Positions 1-64,000 of a stretch of 64,000 nucleotides of DNA are shown piece after piece. Source of the DNA: an uncultured SAR86 cluster bacterium (GTDB lineage: Bacteria; Pseudomonadota; Gammaproteobacteria; Magnimaribacterales; AG-339-G14); the NCBI GenBank assembly GCA_902616715.1, contig CACMTR010000001.1, forward strand, positions 62,001 through 126,000, written 5' to 3'. The first letter of the stretch is position 1. Every line of letters starts with the position of its first letter. The translations under genes and the position numbers were made by a program. The notes below the pieces were generated by a model. The model was given only the letters and a program-made list of their open reading frames with translations, was not told the origin of the DNA and made no database searches.

Positions 1-1157
1 TCAGGAATTGTCTCTATTTTTTCTAAAATAAGACCATTAAGTGTCACGGGTCCCTCCAAAGGTAAATCCCAGGAGAGTTTTTTATTTATTTCCCTTATAG
101 ATACACTTCCATCTATTAAAAAACTTCCATCTTTTTGTTCTTGAAAGTCTATTCTATTTGAGGATTGATCAGATGATAACTCTCCAACAATTTCTTCTAA
201 AATATCATTGATACTAACAATTCCTTTTACATTTCCATACTCGTCTACAACAACAGCTGAAGTTTTATTATCTTTTTGAAAATTAAATAGTTGGTTACTT
301 AAAGAGGTATTTTCTAAAGCGACATAAACTTCTTCAACATATTCCATAAAAGCATCAAAAGATTCCCTTTTGTCCAATAGAAAACTTTTAATGTTGTTTA
401 AGTCTATTACACCTTTTAAGTTATCAAGATTTTGTTCATAAATTGGAATAATTTCTTCAGAATTCTTAGAAACTTTTTTCATAAGCTCTTCAAAATCATC
501 GTCTAAATCTATTCCAATTATTTCATTTCTTGGCGTCATAATTTCATCTACTAAGATCGCGTCTAAATCAAGGATGCTTATCAACATATCTTGATATCTT
601 TTTGGGATTAAATCACCAGAGTTTTCTAATACACTTTTTAATTCTTCAGTTGTAATATCTTCGTTAGAATCTTTTTCGTTTGCTTTTAGCAAACTCAACA
701 AAGAGTTTGAAAAAAAGTTAACAATCCAAATTAAAGGATATAGGATTTTTTGAAGTATTTTTAAAATACCTGATGCAGGTAAAGCTATAGCTTCTGCGTT
801 TTTAGCAGCAAAAGTTTTGGGAGTAACTTCGGCAAAAATCAATATTATTATTGTTAATATTATTGAACCAATAAAAACCCCGCTATTACCGAAAAGCTCT
901 AAACACAATATGGTTGTTAACGCCGCAGCTAAAATATTTACAAAATTATTTCCTATTAAAATAACTCCAAGCAGCCTATCTGGGCGTTGAAGAAGTTTAT
1001 CTGCTCTTTTTGCTGAACGACTGTTTTGTTTGATTAGGTGCTTTAATCTGTACTTGTTAAGCGCCATCATGCCTGTCTCAGCACTAGAAAAAAATGCAGA
1101 CAATACAAGAAGAATTGAAATACTGGAAAGAAGTAACCAGATAGGAATTTCGTTCAA
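1..1157 (-). CDS. CNNM/CBS-domain membrane protein (CorB/YfjD, HlyC/CorC family), C-terminus cut by window edge
   Basis: Reading the minus strand from a TTG at 1157 gives an open frame of 385 codons that runs off the window start. The N-terminus is membrane-embedded and carries the CNNM signature FFSSAETGMMALNKYRLKHL, followed by further hydrophobic segments containing GNNFVNILAAALT and FAEVTPKTFAAKNAEAIALP. After about residue 190 comes a CBS-domain pair (MTPRNEIIGI; VVVDEYGNVKGIVSINDILE), then the beginning of the CorC/HlyC C-terminal domain. Family members act in Mg2+/Co2+ homeostasis as inner-membrane transporters. The TTG start is preferred because an in-frame TGA lies seven codons upstream and the first ATG falls inside the conserved CNNM motif. 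In E. coli yfjD lies near rpsP, and here it is divergent from rpsP. Family is certain; the exact paralogue is not. Confidence 0.9.
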   Translation of the reverse strand, partial: MNEIPIWLLLSSISILLVLSAFFSSAETGMMALNKYRLKHLIKQNSRSAKRADKLLQRPDRLLGVILIGNNFVNILAAALTTILCLELFGNSGVFIGSIILTIIILIFAEVTPKTFAAKNAEAIALPASGILKILQKILYPLIWIVNFFSNSLLSLLKANEKDSNEDITTEELKSVLENSGDLIPKRYQDMLISILDLDAILVDEIMTPRNEIIGIDLDDDFEELMKKVSKNSEEIIPIYEQNLDNLKGVIDLNNIKSFLLDKRESFDAFMEYVEEVYVALENTSLSNQLFNFQKDNKTSAVVVDEYGNVKGIVSINDILEEIVGELSSDQSSNRIDFQEQKDGSFLIDGSVSIREINKKLSWDLPLEGPVTLNGLILEKIETIP

Positions 1158-1211
1158 ATTAGATAAAGAGTTGTTTATTCATTTAACTGATTAAATTATA
1201 GAATGTTTTAC

Positions 1212-1239
1212 TTGAATACCAAATCAATTTAAATAGAAT
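1212..1239 (+). promoter_or_regulatory. Candidate sigma-70 promoter for the rpsP operon
   Basis: TTGAAT (1212-1217) and TAGAAT (1234-1239) are separated by 16 bases, the latter 5/6 to consensus, and lie 22 bases upstream of the rpsP start codon. This would give a leader of about 15 bases. The site is in the 104-base gap shared with the divergent CNNM gene. It was found by eye only, and in such AT-rich DNA chance matches are common. Confidence 0.45.
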
Positions 1240-1261
1240 AGCCTCTTTAAATATTAATTTT

Positions 1262-1741
1262 ATGGTTACTATTAGATTATCTAGATCAGGCGCAAAGAAA
1301 AAACCTTTTTTTCATATTACGGTAACTGATTCAAGAAAGCCAAGAGATGGGCGTTTTATTGAAAGAGTTGGCTATTTTAATCCTATTGCTAAGGGAAAAG
1401 AGCTAAGACTTAAAGTTGACCATGAAAGAATAGATTATTGGCTAGGAGTTGGTGCGTCATTAAGTGATAGAGTTGCACTTTTGGTTAAACAGTCCAAATT
1501 TTCGCCTGAGGAAGAAGAAAAGTACCTTAAGTCAAAAGAAGATAAAAGAATAAAAATTCTTGCCAAAAAGAAAGAGAAAGCTTTACAAGACTCAGATGCT
1601 GAAGCTACTGAATCATCTGAAATAGACCCGAGTCAAGTAACCGAAGCTGCACCAGCAGAAGAAACTCCTGAAGCCGAAGCTGCACCAGCAGAAGAAGCAC
1701 CAGCAGAAGAAACTCCTGAAGCCGAACAAAAAAAAGATTAA
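1262..1741 (+). CDS. rpsP: 30S ribosomal protein S16 with long acidic C-terminal tail
   Basis: Residues 1-80 are a normal S16: [19 protein letters not shown], then [19 protein letters not shown] and the [10 protein letters not shown]-like segment. S16 binds 16S rRNA and is needed for 30S assembly. The protein is 159 residues, about twice the usual 80-90. The extension is charged and low-complexity: a Lys/Glu-rich helix-like stretch (about 80-112), then Ala-Pro-Glu repeats (about 126-156) encoded by a DNA repeat at 1643-1723. It is first in a tight plus-strand cluster with rimM, trmD and rplS, the standard order. The core identity is certain; the role of the tail is unknown. Confidence 0.97.
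1643..1723 (+). repeat. Direct repeat encoding Ala-Pro-Glu motifs in the S16 tail
   Basis: A 33-base unit at 1643-1675 (begins GAAGCTGCACCAGCAGAAGA, ends ACTCCTGAAGCC) recurs at 1676-1723 with an extra internal 15-base duplication (GCACCAGCAGAAGAA). All lengths are multiples of three, so the S16 reading frame is preserved and the tail reads as [11 protein letters not shown]-type modules. Such a repeat can change length by slippage. Confidence 0.85.
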
Positions 1742-1756
1742 TAAAATTCTCAATTA

Positions 1757-2263
1757 ATGAAATCCCAAAATGACGAATACATTTTGGTTGGTAAAATTGG
1801 TAAACCTGTTGGTTTAAAGGGATGGGCAAAAATTAATTCTTATACAAGACCCGAAGAAAACATTGGGAATTATGGAACATTCTTCCAGAGTTCAGAAAAA
1901 AATTTAATTATTTTTGAAAGTTTAAAAAAATCAGGCAAAAACTTAATTGTTAAGTTTCAAGACATAAATTCGAGAGAAGAAATTGAAACTCTAAAAAATA
2001 ACGATTTATATATTAACGCTAATGATTTACCAAAGCTAAAAGATAATGAATTTTATTGGAAGGATTTGATAGGTATGGAAGTTTATAACTTGAAAGATGA
2101 ATATTTTGGAAAGGTAAAAGAAATGATTGAAGCCGGTTCAGGGGATGTAATGGTAATTAAGGATAATAGAGAAAAGTCTATTTTGATTCCCTTCGAATAT
2201 GGCAAATTTGTAAAAAAAGTAAAAGATAATAGAATTTTTGTGAATTGGGAAAAAGATGACTAA
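1757..2263 (+). CDS. rimM: 16S rRNA processing/ribosome maturation factor RimM
   Basis: The 168-residue protein opens with the RimM beta-barrel signature YILVGKIGKPVGLKGWAKIN. It ends with the PRC-barrel half, including FYWKDLIGMEVYNLKDEYFG, MIEAGSGDVMVI and ILIPFEYGKFV. RimM binds S19 and the 30S head to help 16S processing. Length is typical for the family (E. coli about 180). It starts 15 bases after rpsP and overlaps the trmD start by 8 bases, so translation is probably coupled. Confidence 0.96.
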   Translation: MKSQNDEYILVGKIGKPVGLKGWAKINSYTRPEENIGNYGTFFQSSEKNLIIFESLKKSGKNLIVKFQDINSREEIETLKNNDLYINANDLPKLKDNEFYWKDLIGMEVYNLKDEYFGKVKEMIEAGSGDVMVIKDNREKSILIPFEYGKFVKKVKDNRIFVNWEKDD

Positions 2264-3035
2264 AAAAGCTTACTTCATATCTATTTTTCCGACAATTTTT
2301 AATGTAGTTCTAAATGAGGGTATTACAAAAAAATCTTTAACCAAGGGAATAATAGACTTTGAAGTTGTTAATCCTATGGATTTTTTAAAAGAAAAAGAAC
2401 GATTGGATGACGTTACCTATGGTGGCGGACCTGGTATGTTACTCAAAGCGTTACCACTAATAGAATCTATAGATTTCTGTAAAAAAAAATCAAAAAAAGA
2501 TTCAAAAGTTATTTATTTAAGTCCTCAAGGACATTTGTTTAATCAATCCATTGCTAAAAAGTTGGCAAAGGAAGACGAACTCATATTTGTTTGTGGAAGG
2601 TACGAAGGTATTGACAATAGAGTAATTGAATCGAGAGTTGATTTAGAGCTTAGTGTTGGTGACTATGTGCTCTCAGGAGGAGAAATAGCAGCTTTGGCAG
2701 TCCATGATTCTATTTGTAGAAATTATAAAGGCTTTCTAGGAGACGAGAATTCATTACTAGAAGAAAGCTTAGAAAATAATTTATTAGAATACCCACAATA
2801 TACTAAGCCAAAAGATATGGAAAGCGGAAAAGTACCAGAGGTTCTATTAAGTGGCGATCATAAAAAAATTGCTCACTGGAGAAGAAAACAAAGCCTAGGA
2901 AAAACTTTTCTTAATAGAAAAGATTTATTCTCTAAATTAGATTTGAAAAAAACTGATTTAGAAATTTTAGAAGAATTTCTTAGTGAACTTGGCTATGATT
3001 CTGATAGAATCTCCGAGCTATTAAAGGAATTATAA
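2256..3035 (+). CDS. trmD: tRNA (guanine-37-N1)-methyltransferase TrmD
   Basis: The 259 residues carry the SPOUT trefoil-knot signatures of Trm[47 protein letters not shown] and [17 protein letters not shown]. The tail domain contains [29 protein letters not shown]. TrmD methylates G37 of CCN/CUN/CGG-decoding tRNAs to prevent +1 frameshifting. The start overlaps the end of rimM, and the stop codon shares a base with the rplS start. Confidence 0.98.
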
Positions 3036-3388
3036 TGACAAGTTCAAGAAAAGCAGTCGATATCATTGAAAAAGCTCAATTAAAATCTGATTTACCTGTT
3101 TTTTCCCAAGGAGATACAGTTTTGGTTGAATATCTTGTAAAAGAGGGTACCAGGGAAAGATCACAGCCTTTTGAAGGAATAGTTATAGCTGTAAAAAATA
3201 GAGGTTTAAACTCTTCCTTTATAGTAAGAAAAATTTCTAATGGAGTCGGAGTCGAAAGGACCTTTCAAACACATAGCCCATTAATAAAATCTATAAAAGT
3301 CAAAAGAAAAGGTAAAGTTAGACAATCTAAATTATTTTATCTAAGAGAAAGATCAGGAAGATCAGCTCGCATCAAAGAAAAAATCTGA
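3035..3388 (+). CDS. rplS: 50S ribosomal protein L19
   Basis: The 117-residue protein has the L19 hallmarks [58 protein letters not shown] and the basic end [18 protein letters not shown]19 sits at the 30S-50S interface. Its ATG overlaps the trmD stop (TAATG), and it closes the rpsP-rimM-trmD-rplS set in canonical order. Length matches the family. Confidence 0.98.
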
Positions 3389-3395
3389 ACTTGTC

Positions 3396-4292
3396 ATGAA
3401 TGACGATAAAAGGCAAATCATTGATGCCTTTATAGACACTATTTGGATAGAAAAAGGTCTGAGTCCTAATACTTTAAATTCTTATAAATCAGATTTAGAA
3501 AAATATTTAACTTGGATAGAATCAAATTCGTTAACTTTCAAGAATGTGAGTCGTTCGGATGTTTTAGAATATTTAGCTCATTTGTTTGGACAAAAATTAG
3601 AAGGTAAATCAGTTGCCAGAAACTTATCTTCACTCAAAGCATTTCATAATTATTTAATTCTAAAAGACATAACAAAGGATAATCCGTGTGAAAAAATAGA
3701 AACCCCTAAATTTATTAAATCTATTCCATCATCTCTCTCTGAAATTCAAATAGAAAAATTATTAGATGCTCCGGATGAGAAAACTTTTATTGGATTAAGA
3801 GATAAGACGATGATAGAAACATTGTATTCTTGTGGATTAAGAATTTCTGAATTAGTTAATTTAGAAATAATACATGTTAATTTAAGACAAGGCGTAATAA
3901 GGGTCATTGGAAAAGGCCAGAAAGAACGTTTGGTACCAATGGGACAAAAATTAATAAGTTTAGTTGAAATTTATTTAGATAAATTAAAAGAAAATAAGAT
4001 GAGAGATGCTACAAATTATGTATTTCTTTCACAAAAGGGAAAAAAAATTACAAGGCAGGCTTTTTGGCATAGAATTAAAATTTATGCCAAAAAAATTGGA
4101 TTAGAAGATAGTAAAATATCTCCTCATGTTCTTAGACATGCATTTGCTACACATTTGTTGAATAACGGAGCAGATCTCAGAGTTGTTCAACTTTTATTGG
4201 GACATAGCGATCTTAATACAACGCAAATTTATACAGAGGTTGCTAAACAAAGGTTACAAAACTTACATTCAAAGCATCATCCAAGAGGTTAA
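3396..4292 (+). CDS. xerD: Tyrosine recombinase XerD (chromosome dimer resolution)
   Basis: The 298-residue protein has an N-terminal SAM-like core-binding domain (about 8-95) and a C-terminal catalytic domain. The full tyrosine-recombinase set is visible: R149 (SCGLRISEL), K173 (GKGQKERLVP), H244 and R247 (HVLRHAFATHLL), H270 (LLGHSDL) and nucleophile Y279 (TTQIYTEV). XerD works with XerC and FtsK at dif to resolve chromosome dimers. Sequence style and the tail TEVAKQRLQNLHSKHHPRG fit XerD better than XerC. It sits in a housekeeping operon, 7 bases after rplS and immediately before dsbC, so it is not a phage integrase. Confidence 0.93.
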   Translation: MNDDKRQIIDAFIDTIWIEKGLSPNTLNSYKSDLEKYLTWIESNSLTFKNVSRSDVLEYLAHLFGQKLEGKSVARNLSSLKAFHNYLILKDITKDNPCEKIETPKFIKSIPSSLSEIQIEKLLDAPDEKTFIGLRDKTMIETLYSCGLRISELVNLEIIHVNLRQGVIRVIGKGQKERLVPMGQKLISLVEIYLDKLKENKMRDATNYVFLSQKGKKITRQAFWHRIKIYAKKIGLEDSKISPHVLRHAFATHLLNNGADLRVVQLLLGHSDLNTTQIYTEVAKQRLQNLHSKHHPRG

Positions 4293-5003
4293 ATGAAATA
4301 TTTAATAATAATTTTTTTAATTTTTATTTCATGCAGTAATGAGAATTATGCAAGTGACGATTTAATCTTGAAAATAAATAAATTTATTCCAGATGAGTTA
4401 TCGGTCGTGTCCTTTTCTAAATCTAATATAAAAAATCTATATGAAGTTGAATTAACTGATGGAACTTTTTTTTATATTGATGATCAAGGGGATCATATAT
4501 TTTTGGGTGATTTATTCAGAATTGAAAATAATAGATTAGTAAATTTATCTTACGTTAGAGAGAAAGAAAAATTATTAAAATTGCTCAATGAAATTGATCG
4601 TAACTCCCTGATAACCTTTGATCCACCGAAAAAAAAATACGAAGTTTTTGTTTTCACAGATGTTGATTGCGGCTTTTGTCGAAAATTTCACAAAAACATT
4701 CAAAGCTATCTTGATTTAGGCATTGAAATAAATTACTTATCTTTCCCTAGAGAGGGCCTTAAAAGCCAAACAGCAAAAAAACTCTCAACTGCATGGTGTT
4801 CTGAGGATCAAAAAAATACTCTTACAGATTTGAAGCTTGGTAAAGAATTACCGTTAAAAAATTGCGATTTAAATCCTATAGAAGACCATTATAATCTTGC
4901 TCAAGAAGCTGGTATTTCCGGAACTCCAACCTTCATAACAGAAAATGGATTTAAAATACCAGGATTAGTTGAAGCTGATGAATTAATACAATATTTTAGA
5001 TAA
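4293..5003 (+). CDS. dsbC: DsbC-type thiol:disulfide interchange protein, possibly lipid-anchored
   Basis: The protein has 236 residues: an N-terminal signal, a short dimerisation region (about 22-90) and a thioredoxin-fold domain with the active site DVDCGFCRKFH (C126, C129) and the cis-proline loop GTPTF. A second cysteine pair (AWCSED, KNCDLNP) corresponds to the structural disulfide of DsbC. The family isomerises wrong disulfides in the periplasm and is kept reduced by DsbD. The signal ends LIFISCSNENYAS; the Cys at residue 14 looks like a lipobox cysteine, which soluble DsbC lacks. Adjacency of xerD and dsbC is also found in E. coli. Confidence 0.9.
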   Translation: MKYLIIIFLIFISCSNENYASDDLILKINKFIPDELSVVSFSKSNIKNLYEVELTDGTFFYIDDQGDHIFLGDLFRIENNRLVNLSYVREKEKLLKLLNEIDRNSLITFDPPKKKYEVFVFTDVDCGFCRKFHKNIQSYLDLGIEINYLSFPREGLKSQTAKKLSTAWCSEDQKNTLTDLKLGKELPLKNCDLNPIEDHYNLAQEAGISGTPTFITENGFKIPGLVEADELIQYFR

Positions 5004-5006
5004 GTA

Positions 5007-6182
5007 ATGAATGAACTAGACAAAAACTTTGCATCAATAGATCGTCTACCGCCTTATATTTTTGAGCAGATAAACACTCTTAAAATGGAAGCTAGAAGAA
5101 ATGGAGAAGACATAATTGACTTTAGTATGGGTAATCCCGATGGCGAAACTCCTAAGTTCATTGTAGATAAGATGACTGAAACTGTTCAGAGAGGCGATAC
5201 ACATAGATATTCTCAATCAATTGGAATTCCGAAATTGAGGTTAGCTATAGCTGATTGGTACAAGAGAAAGTTTGAAGTTATTCTGGACCATTCCACTGAG
5301 GCTATAGTCACAATAGGTTCAAAAGAGGGATTAGGCCATCTAGCAATGGCTACTGTGGATAAAGGAGATGTAATTTTGGTACCAAATCCCGCATATCCTA
5401 TTCATCCTTTTGGATTCGTTATATCCGGAGCAGACATCAGGCATGTGCCTATAGGACCCAATATAAATTTCTTTGATAATCTTGAAGAAGCAATAAAAAC
5501 TTCATTTCCGAAACCAAAAATGCTTTTATTAAATTTCCCAAGTAACCCTACGGCATTATGTGTTGAAAAGGATTTTTTTGAAAAAGTAATTGAGATCGCA
5601 AAAGCAAATGGAATTTGGGTCGTTCATGATTTAGCTTATGCTGATTTATGTTTTGATGGTTACAAAGCACCATCAATATTGGAAGTAAAGGGTGCTAAGG
5701 ATATTGCGGTTGAATTTTTTACACTTTCCAAAAGTTACAACATGCCAGGTTGGCGTGTAGGATTTTGTTGTGGAAATCCTGAATTAATAAAGGCTTTGGC
5801 AAGATTAAAGTCATATTTTGATTATGGGCATTTTACTCCCGTTCAGGTTGCGGGTATTGAAGCCTTAAATAAAGGTGACGATTTTGTAAAAGAGGTCTGT
5901 GAGCTATATAAAATTAGAAGAGATGTTTTATGCGATGGTTTGAATAATCTTGGCTGGGAAGTAGAAAAGCCAAAAGCAACAATGTTTGTTTGGGCAAAAA
6001 TCCCTAAGAAATTTAATATGAAATCTATGGAATTTTCTGAGTTACTTCTCAAGGAAGCAAAGATTGCTGTTTCTCCAGGCTTAGGATTTGGAGTTTATGG
6101 AGACGATTTTGTAAGGTTTTCTCTTATTGAAAACGAACATAGAACTAAACAGGCTTTAAAAAATCTAAAGAAGATATTTTAA
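5007..6182 (+). CDS. alaC: Fold-type I PLP aminotransferase, AlaC-like (alanine/pyruvate)
   Basis: The 391 residues match class I/II aminotransferases. The PLP lysine lies in FFTLSKSYNMPGWRVGFCCG, preceded by the PLP-contacting segments LLLNFPSNPTA and WVVHDLAYADLCF. The N-terminus (IDRLPPYIFEQINTLKMEAR, then DFSMGNPDG) resembles AlaC/YfdZ glutamate-pyruvate transaminases, which frequently precede homoserine dehydrogenase in proteobacteria, as here (hom starts 3 bases later). Substrate is inferred from family and context; succinyldiaminopimelate transaminase activity is a possible alternative. Confidence 0.85.
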   Translation: MNELDKNFASIDRLPPYIFEQINTLKMEARRNGEDIIDFSMGNPDGETPKFIVDKMTETVQRGDTHRYSQSIGIPKLRLAIADWYKRKFEVILDHSTEAIVTIGSKEGLGHLAMATVDKGDVILVPNPAYPIHPFGFVISGADIRHVPIGPNINFFDNLEEAIKTSFPKPKMLLLNFPSNPTALCVEKDFFEKVIEIAKANGIWVVHDLAYADLCFDGYKAPSILEVKGAKDIAVEFFTLSKSYNMPGWRVGFCCGNPELIKALARLKSYFDYGHFTPVQVAGIEALNKGDDFVKEVCELYKIRRDVLCDGLNNLGWEVEKPKATMFVWAKIPKKFNMKSMEFSELLLKEAKIAVSPGLGFGVYGDDFVRFSLIENEHRTKQALKNLKKIF

Positions 6183-6185
6183 AAA

Positions 6186-7454
6186 ATGAAAACAGTAAAT
6201 ATCGCTTTGTGTGGAACAGGGAATGTTGGTTCTTCGTTCATGGACCTAGTTTTAAAAAATAAACAAAAAATTAAGTCAAATTTTGATGTCGATTTTAATT
6301 TACTTCTTATTGGATCCAGAAAAGGCGAGATAAATAATACTGAGTTTAAAGGAGTTTTAGAAAAGGACATATTAAAAGTCCCATTAAAAGATGAGATCGA
6401 TGTTGTTGTCGAATTAATTGGGGGTACAGATATTTCTTATGAATTAGCTAAATCAAGTCTTGAAAATGGCAAACACTTTGTAACAGCAAATAAGGCTTTG
6501 ATTGCTGAAAAAGGATCTGAATTATTTGAGCTCGCATCAAAAAATAATCTGCATATTGGATTTGAAGCTTCTGTTGGAGGAGGTATACCAATTATAAGAA
6601 CTTTAAGAGATGGATTAATATCCAATAAAGTAAATTGGTTCAAAGGAATTTTGAACGGTACTTCAAATTATATTCTGTCAAAAATGTATTTAGAAAATCA
6701 AACATACGAAAGCGCTCTAGAAGCCGCACAAGAATTGGGCTTTGCTGAACCAGATCCAACCTTTGATATAGATGGTACAGACGCTTATCAAAAAACTTCT
6801 ATTCTTTCTTTTCTTTCATTTAACGGCGAGATTCAAATGGATAAAATTTATCGCGAAGGAATAAACATGATCGAGCCTTTGGATATGGAATATGGAAAAG
6901 AACTAGGATACGTAATTAAACCTTTATCTTTAGGAATAAATTATGGAGAAAAATTATTTATTGGTTCATTTCCGGCATTTATTAAAAAAAATGAAATTTT
7001 AGCTAATGTAAACTTTGAAACCAACGTGATTGAAATAAACTCTGAGAATTTGAATTCTACTGCTTATCAAGGCCCAGGAGCCGGAGGTTATCCAACTTCA
7101 ACATCCGTAATGAATGATCTTATAGACATAGCGAAAGGAAAGGTATTTGATTATTCTAATCTTTTGAACTCTATTGAAATTGATAATTTCGACGATTTTA
7201 AAGCTACAAGATACTTAAGATTGATGGTTTTGGACCAACCAGGAGTAGTTGCTGAGATTTCTAAATTAATTGCAGAAAAAAATCTTTCAATTGATAATTT
7301 AATTCAAAAAGAAAAACAGAAATCAGATGGGATCATTCCCATCGTCATTGTCCTTGGCGAATGTTCAGAAAAAGTTGCTAACTCTTTGATAAATGACCTA
7401 GAAGAATTATCTAAGGTTAAAGACCCTATTCAACAAATCAGATTCATTGATTAA
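6186..7454 (+). CDS. hom: Homoserine dehydrogenase, monofunctional with C-terminal ACT domain
   Basis: The 422-residue protein has an N-terminal NAD(P)-binding motif (NIALCGTGNVGSSFM) and the catalytic domain signatures GKHFVTANKALIA, GFEASVGGGIPIIRTLRDGL, WFKGILNGTSNYILSKM and LGFAEPDPTFDIDGTDAYQK. An ACT domain from about residue 345 (RLMVLDQPGVVAEISKLIAE) suggests threonine feedback. It reduces aspartate semialdehyde to homoserine. It is three bases from the aminotransferase and two bases from thrC, so all three are one transcript. No thrB or aspartokinase is next to it. Confidence 0.96.
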   Translation: MKTVNIALCGTGNVGSSFMDLVLKNKQKIKSNFDVDFNLLLIGSRKGEINNTEFKGVLEKDILKVPLKDEIDVVVELIGGTDISYELAKSSLENGKHFVTANKALIAEKGSELFELASKNNLHIGFEASVGGGIPIIRTLRDGLISNKVNWFKGILNGTSNYILSKMYLENQTYESALEAAQELGFAEPDPTFDIDGTDAYQKTSILSFLSFNGEIQMDKIYREGINMIEPLDMEYGKELGYVIKPLSLGINYGEKLFIGSFPAFIKKNEILANVNFETNVIEINSENLNSTAYQGPGAGGYPTSTSVMNDLIDIAKGKVFDYSNLLNSIEIDNFDDFKATRYLRLMVLDQPGVVAEISKLIAEKNLSIDNLIQKEKQKSDGIIPIVIVLGECSEKVANSLINDLEELSKVKDPIQQIRFID

Positions 7455-7456
7455 TC

Positions 7457-8842
7457 ATGTTGTATTCTAGTTCCAGAGGAAAATCAGAATCAGTAAAATT
7501 TTTGGAAGTGTTAACTTCTGGAGTTGCACCGGATGGTGGTTTGTATCTTCCAGAAGAAACGCCTAAATTTCTTGAAGAAGAATTATTAAGCTTTAAAAAT
7601 TTTTCATACAACGAACTTGCGTTGAAAATTCTTCACCCTTTTATGGATGACTTTTTGTCTGAAGAAGAACTTGAAAAAATAATTGAGGAATCGTATTCAT
7701 CTTTTAGAATTGAGAATGTAGTTCAAATAAACAACCAGAAACAAGTCGGTAATATATTAGAACTTTTTCATGGTCCTACTTATGCTTTCAAAGACGTAGC
7801 CATGCAGCTCCTTGCAGGCCTGTTAAATAAAGCTTCAGAAAAAATTGATAAAAAAATAGTCATTTTAGGAGCAACATCTGGAGATACTGGTTCTGCTGCC
7901 ATTGAAGCTTGTAAGCGTTACACAGACTTAGATATTTTCATTCTTTTCCCAGATAAGAAGATATCTGAAGTTCAACAAAGACAAATGACTACTTCGGGAG
8001 CAGATAATGTTTATTCTATTGCAGTGAATGGCGATTTTGATGATTGTCAGAAATATGTAAAAAAACTTTTTTTAAAACAAGAAGAATTTCCAAAGATCAG
8101 GTTTGTATCTATAAATTCCATAAACTGGACAAGAATAATTTCTCAAAGCGTTTACTTTTTTTATGCTAATTTTCTTCTAGATAATAATAAATATGTCGCT
8201 TCAATACCCTCTGGAAACTTTGGACATGCTTATGCTGGATGGCTTGCGACTAAAATGGGATTAGAGCTTGAAGGAATTCATATTGCTACAAATAAGAACG
8301 ACATCTTAGATAGGTTAATTTCATCTGGTATTTACTCTAGAAATAAAACTATTAAATCATTAGCTCCGAGTATGGATATTTCAGTTGCAAGTAATTTTGA
8401 AAGGTTAATGGTAGATGTATTGGGTAATGATAGATCTAAATTAAATGAATTGATGAATATTTTTCCTGAAAACCCACTAGATTTTAATAATTATCCAGAA
8501 TGGAAAAAAATATCTTCCTTTTTTTCTAGCAGTAAAACCGACGACCAGGAAATAAAAAAATGTATTGAAGAAGTGATCTCTAAATCAAATTATTTCATAG
8601 ATCCTCACACCGCCACTGCAGTAAAAGGACTTCTGAGCTCAAAGATCCCTGGAGAAAATATATTAACTTTTGCAACTGCACATCCAGGAAAATTTCCAGA
8701 TGCCTACCATGATATAAATGGCTTTACTGATATGATTCCATCTGATTTGATAAGTATTTTCGAAAAAGAAGAAAGTTTTATTAAGTTAAATAATAATTAT
8801 GAGGAGATATCTAATTTTATTTCTTCAAACTATAAAAATTAA
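7457..8842 (+). CDS. thrC: Threonine synthase
   Basis: The 461 residues begin MLYSSSRGKSESVKFLEVLT and contain the PLP-lysine motif LELFHGPTYAFKDVAMQLL, phosphate-binding GATSGDTGSAAIEA and the C-terminal TATAVKGLL and FATAHPGKFPDA, all typical of the longer proteobacterial ThrC. It converts O-phosphohomoserine to threonine. It follows hom with a 2-base gap, and prfB begins 4 bases later. Confidence 0.97.
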   Translation: MLYSSSRGKSESVKFLEVLTSGVAPDGGLYLPEETPKFLEEELLSFKNFSYNELALKILHPFMDDFLSEEELEKIIEESYSSFRIENVVQINNQKQVGNILELFHGPTYAFKDVAMQLLAGLLNKASEKIDKKIVILGATSGDTGSAAIEACKRYTDLDIFILFPDKKISEVQQRQMTTSGADNVYSIAVNGDFDDCQKYVKKLFLKQEEFPKIRFVSINSINWTRIISQSVYFFYANFLLDNNKYVASIPSGNFGHAYAGWLATKMGLELEGIHIATNKNDILDRLISSGIYSRNKTIKSLAPSMDISVASNFERLMVDVLGNDRSKLNELMNIFPENPLDFNNYPEWKKISSFFSSSKTDDQEIKKCIEEVISKSNYFIDPHTATAVKGLLSSKIPGENILTFATAHPGKFPDAYHDINGFTDMIPSDLISIFEKEESFIKLNNNYEEISNFISSNYKN

Positions 8843-8846
8843 TTCT

Positions 8847-9942
8847 ATGACTGATAAATCTATACAAGAGAGATTAAAAGTTTCAAGAGGTGAGCTAGAT
8901 GACTTAAGGGGGTTTCTTTGACTACGATGCAAAGTTATCTAGACTTGAAACACTGCACAAAGAGTTTGAAAACCCAGAACTCTGGAAAAATCAGGAGAAA
9001 AGTCAATCTTTAGGAAAAGAAAAGTCTTCTCTAGAAAAACTTATAAATTCTATAGACGATATTACTTCTTCCTTGAGAGACTTGGATGAGCTTTTTCTTC
9101 TTTTAGAAAATGAAGATGATCAAGATGAAATTACTTCTATGTCAAATGAGCTTAATAATATTGAAATAAAAATCTCTGAACTTCAATTTCAAAGGATGTT
9201 TTCTGGTAAAAATGATTCCAATAATGCTTTCCTAGACATTCAAGCTGGATCTGGTGGAACAGAGGCCCAAGATTGGGCCGAAATGTTATTAAGAATGTAT
9301 TTGATGTGGGGAGAAAAAAAGAAATTTAAAACAGAGTTAATTGAGGTTTCTCCTGGAGAAGTTGCAGGAATAAAAAGTGCTACAATAAGATTTGAAGGAG
9401 AGTATAGCTTTGGTTGGCTCAGAACAGAGTCAGGAGTTCATAGACTAGTTAGAAAATCTCCTTTTGACTCTGGAAGCAGAAGACATACCTCATTTGCATC
9501 TATTTTTATTTCACCAGAAATTGAAGACAACATTGAAATTAATATTGATCCTTCAGATATTAGAATCGATACTTATAGAGCAAGTGGCGCTGGCGGTCAG
9601 CATGTAAATAAGACTGATTCGGCAGTTCGTTTAACACATGAGCCAACAGGAGTTGTAGTTCAATGCCAATCTGATAGATCGCAACATAAAAATAAAGATA
9701 AGGCTATGAAGCAATTAAGAGCTAAACTTTATGAGTTAGAATTAAAGAAACAAGACGAAGCAATGAAGAATTTAGAAGAAACTAAAGCGGACATTTCATG
9801 GGGAAGTCAAATAAGATCTTACGTCTTAGATTCTGGAAGAATTAAGGATCTTAGAACGGGTATCGAAACTGGAAATTGTTCAGCAGTTTTAGATGGTGAG
9901 ATAGATATATTTATTGAAGAAAGCCTAAAGGTTGGAGTTTAA
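8847..9942 (+). CDS. prfB: Peptide chain release factor 2, expressed through programmed +1 frameshift
   Basis: Translation starts at ATG 8847 ([20 protein letters not shown]...). After 24 codons it meets an in-frame TGA at 8919, and continues in the +1 frame from GAC at 8920 to the stop at 9940-9942. The merged product is 364 residues, the normal RF2 length. The second part contains the stop-recognition motif SPF ([12 protein letters not shown]) and the peptidyl-hydrolysis motif [18 protein letters not shown]2 recognises UGA and UAA, and the UGA shift site is its classic autoregulation. This is not a pseudogene. It is followed by lysS, as in many gammaproteobacteria. Confidence 0.96.
8908..8922 (+). 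promoter_or_regulatory. prfB programmed +1 frameshift signal
   Basis: The sequence AGGGGGTTTCTTTGAC contains an internal Shine-Dalgarno-like AGGGGG three bases before the slippery codon CTT (8916-8918), followed by the UGA stop (8919-8921) and C. This is the canonical layout AGG GGG TAT CTT TGA C, with TTT replacing TAT in the spacer codon. Low RF2 would slow UGA recognition and let the peptidyl-tRNA-Leu slip from CUU to UUU. Confidence 0.95.
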
Positions 9943-9944
9943 AG

Positions 9945-11399
9945 ATGTCGGATCAACAAGACGAAAATCATTTAATCGAAGAACGCAGAAAAAAATTAGA
10001 AAGTTTGAAAAAAAACGGAATTAATTATCCAAATTCTTTTAGAAGGTCTGATTTAGCTAAAGTTCTATTAAACGAATATTCTCAATTTGAAAAAGAGGAA
10101 TTGGCAAAGAAAGATGTTCCTGTATCTGTTGCGGGCAGAATAATGCTCAAAAGAGAAATGGGCAAGGCAAGTTTTTCAACTATTCAAGACATGACAGGAA
10201 GAATTCAACTTTACCTGAGAGAAGATGCTTTAGAAAATTATGAAATTTTTAAATCGAGTGATCTTGGCGATATTGTAGGAGTTAAAGGAACCCTATTTAA
10301 GACAAATACTGGTGAGCTGTCTGTAAAAGTAAGTGAATTCAATATGCTAACCAAATCTCTTAGACCATTACCGGAAAAACATCTTGGACTCTCTGATGTA
10401 GAAACTAAGTATAGAAAAAGATATCTTGATTTATTAACTAATATCGAAACTCAAGAAGTTTTTGAAACTAGAAGTAGAGTTATAAATGAAATAAGGCAGT
10501 TTTTGATTAACGATGGGTTTATCGAAGCCGAGACTCCCATGATGCACCCAATTCCTGGTGGAGCCACAGCTAAACCCTTTGTTACTCATCATAATGCTTT
10601 GGATATGGAATTATTCTTAAGAATAGCTCCTGAACTCTATCTCAAAAGGTTAGTGATTGGAGGCATGGAAAAAGTCTTTGAAATTAATAGAAATTTCAGA
10701 AATGAAGGACTCTCAACTAAACATAATCCAGAATTTACTATGTTGGAGTTTTATACGGCATACGTAGACTATAAATTCCAAATGGACTTTTTAGAAAATA
10801 TGTTAAGAAATGTAGAAAAGATTACAAATACTGGTACGTCCATTTTCTCAGATAAATTTGATCGACTTACGATGGATGAAGCAATAATGAGTCACAACTC
10901 TATTAACTCAAAAGATTTAAATGATAAAAATACTTTACTAAATTTCTGCAAAAACAATTCGATCGAGTTAGATAATGCCGATGAAATAGGAATCATAAAA
11001 AATTTGATTTTTGAATCTACAGTTGAAGACAAGTTAATAAAACCTACATACATTTATAACTATCCTGTTGAAATTTCCCCATTGGCAAGATCCTTAGACA
11101 AAGATCATTCTATAGTTGAAAGATTTGAGTTATTTGTTAACGGAAAAGAATTAGGTAATTCTTTTTCTGAGTTGAATGACCCTGAAGAACAAGCTAATCG
11201 TTTTGAGCTTCAAGCCAGAGAAAAAGATGCAGGTGATGAAGAGGCAATGCAATTTGATAAAGATTATATAGAAGCTCTTGAATATGGATTAGCACCTTGT
11301 GCTGGAGTAGGGATTGGAATAGATAGATTAATTATGTTGCTCACTGGAAAAGAAAGCATAAGAGACGTTGTTCTTTTTCCTCAATTAAAAAATAAATAA
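9945..11399 (+). CDS. lysS: Lysyl-tRNA synthetase, class II
   Basis: The 484-residue protein has an N-terminal OB-fold anticodon-binding domain (about 60-145, with VAGRIMLKREMGKASFSTI) and a class II catalytic core. Motif 1 surrounds FLINDGFIEAETPMMHPIPG, motif 2 is FEINRNFRNEGLSTKHNPEF, and motif 3 is GLAPCAGVGIGIDRLIMLLT. It charges tRNA-Lys. It starts 2 bases after the prfB stop and ends 2 bases before the convergent carotenoid oxygenase gene. Confidence 0.98.
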   Translation: MSDQQDENHLIEERRKKLESLKKNGINYPNSFRRSDLAKVLLNEYSQFEKEELAKKDVPVSVAGRIMLKREMGKASFSTIQDMTGRIQLYLREDALENYEIFKSSDLGDIVGVKGTLFKTNTGELSVKVSEFNMLTKSLRPLPEKHLGLSDVETKYRKRYLDLLTNIETQEVFETRSRVINEIRQFLINDGFIEAETPMMHPIPGGATAKPFVTHHNALDMELFLRIAPELYLKRLVIGGMEKVFEINRNFRNEGLSTKHNPEFTMLEFYTAYVDYKFQMDFLENMLRNVEKITNTGTSIFSDKFDRLTMDEAIMSHNSINSKDLNDKNTLLNFCKNNSIELDNADEIGIIKNLIFESTVEDKLIKPTYIYNYPVEISPLARSLDKDHSIVERFELFVNGKELGNSFSELNDPEEQANRFELQAREKDAGDEEAMQFDKDYIEALEYGLAPCAGVGIGIDRLIMLLTGKESIRDVVLFPQLKNK

Positions 11400-11401
11400 T
11401 C

Positions 11402-12706
11402 TTACTCTACTAAATTAATCCAACTTCCATGAAAGCCAAATGGTACTCTTGAAGGAAGAATTACTCTTGCTAATGGAGTTTTAGAAAAATTCTCAGCATC
11501 AATGATAATGAATTCGCTTCTATCAGTGTCCTGATCATAAACGAACCCTACGACATATCCATCATCCTCAGCAGAAGAATTAGTTTTGGGAATAAAAACC
11601 GGTTCTGCGCCTTTTCTGTTTTCTCCTAGATTATGAACTTCGTTACTATCTTTTTGAAAGTCGTATTTAAAGAGGTTATTTAAAGATCCATCATTTAAAA
11701 TGTAACTAAATCTGTGTTCTTTACCATCTAATTCTGGATGTATTCTTGCGAATTCCATTGGCCTCTCATCTAATATTTTTTCAATACAAGAACCTTTTGC
11801 TATATCAATTTCCCACCTTGTTAAAAAAGGTTTATTTCCAAAAGGAAGAGGGTTATCGAAGTCAAAAAGTTTTTCATATCTACAAAAATCTAAAATAATT
11901 TTTCCTGATTTATTCTCATAAGAATTAACTACATGAAACAGAAAACACTTAGGAACTTCAATCCATTTTATTTCAGATGAATGTCTATTCAAAAGACCTA
12001 GTTTTGATTGATATGTGTCATCCCAAATCACAGGATAGTCTGAACCGTCTTTATTATCAGTCCTTCTGCTTGTATTAAAAGTTACAGGTAAATCAAAAAT
12101 GAGAACATAATTTTCTGTAATAGCACAATCATGGATCATTGGTTTTGAATTTAGTTCTATTGGTATGTCAGTTGAAATTTCTCCTTTATCATCGACAACA
12201 CGATAATGTACTTGATTGACTTCAGATAAGTATTCAGAGAAATCATAACTGATCGCATGTAGTTCATTTTTAGTTGCATCAAATTTTGGGTGAGCGGTAA
12301 ATCGTTTTTCTTTATTTTTTGAAAAAGGAATTTCGTCTGTAAAATTTAAATTAGAATCAAGAATTACTGGAGAAGACCCACCTTCGACAAGGGCATAAAT
12401 CTTGTCAGCATGTTTCATAACATGTGTATTAGGACCAAACCCAAATGATGACTCTACATATCTATTCTTGTACCAAAGAGCTTTACCATTTTCTATTTTT
12501 AAACCATGGATCATTCCATCGCCAAAAAAAGGGTGATAATTTTTATGATCTATTGGTTCTTTTGGATTAGGACCATTTCTTAGAAATAAACCGTTTAGTT
12601 CTTGTGGAATTTCTCCAATAACTTCAAGATTATCAGAAGAAGACTCATCAACAGGATACCAATTTCCCTTCAAAAATACGTTGTCGCTTTCTCTTAAATT
12701 CCTCAT
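11402..12706 (-). CDS. Carotenoid cleavage oxygenase family protein (RPE65/apocarotenoid oxygenase)
   Basis: The 434 residues form a seven-bladed-propeller type non-haem iron oxygenase. All four iron-binding histidines are recognisable: H139 (RFTAHPKFD), H192 (PMIHDCAIT), H258 (LFHVVNSYE) and H426 (GFHGSWINL) near the C-terminus. The N-terminal motif GLFLRNGPNPKEP and FGDGMIHGLKI are also family hallmarks. Such enzymes cleave carotenoids, apocarotenoids or stilbenes at a double bond using O2. Its start overlaps the mdh stop (ATGA), so it is the last gene of a thiolase-like/mdh/oxygenase operon. It could make retinal for the proteorhodopsin at 53480, but it does not belong to the Blh family and its substrate cannot be read from sequence. 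Confidence 0.88.
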   Translation of the reverse strand: MRNLRESDNVFLKGNWYPVDESSSDNLEVIGEIPQELNGLFLRNGPNPKEPIDHKNYHPFFGDGMIHGLKIENGKALWYKNRYVESSFGFGPNTHVMKHADKIYALVEGGSSPVILDSNLNFTDEIPFSKNKEKRFTAHPKFDATKNELHAISYDFSEYLSEVNQVHYRVVDDKGEISTDIPIELNSKPMIHDCAITENYVLIFDLPVTFNTSRRTDNKDGSDYPVIWDDTYQSKLGLLNRHSSEIKWIEVPKCFLFHVVNSYENKSGKIILDFCRYEKLFDFDNPLPFGNKPFLTRWEIDIAKGSCIEKILDERPMEFARIHPELDGKEHRFSYILNDGSLNNLFKYDFQKDSNEVHNLGENRKGAEPVFIPKTNSSAEDDGYVVGFVYDQDTDRSEFIIIDAENFSKTPLARVILPSRVPFGFHGSWINLVE

Positions 12707-13698
12707 ATTATCTCCGATATAGCTTCTTTTTCTTCAAGTAATTCTTTTGTTGTAATTTCAAGTTTTTCCTTAGCATATGAATTAATTTCAAGACCTTGGA
12801 TTATTTGAATTTTACCATCAGTTGTTGTCTTAAGTGGGAATCCATAAATAATTCCTTTAGGTATGTCATAACTACCATCACTAATTACAGCTGCACTAAA
12901 ACAATCTCCATCTTCAGTTGGAGAAAGGGTTGCTTTTACAGTCTCTATCGCAGCGTTAGCTGCAGAAGCAGCAGACGATGCTCCCCTCGCGTCTATGATG
13001 GCTTTGCCCCTTTGTTGGACAGTTTCTAAAAAGTCATTTTTGATCCAATCGTTATCATTAATTAGAGAAGCAACACTTTTTCCATTTATATTGGCGTTTT
13101 CTAAATCGGGATACATTGTTGGACTGTGATTTCCCCAAATAATCATTTGGTTAATTTCAGAAATTGCTACATTAAGTTTAATAGCTACTTGTGCTTTAGC
13201 TCTGTTTGCATCCAGAGCTGTCATAGCCATCCATGTTTGATTGCTATTATTTGCATGAATCATCCCAATAAGTGCATTGGTATTAGCTGGATTTCCAACC
13301 ACTAAGATTTTCGCATCTTTTTTTCCGTTTTCGCCAATAGCTTTTCCTTGGTCAGTAAAGATACCTCCATTAATTTTTAGTAAATCTCCACGCTCCTCAA
13401 TTTTTTTTCCATTAATTGTTATACCTCTGGGAATACTTCCTACAAGCAATGCCCAATCAACATCCTTAGAAGCTTCATAAATGTCTGAAAATGCTTCTAC
13501 TTTCCCTAAAGTATTAAAGCCACAATCCTCTAGTTCCATAATCGTTCCGGTAAGTTTTTCAACTACTTGAGGGATCTCAACGAGCCTTAAATTTACAAGA
13601 ACGTCACTCCCAAATGTTTCACCACTGGCAAGTCTTGGTAACAATGCGTATCCAATTTGTCCCGCAGCGCCAGTTACTAATACGTTTATTTCTTTCAT
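12703..13698 (-). CDS. mdh: Malate dehydrogenase, NAD-dependent
   Basis: The 331-residue protein begins with the Rossmann motif VLVTGAAGQIGYALLPRLAS. It has the substrate-binding loop segment SIPRGITINGKKIEERGDLL, the NPANTNALIGM motif, LDANRAKAQVA and the catalytic-histidine region IIWGNHSPTMYPDLENA. This matches the cytosolic-type MDH group found in many proteobacteria. It interconverts malate and oxaloacetate in the TCA cycle and complements malate synthase (58224) here. It is translationally coupled on both sides (4-base overlaps with the thiolase-like gene and the oxygenase). Confidence 0.95.
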   Translation of the reverse strand: MKEINVLVTGAAGQIGYALLPRLASGETFGSDVLVNLRLVEIPQVVEKLTGTIMELEDCGFNTLGKVEAFSDIYEASKDVDWALLVGSIPRGITINGKKIEERGDLLKINGGIFTDQGKAIGENGKKDAKILVVGNPANTNALIGMIHANNSNQTWMAMTALDANRAKAQVAIKLNVAISEINQMIIWGNHSPTMYPDLENANINGKSVASLINDNDWIKNDFLETVQQRGKAIIDARGASSAASAANAAIETVKATLSPTEDGDCFSAAVISDGSYDIPKGIIYGFPLKTTTDGKIQIIQGLEINSYAKEKLEITTKELLEEKEAISEII

Positions 13699-15239
13699 AT
13701 AAATAATGGTTTAAAAATATTTCTTTCTGAAGTGTGCTTTACTTCGCCTTTAGTTTCCAACATTTCAACTTCTGTCATTTTTTTTAAAAAACTTTCTTCA
13801 CCTAAAACGTTAGCAACGAATCTAGATTTATCTTCTAATTCACCGATCACGATACCATATTCTAAGTTTTTTCTCCCTTGCACAATTGTATAAGAAATAA
13901 CTTTTCCAAGGCCGCTTGGCTTACTATTAAGATTTTCTATTTCTTTTGAATCTATTTCTTTTTGTAATCCTGCAAAGTCTTTCCCCCAGTCAATTTCTAA
14001 TGGAGGTTTACAAGAAAAAATATTTATCGCATGTTTTGTCAAAAACCAACTATTTGCAGTGACCATTCCGTATTCATTGGGGTTTGATCTTAATTTTTTT
14101 ACTATTTCAGACGTTGAAAACATAGTGTAAGCGTTACCCGGACCACCAAAATAAGGTAAGCCCCCAGTAACTGTTAATGACCTTTTGTCATTTGAATCCA
14201 AGGAAAGTTCTTTTTGTGCTATTTGAACTGCTGAAGGAAAGCAAGAGTAAATATCAAGAAAAGATATTTCAGATAAAGATATGCCGGCCTGAGATAAAGC
14301 TTCTTTCCCGCACTTTCTTATAGCTGGGGATTCATCTAGGGTAGGACGTTTTGAAACATTCCAAATGTCGTTTAAAACACAGGAGCCATGAATATAAACT
14401 TTTTTATTCTGGGGTACTTTAAGTTTTTTACAGAGTTTTTCTGACATCAAAACTAAAGATGAAGCCATATTAACTCTTATCATTGAATTTAAATATTTTG
14501 TGTAAGGAAAACCTACTAATCTATTTGAATCCGAGATATTTTCAATTTCTTCTGGCGTTCTGAATTTTTGAAACCATGCATAAGGGTTTAAAGATGCTAC
14601 TTTTGAAAATTTACTAAATAATTCTGAGCACTCTCTTAAATGTTCTTTACTCGATTGTGATTTGCTTGCTCTAATAGCGTTAGCAAAAATTGGATAAACA
14701 TTTGAAGGAAGATCCATAAAATGTTTTTTTTCTTCTTTAGAGAAGCCTTCATCGTTTATTCCAATAATTTCAGGTTTCCCTCCAGGAGAGTCTTCCCAAT
14801 TTAGCGACTCTCCAGACTTTAACTTAGAAATCATAGTCTGAAGAACTTCGCCTCCAGAAATTAAGGCACAATGAATTTCATTGTTATGAATTTTTTTTGA
14901 TATTTCTTCAAGGAGAACTTGCGGAGCATTACCACCCATTCCTGAGTAAAGTTCACAGAGTTCTTTTTTAGATCCAATTTTTTTTGCTAACGATCTTGGA
15001 AAATTACTATATCCAAATCTTGATTGATTTGTTGCCGTAGAAAAATCAACTGAAAATCTTACTACGCCAATAGCGTCAAGATAATCTATTATGTTTTTCA
15101 CGCCCGTATCATATAAAGCAAGTTCGCTTGACTGACCTAATAAAGTAAGTGGGTCTGGCCCATCAACTTTTCTCCTATCGATAATATCTCCGACACCTAC
15201 GATTACAGGTGTATTATCAGGTAAATTGAAATTAGTCAT
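13695..15239 (-). CDS. Thiolase-like protein (TLP1 type, annotated elsewhere as acetyl-CoA acetyltransferase) lacking thiolase catalytic residues
   Basis: The 514 residues have a thiolase fold: N-terminal NTPVIVGVGDI, middle CALISGGEVLQTM, and C-terminal DIYSCFPSAVQIA and VTGGLPYFGGPGNAYTMFST. Where a thiolase has its nucleophilic Cys, this protein has YSGMGGNAPQ, and the usual GHP histidine motif is GGP. About 80 extra C-terminal residues (from about 430, VISYTIVQGRKNLEYGIVIG) resemble the additional domain of thiolase-like protein 1. Classical thiolysis is therefore doubtful; related SCP2-thiolase-like proteins act as retro-aldolases in steroid side-chain breakdown. It is first of the operon with mdh and the carotenoid oxygenase, divergent from an SDR. 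Confidence 0.82.
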   Translation of the reverse strand: MTNFNLPDNTPVIVGVGDIIDRRKVDGPDPLTLLGQSSELALYDTGVKNIIDYLDAIGVVRFSVDFSTATNQSRFGYSNFPRSLAKKIGSKKELCELYSGMGGNAPQVLLEEISKKIHNNEIHCALISGGEVLQTMISKLKSGESLNWEDSPGGKPEIIGINDEGFSKEEKKHFMDLPSNVYPIFANAIRASKSQSSKEHLRECSELFSKFSKVASLNPYAWFQKFRTPEEIENISDSNRLVGFPYTKYLNSMIRVNMASSLVLMSEKLCKKLKVPQNKKVYIHGSCVLNDIWNVSKRPTLDESPAIRKCGKEALSQAGISLSEISFLDIYSCFPSAVQIAQKELSLDSNDKRSLTVTGGLPYFGGPGNAYTMFSTSEIVKKLRSNPNEYGMVTANSWFLTKHAINIFSCKPPLEIDWGKDFAGLQKEIDSKEIENLNSKPSGLGKVISYTIVQGRKNLEYGIVIGELEDKSRFVANVLGEESFLKKMTEVEMLETKGEVKHTSERNIFKPLFI

Positions 15240-15245
15240 TATTGA

Positions 15246-15301
15246 TTTATTAAATTAAAAAATAGAAGTAATATTACTCTTTTATTTTTTAATTTAATAA
15301 A
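15246..15301. repeat. Large perfect inverted repeat in the divergent thiolase-like/SDR promoter region
   Basis: A 19-base arm at 15246-15264 (TTTATTAAATTAAAAAATA) has its exact reverse complement at 15283-15301. The 18-base centre contains a second perfect palindrome, AGTAATATTACT (15267-15278), off the arm axis by one base. The element fills most of the 88-base gap between two divergent lipid-metabolism genes. It could be a regulator operator overlapping two promoters or a cruciform/stem-loop. The arms contain only A and T. Confidence 0.85.
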
Positions 15302-15327
15302 AAGATTAATTTAATTAGGAGAATACA

Positions 15328-16233
15328 ATGTCAATAAGATTTGATGGGAAAGTTGCAATAGTAACTGGTGCTGGTGGAGGCTTGGGGAGATGTCATGCTC
15401 TTGATTTGGCTTCGAGAGGCGCAAAAGTGGTCGTTAATGATTTAGGTGGAGCTGTAGATGGCACTGGCGGTTCTCTTTCAGCGGCAGAAAAGGTTGTCGA
15501 GGAAATTAAATCTGCAGGTGGAGAGGCTATTGCTAATGGAGCCAGCGTTACTGATCTAGCACAAGTAGAAGAAATGGTTAAGCAAACTATGGATACTTGG
15601 GGCAGGGTAGATATCTTGGTTAATAATGCAGGAATTTTAAGGGATAAAAGTTTTTCAAAAGTAACAGATGAAGATTTCAGGCTAGTTTTAGAAGTTCATT
15701 TAATGGGAACTGTAAATTGTACTAAAGCTGTCTGGGATATAATGAAAGAGCAAAATTATGGTCGAATCTTAGTAACTTCCTCCTCAAGTGGAGTTTATGG
15801 AAATTTTGGCCAGACTAATTATGGAGCAGCAAAAATGGGGGTTCTAGGCTTGATTAATACCCTTAAACTAGAAGGAGCAAAATATAATATTAAATGTAAT
15901 GGACTTACTCCTGTTGCTGGGACAAGAATGACAGAAGACTTGATGCCACCGGAAGTTATCGAAAAATTACAACCAGAATGCGTTAGTCCTGCAGTTACAT
16001 TTATGGTTTCAGAAGACGCTCCTACTGGAGTTGTTATGGCTGCAGGGGCAGGAGTATTCGCAAGAATAATAACCTATGAAACTATGGGTATGTATTTTGG
16101 CACAGGAGAAGAAATGAATGCCGACAGTATTGCTGCTAATTGGGAAAAGATCTCTGACATGACTGATGCCAGACCTTGCACTGAAGGCAACAGTCAGTCG
16201 ATGAAAATGTTTGAATTAATAAGTAAATCTTAA
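15328..16233 (+). CDS. Short-chain dehydrogenase of the (R)-3-hydroxyacyl-CoA dehydrogenase (MFE-2/HSD17B4-like) type
   Basis: The 301-residue protein starts FDGKVAIVTGAGGGLGRCHA (NAD(P)-binding TGxxxGxG) and has the VNDLGGAVDGTG insertion typical of peroxisomal multifunctional enzyme type 2 dehydrogenase domains. The catalytic set is visible as LVNNAGILRDKSF, VTSSSSGVYGNFGQ and NYGAAKMG (YxxxK). The predicted reaction is oxidation of (R)-3-hydroxyacyl-CoA to 3-ketoacyl-CoA. A Shine-Dalgarno-like AGGAG (from 15317) precedes the ATG. It is divergent from the thiolase-like operon, which suits a shared acyl-CoA pathway. Exact substrate is unknown. Confidence 0.85.
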   Translation: MSIRFDGKVAIVTGAGGGLGRCHALDLASRGAKVVVNDLGGAVDGTGGSLSAAEKVVEEIKSAGGEAIANGASVTDLAQVEEMVKQTMDTWGRVDILVNNAGILRDKSFSKVTDEDFRLVLEVHLMGTVNCTKAVWDIMKEQNYGRILVTSSSSGVYGNFGQTNYGAAKMGVLGLINTLKLEGAKYNIKCNGLTPVAGTRMTEDLMPPEVIEKLQPECVSPAVTFMVSEDAPTGVVMAAGAGVFARIITYETMGMYFGTGEEMNADSIAANWEKISDMTDARPCTEGNSQSMKMFELISKS

Positions 16234-17156
16234 GGCATTCCAGCTCTAGGATAATTTACTTCTATCGAGAAGATCTCTCCTTCAGGCTTTTTTCTGCAGA
16301 TTTCGGGGGCTGAACTATTTGCCGTTAAAATAAATAACGTTCTGCCATTCCGGCCGCCAAGCATGCAGGCATAAGCGTTTTTAGGCGTCTCGATAACATC
16401 TGTAATAGTTCCACCTTCCTCAAATCTAATCACGGCCGAGGAGGTTGGTGAAGCAATCCAGATTCCTTTTTGTTCGTCTAAACAAATTCCATCAGGCACA
16501 TGGAAATTTTTTGCAGTCGATCCTGATTCCGAAATTTTAATTCCAATATTTCTTAAAAATTTTACTAATGATATGCCGAATTGCGACGATGTTTTTGCCC
16601 ATATTCTTCTATTTGAAAGCATTCCTTCAGAGTCTATATCGAAGCAAGTTAGTCTAGCTCCCAGGGTCTCACCAACAATTAAATTTTTTCCATCAGGCGT
16701 GATAACCGTTCCGTTTGGAAAATCTAGCATTTCCGGTCCTTTCTTATAGGAGCCATCGGGGAACACTATCATAAGATGAGTACTTTTAACTTTATCTCTC
16801 GAATCGTTCATTCCAAAATTTCCTACGTAAGCAATTCCTTCTTTTGAAACTACCATATCGTTGCATTGAAACTTTACTTCTTCCGATAGATCAGCATGCA
16901 CGGACAAATTGCCATTTGATAGCTTAAGAAGTTTTCTATCCAACATTGAAACAATTAATAAATCTCCATTTGGAAGCCATCCTAGACCAGAAGGTTGATT
17001 TTTTACATCGCAAATAGTTTCAAGATTATTATCTTCATCTAATGTATAAACTTTGTCTCCTTGCATATCTGAAAACCATAGTTTATTTTCCTTCCATCTA
17101 GGACCTTCGCCAAAATAAATACCAGTACACCTACTTGTTAAGTCTTTTTTATTCAT
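16230..17156 (-). CDS. SMP-30/gluconolactonase/LRE-like family protein
   Basis: The 308-residue beta-propeller protein has the SMP-30 signatures GIYFGEGPRWKENKLWFSDM, QPSGLGWLPNGDLLIVSM, KFQCNDMVVSKEGIAYVGNF, DFPNGTVITPDGKNLIVGET and HVPDGICLDEQKGIWIAS. The Glu of GEGPRW and the Asn/Asp of CNDM and PDG correspond to the metal-binding residues of the family. Members hydrolyse lactones; the substrate here is unknown. The stop overlaps the end of the convergent SDR by 4 bases, and the start overlaps the stop of the upstream glycerophosphodiesterase by 8 bases, so it is probably co-transcribed with that gene and nrdAB. Confidence 0.85.
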   Translation of the reverse strand: MNKKDLTSRCTGIYFGEGPRWKENKLWFSDMQGDKVYTLDEDNNLETICDVKNQPSGLGWLPNGDLLIVSMLDRKLLKLSNGNLSVHADLSEEVKFQCNDMVVSKEGIAYVGNFGMNDSRDKVKSTHLMIVFPDGSYKKGPEMLDFPNGTVITPDGKNLIVGETLGARLTCFDIDSEGMLSNRRIWAKTSSQFGISLVKFLRNIGIKISESGSTAKNFHVPDGICLDEQKGIWIASPTSSAVIRFEEGGTITDVIETPKNAYACMLGGRNGRTLFILTANSSAPEICRKKPEGEIFSIEVNYPRAGMP

Positions 17157-17910
17157 TAACTCTCCCTAATATTGTTGCTAACTTTTTTGGATGATCAGTG
17201 ATGATTCCGTCAACTTTGGCTTCAATTAACTTTTTCATAAATCTTTTATAATTTACTGTCCAAGAAAGAACAAAAAATCTTTCCTTTTTTAATTTCTCTA
17301 CTAGCTTAATAGATTCTTTAGAGTCTATTTGCAAACTAATCCCATCCGAATTTGATTTTTCAATTTCTTTTTTGATTCTATCCTCATCATAATTGAATAA
17401 AGATGGAATCAAATTAAGTGTAGCTTTTTGGTCAGGAAAATTTTTTTTAATATTTTTTACAACCGATGGTAGGTAGCATAGAAAATGTATCTGTGTATTT
17501 TTTAAATTTGAATTTAAAATTAATTTGGATAATTTATCTAGATTCATAGTTACTCCTTTCACTTCGATAAATATTTTTTTTCCTTTAGGTATTTTACTCA
17601 GCACGTCTTCTAATTTAGGAACTCTTTCATCTTTATATTTTTTTCCCTTCCAAGATCCAATATCAATTTCTGAAAGCAATTTATAGCTTGATTCAGATAT
17701 ATTTTTTTCTGAACCCGATACTCTATTAAAGTTGTTATCATGCGCGCAAACTAAGACTCCATCTTTAGTCTTTCTAAGATCAATTTCAATTGCGTCTGCG
17801 AGGTGTTTCCATGCAGTTTCGTAAGCAATAAGAGTATTTTCGGGTGCCTTCGATGAGGCACCTCTATGAGCAATGATTAATAGGTTTTTAGTCCCAGTTA
17901 AGCGCTCCAC
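17149..17910 (-). CDS. ugpQ: Glycerophosphodiester phosphodiesterase
   Basis: The 253 residues carry the GDPD signature [20 protein letters not shown] with the catalytic His, [20 protein letters not shown] (metal ligands and second His), FIEVKG and, near the end, FVLSWTVN and [12 protein letters not shown]. The enzyme releases glycerol-3-phosphate from deacylated phospholipids. There is no signal peptide, so it is the cytosolic UgpQ type. The start lies 23 bases inside the end of nrdB. Glycerol kinase is 4 kb away on the other strand. Confidence 0.92.
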
Positions 17911-19102
17911 CAGTTTGGTACTCTATGACTCTCGTTTCAAAGAAATTCTTTTCTTTTCTTAAGTCCATAATTTCAGACATCCAAGGGAATGGGTTGGAAG
18001 CATTCGGAAATGCTTCATTTAATCCAATTTGAGTCAGTCTTCGATTTGCTATGAAGTGTAAGTATTCAGCCATCATTTCAGAGTTCATGCCCAATATACC
18101 TTTAGGCATTGTGTCTTGAGCATATTCGATTTCTAATTGAGTCCCTTGAAGTATCATGGTCTCGGCTTGTTTTTGCATCTCTTCATCCCATAAATTAGGA
18201 TTTTCAAGTTTTATTTGATTGATCATATCTATACCAAAATTTACATGCATAGACTCATCTCTAAGAATGTATTGGAATTGTTCTGCAGTTCCGGTCATTT
18301 TATTTCTGTTACCCATAGAAAGGATTTGAGTAAATCCGCAGTAAAAGAAAATACCCTCCAATACACAATAAAACGCTATGAGATTTCTCAATAAAATTTT
18401 ATCGTTTTCTTCTGTTCCAGTTTCAAAAGTCTGGTCGGATAAAGACTTTGTAAAAGGAAGCGCCCAGGCAGCTTTTTTTGCTACGGAAGGAATTTCTTTA
18501 TACATATTAAAAATTTCTCCTTCATCCATTCCCAGAGATTCAATCACGTATTGGTAGGCATGAGTATGAATCGCCTCTTCCAAAGCTTGACGCAAAAGGT
18601 ATTGGCGGCATTCAGGATTCGTTATGTGCTTGTAAACAGAAAGAACAATATTATTGGCCACTAAAGAATCTGCAGTAGAGAAAAACCCTAAGTTTCTCAT
18701 TACGATTCTTCTTTCATCTTCGGTCAAACCATTTTTGTCTTTCCAAAGAGCTACGTCTGCAGTCATATTTATTTCTTGTGGCATCCAGTGATTAGCACTT
18801 CCATCAAGATATTTCTGCCAAGCCCAATCGTACTTGAAAGGTACTAATTGATTTACATCCGCTCTGGAATTAATCATTTTCTTTTCACTAACATCCACTC
18901 TTGCAGACGCTCCTTCTAGATCTGCCAAACCTGCTTCTAGATCTAGTGATTCGAGCCCCGGTACTTCAGAGGATACCTTTGGCGCTGCTTTCTTTTCACT
19001 AGATACAATTTGTTCCTGGCTTTCTTCTTTTTCTAAAATCTGATTAGAAACAGGTTGTTCCGCCATTTTTTCTTTTTCATCGAAATCGTCCCAAGATAAC
19101 AT
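17888..19102 (-). CDS. nrdB: Class Ia ribonucleotide reductase beta subunit
   Basis: The 404-residue protein houses the diiron-tyrosyl radical site. Visible ligands and radical residue are D145 ([10 protein letters not shown]), E176 and H179 ([11 protein letters not shown]) with the radical Tyr at 183, a glutamate in [12 protein letters not shown], and the pair in [12 protein letters not shown]. The first 80 residues are an acidic extension absent from E. coli NrdB. The C-terminus [12 protein letters not shown] carries the tail that docks on NrdA. It follows nrdA by 14 bases on the minus strand. Confidence 0.95.
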
Positions 19103-19116
19103 ATTAATACCTCATT

Positions 19117-21924
19117 TTATTGGCAAGCTTCGCAATCTGGATCAAGTATCGAACAAGCTTCTGGTGCTTCCGATCCTTGATTTGCAGCTACTGCATTAAG
19201 CTCTAGATTAGTTATTGTTGATTTTTCAGAAGTTGTCGCACTTCTTGAGCGTAAATAGTAAGTCGTTTTTAATCCTCTTAGCCAAGCCATTTTATACATG
19301 ACATCTAATTTTTTTCCATTTGGTTCAGATACATAAAGGTTTAGTGATTGGCTTTGGTCTATCCATTTTTGTCTTCTTGACGCCGCTTCAATTAGCCATT
19401 TTGGCTCAACTTCAAAAGATGTAGCGAAGAGTTTTTTTAATTCTTCCGGAACTCTGTTGATTCCCTCCAAGCTTCCATTAAGATTTTTTAAATCATAAAC
19501 CATTACTTCGTCCCACATACCTATCTCTTTTAATGCATCCACTAAGTGCATGTTAATTATTGTAAATTCACCTGATAAATTGGATTTTACAAATAAATTT
19601 GAATAAGTCGGTTCAATTGATTGAGTAAGGCCAGTTATATTAGCGATCGTTGCTGTTGGCGCTATAGCCATAACATTAGAATTCCTCATTCCTTGTTTCT
19701 TAACTATTTTTTTCAAACCTTCCCAATCAAGCCTTGTTGTTGTGTCAACTTCGATAAATTCTTCACCTCTTTCTTTTTTCAACAACTCAACTGAATCTAA
19801 AGGCAATATACCTTTGCTCCATAAAGAACCTTTATAAGATGAATAAGCACCTCTTTCTGCAGCCAAGTCAGATGAAGACTTGATTGCATAATAACTAACC
19901 ATTTCCATAGATTCATCGGCAAAAGTTACTGCATGTTCAGATGCATAAGGGATTTTTTTCATGTAGAGAGCATCTTGAAAACCCATTATTCCAAGTCCAA
20001 TTGGTCTATGTTTAAAGTTCGAATTTTCTGCTTGGGGAACGGCGTAATAATTTATATCAATTACGTTATCAAGCATCCTAATTGCAGTAGTGATTGTTTT
20101 TTCTACTTTTTTTTCATCTAAGTTTCCGCTTTTATCTAAATGATTTGGCAGATTTATTGAGCCAAGATTACAAACCGCAATTTCATCTTGTGAGGTATTT
20201 AGTGTTATTTCAGTACAGAGATTGGAAGAATGAATAACTCCAGCGTGTTGTTGTGGAGATCTTAGGTTGCAAGCGTCTTTGAATGTAATCCATGGATGTC
20301 CAGTTTCAAATAGCATGGAGATAATTTTTCTCCAAAGTTCTTCAGCTTCAACTTCTTTTGACACTTGAATTTTTCCTTCTTTCGCATCTTTTTCGTATTC
20401 TTCGTACCTTGCTTTAAAAGCTGATCCTGTTAAATCATGTAGATCTGGTGTTTCGTTTGGAGTAAACAATGTCCATTTTTCGCCATTCATAACTCTTTGC
20501 ATGAATAGATCAGGGATCCAGTTCGCAGTATTCATGTCATGCGTTCTTCTTCGATCGTCTCCTGTATTTTTTCTTAGTTCAACGAATTCTTCTATATCTA
20601 GATGCCACGTTTCTAAATAAGAACATACGGCTCCTTTTCTTTTACCTCCTTGATTGACAGCTACCGCTGTGTCATTCACTACTTTAAGAAAAGGAACTAC
20701 ACCTTGTGATTTGCCGTTTGTTCCTTTTATATGAGCACCCATTCCTCTTACTGGTGTCCAGTCGTTACCTAATCCTCCGGCCCATTTCGAAAGCATTGCG
20801 TTATCTCCTAAGGCGTCATAAATCCCTTTGAGGTCATCAGGTACTGTTGTCAGATAGCAAGAAGACAACTGAGAATGAATTGTTCCCGAATTGAAAAGTG
20901 TAGGGGTAGAACTCATGTAATCAAATGACGAAAGTAAGTTGTAGAATTCTATTGCCCTGTCTTCTCTATTTTCTTCTCCTATAGCTAAGCCCATGGCAAC
21001 TCTCATAAAAAATATTTGGGGGAGCTCGAATCTTACTTCATCCTTGTGGATGAAATATCTATCGTAAAGAGTTTGAAGGCCCAAGTATGAAAACATTAAA
21101 TCTCTTTCGGGGTTTAAGCTTTCGCCTAATTTTTCTAAGTCCATCTTTCCTAGTTCAGGATTGATCAATTCTAGATCTATAGCTTTTTTGATATAGGTGT
21201 TTAAAGTTTTTGGATACAGCTTTTCCATTTCCGCATGAGTTGCGTTAGGCGCTACTTCTAAAAATGATAAAGCTTCTGTTCTCAAACCGTCTAATAAAAT
21301 TCTTGATGTAGCATATGTATAGTTAGGCTCAGCCTCTACAAGGGATCTTGATGAGAGTATTAACGCTTCTTTAATTTCTTCTTCAGACGCGCCTTCATAA
21401 AGATTTTTATTTGCTTCATTTATAATTGTTTCAGGATTGGTACCACTGAGCCCCTCACAAGCTTCTTCTGCAATGGCTTCAGTTCTCTCAGAAGGACTTA
21501 AATTCGTTGGTTGATGTACCGCACTTGATTCTTCTTGTCTTATCTTTGTTCTTTCAGCTCTATACAAGACATAAGCTCTGGCTACCTTTAGTTCCTCGGA
21601 TCTCATAAGCGCCAGTTCGACTTGATCTTGAATTTCCTCTATGTGAATTGTGCCTCCTGAAGGCATCCTAGAAGAAAAAGTATCATGAACATTATCCGAA
21701 AGTTTATTTACTTTTTGTTGAACGCTAGATGAAGCTGCTGCAGCACTGGTGTGAACAGCTAAAAAAGCTTTAGTTATAGCTACTTCTATTTTAGATTTAT
21801 CAAAATTTACTACTGATCCATTCCTTTTGATGACTCTTAAAATACCAGGTTCTATTATCGAAGAAGGTTGTGCTTTGTCGGCGCCTAATGGTTCATGCTC
21901 TGTTTTTGTCTCTGTAACGTCCAT
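19117..21924 (-). CDS. nrdA: Class Ia ribonucleotide reductase alpha subunit
   Basis: The 935-residue protein has an N-terminal ATP-cone (about 29-125, starting RVIKRNGSVVNFDKSKIEVA), the allosteric activity site. The barrel contains STPTLFNSGTIHSQLSSCYL with a redox cysteine, LCTEITLNTSQDEIAVCNLG with the thiyl/redox region, GIMGFQDALYM and MAIAPTATIANITG. The C-terminal cysteines CSILDPDCEACQ receive electrons from thioredoxin or glutaredoxin. It reduces ribonucleoside diphosphates. Two NrdR-type boxes and a DnaA box lie just upstream. It is longer than E. coli NrdA (761), with an insertion between the ATP cone and the barrel. Confidence 0.96.
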   Translation of the reverse strand: MDVTETKTEHEPLGADKAQPSSIIEPGILRVIKRNGSVVNFDKSKIEVAITKAFLAVHTSAAAASSSVQQKVNKLSDNVHDTFSSRMPSGGTIHIEEIQDQVELALMRSEELKVARAYVLYRAERTKIRQEESSAVHQPTNLSPSERTEAIAEEACEGLSGTNPETIINEANKNLYEGASEEEIKEALILSSRSLVEAEPNYTYATSRILLDGLRTEALSFLEVAPNATHAEMEKLYPKTLNTYIKKAIDLELINPELGKMDLEKLGESLNPERDLMFSYLGLQTLYDRYFIHKDEVRFELPQIFFMRVAMGLAIGEENREDRAIEFYNLLSSFDYMSSTPTLFNSGTIHSQLSSCYLTTVPDDLKGIYDALGDNAMLSKWAGGLGNDWTPVRGMGAHIKGTNGKSQGVVPFLKVVNDTAVAVNQGGKRKGAVCSYLETWHLDIEEFVELRKNTGDDRRRTHDMNTANWIPDLFMQRVMNGEKWTLFTPNETPDLHDLTGSAFKARYEEYEKDAKEGKIQVSKEVEAEELWRKIISMLFETGHPWITFKDACNLRSPQQHAGVIHSSNLCTEITLNTSQDEIAVCNLGSINLPNHLDKSGNLDEKKVEKTITTAIRMLDNVIDINYYAVPQAENSNFKHRPIGLGIMGFQDALYMKKIPYASEHAVTFADESMEMVSYYAIKSSSDLAAERGAYSSYKGSLWSKGILPLDSVELLKKERGEEFIEVDTTTRLDWEGLKKIVKKQGMRNSNVMAIAPTATIANITGLTQSIEPTYSNLFVKSNLSGEFTIINMHLVDALKEIGMWDEVMVYDLKNLNGSLEGINRVPEELKKLFATSFEVEPKWLIEAASRRQKWIDQSQSLNLYVSEPNGKKLDVMYKMAWLRGLKTTYYLRSRSATTSEKSTITNLELNAVAANQGSEAPEACSILDPDCEACQ

Positions 21925-21952
21925 ATTTTTTTCGTGTGTTACTTAGCTAGTA

Positions 21953-21999
21953 ACTCAACATATTGTGGGATAAAAACTTAATTACACAAGATACTGTGT
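21953..21999. promoter_or_regulatory. Pair of NrdR-box-like operators upstream of nrdA
   Basis: Two 16-base elements, ACTCAACATATTGTGG (21953-21968) and ACACAAGATACTGTGT (21984-21999), resemble the NrdR consensus acaCwAtATaTwgtgt. The linker is exactly 15 bases, so the starts are 31 bases (three helical turns) apart, as in known NrdR-regulated promoters. They lie 28-75 bases upstream of the nrdA start. Repression by NrdR under high dATP/ATP is the expected effect. No nrdR gene is in the window. Confidence 0.8.
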
Positions 22000-22048
22000 T
22001 TTTTAAAAAAAAGCAATAGAATAATTTATGAAATTTGGGTGGATTAAG

Positions 22049-22057
22049 TGTGGATAA
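22049..22057 (-). promoter_or_regulatory. Perfect DnaA box between nrdA and glpK
   Basis: TGTGGATAA on the plus strand is the reverse complement of the consensus DnaA box TTATCCACA. It lies about 125 bases upstream of nrdA and 11 bases before the glpK start. E. coli nrdAB is controlled by DnaA through boxes in its promoter, so a similar link between replication initiation and dNTP supply is plausible. A single box is weak evidence on its own. Confidence 0.6.
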
Positions 22058-22067
22058 CTATATATAA

Positions 22068-23525
22068 ATGCAATTAATGAAAAAGTTCTTTTTATCAATT
22101 GATCAGGGTACAACCAGTACTAGAACAGTACTTTATGACTTTAGGTTTAAGTATATAGACCAAGAGCAGATAGAAATTAAACAATTCTATCCAAAACCTG
22201 GATATGTAGAACATGATGCAGAGGAAATATGGGAAAAGACCTATAAAACATTTAGGAAACTCCTAAAAAAACACGATCTTCAGCCTGCTCAAATAATTTC
22301 TATAGGTATTACTAATCAGAGGGAGACAGTATTAGGTTGGAATAGTAAAACTGGCAAACCTATTGGAAAGGCAATTGTTTGGCAGGATAGAAGAACAAGT
22401 GCTTTTTGTGATTCATTGAAACAAAAAGGCTTAGAACCCGAAATCAATGAGAAAACTGGACTCTTGCTAGACCCCTATTTTTCTGCTTCTAAGTTATCAT
22501 GGTTAAAAAATAAATCGAAGGCTCAATTTCTTAAAAAAACAACATTGTTTGGAACAATTGATAGCTATTTATTATGGAAACTTACTGAAGGAAGGGTTTA
22601 TGCAACGGATGTAACGAATGCAGCAAGAACTTCATTATTCAATTTAACTACTCTTTCTTGGGACCAAGATCTTATAAAGATATTTGGTTTACAGGGGATA
22701 AAATTACCAGAGATAAAAAATAACGCAGATAATTTTGGAGTCACAAATTTGTTCGGCGGGGAAATAAAAATTTCAGGGATGGCCGGAGACCAGCAAGCAG
22801 CTTTGTTTGGTCAAGCATGTTTTGAAAATGGACAAATTAAAAGCACTTATGGCACCGGGTGTTTCTTAATTCTTAACACCGGAAAAGAGATTCTTAGATC
22901 TAAGAATAAACTATTAACAACAATAGGATACAAACTTGATAATGACGTTAATTATGCCCTAGAGGGAAGTATTTTCGTGGCTGGATCACTTATTCAGTGG
23001 TTAAGAGACAAGATGAAATTTATTTCTTCTGCGCCTGAATCAGAAAAGTTAGCTAAGTTAGCAGACAGCGATAATGAAGTTTCGATTATTCCTTCTTTTA
23101 CCGGTCTCGGCGCACCTTACTGGAAACCTGATCTAAAAGCAGCAATTCATGGACTTTCACTTGAAACATCAAGGGAAGATATTGTTTTGGCCTCACTTGA
23201 AGCGATTGCCTTTCAGACAAGAGATCTTTTAGAAGCTCTTAAAAATGACGGAGCTGAAATAAAATCAATCAAGATCGACGGCGGAATGGCAAATAATAAT
23301 TTCTTCAGTCAAATTCTATCCGATGTTCTATCGATAGACATATATAAGCCTAATAATATTGAAAGCACTTCGCTTGGAGCCGCATATCTGGCTGGGATAG
23401 GGGCAGACCACGTGAAACTTTCCGAACTAGCAGATATTTGGAAGGCAGATAAATTATTTAAAACAAAAAAATCTTATGACTCTAAATACACAAGGTATTT
23501 AGATAGAGTTAATTCTCTAATCTAA
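22068..23525 (+). CDS. glpK: Glycerol kinase
   Basis: The 485 residues are a FGGY-family sugar kinase with the GlpK signatures FFLSIDQGTTSTRTVLYD, SIGITNQRETVLGWNSKTGK, AIVWQDRRTSAFC and IPSFTGLGAPYW, and the C-terminal ATP-site IKIDGGMANNNFFSQILSDV. It phosphorylates glycerol to glycerol-3-phosphate. A second ATG at 22077 gives MKKFFLSIDQGTT and fits the usual GlpK N-terminus as well or better. No facilitator gene (glpF) is adjacent. Its 3' end overlaps convergent argF by 9 bases. Confidence 0.95.
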   Translation: MQLMKKFFLSIDQGTTSTRTVLYDFRFKYIDQEQIEIKQFYPKPGYVEHDAEEIWEKTYKTFRKLLKKHDLQPAQIISIGITNQRETVLGWNSKTGKPIGKAIVWQDRRTSAFCDSLKQKGLEPEINEKTGLLLDPYFSASKLSWLKNKSKAQFLKKTTLFGTIDSYLLWKLTEGRVYATDVTNAARTSLFNLTTLSWDQDLIKIFGLQGIKLPEIKNNADNFGVTNLFGGEIKISGMAGDQQAALFGQACFENGQIKSTYGTGCFLILNTGKEILRSKNKLLTTIGYKLDNDVNYALEGSIFVAGSLIQWLRDKMKFISSAPESEKLAKLADSDNEVSIIPSFTGLGAPYWKPDLKAAIHGLSLETSREDIVLASLEAIAFQTRDLLEALKNDGAEIKSIKIDGGMANNNFFSQILSDVLSIDIYKPNNIESTSLGAAYLAGIGADHVKLSELADIWKADKLFKTKKSYDSKYTRYLDRVNSLI

Positions 23526-24413
23526 TAGCAATCGCTCTAAAAGAGCCTGTTGAACATGAAGCCTGTTTTCAGCTTGACTCCAGACCCTACTTGAAGAGTG
23601 TTCTAACATATCTATTGAAACTTCTTCCCCTCTATGTGCAGGAAGGCAATGAAGAAAAATTGCTTCTTCATGTGCTAATTCCATGCAGTTTGGGTCCACA
23701 GAATATCCGTCAAAATTTTTAGATTTCTCCTGAGTTTGATTTTCTGAGTGCATTGAGGTCCAAACATCAGTAGTAACAATCTTTGCTTCTTTAAGGGCGT
23801 TTTCCTTATTCTCAGTTAAAACAACATTATTTTTTTGAGATTTCATAACCACCGAGTTAGGTTCATAGCCTTTGGGACAATAGATATTAAGATTGAAATC
23901 TAATAATTTAGCGGCTTCTATGTAAGAGTTACAAACATTATTACTGTCTCCTATCCAAGCAACTTTAGAGATATCTAAATTTCCTTGAAATTCTTTAAAA
24001 GTCATCAAATCTGCAAGAATTTGACAAGGATGATAAAGATCGCTCAGACCATTTATGACTGGAATAGAAGAATTTTTACTAAAAATTTCTAATAATTCAT
24101 GATTCGTAGTTCTTATTACAACAGCATCCAACATTGAAGATAGGACTTTTGCAGTGTCAGAAATAGGCTCACCTCTCGACATCTGTAAGTCAGAACTGGA
24201 TAAAAATATTGAATTTCCTCCTAATTTTTGAATGCCAATTTCAAACGAAACTCTAGTTCTTGTTGATGGTTTCTCGAAAATCAATCCAAGTGACTTGTTT
24301 TCTAGAGATTTGGGAAGCTGGTCTAAGGATTTTAATTCAAGTCCTCTATCAATAATTGAAATAATAAATTCCTTAGAAAGCCCTTCGTAATTTAAAAAAT
24401 GTTTTGGCGACAT
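23517..24413 (-). CDS. argF: Ornithine carbamoyltransferase
   Basis: The 298-residue protein has the carbamoyl-phosphate loop EKPSTRTRVSFEIGIQKLGG, the ornithine-side motifs INGLSDLYHPCQILADLMT and VAWIGDSNNVCNSYIEAA, and the OTC-specific FLHCLPAHRGEEVS. The cysteine in HCLP distinguishes OTC from aspartate carbamoyltransferase. It makes citrulline for arginine synthesis. It is slightly shorter than E. coli OTC (334). It diverges from serA with a 42-base gap. No other arg gene is nearby. Confidence 0.95.
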   Translation of the reverse strand: MSPKHFLNYEGLSKEFIISIIDRGLELKSLDQLPKSLENKSLGLIFEKPSTRTRVSFEIGIQKLGGNSIFLSSSDLQMSRGEPISDTAKVLSSMLDAVVIRTTNHELLEIFSKNSSIPVINGLSDLYHPCQILADLMTFKEFQGNLDISKVAWIGDSNNVCNSYIEAAKLLDFNLNIYCPKGYEPNSVVMKSQKNNVVLTENKENALKEAKIVTTDVWTSMHSENQTQEKSKNFDGYSVDPNCMELAHEEAIFLHCLPAHRGEEVSIDMLEHSSSRVWSQAENRLHVQQALLERLLLD

Positions 24414-24455
24414 TGTAGATGCGTTATAGAATTGGTCCTTTTTGAGTTATATAAA

Positions 24456-25646
24456 ATGAATTTTAAAGTAAAAACTTATAATGCCATAGCTGAAACGGGA
24501 ATTTCATTGTTGAAAGAGTCAGATTTTTCTGTATCTGAAAATGAAGATTCACCTGATGCAATGATATTAAGAAGTTATAAATTGACTGATAAAGATGTAG
24601 AAAGTTCAATTAAGGCAATTGCAAGGGCAGGAGCGGGAGTAAATAACGTACCTGTAGACTTATGTTCAAAAAATGGAATAGTAGTCTTTAATACTCCTGG
24701 AGCAAACGCTAATGCAGTAAAAGAAATAGTTTTGGCTGGCTTATTATTGTCATCTAGAGGAATTTATAGTGGAGCAAACTACATAAATGATATTGAAGGC
24801 ATAGATCCTGATGACCTGAAAGGACATATAGAGCAAGGAAAGAAAAATTTCAAAGGAAGAGAGCTAAAGGATGGTGTTTTAGGCGTAATTGGAATGGGAG
24901 CTATTGGTGCAAAAGTAGCTGACATGGGTGTTATGTTGGGCATGGATGTAATAGGTTATGATCCAGCGATTTCTGTGGAAGCGGCATGGAAGCTTCCTAA
25001 TATGGTTTCTCGACGTGATAATTTAGAATCTGTATTTGCTGACTCAGATTATTTAACATTGCATATACCCGCTATAGATGAGACAAAAAATCTAGTGAAT
25101 AAGGATTTATTAGATAATGCAAAACAAGGCTTAAAGTTAATTAATTTTGCTAGAGACGAAATTGTAGATTCAAAAGCTGTAATTGAAGCGTTAGATTCTG
25201 GAAAATTAGGAGGATATGTTACCGATTTTGCAAATCTTGAACTGATAGACAGAGCTAAGTCGAAAGGAGATGTCATCATTTTGCCTCACATAGGTGCTAG
25301 TACTAGACAAGCCGAAGAAAATTGCTCTGTTATGGCTGCAGAACAACTCAAAGATTTTTTGGAAAATGGAAATATAATTAATTCAGTTAATTTTCCCGAG
25401 CTAGTTGAACCAAGAAAATCAAAGTTCAGAATTACTCTATCAAACAGTAATATCGCAGGTATGATTGGTCAAATAACAACTATTTTGGCAGATAACAATT
25501 TAAATATTTTGAATATGGTTAATAAAAGTAAGGGCGAAATAGCCTACAACGTTATTGATACTGATGTTGAGCCATCAAAATCTGTTGAGGAAGGTTTGTC
25601 TAACCTTGATGGCGTTATTAATGTAAGGATTATAAAAAATGACTAA
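24456..25646 (+). CDS. serA: D-3-phosphoglycerate dehydrogenase
   Basis: From ATG 24456 the product is 396 residues. An upstream in-frame ATG at 24399 would add 19 unconserved residues overlapping argF and is rejected. Domains are the substrate-binding part (IARAGAGVNNVPVDLCSKNG), the NAD-binding Rossmann part (GVLGVIGMGAIGAKVADMGV), the catalytic region HIGASTRQAEENCS and a C-terminal ACT domain (NSNIAGMIGQITTILADNN) used for serine feedback. It is the first step of serine synthesis. One catalytic-site peptide reads LINFARDEIVD where typical enzymes have N-x-A/S-R-G. The stop overlaps the next SDR by 8 bases. Confidence 0.93.
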   Translation: MNFKVKTYNAIAETGISLLKESDFSVSENEDSPDAMILRSYKLTDKDVESSIKAIARAGAGVNNVPVDLCSKNGIVVFNTPGANANAVKEIVLAGLLLSSRGIYSGANYINDIEGIDPDDLKGHIEQGKKNFKGRELKDGVLGVIGMGAIGAKVADMGVMLGMDVIGYDPAISVEAAWKLPNMVSRRDNLESVFADSDYLTLHIPAIDETKNLVNKDLLDNAKQGLKLINFARDEIVDSKAVIEALDSGKLGGYVTDFANLELIDRAKSKGDVIILPHIGASTRQAEENCSVMAAEQLKDFLENGNIINSVNFPELVEPRKSKFRITLSNSNIAGMIGQITTILADNNLNILNMVNKSKGEIAYNVIDTDVEPSKSVEEGLSNLDGVINVRIIKND

Positions 25647-26394
25647 GCCAGTGGCTATTGTAACCGGTGCTAGCAGAGGCGTTGGAAAAGCTGTGGCCTT
25701 ATTACTTGCTGAGAAAGGATGGAATTTGACTTTGACCTGTTCAAGCTCATTGAAGGAAGCGAAAAAAGTTGCTAAAGAATGTAATGATCTCGGAGCAGAA
25801 ACCATAGTCCTAACTGCTGATGTTTCTGATGAGTCAAAATGCAAAGAAACTGTGCAAAAAACTATTGAAGAATGGAAAAGGTTAGATGTTCTAATCAATA
25901 ATGCCGGAAAAACTGTATTTAACGCGCATGAAAATTTAGCAGGACTTAAATCCGAAGATTTTTTGGAGATTTATAAAACAAATACAGTTGGACCTTACAT
26001 GATGATAAAAGAAGCAGAAGAATTTCTGAGAAAAAGCCCAATTGCCTCGGTTGTAAACATTGCATCTATCGCAGGAGTTATTGGAGTGGGTAGTTCTATT
26101 GCTTACGTTGCCTCAAAAGGGGCACTAGTGATGATGACAAAATCATTGGCAAAAGCTTTAGGCCCAATTCGTATTAACGCAATCTGTCCTGGTTTTATTG
26201 AAGGCGAGTGGTTAAAAACAGGACTAGGTGATGAAGCTTACGAAGCTACAAAAAACTTCATTGAATCAAGCACTCCACTAAACATGGTTTGTAATCCTGA
26301 AAAAGTTGCCAAAGGAGTATGGTTCTTTGTTGAGGATGCTGTAGCAACGACAGGAGAAACATTAATCTTAGACGGTGGATTCCACTTAAAATAA
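25639..26394 (+). CDS. Short-chain dehydrogenase/reductase (FabG-like), substrate unknown
   Basis: The 251-residue classical SDR has the cofactor motif AIVTGASRGVGKAVALLLAE, the structural NNAGK, the catalytic Ser in VVNIASIAGVIG and the pair YVASKGALV (YxxxK). The end GETLILDGGFHLK is the usual beta-strand after the active site. It overlaps serA by 8 bases and is probably translated from the same message, so it may act on a serine-pathway or general keto substrate, but nothing in the sequence decides this. Confidence 0.85.
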   Translation: MTKPVAIVTGASRGVGKAVALLLAEKGWNLTLTCSSSLKEAKKVAKECNDLGAETIVLTADVSDESKCKETVQKTIEEWKRLDVLINNAGKTVFNAHENLAGLKSEDFLEIYKTNTVGPYMMIKEAEEFLRKSPIASVVNIASIAGVIGVGSSIAYVASKGALVMMTKSLAKALGPIRINAICPGFIEGEWLKTGLGDEAYEATKNFIESSTPLNMVCNPEKVAKGVWFFVEDAVATTGETLILDGGFHLK

Positions 26395-26596
26395 CTCTTA
26401 CATAATTTCAAAGGCTTTTTTAAAAAAGATTAATAATTAATTAAAAAAATCAATATATTTTGTTACTTTTTTAGATTATTTGTTGATTAAAAAAATTTCT
26501 TTTAGATTACTCTTTTAAAAATAAATCCAAAAGTTACACACAAAGAACAGAAAATTTGGCTCCCCTCAATAAAAATTTTCTTTTGGTGCACTTTTT

Positions 26597-26672
26597 TTGA
26601 TCAATTTACTATAGGTTAGATATCCTATTGATTTTATTGACTTTTTCTGATTGATCAAATTTTGATCAATTT
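26597..26672. repeat. Three TTGATCAA repeats (oriC 13-mer-like)
   Basis: TTGATCAATTT at 26597-26607 and again at 26662-26672, with TTGATCAAAT at 26651-26660 between them. Each contains the palindrome TTGATCAA and a Dam-type GATC. Read from GATC, they give GATCAATTTACTA, GATCAAATTTTGA and GATCAATTTATAA, similar in form to the GATC-led 13-mers of the E. coli oriC unwinding element. Confidence 0.75.
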
Positions 26673-26717
26673 ATAAAAATCCTTTTTATATTAAGCGCTT
26701 AGAAGAAATAAGTGTTT

Positions 26718-26752
26718 TTATCCAAAGAGTTATCCACAGTTTCTGTGGATAA
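26718..26752. promoter_or_regulatory. DnaA-box cluster: TTATCCAAA plus inverted pair of TTATCCACA
   Basis: TTATCCAAA (26718-26726), TTATCCACA (26730-26738) and its inverted copy TGTGGATAA (26744-26752). The inverted pair extends to 10-base arms, TTATCCACAG and CTGTGGATAA, with a TTT loop. TTATCCACA is the strongest DnaA box and TTATCCAAA is identical to one of the boxes in E. coli oriC. A terminator reading is unlikely because neither side continues as a U-run. Confidence 0.8.
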
Positions 26753-26782
26753 AAAAAATGGGTTTGATAGCATTATACCTCT

Positions 26783-27451
26783 ATGTTTTATCTACCAAAA
26801 AAATGGAAGAATTTTTTAAATGAAGGCTCTCTCGAAGAGTGTCTGCTATCAATTCATAGTAAATTAGAAAAGGAATTCAATGAGGGAAAAATTATATTCC
26901 CTTCTTCTGAAAATATTTTCAAATCCTTAGAGTTGGTTGATCCGGAAAATGTCAAAGTAGTCATTATTGGACAAGATCCTTACCATAATTTTAACCAAGC
27001 TAATGGATTAGCTTTTTCCGTGTCAAGAAATCAACCTCTACCCCCGTCTCTAAAAAATATTTTTATAGAAATGCGTAATGATTTAAAAAAAGATATTAAT
27101 TGTGATGGAAACTTTGAAGAAATTGCTAAACAAGGAGTATTATTTTTGAATTCAATACTTACAGTTGAAGCACACAAGCCAGGATCTCATAAAGATATTG
27201 GATGGGAAAAATTAACTGACTTGATAATAGCTTCATTGAGCGATCAAAATGATATTGCTTTTATCCTGTGGGGAAATTTTGCTAAAAATAAGGAGCATTT
27301 AATAGATCAAGACCACAATCTAGTTATAACTTCTTCTCATCCTTCACCATTTTCGGCAAATATAAGTTTTTTTGGTTCCAAACCTTTTAGCAAATGTAAC
27401 CTTTATCTAAATTCAGTTGGTAAAAATTCTATAAATTGGACTTTAGACTAA
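26783..27451 (+). CDS. ung: Uracil-DNA glycosylase, family 1
   Basis: The 222-residue protein has the catalytic water-activating motif VIIGQDPYHNFNQANGLAFS (catalytic Asp 65), the GVLFLNSILTVEAHKPGSH segment, FILWGNFAKNK and the DNA-intercalation loop SSHPSPFSA (HPSPLSA in most enzymes). It removes uracil from DNA to start base-excision repair. Its 3' end overlaps convergent ygfZ by 9 bases. ung also lies near the rpoE cluster in E. coli. Confidence 0.96.
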   Translation: MFYLPKKWKNFLNEGSLEECLLSIHSKLEKEFNEGKIIFPSSENIFKSLELVDPENVKVVIIGQDPYHNFNQANGLAFSVSRNQPLPPSLKNIFIEMRNDLKKDINCDGNFEEIAKQGVLFLNSILTVEAHKPGSHKDIGWEKLTDLIIASLSDQNDIAFILWGNFAKNKEHLIDQDHNLVITSSHPSPFSANISFFGSKPFSKCNLYLNSVGKNSINWTLD

Positions 27452-28141
27452 TTTAAAATTTGTAAGATCAAATTTATCTCCATTTTCATCATAAAGATCC
27501 TCTGATTTATCTGAATTTTTTAAGTAAATAAGTCCTAATTCGCCAATTTTTGAGGCAACTTTGCCTACAACTTTTTGATTCTCATCATATATGTTGTCAC
27601 CCTCGTTTATGCTTTCAATAGAAGTCGAAGAAATGATGTATAGACTAGACTTCAATTTTGCTCTGTAATGCATCCTTGCAATTACTTCTTGTCCCGTAAA
27701 GCACCCTTTTTCAAAATTTATTATTTCTAGATTCTGATAGCCAAGATCATGAGGTGTAAAAATTTCTGATGTTGAACTATTAATTTCGCATATGCCACCT
27801 TTAATGCAATTAGTTTTCCAATCCTCTGTTTTTAAAATGTTATAGTTTTTGGGCTCATCTTTAAGCAAAACCATATCCGATTTATAGAAAACTTTATATT
27901 TTTTTAGGGTTTCAAAGGTTTTTTCTACAATTGAGCTATCCACTATTAAATCAAAACTCTCGTCGTTAATTTTATTTACCCAAAGGAGAGCAATAATTCT
28001 TCCTTTAATGTTACAAATTGCGTTTTTTTGTAAATATTCCTTTTTTGTAGATTTCAAGTCGTTAGAAAGCTGTCCTTGAAGAAATTCTAGAGAGTCTTTC
28101 CCTTGGATTCTAACAATTCTGTGACTTGAAGATATGTTCAT
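27443..28141 (-). CDS. ygfZ: Folate-binding YgfZ/CAF17-type protein
   Basis: From the ATG at 28141 (MNISSSHRIVRIQGKDSLEF) the product is 232 residues. It carries the family signature NFEKGCFTGQEVIARMHYRA with the invariant Cys of K-G-C-[FY]-x-G-Q-E, and the N-terminal FLQGQLSNDLK typical of GcvT-like folds. YgfZ uses tetrahydrofolate to support iron-sulfur enzyme maturation such as MiaB. An ATG six codons upstream (28159) would leave only 18 bases before divergent sdhE, so the inner start is preferred. E. coli also has ygfZ next to sdhE. Confidence 0.9.
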   Translation of the reverse strand: MNISSSHRIVRIQGKDSLEFLQGQLSNDLKSTKKEYLQKNAICNIKGRIIALLWVNKINDESFDLIVDSSIVEKTFETLKKYKVFYKSDMVLLKDEPKNYNILKTEDWKTNCIKGGICEINSSTSEIFTPHDLGYQNLEIINFEKGCFTGQEVIARMHYRAKLKSSLYIISSTSIESINEGDNIYDENQKVVGKVASKIGELGLIYLKNSDKSEDLYDENGDKFDLTNFKLV

Positions 28142-28177
28142 AGTCTTATATTTTATCAATAATAGTAAAATTAACCT

Positions 28178-28426
28178 ATGAACAGTCTTATTGAAGAAGC
28201 TAAATTTCGAAGCCGCCGAGGTTTGAATGAATTAGATTTGGTTTTAGAGCCATTTGCCAAAATAAAGTTGGAATCTCTTGAACATGGAGAACTGGAATCT
28301 TATCTTGAACTAATGTCATGGGAGGATAATGATTTAGCCGATGTAATTTTGTATGGAAAGAGTTGTGAAAGTTTAGATCTACAAAAATTAATTACTAAAA
28401 TAATTGATTTTTTTAGTGAAATTTAG
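28178..28426 (+). CDS. sdhE: FAD assembly factor SdhE (YgfY/Sdh5)
   Basis: The 82-residue protein has the SdhE motif FRSRRGLNELDLVLEPFAK (conserved RGxxE) and the downstream LELMSWEDNDLADVILYG. SdhE promotes covalent flavinylation of succinate dehydrogenase and fumarate reductase flavoproteins. Length is the family norm. It is divergent from ygfZ, as in other gammaproteobacteria. The sigma-E-like promoter of rpoE lies just after its stop. Confidence 0.94.
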   Translation: MNSLIEEAKFRSRRGLNELDLVLEPFAKIKLESLEHGELESYLELMSWEDNDLADVILYGKSCESLDLQKLITKIIDFFSEI

Positions 28427-28428
28427 AC

Positions 28429-28455
28429 GAACTTATGCACAATGCACATGTCAAA
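28429..28455 (+). promoter_or_regulatory. Candidate sigma-E autoregulatory promoter of rpoE
   Basis: GAACTT (28429-28434) and TCAAA (28451-28455) with a 16-base spacer match the GAACTT-N16-TCTRA/TCAAA pattern of sigma-E promoters. It sits 16-42 bases upstream of the rpoE ATG. The rpoE operon is positively autoregulated in E. coli. The implied leader is only about 9 bases but keeps a GGA Shine-Dalgarno element at 28463. Confidence 0.55.
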
Positions 28456-28470
28456 TGAAAAAGGACAGAG

Positions 28471-29052
28471 ATGAACTCAGAAAAAAGCCTTATAAACTTG
28501 GTCAAAAAGGGCGACAAAAAGGCCTACGAAGTACTTGTTTTGCAATATCAAGACAGGTTAGTTTTCTCTGTTTACAAGTTTTTAAAAGATTATGAGTTAG
28601 CTCAAGACATTGCTCAAGAGGCTTTTGTAAAAGCTTTTAAAAATATAGAAAAATTCCGCGGCGATAGTTCTTTTTACACTTGGATATACAGAATCGCGAT
28701 CAATACAGCTAAGAATCTCTTGTCTTCTAAAGCAAGAAGTTCAGAAGTTTATGATGATGAAATCATGGAGTTAAAGCTTTCAGAGTCAGCTGTAACAACC
28801 GAAAATCCAGAAAATATACTGGAAGCAGAAGAGTTGCGTTCCAAAATGATGGACGCAATACAAAGTCTCCCAGATGATATTAGAACAACTTTAAGTTTAA
28901 GAGAGTTCGATGGATTAAGTTATGAAGAGATCGCGAAAGTTCAGAACTGTCCTATAGGTACAGTTAGATCCCGTATTCACAAAGGGCGCGAGATTTTAGA
29001 TAAAACTTTTTCTAAGTACAACATGTCTAATTTGGAGATTAATTCAATATGA
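28471..29052 (+). CDS. rpoE: RNA polymerase sigma factor RpoE (ECF sigma-E)
   Basis: The 193-residue ECF sigma factor has region 2 (YEVLVLQYQDRLVFSVYKFL, then AQDIAQEAFVKAFKNIEKFR, STFYTWIYRIAINTAKN-like) and region 4 (LPDDIRTTLSLREFDGLSYE, GTVRSRIHKGREIL). This matches E. coli RpoE over its length. It directs the envelope-stress response to misfolded outer-membrane proteins. It overlaps rseA by 4 bases (ATGA) and heads the rpoE-rseA-degP cluster. Confidence 0.95.
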   Translation: MNSEKSLINLVKKGDKKAYEVLVLQYQDRLVFSVYKFLKDYELAQDIAQEAFVKAFKNIEKFRGDSSFYTWIYRIAINTAKNLLSSKARSSEVYDDEIMELKLSESAVTTENPENILEAEELRSKMMDAIQSLPDDIRTTLSLREFDGLSYEEIAKVQNCPIGTVRSRIHKGREILDKTFSKYNMSNLEINSI

Positions 29053-29738
29053 GTAAAACTTTAGAGCAAAAATTGTCTTTATTGATGGATGGAGAAATAA
29101 CTCCTTTCGAAACAAAGAGGCTGGTTGACGAGATCCATACGAATTCAAATTTTAAAAGCCTTTGGCTTAGGATGAACAAACATAAGGCAGCCATGCATGG
29201 CGAATTACTAGATCACAATCTAGACCTTTCACAAAATATAATGTCTCAAATCAACAATCTCTCTCCCACAAACTCAGAAACAACAAAAACTTGGCTAAAC
29301 TCAGATTTCTTTTCGGTGACCTATATGAAGATGTGTTGTTATTTAATTGGTTTTTTCTTTATTTTATCTCTCCCGCTTCTTAATCTTTCCTTTCCTACAT
29401 CAAACACAACTTCTTCAAATCAAAACATTCTGCCTTTAAATAACGAAGCATTGCTTGTTGACCTGGGTTCAAATTTTAATGGTAGTTTGAAGGATTTTAG
29501 AATTACATCCTCTTCAAGTATGGAAGCAAACTATCTTGTTCCTGGAGATGATAAATCACTTAGATTAAAAGTTTTCTTTGATAATATCCCTGAAAATGAG
29601 TGGCTGGGAACTATAAATAAAGGGATTACTGTGCATACGAGGTCCGGTTCGACCCCTTTAATTCTAAACCTTTCAAGTGAAAATCTCCCCAATCAACGAC
29701 TTATAAAAATTTCCAATACTTTTTTAGAAAATAAATAA
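29049..29738 (+). CDS. rseA: Anti-sigma-E factor RseA-like membrane protein
   Basis: The 229-residue protein begins with the RseA cytoplasmic domain (KLSLLMDGEITPFETKRLVD; LWLRMNKHKAAMHGE), which binds sigma-E. One hydrophobic segment follows at about residues 94-116 (MKMCCYLIGFFFILSLPLLN), then a periplasmic domain ending at residue 229. This layout and the ATGA coupling with rpoE identify it. The periplasmic part differs from E. coli RseA. rseB and rseC do not follow; the next gene is the protease. Confidence 0.88.
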   Translation: MSKTLEQKLSLLMDGEITPFETKRLVDEIHTNSNFKSLWLRMNKHKAAMHGELLDHNLDLSQNIMSQINNLSPTNSETTKTWLNSDFFSVTYMKMCCYLIGFFFILSLPLLNLSFPTSNTTSSNQNILPLNNEALLVDLGSNFNGSLKDFRITSSSSMEANYLVPGDDKSLRLKVFFDNIPENEWLGTINKGITVHTRSGSTPLILNLSSENLPNQRLIKISNTFLENK

Positions 29739-29740
29739 TA

Positions 29741-31153
29741 ATGAAGAAAACATTTTATTTCGTATTATTTATTTCATTAAGTTTATTAAGCTCAGGCAAC
29801 ACAAAGGATAATTTTTTACCTAACATTGCAGAGTTAGTTGAAGACACGTCTTCAGCGGTTGTTAATGTAAGTGTTATAAAAACAGTCAAATCTCAAGCTA
29901 GACATAGTCCTTTTCCAAGATCTCCGAGAGGCTTTCCATTTGATGATTTTTTTAATTTCCCTTTTGAAGAGCCTAAACAACAGAAGGAAAGAAAAATAAG
30001 CTCTGGAGGATCAGGATTCATTATTTCTGGAGATGGTTATATTTTAACTAATCATCATGTAGTAGCTGAAGCTACTGAAATCGTAATAAGCTTAAACGAT
30101 AGAAGAGAATTTAAAGCCTCACTAATAGGTAGCGATGAAAAATCGGATGTAGCTTTACTTAAAGTCAATACAGATGAAGATCTGCCTTACTTGGAATTAG
30201 GAAATTCCGATGAAATTAGGGTCGGAGATTGGGTTGTTGCCATAGGATCTCCTTATAGATTAAATTTTTCAGTCACAGCAGGAATTGTAAGTGCAAAGTC
30301 AAGAAGTATTCCAGATCAAGGAACTTCATACATTCCATTTATCCAATCGGACGTAGCTATAAATCCGGGTAATTCTGGCGGACCTTTATTTAATCTTAAA
30401 GGAGAAGTTATAGGAATTAATGCCATGATTTATTCCAGTGGAGGAGGTTATATGGGAATTTCTTTTACAATTCCCATTAATTACGCTTCAGAAATAGTTG
30501 CGCAATTAAAAAATGATGGAATTGTGTCTAGAGGTTGGCTGGGAGTGAGTGTTCAAGAAGTTACTAAAGATCTTGCAGATTCTTTTAAATTGGGCAATCC
30601 TCGCGGAGCTTTAATAGGAAATGTACTAAAAGGAAGCCCGGCAGAAAAGGCAGGGCTTAAGAATGGAGATGTTATTTTAAGTTTCAATAAACAAAAGATT
30701 ATCTACTCAGGAGATCTGCCGCTTATAGTGGGTAGAATTAAACCAGAAACTACTGTCGATGCTTTAATTTTTAGATCTGGCATAGAGAAAAAAATTAGGG
30801 TTAAAGTTGGAATGTTAGAAGAAATTAAAAAAGAAAAAGTCATACCTGCTTCTCAAGATAAAAATGACGATTTGTTGGGACTTAAACTAATTTCAGTAGA
30901 AAATTTACCTGAAGAAAGAATTAAACAAATTCAATTGGAAAAAGGTGTCTATGTTGAGGAAGTTCTAAGCGGTCCTGCAAGGGAAGCTGGCATTCAAGTC
31001 GGAGATGTAATTACTAACATGGCTTTTCAAGAGGTTTCTAATTTAGAAGATTACGAATCGATTCTTTCTGAATTAAATTCAGGAGACAATTTAGCTGTAA
31101 GAATTGTAAGAAATGGAAATGGTTCTTTTATTACTATAAAACTGGAAAAATAA
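29741..31153 (+). CDS. degP: Periplasmic serine endoprotease DegP/MucD-type
   Basis: The 470 residues comprise a signal peptide ([20 protein letters not shown]), a trypsin-like domain with triad H106 (LTNHHVV), D136 (SDVALLKV) and S212 ([10 protein letters not shown]), and two PDZ domains (about 270-360 and 385-465). The loop rich in Phe/Pro/Arg before the protease is typical of MucD/DegQ. It degrades or refolds misfolded envelope proteins. The position directly after rpoE-rseA mirrors the algU-mucA-mucB-mucD cluster of Pseudomonas, without mucB. Confidence 0.94.
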
Positions 31154-31167
31154 GCGATAATCCTTTA

Positions 31168-32964
31168 ATGAAGGATAGTTTTTTAGAAAATACAAGAAAC
31201 TTTTCAATCATCGCACACATAGACCATGGCAAGTCGACTCTTGCCGATAGAATCATAGAGTATTGCGGGGGATTGACTAATCGAGAGATGCAAAGTCAAG
31301 TTTTGGATTCTTTAGAAATTGAAAGAGAAAGAGGGATTACGGTCAAAGCCCAATCTGTAGCGTTAAAATTCATTAAAGATGAAACTGAATTTAGCCTAAA
31401 CTTAATAGATACCCCAGGGCATGTTGATTTTGCCTACGAAGTGTCTCGGTCTTTAGCAGCCTGTGACGGCGCCATTTTACTAATTGATGCGTCCCAAGGT
31501 GTAGAAGCTCAAACTCTGTCAACTTGCTATAACGCAATAGAACAAGGATTAACTATCTTACCTGTACTAAATAAAATTGATCTTCCTCAATCAGATCCTG
31601 AGAGAGTAAAGCGTGAAATAGAAGAAATAATTGGTATTGATGCAAGTAATGCACCTTGCATTAGCGCCAAGAATGGAGATGGAGTTAAAGAGCTACTAGA
31701 AATCATTGTTAAAGAGATTCCTCCTCCAGAAGGAAATTTAAATTCTCCCTTAGAAGCTTTAATAATCGATTCATGGTTTGATCAGTACTTAGGAGTAGTA
31801 TCTTTAGTTAAAGTAATGAATGGAAAAATCATTCAAGGGGAAAAAATAAAGCTTAATTCCTCTGGAAATGTTCATCTTGCAGAAAAATTGGGATTTTTTT
31901 CACCTAAGCGACAAGAAAAAAAAGAATTAAGTGTTGGCGAAGTAGGTTTTATTTGTGCTGGAGTTAGAGATATTAGAGGCGCCCCTGTTGGAGATACTTT
32001 AACTCACCAAAATCACAGTGCTTCATTACCAGGTTTTAAACCAGTCAAACCTCAAGTATTTGCGGCTTTGTATCCACTAGATTCAGCAGAATTTGAATTG
32101 TTTAGAGAATCCTTGGAAAGACTTTCCTTGAATGATGCTGCTTTGAGTTATCAACCTGAGCAGTCTTCGGCTCTGGGTTCTGGTTTTAGATGTGGTTTTT
32201 TAGGAACTTTACACATGGAAATTGTAATAGAGCGCTTAGAAGTAGAGCATGGAATTCAATTGTTAGCTACTGCTCCAACAGTTGCTTATCAGATTTTAGA
32301 TGCTTCAAATAATATTTTAGAAATTGAAAATCCAAGCAAATATCCAAATCCTAACCATATAAATGAGGTAAAAGAGCCAATTGCTAAAGCTACTATGCTT
32401 GTTCCTGAAAAATTTATTGGAAACGTTATATCTTTGTGCGAAGAAAAAAGAGGAATTCAAAAATCACTTAGATACGTTGGAGGTCAAATAGAACTAATCT
32501 ACGAAATGCCTATGAATGAAATTGTTTTAGATTTTTTTGATCGATTAAAATCATGTAGCAAAGGCTATGCTTCTTTAGATTACGATTTCTTAAGATTTGA
32601 AAACAGTGACATGGTTAAAGTTGACATACTGCTTAACGGAGAAAAAGTTGATGCTCTAAATTTCATGGTTCATAGGTCTAAAGCTGATCAAAAAGGCAGA
32701 GAACTTGCAAAGAATTTACGGGAGGTTATTCCCAGACAGATGTACGATATAGCAATTCAAGCAGCCATTGGAGGAAAAATATTGGCTCGGGAAACAGTCA
32801 AAGCTTTTCGAAAGGACGTTACTGCAAAATTGTATGGTGGAGATGTTACGAGAAAAATGAAGCTTCTTGAAAAACAAAAGAAAGGTAAAAAGAAAATGAG
32901 GCAAATAGGAAAAGTAGAAGTACCCCAGGAAGCTTTTTTGTCTATTTTAAAAGTATCCAAATGA
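31168..32964 (+). CDS. lepA: Elongation factor 4 (LepA)
   Basis: The 598-residue translational GTPase has G1 [15 protein letters not shown]2/G3 [10 protein letters not shown] and [21 protein letters not shown]4 LNKIDLP and the LepA-specific C-terminal domain ([60 protein letters not shown]). It binds ribosomes under ionic stress or during initiation. Length equals E. coli LepA (599). It overlaps lepB by 4 bases. Confidence 0.98.
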
Positions 32965-33941
32965 ATTATTATTTTCTGTTATTTGGCGTAATTCTTATTT
33001 CTTTATTTTTGATTATCTTCTGGATCTATTCTGAAAAAAATTTAAATGGAAAGTTCAATAAACAAATTAATTATTTTTCATTTCCTTTAGCTATTCTTGG
33101 GCTCTATTGCGTCTTTAGGCTCAATTTAGATTTTGGTTACATACTAGTTTCTTTGACTTTAGCTTCACTTCTTTTTTGGGCTTTGGGGAAAATGCTTAAG
33201 TTAAACAAGCTGGTCAAAGAATCTAAATCATTCTTTTTTATTTTAGGTTTCATAACAATCTTTAGATCATTTTTATATGAGCCTTTTCAAATCCCATCGG
33301 AATCAATGATTCCCGGATTGGAAGTAGGAGATTTTGTGCTTGTAAATAAATTTCAATATGGTTTTAAAAACCCTATTGGAAATAGAACTCTAATAGATAA
33401 TAAAAAACCTACAAATGGAGATGTAATTGTTTTTACTCCTCCCCACACTTCCTGCTCATCTGAAGCTGAAGATTCTTACCCAGAGGGAAGTTTTAAAGCT
33501 GTAACTGACCGTCATCTTAAAACTTGGAAGAATCTCAATAAAGATTGCTCAAATCTTGGTTTGAAGTATGTAAAAAGAGTCATTGCTTCACCTGGAGATT
33601 CATTAGAGATAAAGGGAAAAGAAATTTATGTAAATCAAAAAAAAATATTTAAAGAGAATATTGAATCAAACTTAACTGAGTCATTTTTTTTAGAAAAATC
33701 AAATCAAAAAGAATATTTAATAAGAAATTCTAACGTGCGAGAGCTTGAGTTTTTTCAAACTTGGTCTATTCCTGAAGGTTATTATTTTGTAGTAGGCGAT
33801 AATAGAGACAATAGTCTTGATAGTCGAAGTTGGGGATTAGTTCCAGAAGAAAGAATAACGGGCAAAGCTCAAGTAATTTGGTTGCATTGGCCTTCTTACG
33901 GAAGTTTGCCTAGTTTTTCGAGAAACAAAATTATTAAATGA
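32961..33941 (+). CDS. lepB: Signal peptidase I
   Basis: The 326-residue inner-membrane protein has three hydrophobic N-terminal segments (about 2-22, 40-75, 91-103). The catalytic Ser is S115 in [20 protein letters not shown], the general base Lys is K205 in [15 protein letters not shown], and the box [19 protein letters not shown] is present. It removes signal peptides from exported proteins. A Cys-containing segment ([17 protein letters not shown]) matches the periplasmic insertion of proteobacterial LepB. It is coupled with lepA and rnc by 4-base overlaps. Confidence 0.97.
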
Positions 33942-34600
33942 ATAAAGATTTTAAAAAGTTGGAAAAAAATTTAGGCTATTCATTCCAAAAAAAAGAAACT
34001 TTAGTTAAAGCTTTAACGCATGTAAGTAAATCTAAAGAGAATAATGAAGTTTTTGAATTTTTAGGTGATTCAGTTTTGAACCTCATTATTTCTCAAATAC
34101 TAGTTGAAAAATTTTCAATGGAAGATGAAGGAACTTTAAGCTTAATGAGATCAAAGTTAGTAAGCAGAACAACTCTTAACAAGATCGCAAAAAAACTAGA
34201 GCTAGATAGCTTCATTATCAAGGGTGATTCTCTAGCGGGTCAAGAAACTCCTGAAAATATTTTAGGTAATTCTTTAGAAGCGATTTTTGGAGCTGTTTAT
34301 AAAGAGAGTGGATTAGAGTTTATACAAAAAATTATTGAAACTACTTTTGCGAAAGAGATTGAATTGCTGCGAGAAGGAAACTTAAAAAATAGTAAGACAC
34401 TTCTACAGGAATATTGTCAAAAAAATAAGTTTAGTTTGCCTACTTATAATCAAATCGAAAAAAAAGAAAATATATACACCTTTATTGTTACTTGTAAATT
34501 AGACGATAGTTCTAGCGAGGGATTTGGTAAAAGTTTAAAACTCGCGGAACAAGATGCTGCTGCAAGATTGTTGAAAAAAATAGGCGTCAAAGATGAATAA
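33938..34600 (+). CDS. rnc: Ribonuclease III
   Basis: The 220-residue protein has the RNase III catalytic signature VFEFLGDSVLNLI (usual ERLEFLGDSVL) with acidic residues, LGNSLEAIFGAVYKESGLEF as second acidic motif, and a C-terminal double-stranded RNA-binding domain from about 150 (KTLLQEYCQKNKFSLPTY ... GKSLKLAEQDAAARLLKKIG). It processes rRNA and structured mRNAs. It overlaps lepB by 4 bases and era by 8 bases. Confidence 0.97.
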   Translation: MNKDFKKLEKNLGYSFQKKETLVKALTHVSKSKENNEVFEFLGDSVLNLIISQILVEKFSMEDEGTLSLMRSKLVSRTTLNKIAKKLELDSFIIKGDSLAGQETPENILGNSLEAIFGAVYKESGLEFIQKIIETTFAKEIELLREGNLKNSKTLLQEYCQKNKFSLPTYNQIEKKENIYTFIVTCKLDDSSSEGFGKSLKLAEQDAAARLLKKIGVKDE

Positions 34601-35477
34601 AAAATTTGGATTTGTATCTTTGACCGGTAGGACAAATGTTGGTAAATCAACTTTATTAAATTCTATTTTCCAAAAAAAAATTGCTATTACATCTCGAAAG
34701 CCTCAAACCACAAGAAATAGAATTTTAGGGATTTTTTCTGATGAAAAAAATCAAATAGTTTTTTTAGATTCACCAGGAGTTCATTCTGGGTATCGAAGAG
34801 CATTAAATAAATATATGAATAAAGTAGCTAGAACTTGTTACGAAGAAGTGGATTTAGTTATTTTTGTAATTGATAGGGGTCGATGGTTAAGAGAAGAAGA
34901 AAATATTTTAAAAAATCTAAAAGAATTAGATAAGCCAATAATTTTAGTAATAAATAAAATTGATAGGTTAAAAAATAGAAATGGAATTTTACCGATTATG
35001 AATGATCTAAATTCGAAGCATAATTTTGAAGCTATAATTCCAATTTCTGCGCTCAGAAAAGATAATTTAGAAGATTTATTATCGAAAGTTTTAGAAAAGA
35101 TTCCTTCAGGTGAATTTCATTACCCAACAATAGAAGAAAAGGAGTTTTCTCAGTCCTTTTATATATCAGAAATTATTAGGGAAAAAGCTATAAATAGACT
35201 TGGGGATGAGCTGCCCTATAGAATAAACGTTGAGATAGAAAAAATTCAAGATAATAAATTTATAAAACATATTTTTTCTAATATCTATGTAGAGTCTTCA
35301 AGTCAAAAGGCAATCCTTTTGGGAAAGAATGGATCGATGATTAAATCTATAGGCACCTCTTCAAGAAAGGAGCTGGAAAAAGAATTTGATTTTAAAATTA
35401 ATTTACAGCTTAGAGTAAGAGTTAAAAAAAATTGGACGAATGACGTCAATCTTTTAACTAAATATGGATACAAGTAA
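34593..35477 (+). CDS. era: GTPase Era
   Basis: The 294 residues have G1 GRTNVGKSTLLNSI, switch KPQTTRNRILGIF, G3 FLDSPGVHSGYRRALNKYM, G4 VINKIDRL and a C-terminal KH domain (IYVESSSQKAILLGKNGSMI; IGTSSRKELEKEFDFKINLQ). Era binds 16S rRNA and helps 30S maturation. It follows rnc as in most gammaproteobacteria. Normally recO follows directly; here a 475-base insert with a small gene and leader separates them. Confidence 0.97.
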   Translation: MNKKFGFVSLTGRTNVGKSTLLNSIFQKKIAITSRKPQTTRNRILGIFSDEKNQIVFLDSPGVHSGYRRALNKYMNKVARTCYEEVDLVIFVIDRGRWLREEENILKNLKELDKPIILVINKIDRLKNRNGILPIMNDLNSKHNFEAIIPISALRKDNLEDLLSKVLEKIPSGEFHYPTIEEKEFSQSFYISEIIREKAINRLGDELPYRINVEIEKIQDNKFIKHIFSNIYVESSSQKAILLGKNGSMIKSIGTSSRKELEKEFDFKINLQLRVRVKKNWTNDVNLLTKYGYK

Positions 35478-35481
35478 ATAT

Positions 35482-35510
35482 TGCTTTTTTTATGGAAATG
35501 TTCTAATATT
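35482..35510 (+). promoter_or_regulatory. Candidate promoter for the YRG small-protein transcript
   Basis: TTGCTT (35482-35487) and TAATAT (35505-35510) with a 17-base spacer, starting 4 bases after the era stop codon. It would start transcription near 35517 and give a leader of about 200 bases before the small gene. The -35 hexamer and spacer length are the same as in the candidate proteorhodopsin promoter. Individual matches to consensus are moderate (3/6 and 4/6). Confidence 0.35.
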
Positions 35511-35516
35511 GCACAG

Positions 35517-35715
35517 TAATCGTTCATCTTTTGCACTAATTAAATGCAAAAGACGGAAGTAGGAAGATAGGAAAACCTCTTTCTTCCCAAGGGAGGAAAG
35601 GTTAGCAAGTACCCAAAGCGGGAACGAGACCGAATATCTAACGAAGGAACGCGTTGAGAAGGGTGTACGTCGGGAGATGTATGTACGAAATCGATACGAA
35701 AACTGGAGGCACGAT
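35517..35715 (+). ncRNA. Candidate structured, GGA-rich 5' leader RNA of the YRG small gene
   Basis: Between era and the small gene lie about 200 bases that are purine-rich and less AT-rich than other gaps. Stems visible by eye are TTTTGCA/TGCAAAA (35529-35535 with 35545-35551), a 10-pair purine/pyrimidine hairpin (35578-35587 with 35592-35601) and TGTACGT/ATGTACG (35664-35670 with 35681-35687, with G-U pairs), whose loop shows GGGAGA. Nine GGA triplets occur from 35554 on, several in likely loops, as in CsrA/RsmA-binding RNAs. I recognise no Rfam family. It may be a cis-acting leader or a separate small RNA; the start site is inferred. Confidence 0.45.
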
Positions 35716-35880
35716 ATGGCTACTTACTATAGAGGCGTTAAAGTGAACTCTGATAACTCTAACTCTGAAGCTAAAGCTTCAAAAGGTGGAATTTACAGAG
35801 GCATCAAGCATGACGCAATTCAAAACAATAAGTCAGCAAAAAATCCTGGGATTTATCGCGGGACTAAAACAGCTGCATAA
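35716..35880 (+). CDS. Small protein with three Y-R-G repeats (DUF4278-like), function unknown
   Basis: The 54-residue product starts at ATG 35716, chosen because a strong GGAGG (35705-35709) lies 6 bases upstream; an earlier in-frame ATG (35677) falls inside the structured leader. It contains three copies of an aromatic-R-G-x-K motif at residues 5-9 (YRGVK), 27-31 (YRGIK) and 47-51 (YRGTK), separated by Ser/Asn/Lys-rich linkers. There is no signal peptide, membrane helix or cysteine. YRG-type motifs define the uncharacterised DUF4278 family, to which I assign it tentatively. It has its own candidate promoter and a strong terminator, so it is likely an independent, possibly abundant, transcript between era and recO. 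Confidence 0.75.
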   Translation: MATYYRGVKVNSDNSNSEAKASKGGIYRGIKHDAIQNNKSAKNPGIYRGTKTAA

Positions 35881-35900
35881 ATTTGTTTTAATTTAAATTA

Positions 35901-35929
35901 GGGAGGCTTAACAGCCTCCCTTTTTTTTT
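35901..35929 (+). terminator. Rho-independent terminator of the YRG small gene
   Basis: GGGAGGCT (35901-35908) pairs perfectly with AGCCTCCC (35913-35920) around a TAAC loop and is followed by nine T residues (35921-35929). It is 20 bases after the stop codon and just upstream of recO, so recO must have its own promoter or depend on read-through. Confidence 0.93.
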
Positions 35930-35952
35930 GATAAATTACATACAAAAAAATT

Positions 35953-36669
35953 TTGAAACAGTCACGTTTTTCATCCAAAGCTATATTATTGCACTCAGCT
36001 AATTTTAGAGAGTCAAGTCTGATAGGCACTTTTTTTACAGACGAATACGGTCTAATTAAATTGGTAGCTAGAGGCGCTAGATCAAAAAAAAACAAATTAT
36101 CAAACATCAAAGTTCCTGGAGCGATCTTTGAAATTGAGTTTGGCGGAAAAGGGGATTTAAAAAATCTTTATACTTGCGAAATAATTGATTCAATAATAAT
36201 TAAGGAATCTAATTTGAAAATTTATTTGTATTTGAACGAGATAATAATAAGGACCATAGAACCTGAGGCTCCAGTAAGATCAATATTTAAAAGTTTAATC
36301 AGTTTATATAAAGATATTCAGTTATCAGAGAGTCCTACAGAACGAGAGCTTAAATTAAGAAAATTTGAGCTAGATCTCATTTCAGAGTTAGGATACAAGT
36401 TCAGCTTAACCTTGGATAGTAAAGGAAAAAAAATTAAAGAGGATTTATTTTACGAATTTATTCCTAGCAAAGGGTTTCAAGTAGTAAATAAAGAGAGTTT
36501 TAGGGACGTAATTCTAGGCAGTTCGATATTAAAATTTAATGAAGGAGTTTTTCTGAACGATCAGTCGAAAAAATTTATAAAAAATATAATGAAATCTTCA
36601 TTAGATACGATATCATCAAAACCTTTAAATTCTTCAAAATTTTTCAGATTGAGAAAAGATGCAAATTAA
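35953..36669 (+). CDS. recO: DNA repair protein RecO
   Basis: The 238-residue protein begins with the RecO OB-fold: AILLHSANFRESSLIGTFFT, DEYGLIKLVARGARSKKNK. The remainder is a helical domain with LRKFELDLISELGYKFSL, the common ExxLLxxLGY-like RecO segment. RecO loads RecA with RecR on SSB-coated DNA. The start is TTG at 35953, as no ATG is available upstream of the conserved N-terminus. It overlaps acpS by 11 bases. pdxJ, which usually lies between recO and acpS, is missing. Confidence 0.87.
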   Translation: MKQSRFSSKAILLHSANFRESSLIGTFFTDEYGLIKLVARGARSKKNKLSNIKVPGAIFEIEFGGKGDLKNLYTCEIIDSIIIKESNLKIYLYLNEIIIRTIEPEAPVRSIFKSLISLYKDIQLSESPTERELKLRKFELDLISELGYKFSLTLDSKGKKIKEDLFYEFIPSKGFQVVNKESFRDVILGSSILKFNEGVFLNDQSKKFIKNIMKSSLDTISSKPLNSSKFFRLRKDAN

Positions 36670-37045
36670 AAACGGAATAGATCTTATTGAAATAGATAGA
36701 ATCAAAAAAGCTTACGAAACTTTTGGAAATCGTATGCTGCAAAGACTATATGATGATTCAGAAATTGACACTTTTTCTAATAAAGCCTCAATTGCAAAAG
36801 CTCCCTATCTAGCTAAAAATTTTGCAGCTAAAGAAGCGGTCTCGAAAGTTCTGGGTACAGGTTTTACAAATGGTATTAGGCCTAAAGACATTGTTATTCA
36901 CAGAGGGTATGGTGGGCCTAAAGTAGAATTGAAAGGAAAAGCCGCCACTTTTGCAAAGAAACTTAACCTAAAGCATATAAGTCTAAGTTTGACTGATACA
37001 CATCATAATGCCGCGGCAGTTGCCACTGGAATTTTTGGTAAATGA
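36659..37045 (+). CDS. acpS: Holo-[acyl-carrier-protein] synthase
   Basis: The 128-residue protein has the AcpS signatures [20 protein letters not shown] (metal-binding Asp), [18 protein letters not shown] (metal-binding Glu and catalytic Lys) and [17 protein letters not shown]. It transfers 4'-phosphopantetheine from CoA to ACP. Length is normal. It overlaps recO and adk by a few bases. Confidence 0.96.
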
Positions 37046-37686
37046 AAATAATATTACTCGGTCCTCCAGGAGCTGGAAAAGGAACACAAGCTGAAGTAAT
37101 TTCAAATAAATTAAAAATTCCCCACATTTCAACAGGCGATATGCTAAGAGAATCAATTAGAAATAACACTCCTCTTGGCAAAAAAGCAAAAAAAATCATG
37201 GATTCAGGTAAATTGGTTTCTGATGAAATTATTTTAGGAATAATTAAAGAAAGAGTTTCTAAGGAGGATTGTAAAACTGGCTTCTTGTTCGATGGCTTCC
37301 CTAGAACAATTGGTCAAGCAGACGGATTAAAAAATTTAAATATTGATATTGATATAGTTATAGAAATCTCTCTTTCAGATGAGGTAATAATTTCTAGAAT
37401 GTCAGGAAGAAGAATCCATCTATCCTCGGGGAGAAGTTACCACATAGAATTTAATCCGCCTAAAGTTGAAGGAAAAGATGATTTATCTGGTGAAGATTTA
37501 ATTCAACGAGAAGATGACAAACCAATGACTGTTTTAGCACGATTAGAGGTTTATAAAAATCAAACTGATCCGTTAATAGATTATTATCAACAGGTTGAAA
37601 AAAAATCTGATTTAAAGTTTGTAAAAGTTAATGGAGCGAATCCACCCGAAGAAGTGAGCAACGAAATCTTTTCAAACATTGAATAA
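37042..37686 (+). CDS. adk: Adenylate kinase
   Basis: The 214-residue protein has the P-loop [22 protein letters not shown]-binding [14 protein letters not shown], the [14 protein letters not shown] motif and a long LID domain ([31 protein letters not shown]) without zinc cysteines. It interconverts AMP, ADP and ATP. Length equals E. coli Adk (214). It overlaps acpS by 4 and tsaB by 8 bases. Confidence 0.98.
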
Positions 37687-38359
37687 TTTTAAAAATATTT
37701 TAGCTATTGAAACTTCAGGGCTTTACTGTTCAGTGGCATTAAGATCTGGCAAAGAAATTAAATCTAATCTTACTGAAAATGAAAATGAACATGGATTAGT
37801 TATTTTAGATTTCATAGAAGATTTATTAAGTAGATCAAATTTAAAAAAAGACGAATTAGATTTAATTGCCGTTAGTAACGGGCCCGGGTCTTTTACAGGG
37901 CTCAGAGTAGGTTGTTCTGTAGCTCAAGCTATTGCTTTTGCAAATGACATTCCATTAATCCCATTATCAAGCTTGGCAGTCCTTGCGCACCAGGCATATT
38001 CTAAGTTGGAGAAAGAAAAAATTTTTGTCGTTACTAATGCACATATGAAAGAGCTTTATATAGGCTCATATGAATTTAAAAAAGAAGAAATTAAAATATT
38101 GAAAAAAGAATGTTTAATAAATCAGGAAGACTTATCAAATTACGTTGATATTAATTCTAAAGAAACTTTTTATGTTGGAAACGGGATAAGATTTCTTCAA
38201 AACATAGAAGATAAAAATACTTATGAAAACTGTTTTTCTCAAGCTTCAAATATGTTTGAGTTAATTGATTTGGCTATTGAAAAGAAAAGTTATGTCGCTG
38301 CAGAAGAGGTTTCGCCTAATTATCTATCAGGAGAAGACCATTGGAAAAAGGCAAATTAA
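37679..38359 (+). CDS. tsaB: tRNA N6-threonylcarbamoyladenosine biosynthesis protein TsaB
   Basis: The 226 residues have the ASKHA-type start [20 protein letters not shown] and the TsaB signature [20 protein letters not shown], followed by [20 protein letters not shown]. TsaB dimerises with TsaD to make t6A37 in ANN-decoding tRNAs. The C-terminal end [16 protein letters not shown] is also typical. It uses a TTG start that overlaps adk by 8 bases, and uppP begins right at its stop. Confidence 0.93.
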
Positions 38360-39124
38360 ATGGACTTAATTAATATCATCTTACTTTCGTTGATTCAAGG
38401 AGTCACAGAATTTTTACCAATTTCAAGCTCAGCTCATTTAATTATTTTTTCAGAAATTTTTAATAATTCTAATCAAGATATTACAGTTGATGTTTTTGCC
38501 CACTTTGGGACTCTTTTGGCTGTTGTTTGGTATTTTCGAGGAGAACTTATAAAGATTATGAGTACCTATAAAATCAATGATGTTAATAACCTTGGTAATT
38601 GTTTGTTGATAGGAACTTTGCCAATTTTATTTTTTGGTTTTTTCTTAAGAGACTTCATAGAATTCAATTTAAGAAACCAAAATGTCATAGTATTTTCAAT
38701 GATATTTTTTGGGATTTTATTGTTAATTTTCGAGTATTTTAGAGGCAGTAGAATTTTAGATGACCTTTCCTGGAAAGACTCATTTGTTTTGGGTCTGTTT
38801 CAAACATTAGCCTTAATTCCGGGAGCTTCAAGATCCGCTTTAGTAATTATGGGAGCATTTTATCTTGGATTTCGAAGTGTTGATGCGTTAAAAATAAGTT
38901 TTTTATTGGCTATTCCTACTTTAGTAATAATTTTTTTTGGTGAAAATTATTTGATTGATTTTGAATACGAAATCAAAATTTCTGAACTGTTGTTAGTTAT
39001 TTTCTTTTCTTTTGTGATTGCACTTATCACAATTCATTATTTCTTAAAATTGGTTAATAAAATCGGATTGTTGCCTTTTGTGATTTATCGGTTTTTGCTA
39101 GCAGGAATTTTAATCTTTATTTAA
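38360..39124 (+). CDS. uppP: Undecaprenyl-diphosphatase UppP (BacA)
   Basis: The 254-residue polytopic membrane protein has the catalytic motifs SLIQGVTEFLPISSSAHLII (conserved EFLPISSSxH) and FQTLALIPGASRSALVIMGA (PGxSRSG-like). It recycles undecaprenyl phosphate for cell-wall synthesis. It is slightly shorter than E. coli BacA (273). Its 3' end overlaps the convergent GST gene by 15 bases. Confidence 0.96.
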   Translation: MDLINIILLSLIQGVTEFLPISSSAHLIIFSEIFNNSNQDITVDVFAHFGTLLAVVWYFRGELIKIMSTYKINDVNNLGNCLLIGTLPILFFGFFLRDFIEFNLRNQNVIVFSMIFFGILLLIFEYFRGSRILDDLSWKDSFVLGLFQTLALIPGASRSALVIMGAFYLGFRSVDALKISFLLAIPTLVIIFFGENYLIDFEYEIKISELLLVIFFSFVIALITIHYFLKLVNKIGLLPFVIYRFLLAGILIFI

Positions 39125-39976
39125 ATATTTATTAAAAGTTTGACCTGTTAAAAAGAGGTAAGCCTTAAAGATTGAAGATATTATTTTTAAAGGAGTTGGC
39201 AAAGAGGTTTCTTTTAAAAAATTTTTATTATTTTTTAGTTCTATAAACCATTTAGATAAATTTGGATAATTTTTTTTAAAAGTAAACCCTATTGTTTCTA
39301 ACCTTCTCAAATAAACAAACCAAGCGATGTCTACAATTGTTAATTGATTAGAAACAATAAATTTTTGTTTGGACAATTCATTATCAATTTTGGTTAATTT
39401 TTCTTTGAACACATTTATTGATTTTTGTATTGATGACGAACTTATTCCATTATCCTTTATAAAGTTTTTATGAAAATTAAGTTGTATTTGCTTCTGTTTA
39501 TCCTCAACTCCTTCTACAAAATTCGAAGATTCTTCAAAATTTTTAATGTCTTTCTCCTTTTTCTTCATTAGAAAAGTTGGAGCAACAAATTTCATGGTTA
39601 AGTTTCTTAAATCAAGATGAATGCCGTCTTCTTCTTCTAAAAACTTTTCAATTTTATTGGCTTCATTTGAAGGCCAAAGTATTTTTGAAGGAAATTTATT
39701 ATCTAAATATTTGATTATGTCATTACTTTCAATATGTACCTCACCATTATCAACGAGAACCGGTACAACACCTCTGGGGTTTATTCCTAAAAACCAATCC
39801 GTAAAATTATCCCCAGTTACTAAATTTACATGATGACTTTTCCAATTAATGTTTTTTTCTTTTAAAAAAATTCTTAATTTTTGTGAGCAGCTTGACCCTT
39901 GAAAATGTAGGATATTTATTCCTTGCCATTTTTTTACTTCTTTTGTTTTGATGTCGGTATCTAAAAGCTTTACCAT
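39110..39976 (-). CDS. Glutathione S-transferase family protein
   Basis: From ATG 39976 the product is 288 residues. It has an N-terminal thioredoxin-like GST domain (about 18-95: NILHFQGSSCSQKLRIFLKE, NPRGVVPVLVDNGEVHIESN, DIIKYLD) and a C-terminal helical domain with TIVDIAWFVYLRRLETIGF. The GSSCSQK segment places a cysteine or serine at the usual catalytic position. Substrate is unknown. A longer frame starting at 40024 would overlap divergent rsmJ and is not needed. The insert around residues 125-175 is Lys/Glu-rich. Confidence 0.82.
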   Translation of the reverse strand: MVKLLDTDIKTKEVKKWQGINILHFQGSSCSQKLRIFLKEKNINWKSHHVNLVTGDNFTDWFLGINPRGVVPVLVDNGEVHIESNDIIKYLDNKFPSKILWPSNEANKIEKFLEEEDGIHLDLRNLTMKFVAPTFLMKKKEKDIKNFEESSNFVEGVEDKQKQIQLNFHKNFIKDNGISSSSIQKSINVFKEKLTKIDNELSKQKFIVSNQLTIVDIAWFVYLRRLETIGFTFKKNYPNLSKWFIELKNNKNFLKETSLPTPLKIISSIFKAYLFLTGQTFNKYLNKD

Positions 39977-40014
39977 AATAATTTTTAAAAAAGGATATAT
40001 TAATATAGGCATGC

Positions 40015-40743
40015 ATGAAATCAATTCAAAAACCTATAGTTTCTTTTCTTTCAAGAGCTTTAGAAAAAAGAGCTAAAAAGTTTTCTAAAGATCATGAATT
40101 AACTCTTTTATCGCCAAGAGACATTAGAAAATCACATAAAGATAAACTTGTAATTTGGCTACTTCAAGAAGGTATTTTTTTACAAGATTTGTCATTAAAA
40201 AATTCTAAGCCATTTAGTTTAAATTTTCAGTATCCAAAAGAAGAAAATAATAATAAAAACCTTCTACAAAGGTGTTTTTCAAAATTTAATTTAGATTATC
40301 AAGTTTATGACTTCACTGCGGGATTTTGTTTAGATGCTTTTTTGATTTCAAAATTAGGTTTTAAAATAAATGCATTTGAAAAAGAGTCTTGGCTTTTTGA
40401 ATTTACAAGAGAAAAGCTTTTAAAAAATAAAATAGATAACATTAAATTAAAAAATAGAAACTCCTTGGAAGTTATTCCTGAGGTCGACAGCAAATCAATT
40501 ATTTATTTAGATCCGATGTTTGGAATAGAAAATAAATCTTTTGCCAAAAAAGAAATGCATTTTTTAAGAAAATCTCTTCTGGACCAGCCAGATGAGCTTA
40601 TAGAAAGTTCTTTAGAATCCAAGGCAGAATTAATTGTCATTAAAAGACATAAAATTGAAAAAAAGAAGACATCTAAAGCTCCTTCTTATGAATTAAAGGG
40701 GAAGGTGGTAACTTTTCAGATATTTGACAGAAGAAAAAATTAA
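40015..40743 (+). CDS. rsmJ: 16S rRNA (guanine-1516-N2)-methyltransferase RsmJ
   Basis: The 242-residue SAM-dependent methyltransferase has the RsmJ motif I (YDFTAGFCLDAFLISKLGF, usual DxTAGxGxDAFxLA), the acidic AFEKESWLFEFTREKL, and the target-base motif IIYLDPMFGIENKSFAKKEM, which is highly specific for this family. It methylates G1516 of 16S rRNA. Its 3' end overlaps the convergent methyltransferase-like gene by 4 bases. Confidence 0.88.
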   Translation: MKSIQKPIVSFLSRALEKRAKKFSKDHELTLLSPRDIRKSHKDKLVIWLLQEGIFLQDLSLKNSKPFSLNFQYPKEENNNKNLLQRCFSKFNLDYQVYDFTAGFCLDAFLISKLGFKINAFEKESWLFEFTREKLLKNKIDNIKLKNRNSLEVIPEVDSKSIIYLDPMFGIENKSFAKKEMHFLRKSLLDQPDELIESSLESKAELIVIKRHKIEKKKTSKAPSYELKGKVVTFQIFDRRKN

Positions 40744-41174
40744 AGCCAACGTCTAGTTTTAGCTAAGTACTCTTTCCATTCTTCATTGAAAGTTGAAGCT
40801 AGCTTTTCCTCTTCATGTTTAATCCAAGTGAAGTTAATGATAAGAAAAAAAATGAAAGCAATCAAAAGAGCAGATAATGATTGCAGCGATATTGCAGTAC
40901 CTAATAAAATGAAAAGCATTCCTAAATAAATTGGATTTCTAGAAACTCTGAAAGGACCATCGATGACTAATTTATTCGGTTGTCCGTCAGGAATAAAAGT
41001 AGTTTCCATTTTTGAAAGTTTTTTCAAGGAAATATAAACCAAAAAAATTCCAGTCAAAATAATAAAAATTCCTAGCAAAATACTTAAGTTGATTAGCATT
41101 GGAAAAGTAAAGTACAAGACGGTCTGTATTATTAGAGAGCATAAAAGTATTATAGGCGGGTAAGTTATCTTCAT
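40740..41174 (-). CDS. Isoprenylcysteine carboxyl methyltransferase (ICMT)/PEMT-like membrane protein
   Basis: The 144-residue protein has four hydrophobic segments and the ICMT/phospholipid methyltransferase C-terminal signature: LVIDGPFRVSRNPIYLGMLF (RNPxYLG) and FTWIKHEEEKLASTFNEEWK (EE pair), ending YLAKTRRWL. Such bacterial proteins are of unknown substrate; lipid or small-molecule methylation is inferred from the family. It lies 25 bases downstream of plsB on the same strand. Confidence 0.82.
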   Translation of the reverse strand: MKITYPPIILLCSLIIQTVLYFTFPMLINLSILLGIFIILTGIFLVYISLKKLSKMETTFIPDGQPNKLVIDGPFRVSRNPIYLGMLFILLGTAISLQSLSALLIAFIFFLIINFTWIKHEEEKLASTFNEEWKEYLAKTRRWL

Positions 41175-41199
41175 TATTTTAATTATATAAAACTTTTTC

Positions 41200-43269
41200 T
41201 TAGCTGGTTGAAAGATTTTCTACCCAAAATGAAGAAAACATTTCAGCGACATCCTTTTCTTTTTCACTTCCTGCCCAAGAAATTTCATCTTTTTCATCAA
41301 TTTCTAATAAATGCAATTTTTTTAATGCCATTATAATCTCAGAAACTTTTTCTTCTGTTTGATTTAAAGAAATATCCAGAAAAAAATCTTTTTTTATCTG
41401 AGGAAAAACTTCTTCAAATTGTGTTACTAGTCTGCTTTTAACAATTTTTTTTCTACTTTTATAAAAAATATAACTTTGAAGTATCAGTAAATGTAAAATG
41501 TTATTTTTGTAAAACTCCATAAGATTTTTTTCAGCTTTGCTCATTATTAAGGTTTTTTCTCCTTCAGCTTTATAAAATTTCAGTTTTTTAATTTTTTCTA
41601 AAATTTGTTTTGAAGAGATATTTGGCAATTTTATTAAATTTGAATAATTTGAAATTTCTATAATTTTTATCAAATTTTCAATTCTGGTTACTAACCTCTC
41701 TTTATCGATTTCTTCATCAACGATATCAGAGATTGCCGAAGCAAATAAACTTGAAGAAGTCACAACCGTGGCATTATTGATGTTAGTCATAATTCTGTTC
41801 CCAAGCAGTGGAGTCACTTCATAAAGCCATGATTTCTTTTCGGTGTCTTTATTAAGATCAACCACATCATCTTGCCAGTTAGGAGAGTGTTTATTTAAAA
41901 AAGACTTTAGATCTATGGGCTCTCCAAATTGAAGATAGGCATTGCCTAAATAACCTCTGAAATCTCCAATTGTTGAAAAGATTGACATAAGGCTTTCCTT
42001 TTTCTTTTTTTGCCCTCTTGATTCCTTTAAGTGAGATTTACCTTCAAGTACTTTTTCATAACTGATAGAGATTGGTAAAAACTTTACGTCTCTTTCATCC
42101 ATATCCTGAAAAGATTTAATAATCATTGAAATTATTCCTGGTCTAGGAGACAACAATCTCCCAGTTCTCGTCCTGCCACCTTCAGGAAAAAATTCTATAG
42201 AATAGCCTCTTTGAAATAATTTTCTTAAATGTTCAAAAAATACTTTTGAATAAAGTTTGTTGGGACCAAAGGATCTTCTCATGAAAAAAGCTCCTCCATT
42301 TCTTAAAATCCTTCCTAAAATTGGCAAATTTAAATTTTTTCCTGCGACGATTTGAGGCAACATCAAATTATTTGTATAAAGTTCGTAAGACAAAGCTAGG
42401 TAATCTATATGACTTCTATGAGAAGGCGTGTAAATCAAGGAATTACCAACAGCCAAATCGTTTATTTTTTCTATCCCGATAATTTCTAAACCGTCATATC
42501 TTGAATTCCAAAACCAATTTAGGGCTTTGTCGTATAGATAGATTACTGGATAAGAAATATCTGAGCAGATCTCGATAGCATATTTGTAAGCCTTTCGATT
42601 TTGATTTATTTCTATTTTTTTTGACCCATTTGAAGAATCCTTTATTTCTTGCTTTACTGATGAGGAATTTAAAATTGCATGAATAAGAGTTCTTTTATTA
42701 GAAATATCTGGACCTATTTTAGCTTGCCTATTTTTTCTAAATCTTGCCCTTAAAAGCCTGTCAGTCTTTAAGACAAGATGCTCTGAGGTTTTTTGTTGGC
42801 TAAATATATCTTTAGACTCGAGAGGTTTATGAAAAAATACATTTGCTTGTCTGCCATTAAAAATTACTTTTAATAAATTTCTTAAAAAAGAGCCTGCTTC
42901 CCAAGAATCTCTAAAAATTAATTTTACCCAGTGGTCTTGTCTTTCTGGCGCTTTTCCCCAAAAAACATCTACAGGAATAATAATTTTATTCACTGCATCT
43001 GGATCTTTTGCTAGTTGATGTAGCTCCCTTGGGTTCCTTCTTCTAGGTGCCTGCCAAGGGAAAAGTCTTTTTGCTCCTTTAAGTTGAAAAAAATTCTTTT
43101 TTGATTTTTTAGGCGAGGAAAAATTATTTTTTTTGGTTAATTTTATTAAAGCATTTAAATCAAAAGAAGATGTACTTGAAAGGGCATAGATTACTTTTTT
43201 TGACTCAATTAAATTTTTAACACTTTCTGTTTCAAATTCAGCTTCTGGGTTTATTAGAAATTTCAGCAT
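41200..43269 (-). CDS. plsB: Glycerol-3-phosphate O-acyltransferase PlsB
   Basis: The 689-residue protein contains the acyltransferase block I SHRSHIDYLALSYELY (His284-Asp289), block II GAFFMRRSFGPNKLYSKVFF, block III YSIEFFPEGGRTRTGRLLSP and block IV FLPISISYEKVLEG. It performs the first acylation of glycerol-3-phosphate at the inner membrane. It is shorter than E. coli PlsB (807), mostly in the N-terminal region. With glpK and ugpQ in the window it links glycerol supply to phospholipid synthesis. Confidence 0.95.
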   Translation of the reverse strand: MLKFLINPEAEFETESVKNLIESKKVIYALSSTSSFDLNALIKLTKKNNFSSPKKSKKNFFQLKGAKRLFPWQAPRRRNPRELHQLAKDPDAVNKIIIPVDVFWGKAPERQDHWVKLIFRDSWEAGSFLRNLLKVIFNGRQANVFFHKPLESKDIFSQQKTSEHLVLKTDRLLRARFRKNRQAKIGPDISNKRTLIHAILNSSSVKQEIKDSSNGSKKIEINQNRKAYKYAIEICSDISYPVIYLYDKALNWFWNSRYDGLEIIGIEKINDLAVGNSLIYTPSHRSHIDYLALSYELYTNNLMLPQIVAGKNLNLPILGRILRNGGAFFMRRSFGPNKLYSKVFFEHLRKLFQRGYSIEFFPEGGRTRTGRLLSPRPGIISMIIKSFQDMDERDVKFLPISISYEKVLEGKSHLKESRGQKKKKESLMSIFSTIGDFRGYLGNAYLQFGEPIDLKSFLNKHSPNWQDDVVDLNKDTEKKSWLYEVTPLLGNRIMTNINNATVVTSSSLFASAISDIVDEEIDKERLVTRIENLIKIIEISNYSNLIKLPNISSKQILEKIKKLKFYKAEGEKTLIMSKAEKNLMEFYKNNILHLLILQSYIFYKSRKKIVKSRLVTQFEEVFPQIKKDFFLDISLNQTEEKVSEIIMALKKLHLLEIDEKDEISWAGSEKEKDVAEMFSSFWVENLSTS

Positions 43270-43367
43270 ATCATTTAAATTTCTTGTTTAGATGGTAATA
43301 TCCTCAAAAATTTTAGTCTATTTAACTATGAAATCCATGTACTATATGGATTTTACAATTTAATTAA

Positions 43368-43453
43368 GCCGAAGTGGCGGAATTGGTAGACGCGTTCGAT
43401 TCAAAATCGAATGCCCACAAGGCGTGAGAGTTCGAGTCTCTCCTTCGGTACCA
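43368..43453 (+). tRNA. tRNA-Leu (anticodon CAA)
   Basis: An 86-base class II tRNA: acceptor GCCGAAG pairs with CTTCGGT (one G-U pair), anticodon stem TTCGA/TCGAA with loop TTCAAAA, a variable arm, T loop GTTCGAGTC and encoded CCA. It closely resembles E. coli tRNA-Leu(CAA). A perfect 8-base inverted repeat (AAATCCAT/ATGGATTT, 43331-43353) lies upstream, between it and plsB. yajC starts only 9 bases after the CCA. Confidence 0.97.
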
Positions 43454-43462
43454 GAAAAAATT

Positions 43463-43774
43463 ATGAATGAAATACAATTAATTACAGCCCAATCTTCCTC
43501 TTTTTTAGGTCCACAACTCATTTTGATAGGTGGATTTTTTCTCTTTATCTATTTTCTTATTATAAGACCTCAAAATAAAAGGATGAAAGCGCAAAAAGAA
43601 ATGATAGAAAATCTCTCAGTCGGAGATGAAATAGTAATTTCAGGAGGGATAGTAGGATCTATCTTAAAAATATCTGACAATTTCATTACTATAAGAGCCA
43701 ATAACTCGGAACTTATAATCCAAAGAGCTTCAGTCAGCAGCGTGCTACCAAAAGGAACAATTAAGTCTTTATAA
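43463..43774 (+). CDS. yajC: Sec translocon accessory subunit YajC
   Basis: From ATG 43463 the product is 103 residues; an upstream in-frame ATG lies inside tRNA-Leu and is rejected. It has one transmembrane helix (about 16-36, LILIGGFFLFIYFLIIRPQN) with the YajC signature RPQNKRMKAQKEMIENLSVG, then the soluble domain GDEIVISGGIVGSILKI. It associates with SecDF. The order yajC-secD-secF is canonical. Confidence 0.95.
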   Translation: MNEIQLITAQSSSFLGPQLILIGGFFLFIYFLIIRPQNKRMKAQKEMIENLSVGDEIVISGGIVGSILKISDNFITIRANNSELIIQRASVSSVLPKGTIKSL

Positions 43775-43777
43775 AAA

Positions 43778-45592
43778 GTGCGATTTCAAGCTTGGAAAAT
43801 TTTTTCTATTCTAATAGTTCTTTCTATTGGAATTATTTTCTCTCTCCCTAATATTTTCCCTCCTGATCCTTCAGTTCAAATTACAACTGCTAGCGCAGGT
43901 GACGGATTTTCAAATAAATTTTTAGATGATCTTAAAGATTTATCTAAGAAAACAGATATCGATACGCTTTCATTTGAAAAAACTGAAAAATCTGTACTGA
44001 TTCGAACTAATAGCTATCAAGATCAAATTTTACTTAAAGATTATCTTCAAAAAGAGCTAAATGAAAATTTTGTTGTAGCGCTTAATTTAGCTGCCAATAC
44101 ACCAGACTGGCTGAAAGCTTTGAATGCAAAACCAATGAAGTTGGGCTTAGATTTGAGAGGCGGTGTTAATTTCTTAATGGAAGTAGATACAGAACTTCTA
44201 CTACAGACAAAATTAGAATCGACGGCCTCAGTAATAAGGAATTCTCTAAGAGATGAAAGAGTAAAGACGAACTTCATTGAGATTGAAGAGAATAAAATTT
44301 TAGTTAGTTTAGTAGATGATGAAAAAACTGAAATCTTTGATGGAATAGTAAATGACCTAGGAAATTTAGATATTGATCTTGACCAAAATCTTGTCTATGA
44401 ACTTTCTTTTTCTGACGAAGAGATAGACGAAACAATTGATTATGCGGTTCTCCAAAATTTAACAACTTTAAGAAATAGAGTAAACGAGTTGGGAGTATCA
44501 GAACCTGTGGTCCAAAGAGAGGGAAGGAAAAGAATTTCCGTCCAATTACCTGGAATTCAAGATACTGCAGAAGCAAAAAAAATTATTGGAAAAACAGCAA
44601 ATCTTGAATTTCGCTTAGAGGCCAAGGATAACTCGCTTGCATCAAGAGTAGAATCTTTTCCTTATCGAGGTCTCAAAACTAGGTTGGAAAAAAAAGTCAT
44701 TATTTCTGGAGACAGGGTCTCTGATGCTAGTGTGGGATTCGATGAAAATGGGTTTCCGCAGGTAAATATATCTTTAGACTCAGATGGAGGAGCTCAAATG
44801 CACAGGGCTACCCGAAATAATGTTGGCACAAGAATGGCAGTTTTATTTGTAGAAAGAAAGATACTTTCTAATGTTGATAGCGGCATTAATTCTATTAAAA
44901 ATTTTTACGATAAAAGAATCATAAGTCTAGCAACAATTCAGTCGGCCCTTGCAAATCAATTTCGAATAACAGGATTGGATTCCCCTGCCGAAGCTTCAGA
45001 ACTTGCTTTATTACTGAGAGCAGGAGCACTTGCAGCGCCAATGAATTTTGTAGAAGAAGGAACGATAGGGCCTTCCTTAGGAGCTGACAATATTAGATTG
45101 GGCATAAACTCTCTTATTTTAGGCTTGTCCCTTGTTTTGGTCTTTATGATTTTTTATTACAAAGTTTTTGGATTTATAGCCAATTTAGCTGTCCTGCTAA
45201 ATTTAATTTTAATTGCTTCAATAATGTCGATTTTATCAGCAACACTTACTTTGCCTGGTATAGCTGGTATTGTCCTGACAATCGGAATGGCAGTGGACGC
45301 AAACGTTTTAATATTTTCAAGAATTCGAGAAGAATTAAAACGTAAACTAAAGCCTTTGGAGGCAATAACATCAGGTTATAACAGAGCATTTATAACAATA
45401 GTTGACGCTAATTTAACCACTTTAATCGTTGCCTTAATTTTGTATATTGTGGGAACTGGCCCTATACAGGGCTTTGCAATAACTCTTTCTGTTGGAATTT
45501 TAACTTCAATGTTTACTGCAATTCTTTTTACAAGAATGTTGGTATTCTTTATTTATGCTAGAAGAAGAAACATAGAAAAAATTTGGATTTAA
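43778..45592 (+). CDS. secD: Protein translocase subunit SecD
   Basis: The 604-residue protein (GTG start at 43778) has an N-terminal membrane helix, a large periplasmic part with MKLGLDLRGGVNFLMEVDTE and VVQREGRKRISVQLPGI, and five C-terminal helices containing LGINSLILGLSLVLVFMIFY and the conserved GIVLTIGMAVDANVLIFSRI. SecD uses proton-motive force to pull exported proteins through. It ends 4 bases before secF. Confidence 0.97.
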   Translation: MRFQAWKIFSILIVLSIGIIFSLPNIFPPDPSVQITTASAGDGFSNKFLDDLKDLSKKTDIDTLSFEKTEKSVLIRTNSYQDQILLKDYLQKELNENFVVALNLAANTPDWLKALNAKPMKLGLDLRGGVNFLMEVDTELLLQTKLESTASVIRNSLRDERVKTNFIEIEENKILVSLVDDEKTEIFDGIVNDLGNLDIDLDQNLVYELSFSDEEIDETIDYAVLQNLTTLRNRVNELGVSEPVVQREGRKRISVQLPGIQDTAEAKKIIGKTANLEFRLEAKDNSLASRVESFPYRGLKTRLEKKVIISGDRVSDASVGFDENGFPQVNISLDSDGGAQMHRATRNNVGTRMAVLFVERKILSNVDSGINSIKNFYDKRIISLATIQSALANQFRITGLDSPAEASELALLLRAGALAAPMNFVEEGTIGPSLGADNIRLGINSLILGLSLVLVFMIFYYKVFGFIANLAVLLNLILIASIMSILSATLTLPGIAGIVLTIGMAVDANVLIFSRIREELKRKLKPLEAITSGYNRAFITIVDANLTTLIVALILYIVGTGPIQGFAITLSVGILTSMFTAILFTRMLVFFIYARRRNIEKIWI

Positions 45593-45596
45593 ATTT

Positions 45597-46499
45597 ATGA
45601 ATATTCAATTTATGAAATTTAGAAAGTTAGCTCTAACTTTTTCTTTTGCTTTGTTACTTATCTCTATAGTTTCTTTAGTTTTTAAAAATTTAGAGCTTGG
45701 TTTGGACTTCACGGGCGGGGTGCTAGTTGAAATACAGCTGAAAGAGAATTTAGAAGATTTGGAACAGATAAGAGGACTTCTTGATGAGAAAAACATAGAT
45801 AATTATGTTTTGAATTTTTCAGGTTCTCAAAATGATGTAAGTATAAAAATTCCAGGAGGAGCAGACAGTTCGAATGCTGAATCTCTTAAAATAGTTCTTG
45901 AAGAAAATTATGAATTCGATTTAAGGAAAGAAGAATTTATTGGACCTCAAATTGGAGAAGAATTAAGAGATCAGGGAGGCTTAGGACTTTTGCTAGCTTT
46001 GCTAATAATGGCTGTTTACATAATGTTTCGTTTTCAATACAAGTTTGCTGTTGGAGCGATTTTTGCCTTAGTTCATGATGTACTAATTGTAGTTGGCATG
46101 TTTTCTCTATTCTCAATAGATTTCGATTTAACAGTGTTAGCAGCCGTTTTAGCTGTAATAGGTTACTCTCTGAATGATACCATTGTCGTTTCTGACCGGA
46201 TTAGAGAGAATTTCAGAAAAAAAAGAAGATCTGAAACCATTGCACTTATCGATAGATCTTTAACTCAGATGTTAGGAAGAACTCTCATCACATCTTTAAC
46301 AACCTTACTGGTCTTATTTGCTTTACTTATATTTGGTGGTGATGCCATTCAAAATTTTTCAATTGCACTGATTATTGGAGTTGTAGCAGGAACTTATTCT
46401 TCGATTTATATTGTCTGCAATACTTTGATTTCTATGAATATCACAGCAGATGATCTAGCAATAAAAAAATCTGAGAGATTTGATGACGGCATGCCGTAA
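45597..46499 (+). CDS. secF: Protein translocase subunit SecF
   Basis: The 300 residues have the N-terminal helix followed by the LGLDFTGGVLVEIQL motif, a short periplasmic domain and five membrane helices with IMFRFQYKFAVGAIFALVHD and AAVLAVIGYSLNDTIVVSDR, both conserved in SecF. Length matches the family. It ends 2 bases before the convergent suhB. Confidence 0.97.
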   Translation: MNIQFMKFRKLALTFSFALLLISIVSLVFKNLELGLDFTGGVLVEIQLKENLEDLEQIRGLLDEKNIDNYVLNFSGSQNDVSIKIPGGADSSNAESLKIVLEENYEFDLRKEEFIGPQIGEELRDQGGLGLLLALLIMAVYIMFRFQYKFAVGAIFALVHDVLIVVGMFSLFSIDFDLTVLAAVLAVIGYSLNDTIVVSDRIRENFRKKRRSETIALIDRSLTQMLGRTLITSLTTLLVLFALLIFGGDAIQNFSIALIIGVVAGTYSSIYIVCNTLISMNITADDLAIKKSERFDDGMP

Positions 46500-46501
46500 A
46501 A

Positions 46502-47299
46502 TTATCTAAAAGAGCTTTTTATATCTTCTAAAATTAGCTCCACACATTTTTTATTTCCTGCAATTACATGATGGGAATCGTCAACAGTCTCATTTCCAAA
46601 AAAATTTGTGACATAGCCGCCTGCTTCTTTAACAAGTAACACTCCAGCAGCAAAATCCCAGTGTTTCATTCCATATCCTACGAAAGCGTCTAATCTGCCA
46701 GCAGCAACATATGCCAAATCAATTGCAGTGGATCCTGTTCGTCTTAAAGTTAAATTATGACTATACAATTTTTTTATAACCTCCATTGTGTTCAGTTCAG
46801 GTTTTATCCTGCCTGAATGAAAGGAGTTGCAAAGAAGAGAGTTTTTTAAAGTTTTAATCTTTGAGACCCTTAATCTTTCCTGATTCAGATAGGCACCTTT
46901 TCCTTTGGAGGCAAAATACTCATCGTCTCTCGTTATGTCATAGATAATCCCATGAGATAAAACATCTTTTTCATAACAAGCTATGGAAATTGAATAATAG
47001 GGAAATCCATGAATAAAATTAGTAGTGCCATCGATTGGGTCTATTACCCATACTAAATCAGATTTTTCCTTTCCTGACTTTCCTGACTCTTCACAAATAA
47101 ATGCACTATCTGGAAAAGATTCACTTATGGAAGAGATAATAATATTTTCTGCAATCCTATCTACTTGCGTAACAAAGTCGGTGGGACCTTTTTCATAGAT
47201 TTTGACTTTGTCCATTCTGCGGGAAAACTTAAGAATTTCCTTCGCTGCGAGTCTTGCGGCCTTTAAGGCTATGACTATTTTTGGTTCTTTAGATTGCAC
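46502..47299 (-). CDS. suhB: Inositol-1-monophosphatase family protein (SuhB)
   Basis: The 265-residue Mg2+-dependent phosphatase has the metal sites FICEESG, VWVIDPIDGTTNFIHGFPYY (DPIDGT) and MKHWDFAAGVLLVKEAGGYV (WDxAAG). It dephosphorylates inositol-1-phosphate; in gammaproteobacteria SuhB also binds the rRNA antitermination complex. A GTG start is used at 47299. It is divergent from trmJ with a 36-base gap, as suhB and trmJ are in E. coli. Confidence 0.94.
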   Translation of the reverse strand: MQSKEPKIVIALKAARLAAKEILKFSRRMDKVKIYEKGPTDFVTQVDRIAENIIISSISESFPDSAFICEESGKSGKEKSDLVWVIDPIDGTTNFIHGFPYYSISIACYEKDVLSHGIIYDITRDDEYFASKGKGAYLNQERLRVSKIKTLKNSLLCNSFHSGRIKPELNTMEVIKKLYSHNLTLRRTGSTAIDLAYVAAGRLDAFVGYGMKHWDFAAGVLLVKEAGGYVTNFFGNETVDDSHHVIAGNKKCVELILEDIKSSFR

Positions 47300-47335
47300 A
47301 AAACAATTGTAAACTATTGGTCAACTTAGAGCGGA

Positions 47336-48067
47336 ATGAATAAAAAAAATAATAATGATATTGAATTTATTTTAGTTGAACCTTCACATTCAGGAAATAT
47401 TGGAGCCTGTGCAAGAGCAATTAAAAACATGGGATTTAAAAAATTAGGAATTGTTAAGCCAAGAAAGACAATTACTAAAGAAGCATACTATAGAGCAAAA
47501 AGTGCGAAAGATATTCTTGATAACGCTTTGATCTATGAATCTTTTGATCAAGCGATTGAAGATAAGAATTTAATTTTGGCTACCAGCGCGAGAGAGAGAA
47601 CTATTCCGTGGCCAACTTTTTTTATCGATGATATGAGTGAAGAAATAAAAAGTGAGCTCCAGTCCGCTAAAAATAAAACTGCCGTTATTTTTGGAAGAGA
47701 AGATAACGGTTTATCTAATGAAGAACTGCAAAAATGTCATATTCATTTAGTAATACCTACTAGTGCTGAATATCCATCACTAAATTTATCTCACGCGTTA
47801 CAGCTTGTTGCTTTTGAAATAAGAAAGATTACTTTAGACAGCTCTATTTTAAAATCAGATGAACGCGACATAGCTACTAATGAAGAAAATGAAAAATTAT
47901 TAGAACACTTAATGGAAGTTTTAAAAAAAATAGACTTTTATGATCCTAGAAGTTCTAAACAAGTTAAAACAAGAATTGAGAGATTATTGAAAAAAACAAG
48001 GTTGGATAAAATGGAAATGGGTATTCTTAGAGGATTTCTTTCTAAGATTATGGACTTTGAAAAATAA
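47336..48067 (+). CDS. trmJ: tRNA (cytidine/uridine-32-2'-O)-methyltransferase TrmJ
   Basis: The 243-residue SPOUT methyltransferase has FILVEPSHSGNIGACARAIK with the catalytic Asn/Arg region, NKTAVIFGREDNGLSNEEL and VIPTSAEYPSLNLSHALQLV, characteristic of the TrmH/TrmJ group. The C-terminal KQVKTRIERLLKKTRLDKME is TrmJ-specific. It 2'-O-methylates position 32. It is divergent from suhB. Confidence 0.93.
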   Translation: MNKKNNNDIEFILVEPSHSGNIGACARAIKNMGFKKLGIVKPRKTITKEAYYRAKSAKDILDNALIYESFDQAIEDKNLILATSARERTIPWPTFFIDDMSEEIKSELQSAKNKTAVIFGREDNGLSNEELQKCHIHLVIPTSAEYPSLNLSHALQLVAFEIRKITLDSSILKSDERDIATNEENEKLLEHLMEVLKKIDFYDPRSSKQVKTRIERLLKKTRLDKMEMGILRGFLSKIMDFEK

Positions 48068-48083
48068 ATCTTTCTGATACAAT
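48057..48083 (+). promoter_or_regulatory. Candidate promoter of tRNA-Glu
   Basis: TTGAAA (48057-48062), overlapping the trmJ stop codon, and TACAAT (48078-48083) with a 15-base spacer. Expected start of transcription is near 48090, 9 bases before the mature tRNA. The spacer is short, so activity is uncertain. Confidence 0.4.
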
Positions 48084-48098
48084 CATTTTTTTTGTTGA

Positions 48099-48173
48099 GT
48101 CCCCTTCGTCTAGCGGTTAGGACACCGGGTTTTCATCTCGGCAACAGGGGTTCGATCCCCCTAGGGGACGCCA
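48099..48173 (+). tRNA. tRNA-Glu (anticodon TTC)
   Basis: A 75-base tRNA: acceptor GTCCCCT pairs with AGGGGAC, anticodon stem CCGGG/CTCGG (one G-U) with loop TTTTCAT, T-arm with GTTCGATCC, discriminator G and encoded CCA (48171-48173). It stands alone between trmJ and the P-II gene. Confidence 0.97.
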
Positions 48174-48342
48174 AAAAATACGCTCTTTTTAAGTGCATTC
48201 TTATATTTAATAGACAGAAACTGTTCGATAACCTTCCTTTTTTTATGATTTTTAAAAAAAGTAGCCCAAATTAGCCACCTTTTATAAAGATTTAAAATAT
48301 GTTCTATAAATTGCATGAATGCCCGGTATTCGTCAAAAATTT

Positions 48343-48693
48343 ATGAAACTTATGTCAATTGTTGTGAAACCATCCAAAGTCGAAGCTGTAAAAAGCGCGA
48401 TTTCGTCAGTGGGTGTTAGCGGAGCTACTATCTTAGATGCTAGAGGATTTGGATCAACAAAGGGGCACACAGACTCTTATAGGGGAGCTCAATACCAAGT
48501 GGATACAAATCCAAAGGCAATGTTGCAGGTCGCATGTAAGGACGAGAGTGTTAATGACATTATAGAAGCGGTTCGTAGTGTAGCTAATACCAACACTATT
48601 GGTGATGGAAAAATTTTCATTACAGAACTTTTAGATGTAATACGTATCAGAACTGGTGAAACCGGTGAAGGTGCGATCAACGGAGAATATTAA
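48343..48693 (+). CDS. glnK: Nitrogen regulatory protein P-II (GlnK-like)
   Basis: From ATG 48343 the product has 116 residues, near the family's 112; an ATG at 48319 would add eight unconserved residues. It starts MKLMSIVVKPSKVEAVKSAI (E. coli GlnK begins MKLVTVIIKPFK). The T-loop GHTDSYRGAQYQVDTNPK keeps the uridylylated tyrosine, and the nucleotide-binding ends IGDGKIFITELLDVIRIRTG are intact. It senses ATP/ADP and 2-oxoglutarate and blocks AmtB when nitrogen is sufficient. TAATG overlap with amtB supports the GlnK role. The 145 bases upstream show no clear sigma-54 site. Confidence 0.93.
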   Translation: MKLMSIVVKPSKVEAVKSAISSVGVSGATILDARGFGSTKGHTDSYRGAQYQVDTNPKAMLQVACKDESVNDIIEAVRSVANTNTIGDGKIFITELLDVIRIRTGETGEGAINGEY

Positions 48694-49931
48694 TGGAAGA
48701 AATTAAATTTTCATTAGACACATTCTATGCTCTTATGTCAGGAGCATTAGTTATGTGGATGGCAGCTGGTTTCACTATGTTAGAAGCTGGCTTGGTTCAG
48801 AAGAAGGACGTCTCTGAGATTGTTACTAAGAATTTAGGATTGTACTCAATCGCATGTGTCATGTATTTGGCATGTGGATTTATTCTTATGTATCCAGGAT
48901 CAGCTTTAATCGACGGAATTCTTCCTGGAATAGGAACTTCTTGGTGGTTGTCTACTGCAGACCCTATTGAGGAAATCGGAATTCCTTACGGAATGGATTA
49001 CTCACAACAAGCTGATTTCTTTTTCCAAGTAGTTTTTGTTGCAACAGCTATGTCAATTGTTTCAGGAGCAGTTGCAGGTAGAATGAAACTACTTCCTTTT
49101 TATTTATTTGCTGTAATTCTTACTGCTTTCATTTACCCAATTCAAGGTTACTGGAACTGGGGTGGAGGTTTCTTAAGCTCAGGTGGTTATTCTGACTACG
49201 CTGGATCAGGTACAGTCCATTTATGTGGTGCTGCAGCAGCCTTGGCTGTTGTTACAGTCCTAGGTCCAAGAAAAGGCAAATATAATGCAGATGGTTCAGT
49301 TAATCCTATGCCTGGATCAAACATTCCTTTAGCAGCTTTAGGTGCATGGATACTTTGGTTAGGTTGGTTTGGTTTCAATGGTGGTTCAGAACTTGTTGTA
49401 AGTTCAGAAGCTAGCGCTATTGCTGTCAGTCAAGTGTTCTTAAATACTAATATGGCTGCTGCAGGTGGAGTTATTGCTGCATTGTTAACAAGTTTATTTG
49501 CAACTGGAAAAATGGATGTCACTATGGCTATTAATGGTGCTATTGCCGGTTTGGTTGCAATCACAGCTGGTCCAAGCGCCCCTACAGGTGGAGAAGCCGT
49601 ATTTATCGGAGCCGCTGGTGGTGTCTTGGTATACTTCTCAATTCTTTTCTTTGATAAAAGTTTGAAAGTAGATGATCCTGTTGGCGCAATATCTGCTCAC
49701 GGAACAGTTGGTATCTTAGGTGTAATGGTAGTTCCATTTACTTCTGATGCTTCATTCCTATGGCAGTTATATGGAGTTCTTGCTATTGGAGGTTTCACTT
49801 ACATAGCGAGCTTAATAGTTACATTTATTATTAATATAATTATGCCAATCAGAGCAACTGATGAAGAGCAAGACGCAGGTCTTGATTCAACAGAAGTTGG
49901 GGTATCAGCTTACCCAGAATTCTCAGATTAA
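48693..49931 (+). CDS. amtB: Ammonium transporter AmtB
   Basis: The 412-residue protein has 11 predicted membrane helices. The pore histidines are visible in GSGTVHLCGAAAALAVVTVL and ISAHGTVGILGVMVV; the Amt signature GAWILWLGWFGFNGGSELVV and an N-terminal MWMAAGFTMLEAGLVQKKDV are present. It conducts NH4+/NH3 across the inner membrane. It is cotranslated with the P-II gene. A strong terminator follows. Confidence 0.96.
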   Translation: MEEIKFSLDTFYALMSGALVMWMAAGFTMLEAGLVQKKDVSEIVTKNLGLYSIACVMYLACGFILMYPGSALIDGILPGIGTSWWLSTADPIEEIGIPYGMDYSQQADFFFQVVFVATAMSIVSGAVAGRMKLLPFYLFAVILTAFIYPIQGYWNWGGGFLSSGGYSDYAGSGTVHLCGAAAALAVVTVLGPRKGKYNADGSVNPMPGSNIPLAALGAWILWLGWFGFNGGSELVVSSEASAIAVSQVFLNTNMAAAGGVIAALLTSLFATGKMDVTMAINGAIAGLVAITAGPSAPTGGEAVFIGAAGGVLVYFSILFFDKSLKVDDPVGAISAHGTVGILGVMVVPFTSDASFLWQLYGVLAIGGFTYIASLIVTFIINIIMPIRATDEEQDAGLDSTEVGVSAYPEFSD

Positions 49932-49943
49932 TTTCTCCCTAAT

Positions 49944-49977
49944 AAAAAGCAGGCAAGCCTCCCTTGCCTGCTTTTTT
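49944..49977 (+). terminator. Rho-independent terminator after amtB
   Basis: AAAAGCAGGCAAG (49945-49957) is complementary to CTTGCCTGCTTTT (49963-49975) with a CCTCC loop, and the 3' arm runs into a TTTTTT tract. The A-rich 5' side means it could also stop transcription in the other direction. Confidence 0.93.
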
Positions 49978-50019
49978 CGTTTTTGTTTATAACTAAAGTT
50001 AAAAGTTAAAATTAACTTC

Positions 50020-52026
50020 ATGAAGTATTTTTTTGCATTAATATTTTTTTCGTTTCCTTTTATTTTATCCTCAGAAATTGAAGAAGATATATTAGTAATG
50101 GAATCTAATTGGCTTTTCATGCCATCTATTGACGAAATAAATCAAGAGGAAATAGAGTTTTATAATTCTCATCATTTCAAAGAATTATTAAATTTATCTT
50201 CTGGCGTTTGGATTAGCCGAGGCTCAGGTCAGGAAAGTTTAATCTCTCTTAGATCGCCTGTATTGACTGGATCAGGAGCTTGTGGATCTTTTCAGATTTT
50301 AGAGGATGGAATTCCAATTCGTCCTGCAGGCTTTTGTAACGTTAATAATCTTTTTGAGGTCTCAGGAAACCTGGCCTCTGAAATAGAAGTGGTTAAAGGT
50401 CCCTCAAGTTCCATGTTTGGGGGGGATGCTTTACATGGAGTCATAAATATTAAAACTTTGAAGACGGAAGGAGATAATAAATTTATTCTTGAAACCGATA
50501 AAAACGAATCTTTAAGATCTACAATTTTACTTAGAATGTTAAGTAATAAAATCATTGCCCTTGATTTGGACAGAGACAAAGGATTTAGAGATCAATCAGG
50601 ATTTGATCAACAGAAATTAGTTTTCAAAAATTTCAGTCAGTCAAAAGATTGGTCTTTTAATACGAGTATTAATTTTACAAATTTAAATCAGGAAACTGCT
50701 GGTTATGTTGATTCTTACCTACTTCCAAGAGGATTAGAAAATATTAATCCTGAGGCTTATAGAGACGCTAAATCGCTAAGAATTAAGACAGAAATTTCAA
50801 AAAGTTTAAATAAATACGATGTTTTTATTACACCTTATTTTAGATTTAGTTCGATGGAATTTATTCAGCATTATTTGCCTGGAAAACCTATTGAAAAAAA
50901 TGGTCAGAAAAGTACAGGAGTTATGCTCAAGTTATCAGAATTAGAAATTAGTAATAATTTCTTCGAAATAGGTAGCCAGATTGAAATAGCATTCGTTAAT
51001 CTAGATCAGTATCAACCAGATGTATTGAATTCTCCTAATGCTTTTAACAATGCAGTCAGACCACAAGGTTACCACTATGATTTTGAGGTGGTAACAAGCT
51101 TTCTTGCTGCTTTCATTTCTCATGAATTTGAACTGAAAGATAATTACAATTTTTTTTCTAACCTACGTCTAGAACACCTTAAGTACGATTACGATAATTT
51201 AATGTCTGACGGTCGTTTAAAAGATGATGGTACTGTGTGTCCTAGAGGCGGATGCTTCTATTCCAGACCAGCAGATACCGAATTAAGTTTTACGGATTAT
51301 TCATATAGATTAGGAGTCTCAAAGTTTACAAATATTGGAAAGATTTTCTTTCAATACAGTAAAGGGCATCGTCCTCCTCAAATTAATGAATTATTTAGGC
51401 TTCAAAAATCTCAAATTCTGGCAGATTTAGATTCAGAAATAATAGATTCAATTGAATTAGCTCTGGACAATAAGGGAAATAATTTCTTTAATAAATTAGT
51501 TTTTTATTATTCAAAAAAGAAAAATTACATTTTTAAAGATTCTGACTCTAGTATGGTATTTGGAGGAAAGTCTAGGCACAAAGGTATAGAAATGCAAGGG
51601 GCAAAAACTATAAATAATTATTTTTCAGTGAAATATGCTCTTAATCTAGCTGGGCACTACTATGACTTTACTGACCAAGATATCGGAGTGATTTCAGGAA
51701 ATGAAATTGATACTAGTCCAAATATTTTTGGCAGTATTTTTATAAATTTTAAAGTTTCAAATAAATTGAACTTAGAATTAGAGCAAGAATTTATGGATGA
51801 ATATTATACTGAGCCCTCAAATAATTATATTTATAAAGGTCACAACTTAACTAATCTCAGATCTTCTTATGTGTTGAATGACGATTTACGTTTAAATCTG
51901 AGTATTTTGAATATTTTTGATAAGGGTTATGCAGAAAGAGCAGACTTTTCCTCATTTACCGGAGAAAGATTTTTTCCAGGAATTCCTTTAAAGTGGCGTC
52001 TGGGAATTAATTACAAATTCAATTAA
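50020..52026 (+). CDS. TonB-dependent outer-membrane receptor
   Basis: The 668-residue protein has a signal peptide (MKYFFALIFFSFPFILSSEI), a TonB-box-like EDILVMES at about 23-30, and a plug domain (about 45-150) with LLNLSSGVWISRGSGQESLI, LEDGIPIRPAGFCN and EIEVVKGPSSSMFGGDALHG. A 22-strand-type barrel follows, ending in the aromatic F-N typical of outer-membrane proteins (LRLNLSILNIFDKGYAERAD near the end). Cysteine pairs occur in the plug and in a predicted loop (TVCPRGGCFYSRP). Substrate is unknown; no siderophore or polysaccharide genes adjoin. The MATE gene starts 9 bases downstream. Confidence 0.93.
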   Translation: MKYFFALIFFSFPFILSSEIEEDILVMESNWLFMPSIDEINQEEIEFYNSHHFKELLNLSSGVWISRGSGQESLISLRSPVLTGSGACGSFQILEDGIPIRPAGFCNVNNLFEVSGNLASEIEVVKGPSSSMFGGDALHGVINIKTLKTEGDNKFILETDKNESLRSTILLRMLSNKIIALDLDRDKGFRDQSGFDQQKLVFKNFSQSKDWSFNTSINFTNLNQETAGYVDSYLLPRGLENINPEAYRDAKSLRIKTEISKSLNKYDVFITPYFRFSSMEFIQHYLPGKPIEKNGQKSTGVMLKLSELEISNNFFEIGSQIEIAFVNLDQYQPDVLNSPNAFNNAVRPQGYHYDFEVVTSFLAAFISHEFELKDNYNFFSNLRLEHLKYDYDNLMSDGRLKDDGTVCPRGGCFYSRPADTELSFTDYSYRLGVSKFTNIGKIFFQYSKGHRPPQINELFRLQKSQILADLDSEIIDSIELALDNKGNNFFNKLVFYYSKKKNYIFKDSDSSMVFGGKSRHKGIEMQGAKTINNYFSVKYALNLAGHYYDFTDQDIGVISGNEIDTSPNIFGSIFINFKVSNKLNLELEQEFMDEYYTEPSNNYIYKGHNLTNLRSSYVLNDDLRLNLSILNIFDKGYAERADFSSFTGERFFPGIPLKWRLGINYKFN

Positions 52027-52035
52027 AAATTTTAA

Positions 52036-53406
52036 GTGAGTCATTCTGAAAGCTCTGAAGAGTTACCTGATAATATTGAAAGCGTTTCTAGTCCGGAAAC
52101 TTTATCAATATGGGGATTAGCATGGCCTTCAATTTTAGCAAACATTTTATTTGCTGCAGCTGGAGTAGTTTCGATAAAAGCCGTAGGTGTGCTTGGGACC
52201 GAAGCGGTTGCAGCTGTAGGAACAGGGCAAAGAATTTTATTCGTAATTCAATCAATAATTATGGCGGTTTCTACTGGAACCGCGGCTTTAGTAGCTCGAG
52301 CTTTTGGATCTGGTAATTATAAAGAAGCTTCACAAGTGTTGTTAGATTCTTTATGGATTGGTTCCGCGCTAAGCTTATTTGCATCCCTTTCAATGTGGTT
52401 CTATGGAGAATCAATTATTTCTTTTTTTGGTTTAGATCCTGAGTCAAAAAAATTGGCCGTTATCTATATTAAGTACACAATGTTATTCTCAATAACTTTT
52501 TCATGCTCATTCATTTTTAGTTCGGCTTTAAGATCTGCTGGCGACGCCAAAACTCCTTTAGCAATTATGATTTTTCAAAATCTTTTAAATATATATTTAC
52601 TAATAGGATTGGTTAATGGTCAATTTGGGTTTCCACAATTGGGAGTTGTGGGAGCTTCATATGCATGGGGTATTTCTTTTACTGCAGGAACTATAATCTA
52701 TCTAATTCTCTGGCTTTCAAAAATGACAATTATTCCTATCCCTGATGTAAGACAAATAATATATAAAAGAGTTAAATCAATAATAAGAATTGCGACACCT
52801 GCTACTTTGGAGTCTGGCGTTTTTCAGTTTGGTTTATTATTTTATTTCTGGATTATTTCATTGTATGGAACCGCGCCAAGTGCCGCTTATAACATTGGAA
52901 TAAATATTCTCATGTTATCTTTCATGATTGGTCAGGGTTTCTCTATTGCCGGCGCAACTTTAACGGGACAATTTTTAGGAGCTAACAATCCAAAAGAAGC
53001 AAAGCGAAGTGGTTGGAAATCGGCAGGGTTATCAATTATTTCTATGGGAGTTGTGGGGCTTTTAATTGCTATATTTTCAAATGAGATCTCAAGATTTCTT
53101 GTGGATGACAATGAAGTTGTAAGGCTAACGGTAATATTTGTCTGGTTTTTAGGCTCAATGCAACCTTTAATGGCCATCGAGTTTGCAATAGGTGGGGCTT
53201 TGAGAGGAGCTGGCGACACGAAATCTCCTCTAATAATTACATTAATAGGGCTATTATTCTTTAGACTGTCAATTGCTCTCTTGTTTCTTTTTCTTAATTT
53301 ACCTGTCGAATACATTTTTGCGAGCTTAATGGTCGATTATCTTGTTAAAGCTATTTTGTTTGCTTACTGGTTTAATTCTGGTAATTGGATAAAAATTAAT
53401 ATATGA
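52036..53406 (+). CDS. MATE family multidrug/sodium efflux protein
   Basis: The 456-residue protein has about 12 hydrophobic helices in two repeats, with the MATE features AWPSILANILFAAAGVVSIK, GTEAVAAVGTGQRIL, SSALRSAGDAKTPLAI and GGALRGAGDTKSPLIIT (repeated LRxxGDxKTPL). The family exports drugs or metabolites in exchange for Na+ or H+. It uses GTG at 52036 and is likely cotranscribed with the TonB-dependent receptor. Substrate cannot be predicted. Confidence 0.92.
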   Translation: MSHSESSEELPDNIESVSSPETLSIWGLAWPSILANILFAAAGVVSIKAVGVLGTEAVAAVGTGQRILFVIQSIIMAVSTGTAALVARAFGSGNYKEASQVLLDSLWIGSALSLFASLSMWFYGESIISFFGLDPESKKLAVIYIKYTMLFSITFSCSFIFSSALRSAGDAKTPLAIMIFQNLLNIYLLIGLVNGQFGFPQLGVVGASYAWGISFTAGTIIYLILWLSKMTIIPIPDVRQIIYKRVKSIIRIATPATLESGVFQFGLLFYFWIISLYGTAPSAAYNIGINILMLSFMIGQGFSIAGATLTGQFLGANNPKEAKRSGWKSAGLSIISMGVVGLLIAIFSNEISRFLVDDNEVVRLTVIFVWFLGSMQPLMAIEFAIGGALRGAGDTKSPLIITLIGLLFFRLSIALLFLFLNLPVEYIFASLMVDYLVKAILFAYWFNSGNWIKINI

Positions 53407-53423
53407 CTAATTATTTATATTTT

Positions 53424-53452
53424 TTGCTTTTTTGATGTATTATTCATCTAAT
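53424..53452 (+). promoter_or_regulatory. Candidate proteorhodopsin promoter
   Basis: TTGCTT (53424-53429) and TCTAAT (53447-53452) with a 17-base spacer lie in the 73-base gap before the opsin. The ribosome-binding site GGGAGAG (53468-53474) follows, 5 bases before the ATG. The gap would allow separate expression from the upstream transporter genes. Confidence 0.4.
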
Positions 53453-53479
53453 TATTAATAATTATCTGGGAGAGATATT

Positions 53480-54181
53480 ATGGAATATGTTCTAGCTACT
53501 AACGATTATGTTGGTATTTCTTTTTGGCTAGCCACAGCTATAATGCTTGCTTCTACTGTATTTTTCTTCATTGAAAGATCTGACGTTAAAGGTAAGTGGA
53601 AAACTTCTTTGACTGTTGCAGGTTTAGTTACTGGTATAGCCTTTTGGCATTATTTGTACATGAGAGACGTGTGGGTAATGGTTGGCGATACACCTACTGT
53701 TTACCGATACATTGATTGGTTAATTACCGTTCCTCTTCAAATAATTGAATTTTATTTAGTTATTGCTGCTGTTACAGCAATTAGCGCTGCCATTTTCTGG
53801 AAGCTTCTAACTGCATCAATTGTGATGTTAGTTTTTGGATATCTAGGAGAAACTGGATTAATGGATGTAACTCTTGGTTGGGTGATTGGAATGATCGCTT
53901 GGCTTTACATCATTTATGAAATTTTCTTTGGTGAAACTGCTGCTGCTAATGCTGGAAGTGGAAACGCAGCCAGTCAGCAAGCATTTACAACAATTAAATG
54001 GATTGTGACTGTAGGTTGGGCAATTTACCCATTGGGATATGCAATTGGATATTTCGGTGGCGGAGTAGATGCTAATTCATTGAATATTATCTACAACTTG
54101 GCTGATTTAATTAACAAAACAGCATTTGGTTTAGCTATCTGGGCTGCTGCTAAAGCAGATTCAGAAGCTTCCTACGCTTAA
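53480..54181 (+). CDS. Proteorhodopsin, blue-tuned light-driven proton pump
   Basis: The 233-residue retinal protein has seven helices. By alignment with green proteorhodopsin (offset 18), the Schiff-base acceptor is D79 (RYIDWL; Asp97), the donor is E90 (IIEFYL; Glu108), the pKa-tuning His is H57 (FWHYLYMRDVW; His75) and the retinal Lys is K213 (ADLINKTAFG; Lys231). The spectral-tuning position is Q87 (TVPLQII; residue 105), which in characterised proteins gives blue absorption. The D/E pair indicates outward proton pumping. It has its own terminator. No retinal-synthesis genes adjoin; a carotenoid oxygenase lies at 11402. Confidence 0.98.
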   Translation: MEYVLATNDYVGISFWLATAIMLASTVFFFIERSDVKGKWKTSLTVAGLVTGIAFWHYLYMRDVWVMVGDTPTVYRYIDWLITVPLQIIEFYLVIAAVTAISAAIFWKLLTASIVMLVFGYLGETGLMDVTLGWVIGMIAWLYIIYEIFFGETAAANAGSGNAASQQAFTTIKWIVTVGWAIYPLGYAIGYFGGGVDANSLNIIYNLADLINKTAFGLAIWAAAKADSEASYA

Positions 54182-54193
54182 GGAAAAAAACCA

Positions 54194-54227
54194 AAAAAAA
54201 ACTCCGGCTTTATGCCGGAGTTTTTTT
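54194..54227 (+). terminator. Rho-independent terminator after proteorhodopsin
   Basis: ACTCCGGC (54201-54208) pairs with GCCGGAGT (54214-54221) around a TTTAT loop and runs into TTTTTTT. The 5' flank is an A-tract, so it can act in both directions. Confidence 0.95.
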
Positions 54228-54232
54228 ATGGA

Positions 54233-54265
54233 GCTTCTTGTGAATCTCCCCCGTACACAAGAAGC
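54233..54265 (+). repeat. Perfect stem-loop with C-rich loop after the proteorhodopsin terminator
   Basis: GCTTCTTGTG (54233-54242) and CACAAGAAGC (54256-54265) form a 10-pair perfect stem with a 13-base loop containing TCTCCCCC. No U-run follows, so it is not a terminator. The loop's UCUCCC is complementary to GGGAGA in the proteorhodopsin Shine-Dalgarno region. The remaining bases up to tRNA-Gly (54266-54393) are AT-rich and show only a TATAAT -10-like site at 54370-54375 for the tRNA. Confidence 0.75.
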
Positions 54266-54393
54266 AATATAAGATATAAAAAAAATCTACCAAGGTCAAA
54301 ACTTTTATTAATTTTTTTTAATTTTGGATTTCATAATTTTTATTTAAAGTAAAGGTTGATTCGAATTTTTATAATATGTAAATTAATACCAAA

Positions 54394-54469
54394 GCGATTG
54401 TAGCTCAGTTGGTAGAGCGCGACCTTGCCAAGGTCGAGGCCACGGGTTCGAACCCCGTCAATCGCTCCA
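54394..54469 (+). tRNA. tRNA-Gly (anticodon GCC)
   Basis: A 76-base tRNA: acceptor GCGATTG with CAATCGC, D-arm AGCTCAGTTGGTAGAGC, anticodon stem CGACC/GGTCG with loop TTGCCAA, T-arm GGGTTCGAACCCC, discriminator T and encoded CCA (54467-54469). A perfect TATAAT lies 18 bases upstream (54370-54375). The next ATG is 15 bases after the CCA. Confidence 0.97.
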
Positions 54470-54484
54470 TTTTCAAAAATACTA

Positions 54485-55414
54485 ATGAAAACTTTTTTTA
54501 TTTCTTCATTCCTATTTTTTAGTTTCTTCGTAAATTCTGAAACTTGTGAACATTCTAAGTGGGGAAAAGGCGACGAATTGGGGAATGCAAATCTTCTTAC
54601 AAAGGAATTAGTCCTTAAGGCTTCTGACTTAATTAAAACTGGTAAAGTGTATAGTTTAGGTCTAGTCATTGATCAAGATACTCCAGCCTACCCGCCAAGA
54701 TCTTTAAGTTTGAGTGTAGTCCAGCCTACACAACAGTTTGGAAAATTAGGCCTACCGAATGCTACTTACAACGATGATATGTTTCATGGTTGGTTAGGTA
54801 TTGGTTCTCAGATTGATGGTTTAGGTCACATCGGAGGAACAGATGCAATTTTTTATAATTGTCATGATGGAAAAGAATTTTCAGAGACTACTGGGTTAAC
54901 TAAATTAGGAATTGAAAAAATTCCTCCAATAGTTACAAGAGGCATTTTAGTGGACATGGCTAAATTTTTTAAAAAAGATTTTTTGGAGGCTGGGGAGACT
55001 TTCGACGTTGATGATGTGATTAAAGCTCTTGAACTACAAGATGTCACAATTGAAGAAGGGGATGTAGTCATATTTCACACTGGATGGACCAAGGCAAAAT
55101 ATTTTTCTGATCCTGAATTGTGGGGTTCAGGTACGCCAGGGCCTACTGGAGAAGTTTCTTCATTCCTAGCTTCAAAAAATGTTGTTGCAGCCGGAGCAGA
55201 TACTTGGTCATACGATGTTGTTCCTCCAATTGATTTAAATGAGCCTTACCCAGGACATCAAATACTTTTAAAAGAAAATGGAATATACATTTTAGAAGCT
55301 ATGAGTACAGGCGAACTTGCAAAAGATAACGTTTATGAGTTTTTATTTGTATTAGGTCAGGCTAAGGTTAGGGGGGCAGTTCAAATGATAATTAATCCTA
55401 TAGCTATTAATTAG
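54485..55414 (+). CDS. Exported cyclase-family hydrolase (kynurenine-formamidase-like)
   Basis: From ATG 54485 the product has 309 residues; an upstream in-frame ATG lies inside the tRNA and is rejected. A signal peptide (MKTFFISSFLFFSFFVNSET) is followed by a cyclase fold: DELGNANLLTKELV, SLGLVIDQDTPAYPP, the metal-binding-like GIGSQIDGLGHIGGTDA and VVIFHTGWTKAKYF. The conserved HxGTHxDxPxH of kynurenine formamidases is altered (GSQIDGLGH), as in the larger 'cyclase family' group. Substrate is unknown; it probably acts in the periplasm. Its stop overlaps the convergent oxidase gene by 4 bases. Confidence 0.85.
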   Translation: MKTFFISSFLFFSFFVNSETCEHSKWGKGDELGNANLLTKELVLKASDLIKTGKVYSLGLVIDQDTPAYPPRSLSLSVVQPTQQFGKLGLPNATYNDDMFHGWLGIGSQIDGLGHIGGTDAIFYNCHDGKEFSETTGLTKLGIEKIPPIVTRGILVDMAKFFKKDFLEAGETFDVDDVIKALELQDVTIEEGDVVIFHTGWTKAKYFSDPELWGSGTPGPTGEVSSFLASKNVVAAGADTWSYDVVPPIDLNEPYPGHQILLKENGIYILEAMSTGELAKDNVYEFLFVLGQAKVRGAVQMIINPIAIN

Positions 55415-56052
55415 GCAGAATCTAAATCATCAGCTATTAAATGATTTTTATCTCGATGTCCAGCTTCATCATTTCTGACTGCAATCACTACGTCTCTCAA
55501 AGATGCATCTTTTGCTAAATTCCAATATTTGATAGCAATTTCGGGGGCTTGAGTATTTTCTATTTGGCCTTTATCAATTTCATCAAGGTACTCGGTATAT
55601 GAAACAACCGCCTCTTCTTCAAAATATCCAATCATTCTATGAGCAGTTCGGTTGAAGAAAATGTATAAAAAAGTGTAAAAGGTTCCAAAACCTATTTGAG
55701 CAAGGAAGATTAAAAATCTTTCGAAGGTTGATGGTTGAGCTATTTCTATAAAAGTCATCAAATGCATTCTTTCATTTTCAGCTTCTTCTAACATTTCTCG
55801 AATTAAACCATTATCGTCTTGCATTCTTCTTAAAGAGCGTAAGTGATGAACTACCCCGGCAACCATTCCTGGAACTGCAGCCACAGTTTCTAAAACAACT
55901 GCTCTGTGTCCATATCTTTTCTTGAAAAGAAAATCTGCTGAGTTTCTTAAAAATTTAGTGATCCCAAGGGCAAAAGAATCACTAATAGATATAGGTAATT
56001 TGTGTCCAGCTATTTCGTTTTTCATATTTGGAGGTAATTCCTGATTTAACAT
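55411..56052 (-). CDS. aox: Alternative oxidase (cyanide-resistant quinol oxidase)
   Basis: The 213-residue protein has the diiron ligands of alternative oxidase: E55 (AVVLETVAAVPGMV), E94 and H97 (NERMHLMTF), the FEEEA motif at 144-148 (LEEEA in most), and E196 with H199 (RNDEAGHRDKNH). The two hydrophobic helices around 55-70 and 115-133 attach it to the membrane surface. It oxidises ubiquinol and reduces O2 to water without pumping protons. The N-terminus lacks the long extension of plant enzymes. A 16-base palindrome lies upstream at 56105. Confidence 0.93.
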   Translation of the reverse strand: MLNQELPPNMKNEIAGHKLPISISDSFALGITKFLRNSADFLFKKRYGHRAVVLETVAAVPGMVAGVVHHLRSLRRMQDDNGLIREMLEEAENERMHLMTFIEIAQPSTFERFLIFLAQIGFGTFYTFLYIFFNRTAHRMIGYFEEEAVVSYTEYLDEIDKGQIENTQAPEIAIKYWNLAKDASLRDVVIAVRNDEAGHRDKNHLIADDLDSA

Positions 56053-56104
56053 AACGATATCTTATATAAGTTAAAGTTATATTAAATATTTTCAACCTTT
56101 TCTG

Positions 56105-56120
56105 TAGATATATATATCTA
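56105..56120. promoter_or_regulatory. 16-base perfect palindrome between alternative oxidase and enoyl-CoA hydratase
   Basis: TAGATATATATATCTA is its own reverse complement, 53 bases upstream of the oxidase start in the 155-base divergent gap. It has the look of a dimeric-repressor operator. The half-site AGATATAT is loosely like the half of the NO-sensor NsrR motif (AGATGYAT), and an aox gene is NsrR-controlled in Vibrio fischeri. TA-rich palindromes also arise by chance here. Confidence 0.4.
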
Positions 56121-56207
56121 AAAGCTATATATAAAATATTCATTCTATTAAAAAGATATATAAAAAAATGTAATGCTTCAGATAATATAAATAAAAAAGG
56201 AAAAATT

Positions 56208-57011
56208 ATGAGTGAAGTTATAAGTGAAATAAATGAATCAGGAATTATGATAGTTAAGTTAAATAGACCTGAAAGCTTAAATAGTTTGAACTATGGCCTC
56301 GTGACTGGAGTAATTGAAGCTTTTGATGAAGCAGCATCTAATGAAAAAGTAAGGGCGGTTATTTTGACAGGCGAGGGCAGAGGTTTTTGTTCGGGTGCTG
56401 ACTTGAGCGGTGGAGGATGGCCAACAGAACCTGAATGGTCGACTGGTGAAATTTCAGCAAAAAATATGGAATTTTATTTAAACCCAATGATAAAAAAAAT
56501 AGTAAATTGTCCAAAACCAGTTGTGAATGCCATAAATGGTATTGCTGCAGGAGGAGGGGTAGGTTTAGCTTTGAGTGGAGATATTTTAATAGCTGCTAAG
56601 TCAGCAAAGTTTAAATTAGTATTTGGTAAACAATTAGGAATTATTTCTGACGTAGGCGCTTCTTGGTTTGTTCCGAAGTTAATTTCTAGAGCTAGGGCTA
56701 ATGGTCTTGCCTTACTTGGAGAAGATCTCCATGCTGATCAAGCAGAGGATTGGGGACTAATTTGGAAAACTTATGATGATGATTCCTTGATGGATGAAGC
56801 AATGAGAATCGCCACACAAATTTCTGATAGCGCCATCGAGGGATTAAAAGCATGCGTCCATGCTCATGACAATGCAACCAACGTCTCTCTTGATGAACAA
56901 TTAGAATACGAGATTAAAACTCAAAGAGTACTTTGTGATGAACCGGCATTTAAAGAGGGAGTTTTAGCGTTTCTTGAAAAAAGAAAACCTAATTTTAGGA
57001 ATTTGAAATAG
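56208..57011 (+). CDS. Enoyl-CoA hydratase/isomerase (crotonase) family
   Basis: The 267-residue crotonase has the CoA-binding NRPESLNSLNYGL, oxyanion-hole segments VILTGEGRGFCSGADLSGGG and NAINGIAAGGGVGLALSGDI, and the catalytic-region LVFGKQLGIISDVGASWFVP. A Glu-to-Asp difference (ISDVGASW) occurs at a position where hydratases often keep Glu, so isomerase or another crotonase activity is possible. AAGG precedes the ATG. It overlaps the 3' end of convergent dapE by 17 bases. Confidence 0.87.
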   Translation: MSEVISEINESGIMIVKLNRPESLNSLNYGLVTGVIEAFDEAASNEKVRAVILTGEGRGFCSGADLSGGGWPTEPEWSTGEISAKNMEFYLNPMIKKIVNCPKPVVNAINGIAAGGGVGLALSGDILIAAKSAKFKLVFGKQLGIISDVGASWFVPKLISRARANGLALLGEDLHADQAEDWGLIWKTYDDDSLMDEAMRIATQISDSAIEGLKACVHAHDNATNVSLDEQLEYEIKTQRVLCDEPAFKEGVLAFLEKRKPNFRNLK

Positions 57012-58131
57012 AGATACTATTTAAAATTTCTAAATAAATTTTACTAAGATCTTCTAAATCTTTTATAGAGACATTTTCATCAATTTTATGAATTGAATCA
57101 TTTAAAGGCCCCAACTCAACAATTTCTGCATCCATAACAGGCATGAATCTGCCATCAGAAGTTCCGCCTCCATTGTTTATAACCGGTTCTCTACCTAAAA
57201 CTCTTTTTATTGAATCTATCACCAAGTCTACAAAAAAAGTTTTTGTTGTCAGAAATGGAAGCCCACTTAGATTCCATTCAACTTTATAATCAACTTTATG
57301 AGAATCTAAAATCTTTTCAAATTCTTTTATTAAACCTTCACTAGTCGATTCAGAACAGAATCTAAAATTAAAATCCATCTCTAATTCACCTGGCACAATA
57401 TTGCCAGCTCCCGTCCCTGAATTTATATTGGAGATTTGAAATGAAGTAGGCTGAAAATGATCATTACCAGCATCCCACTTTTTCTCTCTGAGCTCCGTAA
57501 TAATGTCAGAAATTAAAAATATTGGATTAATTATTTTTTCTGGATACGCAATGTGACCTTGTTTTCCAATAACTTTTAATTTACCGCTTAAAGATCCTCT
57601 TCTGCCAATTCTAATTGTATCTCCTACCTTTTCTGAAGATGAGGGTTCTCCAACCAAGCAATAATCTATTTTTTCTCCCCTTTGAATTAGTTTATCTAGA
57701 AGCACATCTATAAAACCATCAGATGATTCTCCTTCTTCATTGCTAGTCAATAAAATAGCTATTCTGAAATTTTTATCTTCTTTTGTCTTAATAAATTCAG
57801 TGAGAGCTTTTATGAAAGCACAAATATTTCCTTTCATATCAGCTGCACCACGACCAAAAATTCTTCCATCTACATTCTTTCCAGAAAATGGAGGATGGGT
57901 CCATAATTCTTCTGGCCCTGTTGGGACTACATCGGTATGCCCTAGAAAACAAAAAGTAGGACCATCGTTTCCATATACAGAATAAAGATTTTCTACATTT
58001 TTATAATCGATTCGCTCTGACTTAAAACCAAGATCAGTCAAAATTGGCTCGATGATGTCGAAGCAGCCTTTATCCCTTGGAGATATAGACTCAATTTTTA
58101 TTAGATCTGTTATTAAATTTTCTAGGTTCAT
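56995..58131 (-). CDS. dapE: Succinyl-diaminopimelate desuccinylase
   Basis: The 378-residue M20 peptidase-family enzyme has the zinc ligands CFLGHTDVVPTGP (His and the catalytic Asp), FGRGAADMKGNICAF, LLTSNEEGESSDGFIDVLLD (Glu pair), CLVGEPSSSEKVGDTIRIGR and the DapE-type C-terminus NNGGGTSDGRFMPVMDAEIV with ELGPLNDSIHKIDE. It yields LL-diaminopimelate for lysine and peptidoglycan. Length matches E. coli DapE (375). No dap partner is adjacent. Confidence 0.95.
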   Translation of the reverse strand: MNLENLITDLIKIESISPRDKGCFDIIEPILTDLGFKSERIDYKNVENLYSVYGNDGPTFCFLGHTDVVPTGPEELWTHPPFSGKNVDGRIFGRGAADMKGNICAFIKALTEFIKTKEDKNFRIAILLTSNEEGESSDGFIDVLLDKLIQRGEKIDYCLVGEPSSSEKVGDTIRIGRRGSLSGKLKVIGKQGHIAYPEKIINPIFLISDIITELREKKWDAGNDHFQPTSFQISNINSGTGAGNIVPGELEMDFNFRFCSESTSEGLIKEFEKILDSHKVDYKVEWNLSGLPFLTTKTFFVDLVIDSIKRVLGREPVINNGGGTSDGRFMPVMDAEIVELGPLNDSIHKIDENVSIKDLEDLSKIYLEILNSISISNS

Positions 58132-58223
58132 TTTTTGTAAGTCTAAAACATTTTTAACTATTTATTAAAAAAATTTTTTTTCACTGGTAGAATATTTTTT
58201 TAACTTATAAAAGAAGGGAATAT

Positions 58224-60392
58224 ATGACTGAATATTTAGACAAAGGCAATTTACAAGTTTCCAAAAGTTTAGACAATCTAATAACCGAAAAAGTTTGTCA
58301 CTCTATTGATCTCTCGCCAGAAACTTTTTGGAGTAAATTCGAAGAAATTTTAAATGAATTCTCTCCTAGAAATAAAAAGCTTTTAGAAAAAAGAGAATCC
58401 CTTCAAGAGCAAATAGATAATTGGCATATCGCCAATAAAGGCAAAGACTTTGATAAAACAGCTTACAAAGACTTTCTAAAAGAAATTGGATATTTATTAG
58501 ATGAGGGAGACGATTTTTCCATCGATACAGCCAATGTAGATCCAGAAATATCTACAATTGCTGGACCTCAACTTGTGGTGCCAGTTATGAATGCTAGGTT
58601 TGCTTTAAATGCTGCAAATGCAAGATGGGGAAGTCTATATGATGCATTGTATGGAACTGATGTTATATCTGAAGAAGGTGGTGCAGAGAGGGGAGGCGCT
58701 TACAATTCTGTAAGAGGCAATAAAGTTATTGAATTTTCAAAAAAATTTCTCGACGAAACTTTTCCTTTGACTTCAGGAAGCTTTGCTGACATTACAGCTT
58801 TCCAAATAAAAGAGGGAAAGTTACAAATAACACTTGCCGATCAAAGCCAAGTTACTATAGATGACGAAGCAAAATTTGAGGGTTTCATAGGTACTGAAGA
58901 CAATCCAACCGGTATTTTGCTAAAAAATAATAACCTTCATATGGAAATTCAAATAGATCGAAATCATAACATCGGATCAGAAGATCCAGCCGGCATTAAA
59001 GATATCTTAGTTGAGAGTGCTATTACAACAATTCAAGATTGTGAAGATTCCGTAGCTGCTGTCGATGGAGAGGATAAAGCACAAGTTTATGAAAACTGGC
59101 TAGGATTAATGAAAGGGGATTTAGCAGAAACTTTTCAAAAAAATGACCAAACAATGACTCGAGTTCTCAATCAAGATAGAGATTATTTAAAACCCGATGG
59201 AGATTCGTTTTCTTTACCAGGCAGGAGTACTTTACTGGTAAGAAATGTTGGGCACCTAATGACTAATCCAGCAATTTTAGATCAAGAAGGCAAAGAGGTT
59301 TTTGAAGGAATTATGGATGCTATGTTCACTATTGCTATTGCAAAACATGACCTTTTGAATACTGGATCTGCAGTGAATAGTAAAACTAAAAGTATTTATA
59401 TTGTAAAACCTAAAATGCATGGCCCCGAGGAAGTTAAATTCACATGTGACTTGTTTGCCGCTGTTGAATCTGCGCTGGGCTTAGAGCCTTTGACCGTTAA
59501 AATTGGAATCATGGATGAAGAAAGACGAACTACAGTAAACTTAAAAGAATGTATAAGAATCGCTAAAGATAGAGTTATTTTTATCAATACTGGATTTTTG
59601 GATAGAACTGGAGATGAAATTCATACAAGCATTGAAGCCGGTCCGATGATAAAAAAATCAGAGATGAAGCAACAAACTTGGATAAATGCTTACGAAAATT
59701 GGAATGTTGATACCGGTTTGGAAACAGGTTTCAAAGGTAAAGCACAAATTGGAAAAGGGATGTGGGCAATGCCTGATGAAATGTTGGCTATGTATGAGGG
59801 TAAGACTAATCACCCCGAAGCAGGCGCTAATTGTGCTTGGGTTCCGTCGCCGACAGCAGCCACTTTGCATGCGTTACACTATCATCAAATTAGTGTTTCT
59901 AAAGTGCAAGAAAACTTATTAACACAAGAAAAAGCAGATCTTGATGATATTCTTGAAATTCCTTTGTTAAAAAATCCTGATTCATTAACTTCAGATGAGA
60001 TTCAAAGTGAATTAGATAACAACGCACAAGGTATCCTAGGATATGTCGTTCGTTGGGTAGATCAAGGCGTAGGTTGTTCAAAGGTTCCAGATATAAATAA
60101 CATAGGTTTAATGGAGGATAGGGCTACATGTAGAATCTCCAGTCAACATATCGCTAATTGGTTATTGCATGGTTTGTGTGATGAATCTCAGGTAATGGAG
60201 ACTATGAAAAAAATGGCAGTTGTTGTTGACCAACAAAATTCTGGAGATCCTAAATACATACCCATGGCTCCAAATTATGATGGCGAAGCTTTTAAGGCTG
60301 CTTGCGCTTTAGTTCTAGAAGGAAGAAATCAGCCAAGCGGTTATACAGAACCAATCTTGCATTCCAAGCGTTTAGATTTTAAAGCTCAGTGA
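58224..60392 (+). CDS. glcB: Malate synthase G
   Basis: The 722-residue protein is nearly the exact length of E. coli GlcB (723). Signatures include [69 protein letters not shown]-like text, [40 protein letters not shown] and the catalytic C-terminal region [18 protein letters not shown]-like. It condenses acetyl-CoA and glyoxylate to malate. There is no isocitrate lyase nearby, so glyoxylate may come from glycolate or purine breakdown. It overlaps the amidohydrolase by 4 bases. Confidence 0.97.
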
Positions 60393-61393
60393 GCTCATTA
60401 GAAGATCATCTAAATTGGTTAAATCTTCATAATGAAGAAACTATTGATCCAGAAAGACCGATAATTGATCCCCACCATCATTTTTGGCCAGGTGACTTAC
60501 ATTATCTCCTTGATGATCTTAGGTTAGATACAGAGAGCGGTCATAATATAAAGAAGACGGTTTTTATTGAATGTTCCCAAGAATACTTAGAAGAAGGCGA
60601 TCAGGATTTTGCACCTGTTGGAGAAACAATATTTGTAAAAAAAATTTGTGATGCCGCAAAAGAAGAGAGCCAAAGAACTCAGATTGAAGGAATTGTAGGG
60701 CATGTCAATTTACTAATTGGAGCTGAAAAAACTAAGGCTGTCCTCAAAAGTCATCTCAAAGAGGGTGGGGCTTTATTTAAAGGAATACGTCACGCAGGAG
60801 GGTGGGATCATCATTATGAATTGTCTAACTCACATCACAACCCTCCGAAAAATCTATATTCAGATGAGACGTTTCTTGAGAGTCTTAATGAACTAAGCAA
60901 CATGAATTTATCCTTTGAAGCTTGGCAATATCATCATCAAGTTAATCAAGTGAAAAAAATAGCAGAAACCCTTCCCAATCTTAAAATCGTATTAAACCAT
61001 TTCAGTGGGCCTATAGGAATTGGCCCCTATGCAACAAAAAAAGACGAAATTTTTGAGGTATGGAAAACTGACATACTTACGTTATCTAAATATGAAAATG
61101 TTTATGCAAAATTAGGCGGGATGGCAATGCCTATAAATGGCTATGAGTTCCATAAACAGGCATCACCAACAACTTCCGACCAATTGATCAAAGAACAGGA
61201 ACATTATTACCATTTTTTAATTAAGAGTTTCGGGGCAGAAAGATGTATGTTTGAAAGTAATTTTCCAGTCGATAAGCAATCCATTTCCTATAACGTTCTT
61301 TGGAATGCTTTTAAAAAAATGGCTGACAGATACAACAGTGAAGAAAAAGACCAAATGTTTTATAAAACCGCTCAGAGTTTTTATAAGCTTTAA
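60389..61393 (+). CDS. Amidohydrolase_2-type metal-dependent hydrolase
   Basis: The 334-residue TIM-barrel protein (GTG start, overlapping glcB) has the metal-binding N-terminus [62 protein letters not shown] and the C-terminal [20 protein letters not shown] (the Asp/Asn-containing FxSNFPV motif). Relatives hydrolyse lactones such as 2-pyrone-4,6-dicarboxylate or decarboxylate aromatic acids. Substrate is not determinable; coupling to malate synthase G suggests the product enters via glyoxylate or acetyl-CoA. Confidence 0.86.
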
Positions 61394-62491
61394 TTACTGA
61401 TTAAAACCTTGTAATTCAGCAGCTTCTTCTCTAACAATTTCGGGCGCTCCAAGAATTTGACGATTCAAACCAATTCTTTTAAACCAATAATGAAGACCTA
61501 GAAGGTCGGTAAAGCCCATACCTCCATGAACTTCTGTAGCCTTCTTTGAAATCATTTTCCCAACTTCAGAGGTATGTGATTTTGACTGACAAGCGAGTAA
61601 TCTTGACGAGCTAACTTCTTCGGTATCGAACGAATAGGCAGCTTGCCAAACTAAAGAATAGCAAGGTTCCAGATCTGCAGCCATTTCAGCACACATGTGT
61701 TTTACTGCTTGAAAAGAACCTATAGTTCGATTGAATTGTTTACGTTCTTTCGAATATGTAACAGCTTTCTCTACCATAGCTTCGGAAGCACCTACAGTGT
61801 CTGCAGCCAGAATTATTCTTCCCGCATCAATAACTTTTTTTGCAATTTCGTTGTTGTCTTCAGTTAAAGCCAAAATTTCAGCGTTCACATTCTCTAGTAA
61901 GATTTCATGAAACGAGCGTGTTTTATCAACTGTAGTCAATTTATTTATTTTTACACCTTTATCTTTAGCATTAATTAAGAAAATATTACCTGATTTATTT
62001 GCCAGAATTATAAAGTCGGAGTTCTCAGCATCTAGAACGAATAAGGCTCGACCATTTAATTTATTTTTTGAAAATTCTATTCCAGCGTCTTCTCTGGCTC
62101 CAACAAATTCACTCATACCAATACCAAACCTTAATTCGTTACTAGCAATCTTAGGTAAGTAATTATTTTTTTGTTCTTCACTTCCGCCCAAATTAATTGC
62201 GATTGGAGCCATTACATATGATCCGACAAAAGGAATTGGACCAACTCCAGCACCTAAGGCTTGCGCAACTGCCACAGCATGTAAAAGTCCGGCGCCTAAA
62301 CCATTATGTTCTTCAGGTATTAGAAGGGTATTGATACCAAGATTCAAAATGCCATCAAAGATGTTTTTTTCTAATTCCTCACCTTCACCATTCGCAATTT
62401 TTCTAATTTCATCGACTGAAGCATTGTCGGCAAGAAATTTTTTTACAAAATCTTGAATGGATTCTTGTTCTTCAGATAAACCAAAATACAT
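61394..62491 (-). CDS. Acyl-CoA dehydrogenase, second of a pair (short form)
   Basis: The 365-residue flavoenzyme begins MYFGLSEEQESIQDFVKKFL and has IPEEHNGLGAGLLHAVAVAQ, FGIGMSEFVGAREDA, AADTVGASEAMVEKAVTYSK, ERKQFNRTIGSFQAVKHMCA and VHGGMGFTDLLGLHYWFKRI. Against typical acyl-CoA dehydrogenases, the C-terminal catalytic-Glu region (YEGTxxIQ) is replaced by RQILGAPEIVREE. It lies 2 bases after a second acyl-CoA dehydrogenase on the same strand, so the two may form a heteromer, as in steroid-degrading alpha2-beta2 enzymes. Confidence 0.88.
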   Translation of the reverse strand: MYFGLSEEQESIQDFVKKFLADNASVDEIRKIANGEGEELEKNIFDGILNLGINTLLIPEEHNGLGAGLLHAVAVAQALGAGVGPIPFVGSYVMAPIAINLGGSEEQKNNYLPKIASNELRFGIGMSEFVGAREDAGIEFSKNKLNGRALFVLDAENSDFIILANKSGNIFLINAKDKGVKINKLTTVDKTRSFHEILLENVNAEILALTEDNNEIAKKVIDAGRIILAADTVGASEAMVEKAVTYSKERKQFNRTIGSFQAVKHMCAEMAADLEPCYSLVWQAAYSFDTEEVSSSRLLACQSKSHTSEVGKMISKKATEVHGGMGFTDLLGLHYWFKRIGLNRQILGAPEIVREEAAELQGFNQ

Positions 62492-62493
62492 TT

Positions 62494-63738
62494 TTAGACC
62501 TCTACTTGAACTTTTGGTTCTCTAGGCATTCCAAGACCTCTTTCAGAGATAATATTTTTCTGAATCTGATTGGTGCCTCCACCAATAATTAGCCCAAGGA
62601 AATACATGTAAGTGAATTGCCAGGAGCCACCACCTCGAACATTTGGATCATCTTCATATAAAGTACCTAGTTCTCCCATAATATCGATTGCGAGACCCTC
62701 TAATTCATGACGTAATTCAGTACCAACTAACTTTTGAATCATGCCGCCAAGTTTCACATTTTGTCCTGGATTAATTTTTGCGGAAAGCAGTCTTAAAGAA
62801 TGCGCTTGAGCTGCTAAAACTTTTCCTTGCACTTGAAGCAATCTGTCTCGATAAGAAGCCACATCAATTAATCTTCTTCCATCAATAGTTTCTTCTTTCA
62901 TAAGATTAATGAGAGTATTCAATCTATTAAGAGTTACGTTCGGATTTGCAAGTGAACCTCTTTCGTGACCAAGTACAGAGTTCGCAACAGACCAACCTTC
63001 ACCTCTTTTGCCTACGATATTTTCTTCTGGCACTGTAACGTCATCAAAGAATACCTCGTTGAAACCTGCCTTTAAGGTCATATCAACTAATGGTCTAATT
63101 TCAATTCCCGGAGTATCCATAGGAATTAAGATAAAGCTAATCCCAGCATGTTTCGATGCTTCGGGTTCAGTCCTGACTAGACAAAACATCATTTGAGAGA
63201 ATTGTGCTGTACTGGTCCAAATTTTTTGACCATTTATTACCCACTTTCCATCAATAAGCTCGCCTTTAGTTTGTAAGCTTGCTAGATCACTACCCGCGTT
63301 AGGTTCTGAATAACCCTGACACCAAATCGTTTCACCATGAAGTGTCGACTCAATGTATTGTTGTTTTTGCTCTTCTGTTCCCCACTCCAAAAGAGTAGGC
63401 ACTAGCATATCTATGCCCTGGCCACCCATAGCATTAGGAACTTTATATTTTGCAAATGCACCAGCAATGATTCTACTTTTAATAATGTCAGGTTCGCCTC
63501 CATAGCCACCATATTCTTTGGGAATAGATCTAGCGAAGTATCCTTTTTCAATTAAAAGCTTTTGCCATTCTGATCTACCAACGGACTTACCAGATTTGCG
63601 AGAAGAATTTCCGGATAGTGCATCATGCATTTCAAATTTTTTATCATTTGATGTGATGACGGCACCACTATATTCTTTACAAAACTCTTCGACTTCATTT
63701 GTGAATTCGTCGTATTCTGAACCAAACTCTAAATTCAT
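62494..63738 (-). CDS. Acyl-CoA dehydrogenase, first of a pair (long form)
   Basis: The 414-residue flavoenzyme has SIPKEYGGYGGEPDIIKSRI, WCQGYSEPNAGSDLASLQTK, INGQKIWTSTAQFSQMMFCL, VFFDDVTVPEENIVGKRGEG and GLIIGGGTNQIQKNIISERG. In place of the medium-chain YEGT catalytic motif it reads GGGTNQIQ; a glutamate in LGHERGSLA may serve instead, as in isovaleryl- and long-chain-type enzymes. Upstream the Shine-Dalgarno AAGGAG precedes the ATG on the minus strand. The gene opens the two-gene operon and is divergent from tRNA-Gly(TCC). Confidence 0.9.
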   Translation of the reverse strand: MNLEFGSEYDEFTNEVEEFCKEYSGAVITSNDKKFEMHDALSGNSSRKSGKSVGRSEWQKLLIEKGYFARSIPKEYGGYGGEPDIIKSRIIAGAFAKYKVPNAMGGQGIDMLVPTLLEWGTEEQKQQYIESTLHGETIWCQGYSEPNAGSDLASLQTKGELIDGKWVINGQKIWTSTAQFSQMMFCLVRTEPEASKHAGISFILIPMDTPGIEIRPLVDMTLKAGFNEVFFDDVTVPEENIVGKRGEGWSVANSVLGHERGSLANPNVTLNRLNTLINLMKEETIDGRRLIDVASYRDRLLQVQGKVLAAQAHSLRLLSAKINPGQNVKLGGMIQKLVGTELRHELEGLAIDIMGELGTLYEDDPNVRGGGSWQFTYMYFLGLIIGGGTNQIQKNIISERGLGMPREPKVQVEV

Positions 63739-63798
63739 ATTGATCTCCTTATGCGAAAATATATTTTATAGGTTTCTATTTAAAAATTCATATTTTCG

Positions 63799-63826
63799 TT
63801 AGAAAAAAAGGTCAAAGATGTATAAT
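63799..63826 (+). promoter_or_regulatory. Candidate promoter of tRNA-Gly(TCC)
   Basis: TTAGAA (63799-63804) and a perfect TATAAT (63821-63826) with a 16-base spacer, 20 bases before the mature tRNA 5' end. Confidence 0.5.
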
Positions 63827-63845
63827 CTTCATCAAATTAAGATTT

Positions 63846-63920
<75 letters not shown>

Positions 63921-63928
63921 GAGATTTT

Positions 63929-64000
63929 TTATTCGTTACCAGTTGACTTGAATAATTGATCAGCTACATAGGGATTGGTCATGCGCTCTTGTCCAAAAGT
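63929..64000 (-). CDS. C-terminal 23 residues of an unidentified protein (cut by window edge)
   Basis: The minus strand reads an open frame to a stop at 63929-63931, giving the tail TFGQERMTNPYVADQLFKST followed by GNE. It looks like real coding sequence by codon use and lack of other features, but it is too short to assign to a family. It converges on tRNA-Gly(TCC) with an 8-base gap. Confidence 0.5.
   Translation of the reverse strand, partial: TFGQERMTNPYVADQLFKSTGNE

Follow-up and report, generated by a model that had tools for sequence, protein, structure and literature searches.

The 64,000-nucleotide stretch of DNA analyzed here (the window) comes from a gammaproteobacterium of the SAR86 clade, its closest database loci being named SAR86 cluster bacterium or MED-G141. 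The interval between era (34593-35477) and recO (from 35953) raised the question of whether it holds a transcription unit of its own and what the leader and small protein encoded there might do. A sequence-only reading had proposed an independent transcript encoding a post-transcriptionally regulated small protein. The elements that it listed, a promoter-like site, a structured leader with nine GGA triplets, a Shine-Dalgarno sequence, a 54-residue ORF with YRG motifs and a terminator, were all found. They form a self-contained unit with a leader of about 200 nt (Table 1), and the proposal of a separate transcript for a regulated small protein, which matches the DUF4278 family, was supported.

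The promoter match in the window is weak. Of 38 relatives, most have a -10-like hexamer 6-12 nt before the aptamer described below (the best site scoring 9.2 versus 8.0 in shuffles); a different site scored higher in some rows from g1, the genus of the window, and in one row from genus g3. Where relatives have enough sequence beyond the unit, nearly all show a similar terminator, which lies further downstream in a variant of genus g2. The position between era and recO is kept within the genus of the window, and the unit is located elsewhere in other genera. A longer ORF of 67 aa, starting at 35677, was set aside as mechanical only.

Table 1. Features of the unit and of the neighboring nitrogen genes in the window
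Feature	Position	Strand	Basis or detail
Predicted promoter	35481..35509	+	TTGCTT 35481-35486, 17 nt, TAATAT 35504-35509 (sequence)
Predicted type 1 glutamine riboswitch aptamer (glnA, RF01739), expanded P3	35519..35655	+	cmscan 42.7 bits, E 5.8e-6
P1 5' strand CGUUC, partner GAACG 35647-35651	35521..35525	+	RF01739 alignment; invariant in 39 leaders
P2 hairpin	35527..35553	+	88 cells changed on both sides, shuffle maximum 43
Aptamer core ACGGAAGUAGG with loop E strand	35553..35563	+	Rfam consensus; invariant in relatives
Inserted conserved domain	35565..35639	+	model R1; compensatory changes in P3 and H1
Parts of the insert			P3 extension AGAUA/UAUCU; hairpin H1 35579-35600; H2 stem 35609-35625; invariant joining strands
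Aptamer 3' part CGAAGGAACGC, P1 3' strand 35647-35651	35642..35652	+	RF01739 alignment; G124-C133 invariant (alignment A5)
H3 hairpin in the expression-platform region, between aptamer and start codon	35666..35681	+	60 cells changed on both sides, shuffle maximum 36
Shine-Dalgarno CUGGAGG (DNA CTGGAGG)	35703..35709	+	sequence; invariant in 39 leaders
54-aa DUF4278 protein, three YRG	35716..35880	+	Pfam PF14105 E 2.3e-5, 25.1 bits
Intrinsic terminator	35900..35929	+	stem 35900-35920, T run to 35929
glnK (PII) 48343-48660 and amt 48738-49925	48343..49925	+	likely functional neighbors of the unit

Identity of the leader and spread of its class in SAR86

An Rfam search, which the sequence-only reading had suggested, matched the leader to RF01739 above the gathering cut-off of 35 bits. 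The same aptamer scored 34.7 bits in a genome search in which the long P3 was not aligned. RF01739 was the sole non-tRNA Rfam family matched in the window, which also contains four tRNA genes (43368-43450, 48099-48170, 54394-54466, and 63846-63917). In the solved type 1 aptamer, glutamine is contacted by C1:G59, G2:C58, and G22 (PMC6698751). When these positions were mapped onto the window by consensus, all of their counterparts were present, as were the loop E positions, and they were invariant in the leaders.

Compensatory changes in P2 and P3 conform to a three-way junction of P1, P2, and P3; P1 showed no variation at all, so it is uninformative as to covariation and is assigned from the Rfam alignment. 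An alternative P1 formed with GGGAACG (35620-35626) is broken in one leader (L097) and scored lower, and pairing with GGAACGC was preferred. A possible helix CGUU/AACG following P1 has one mismatched pair in 10 of the 39 leaders.

Pairs were counted in 39 distinct leaders on anchored segments. Nearly all cells could pair: 298 of 312 in P2, 189 of 195 in P3, 233 of 234 in H1, and 226 of 234 in H3. Cells changed on both sides numbered 10 in P3 and 8 in H1, with shuffle maxima of 5 and 4, and those in P2 and H3 also surpassed their shuffle maxima (Table 1); the shuffles ignore relatedness, and the counts are therefore not probabilities. Changes in P2, H1, and H3 were spread over several lineages, and those in P3 were confined to the diverged g2 copies, a single group in which two pairs were swapped together (G-C to A-U and U-A to C-G). 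The structural conservation that the earlier reading had called for was thus borne out, with the leader conserved over three SAR86 families. Conservation and compensatory changes are far stronger evidence against chance than the folding z-score of the leader (-2.35). Sequence and alignment identify the leader as the aptamer of a type 1 glutamine riboswitch (glnA, RF01739).

Matches to RF01739 were found in 34 of the 61 SAR86 genomes searched and in none of 397 genomes sampled from other Pseudomonadota. Canonical SAR86 copies are 45-58 nt long, some of them in tandem, and precede genes for a GlnII-type glutamine synthetase, glutamate synthase (GOGAT), a Gcw_chp porin-like protein in an operon with amt, a TonB receptor, a circularly permuted ATP-grasp protein, and orphan small ORFs. 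Tandem aptamers lie upstream of such orphan ORFs at three loci (L019, L020, and L023). The ORF concerned encodes 53 aa (MNALNIQKKIN...); the L019 copy had no Pfam or NCBIfam match and the L023 copy is cut by the contig end. Three genomes (G042, G045, and G050) contain canonical glutamine aptamers without PII and without the insert described below.

Glutamine riboswitches have been described as confined to cyanobacteria in a 2018 review, which assigns to "yet uncultured strains" the environmental copies that precede genes for glutamine synthetase, PII, and ammonium transporters (PMC6316151). Glutamine synthetase, glutamate synthase, and ammonium transporters were among the associations of glnA RNAs reported from cyanobacteria and marine metagenomes (Weinberg et al., PMC2864571). 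No report of these associations in SAR86 was found in the literature searched, which took in few subscription papers and not the principal 2018 paper on the switch in cyanobacteria. The wide occurrence of the class in SAR86 is new. The riboswitch class is a known one, but it was not expected in this clade, whose members abound in the surface ocean. Since SAR86 carries it before such nitrogen-assimilation genes, at least part of the orphan environmental copies may be from SAR86.

A conserved domain within P3

Leaders of the window type have about 75 extra nt in P3, a lineage-specific junction domain arranged as AGAUAGGAAAACCU-H1-GGYNAGCAAGUACC-H2-GGGAACGAGACCGAAUAUCU. With covariance model R1 the insert was found in 42 of 203 genomes of the SAR86 order, in families f1, f2, and f3, at one copy per genome. 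Among 321 gammaproteobacterial genomes sampled with the same model, the only matches were in two from the genus of the window. No Rfam family matched the insert, no viral contig in IMG/VR contained either of two exact patterns from it, neither leader nor protein was found in phages, and the protein was not found in plasmids. DUF4278 was downstream of all leaders read with the insert, and 39 of 39 distinct leaders were followed by a YRG frame. Nothing in the available literature or databases describes this conserved insert, which is new.

The unit can do without the insert. In genus g14 a DUF4278-type gene (L022 in genome G059, 1440-1760) lies behind two tandem canonical glutamine aptamers with no insert, and the stretch before its start codon is akin to that of the window (CGCGUUGAGAAG, a hairpin, ACGAGAACUGGAGG). 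The protein encoded there matched DUF4278 at an E-value of 1e-4, under the cut-off.

Hardly any variation is seen in the strands that join the helices of the insert; they contain AAGUA/GAA, which is reminiscent of loop E in the outer aptamer. The insert may be a second sensor or may be a structural clamp, and it is a naturally occurring case in which to test whether a second module can be accommodated within a helix of a single riboswitch. A more specific reading would make it a second sensor nested in the glutamine aptamer, through which the RNA would combine glutamine and a further signal of nitrogen or carbon status. The DUF4278 protein would then be a mimic of the GlnK T-loop, with Amt or PII receptors as its target. 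In a solved GlnK (PMC7919409), YRGA forms the turn at the tip of the PII T-loop, SAR86 PII carries YRG[AST] there, and the three YRG motifs of the small protein would match this tip. The likeness is slight, a match of three residues, and this combined reading is unlikely.

Alternatively, the insert may have broken the aptamer, leaving a degenerate riboswitch that now either acts constitutively, as a structured 5' UTR, or is recognized by a protein. The expanded P3 does lower the Rfam score, to 27-43 bits compared with 54-72 for canonical SAR86 copies. However, P1, the core, and the E-loop positions do not vary, and strong constraint on the structure of the insert is seen over three families, which makes degeneration improbable.

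The GGA triplets had suggested control by CsrA/RsmA, which would block translation by binding them. One of the nine lies within the Shine-Dalgarno sequence, and the search for csrA that had been proposed located a CsrA gene in the genome of the window (G000:C1:264513). Most of the triplets, however, are part of the glutamine aptamer consensus (ACGGAAGUAGG and GAAGGAACG), the inserted domain, or the Shine-Dalgarno sequence, and their enrichment is weak (nine in 35511-35715 versus 5.4 expected from mononucleotide shuffles, 4.9% of which reach nine). The whole RNA is also present in a genome that is 95% complete in a single contig and gave no match to CsrA (G041), so the leader does not require CsrA. 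An added role for CsrA in the species of the window may exist; as the explanation of the leader it is quite improbable and is not needed.

The DUF4278 protein and neighboring nitrogen genes

YRG motifs had been noted as a feature of DUF4278, and the ORF does match PF14105, a hair below the curated cut-off of 25.3 bits. One genus-mate scored 25.3 and several other relatives 31-35, with neighboring hits in frame. The match is nearly whole-length, spanning profile positions 1-55 of 57 and covering residues 1-50. An alignment of 15 relatives shows no change in any of the three YRG motifs (residues 5, 27, and 47). Purifying selection acts on the ORF, as its pN/pS is 0.24-0.62 (0.32 within the genus), which answers the earlier suggestion that its dN/dS be determined. 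That reading had also allowed that the RNA works by itself in trans with the peptide as a by-product; the leader is indeed better conserved than the ORF, but the pN/pS values, the invariant YRG motifs and Shine-Dalgarno sequence, and the YRG frame behind every distinct leader make this hardly credible.

The AlphaFold2 model of the protein (mean pLDDT 56) has no secondary structure and low confidence throughout, and is consistent with disorder. No relative was found in the PDB. In five g2 variant genomes (L093-L097) the DUF4278 stop codon overlaps a conserved 30-aa hydrophobic peptide, MYKVRHQKLGKIDAIIGLFLISTVLILFLS.

The unit is linked to glnK-amt in six genera, at 0.3-2.2 kb in g2, g3, g4, g6, and g9 and at 13 kb in g1, including the window; these genera are related and are not independent cases. 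In g3 and g4 it adjoins amt, on the same strand and convergently, respectively, and in g2, g6, and g9 the distance is about 2 kb; the arrangement is thus same-strand, convergent, or separated. The exception is family f2 (genus g8, G040), in which the unit is far from PII. PII was present in all 42 genomes with the insert, yet also in 165 of 203 overall, a co-occurrence that is weak and phylogenetically confounded. The glutamine synthetase of SAR86 is GlnII-type, and no match to GlnE was found in SAR86.

Proposed function and comparison with known systems

The data presented above make it probable that this is a monocistronic nitrogen-control unit of SAR86, in which a type 1 glutamine riboswitch with a P3 insert controls a 54-aa, apparently disordered DUF4278 protein that restrains ammonium assimilation. 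Control would most likely be exerted at translation initiation. By analogy with cyanobacteria, where the riboswitch is paired with DUF4278, glutamine turns expression on, and DUF4278 proteins are part of nitrogen and glutamine synthetase control (PMC6316151), high glutamine would be bound, stabilize P1, and switch expression on. The protein would then restrain ammonium assimilation, the GlnK-Amt step or GlnII being the most likely point of action. GlnK-Amt is favored as the target because the unit lies near glnK-amt, and this linkage makes the role of DUF4278 directly testable. The GlnII-type enzyme and the lack of a GlnE match make glutamine sensing by RNA, coupled to a small protein, plausible as feedback. 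Counting against the proposed function, cyanobacterial IF17 does not need its DUF4278 part to inhibit glutamine synthetase (PMC6316151).

Folding of the leaders revealed no mechanism for switching the ribosome-binding site. With P1 and P3 held, its predicted exposure hardly changed in most groups, rose in f2 and f3, and fell in the g2 variant. When the window leader is folded freely to minimum energy, an anti-Shine-Dalgarno CCUCU in the insert pairs with GGAGG; the probability of this pairing was 0-0.18 across leaders, and it was rejected as a general mechanism.

The earlier impression that no described system resembles this one did not hold, since glutamine riboswitches with DUF4278 genes are known from cyanobacteria (PMC6316151; PMC2864571). 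The SAR86 leader shares P1, P2, the core ACGGAAGUAGG, loop E, and GAAGGAACG with the type 1 riboswitch (RF01739), as well as the DUF4278 gene that comes next in cyanobacteria, and differs in its P3 insert and its gammaproteobacterial host. Cyanobacterial gifB/IF17 and DUF4278 genes, including PMM1846, likewise encode nitrogen-linked DUF4278 proteins behind a glutamine riboswitch. In contrast to IF17, the SAR86 protein is DUF4278 alone, its 54 aa lacking the further part that carries inhibition of glutamine synthetase, and the SAR86 synthetase is GlnII-type. The glutamine riboswitches of the marine phages Melnitz and Mosig (PMC9004378) are also type 1 aptamers outside the cyanobacteria, but the Melnitz copy was reported with ssrA, whereas those of SAR86 are chromosomal and associated with a nitrogen-related gene set. 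Finally, genus g14 resembles known tandem riboswitches (PMC9481103) in having tandem glutamine aptamers before DUF4278, whereas the extra module of the window is nested inside P3 rather than placed in series.
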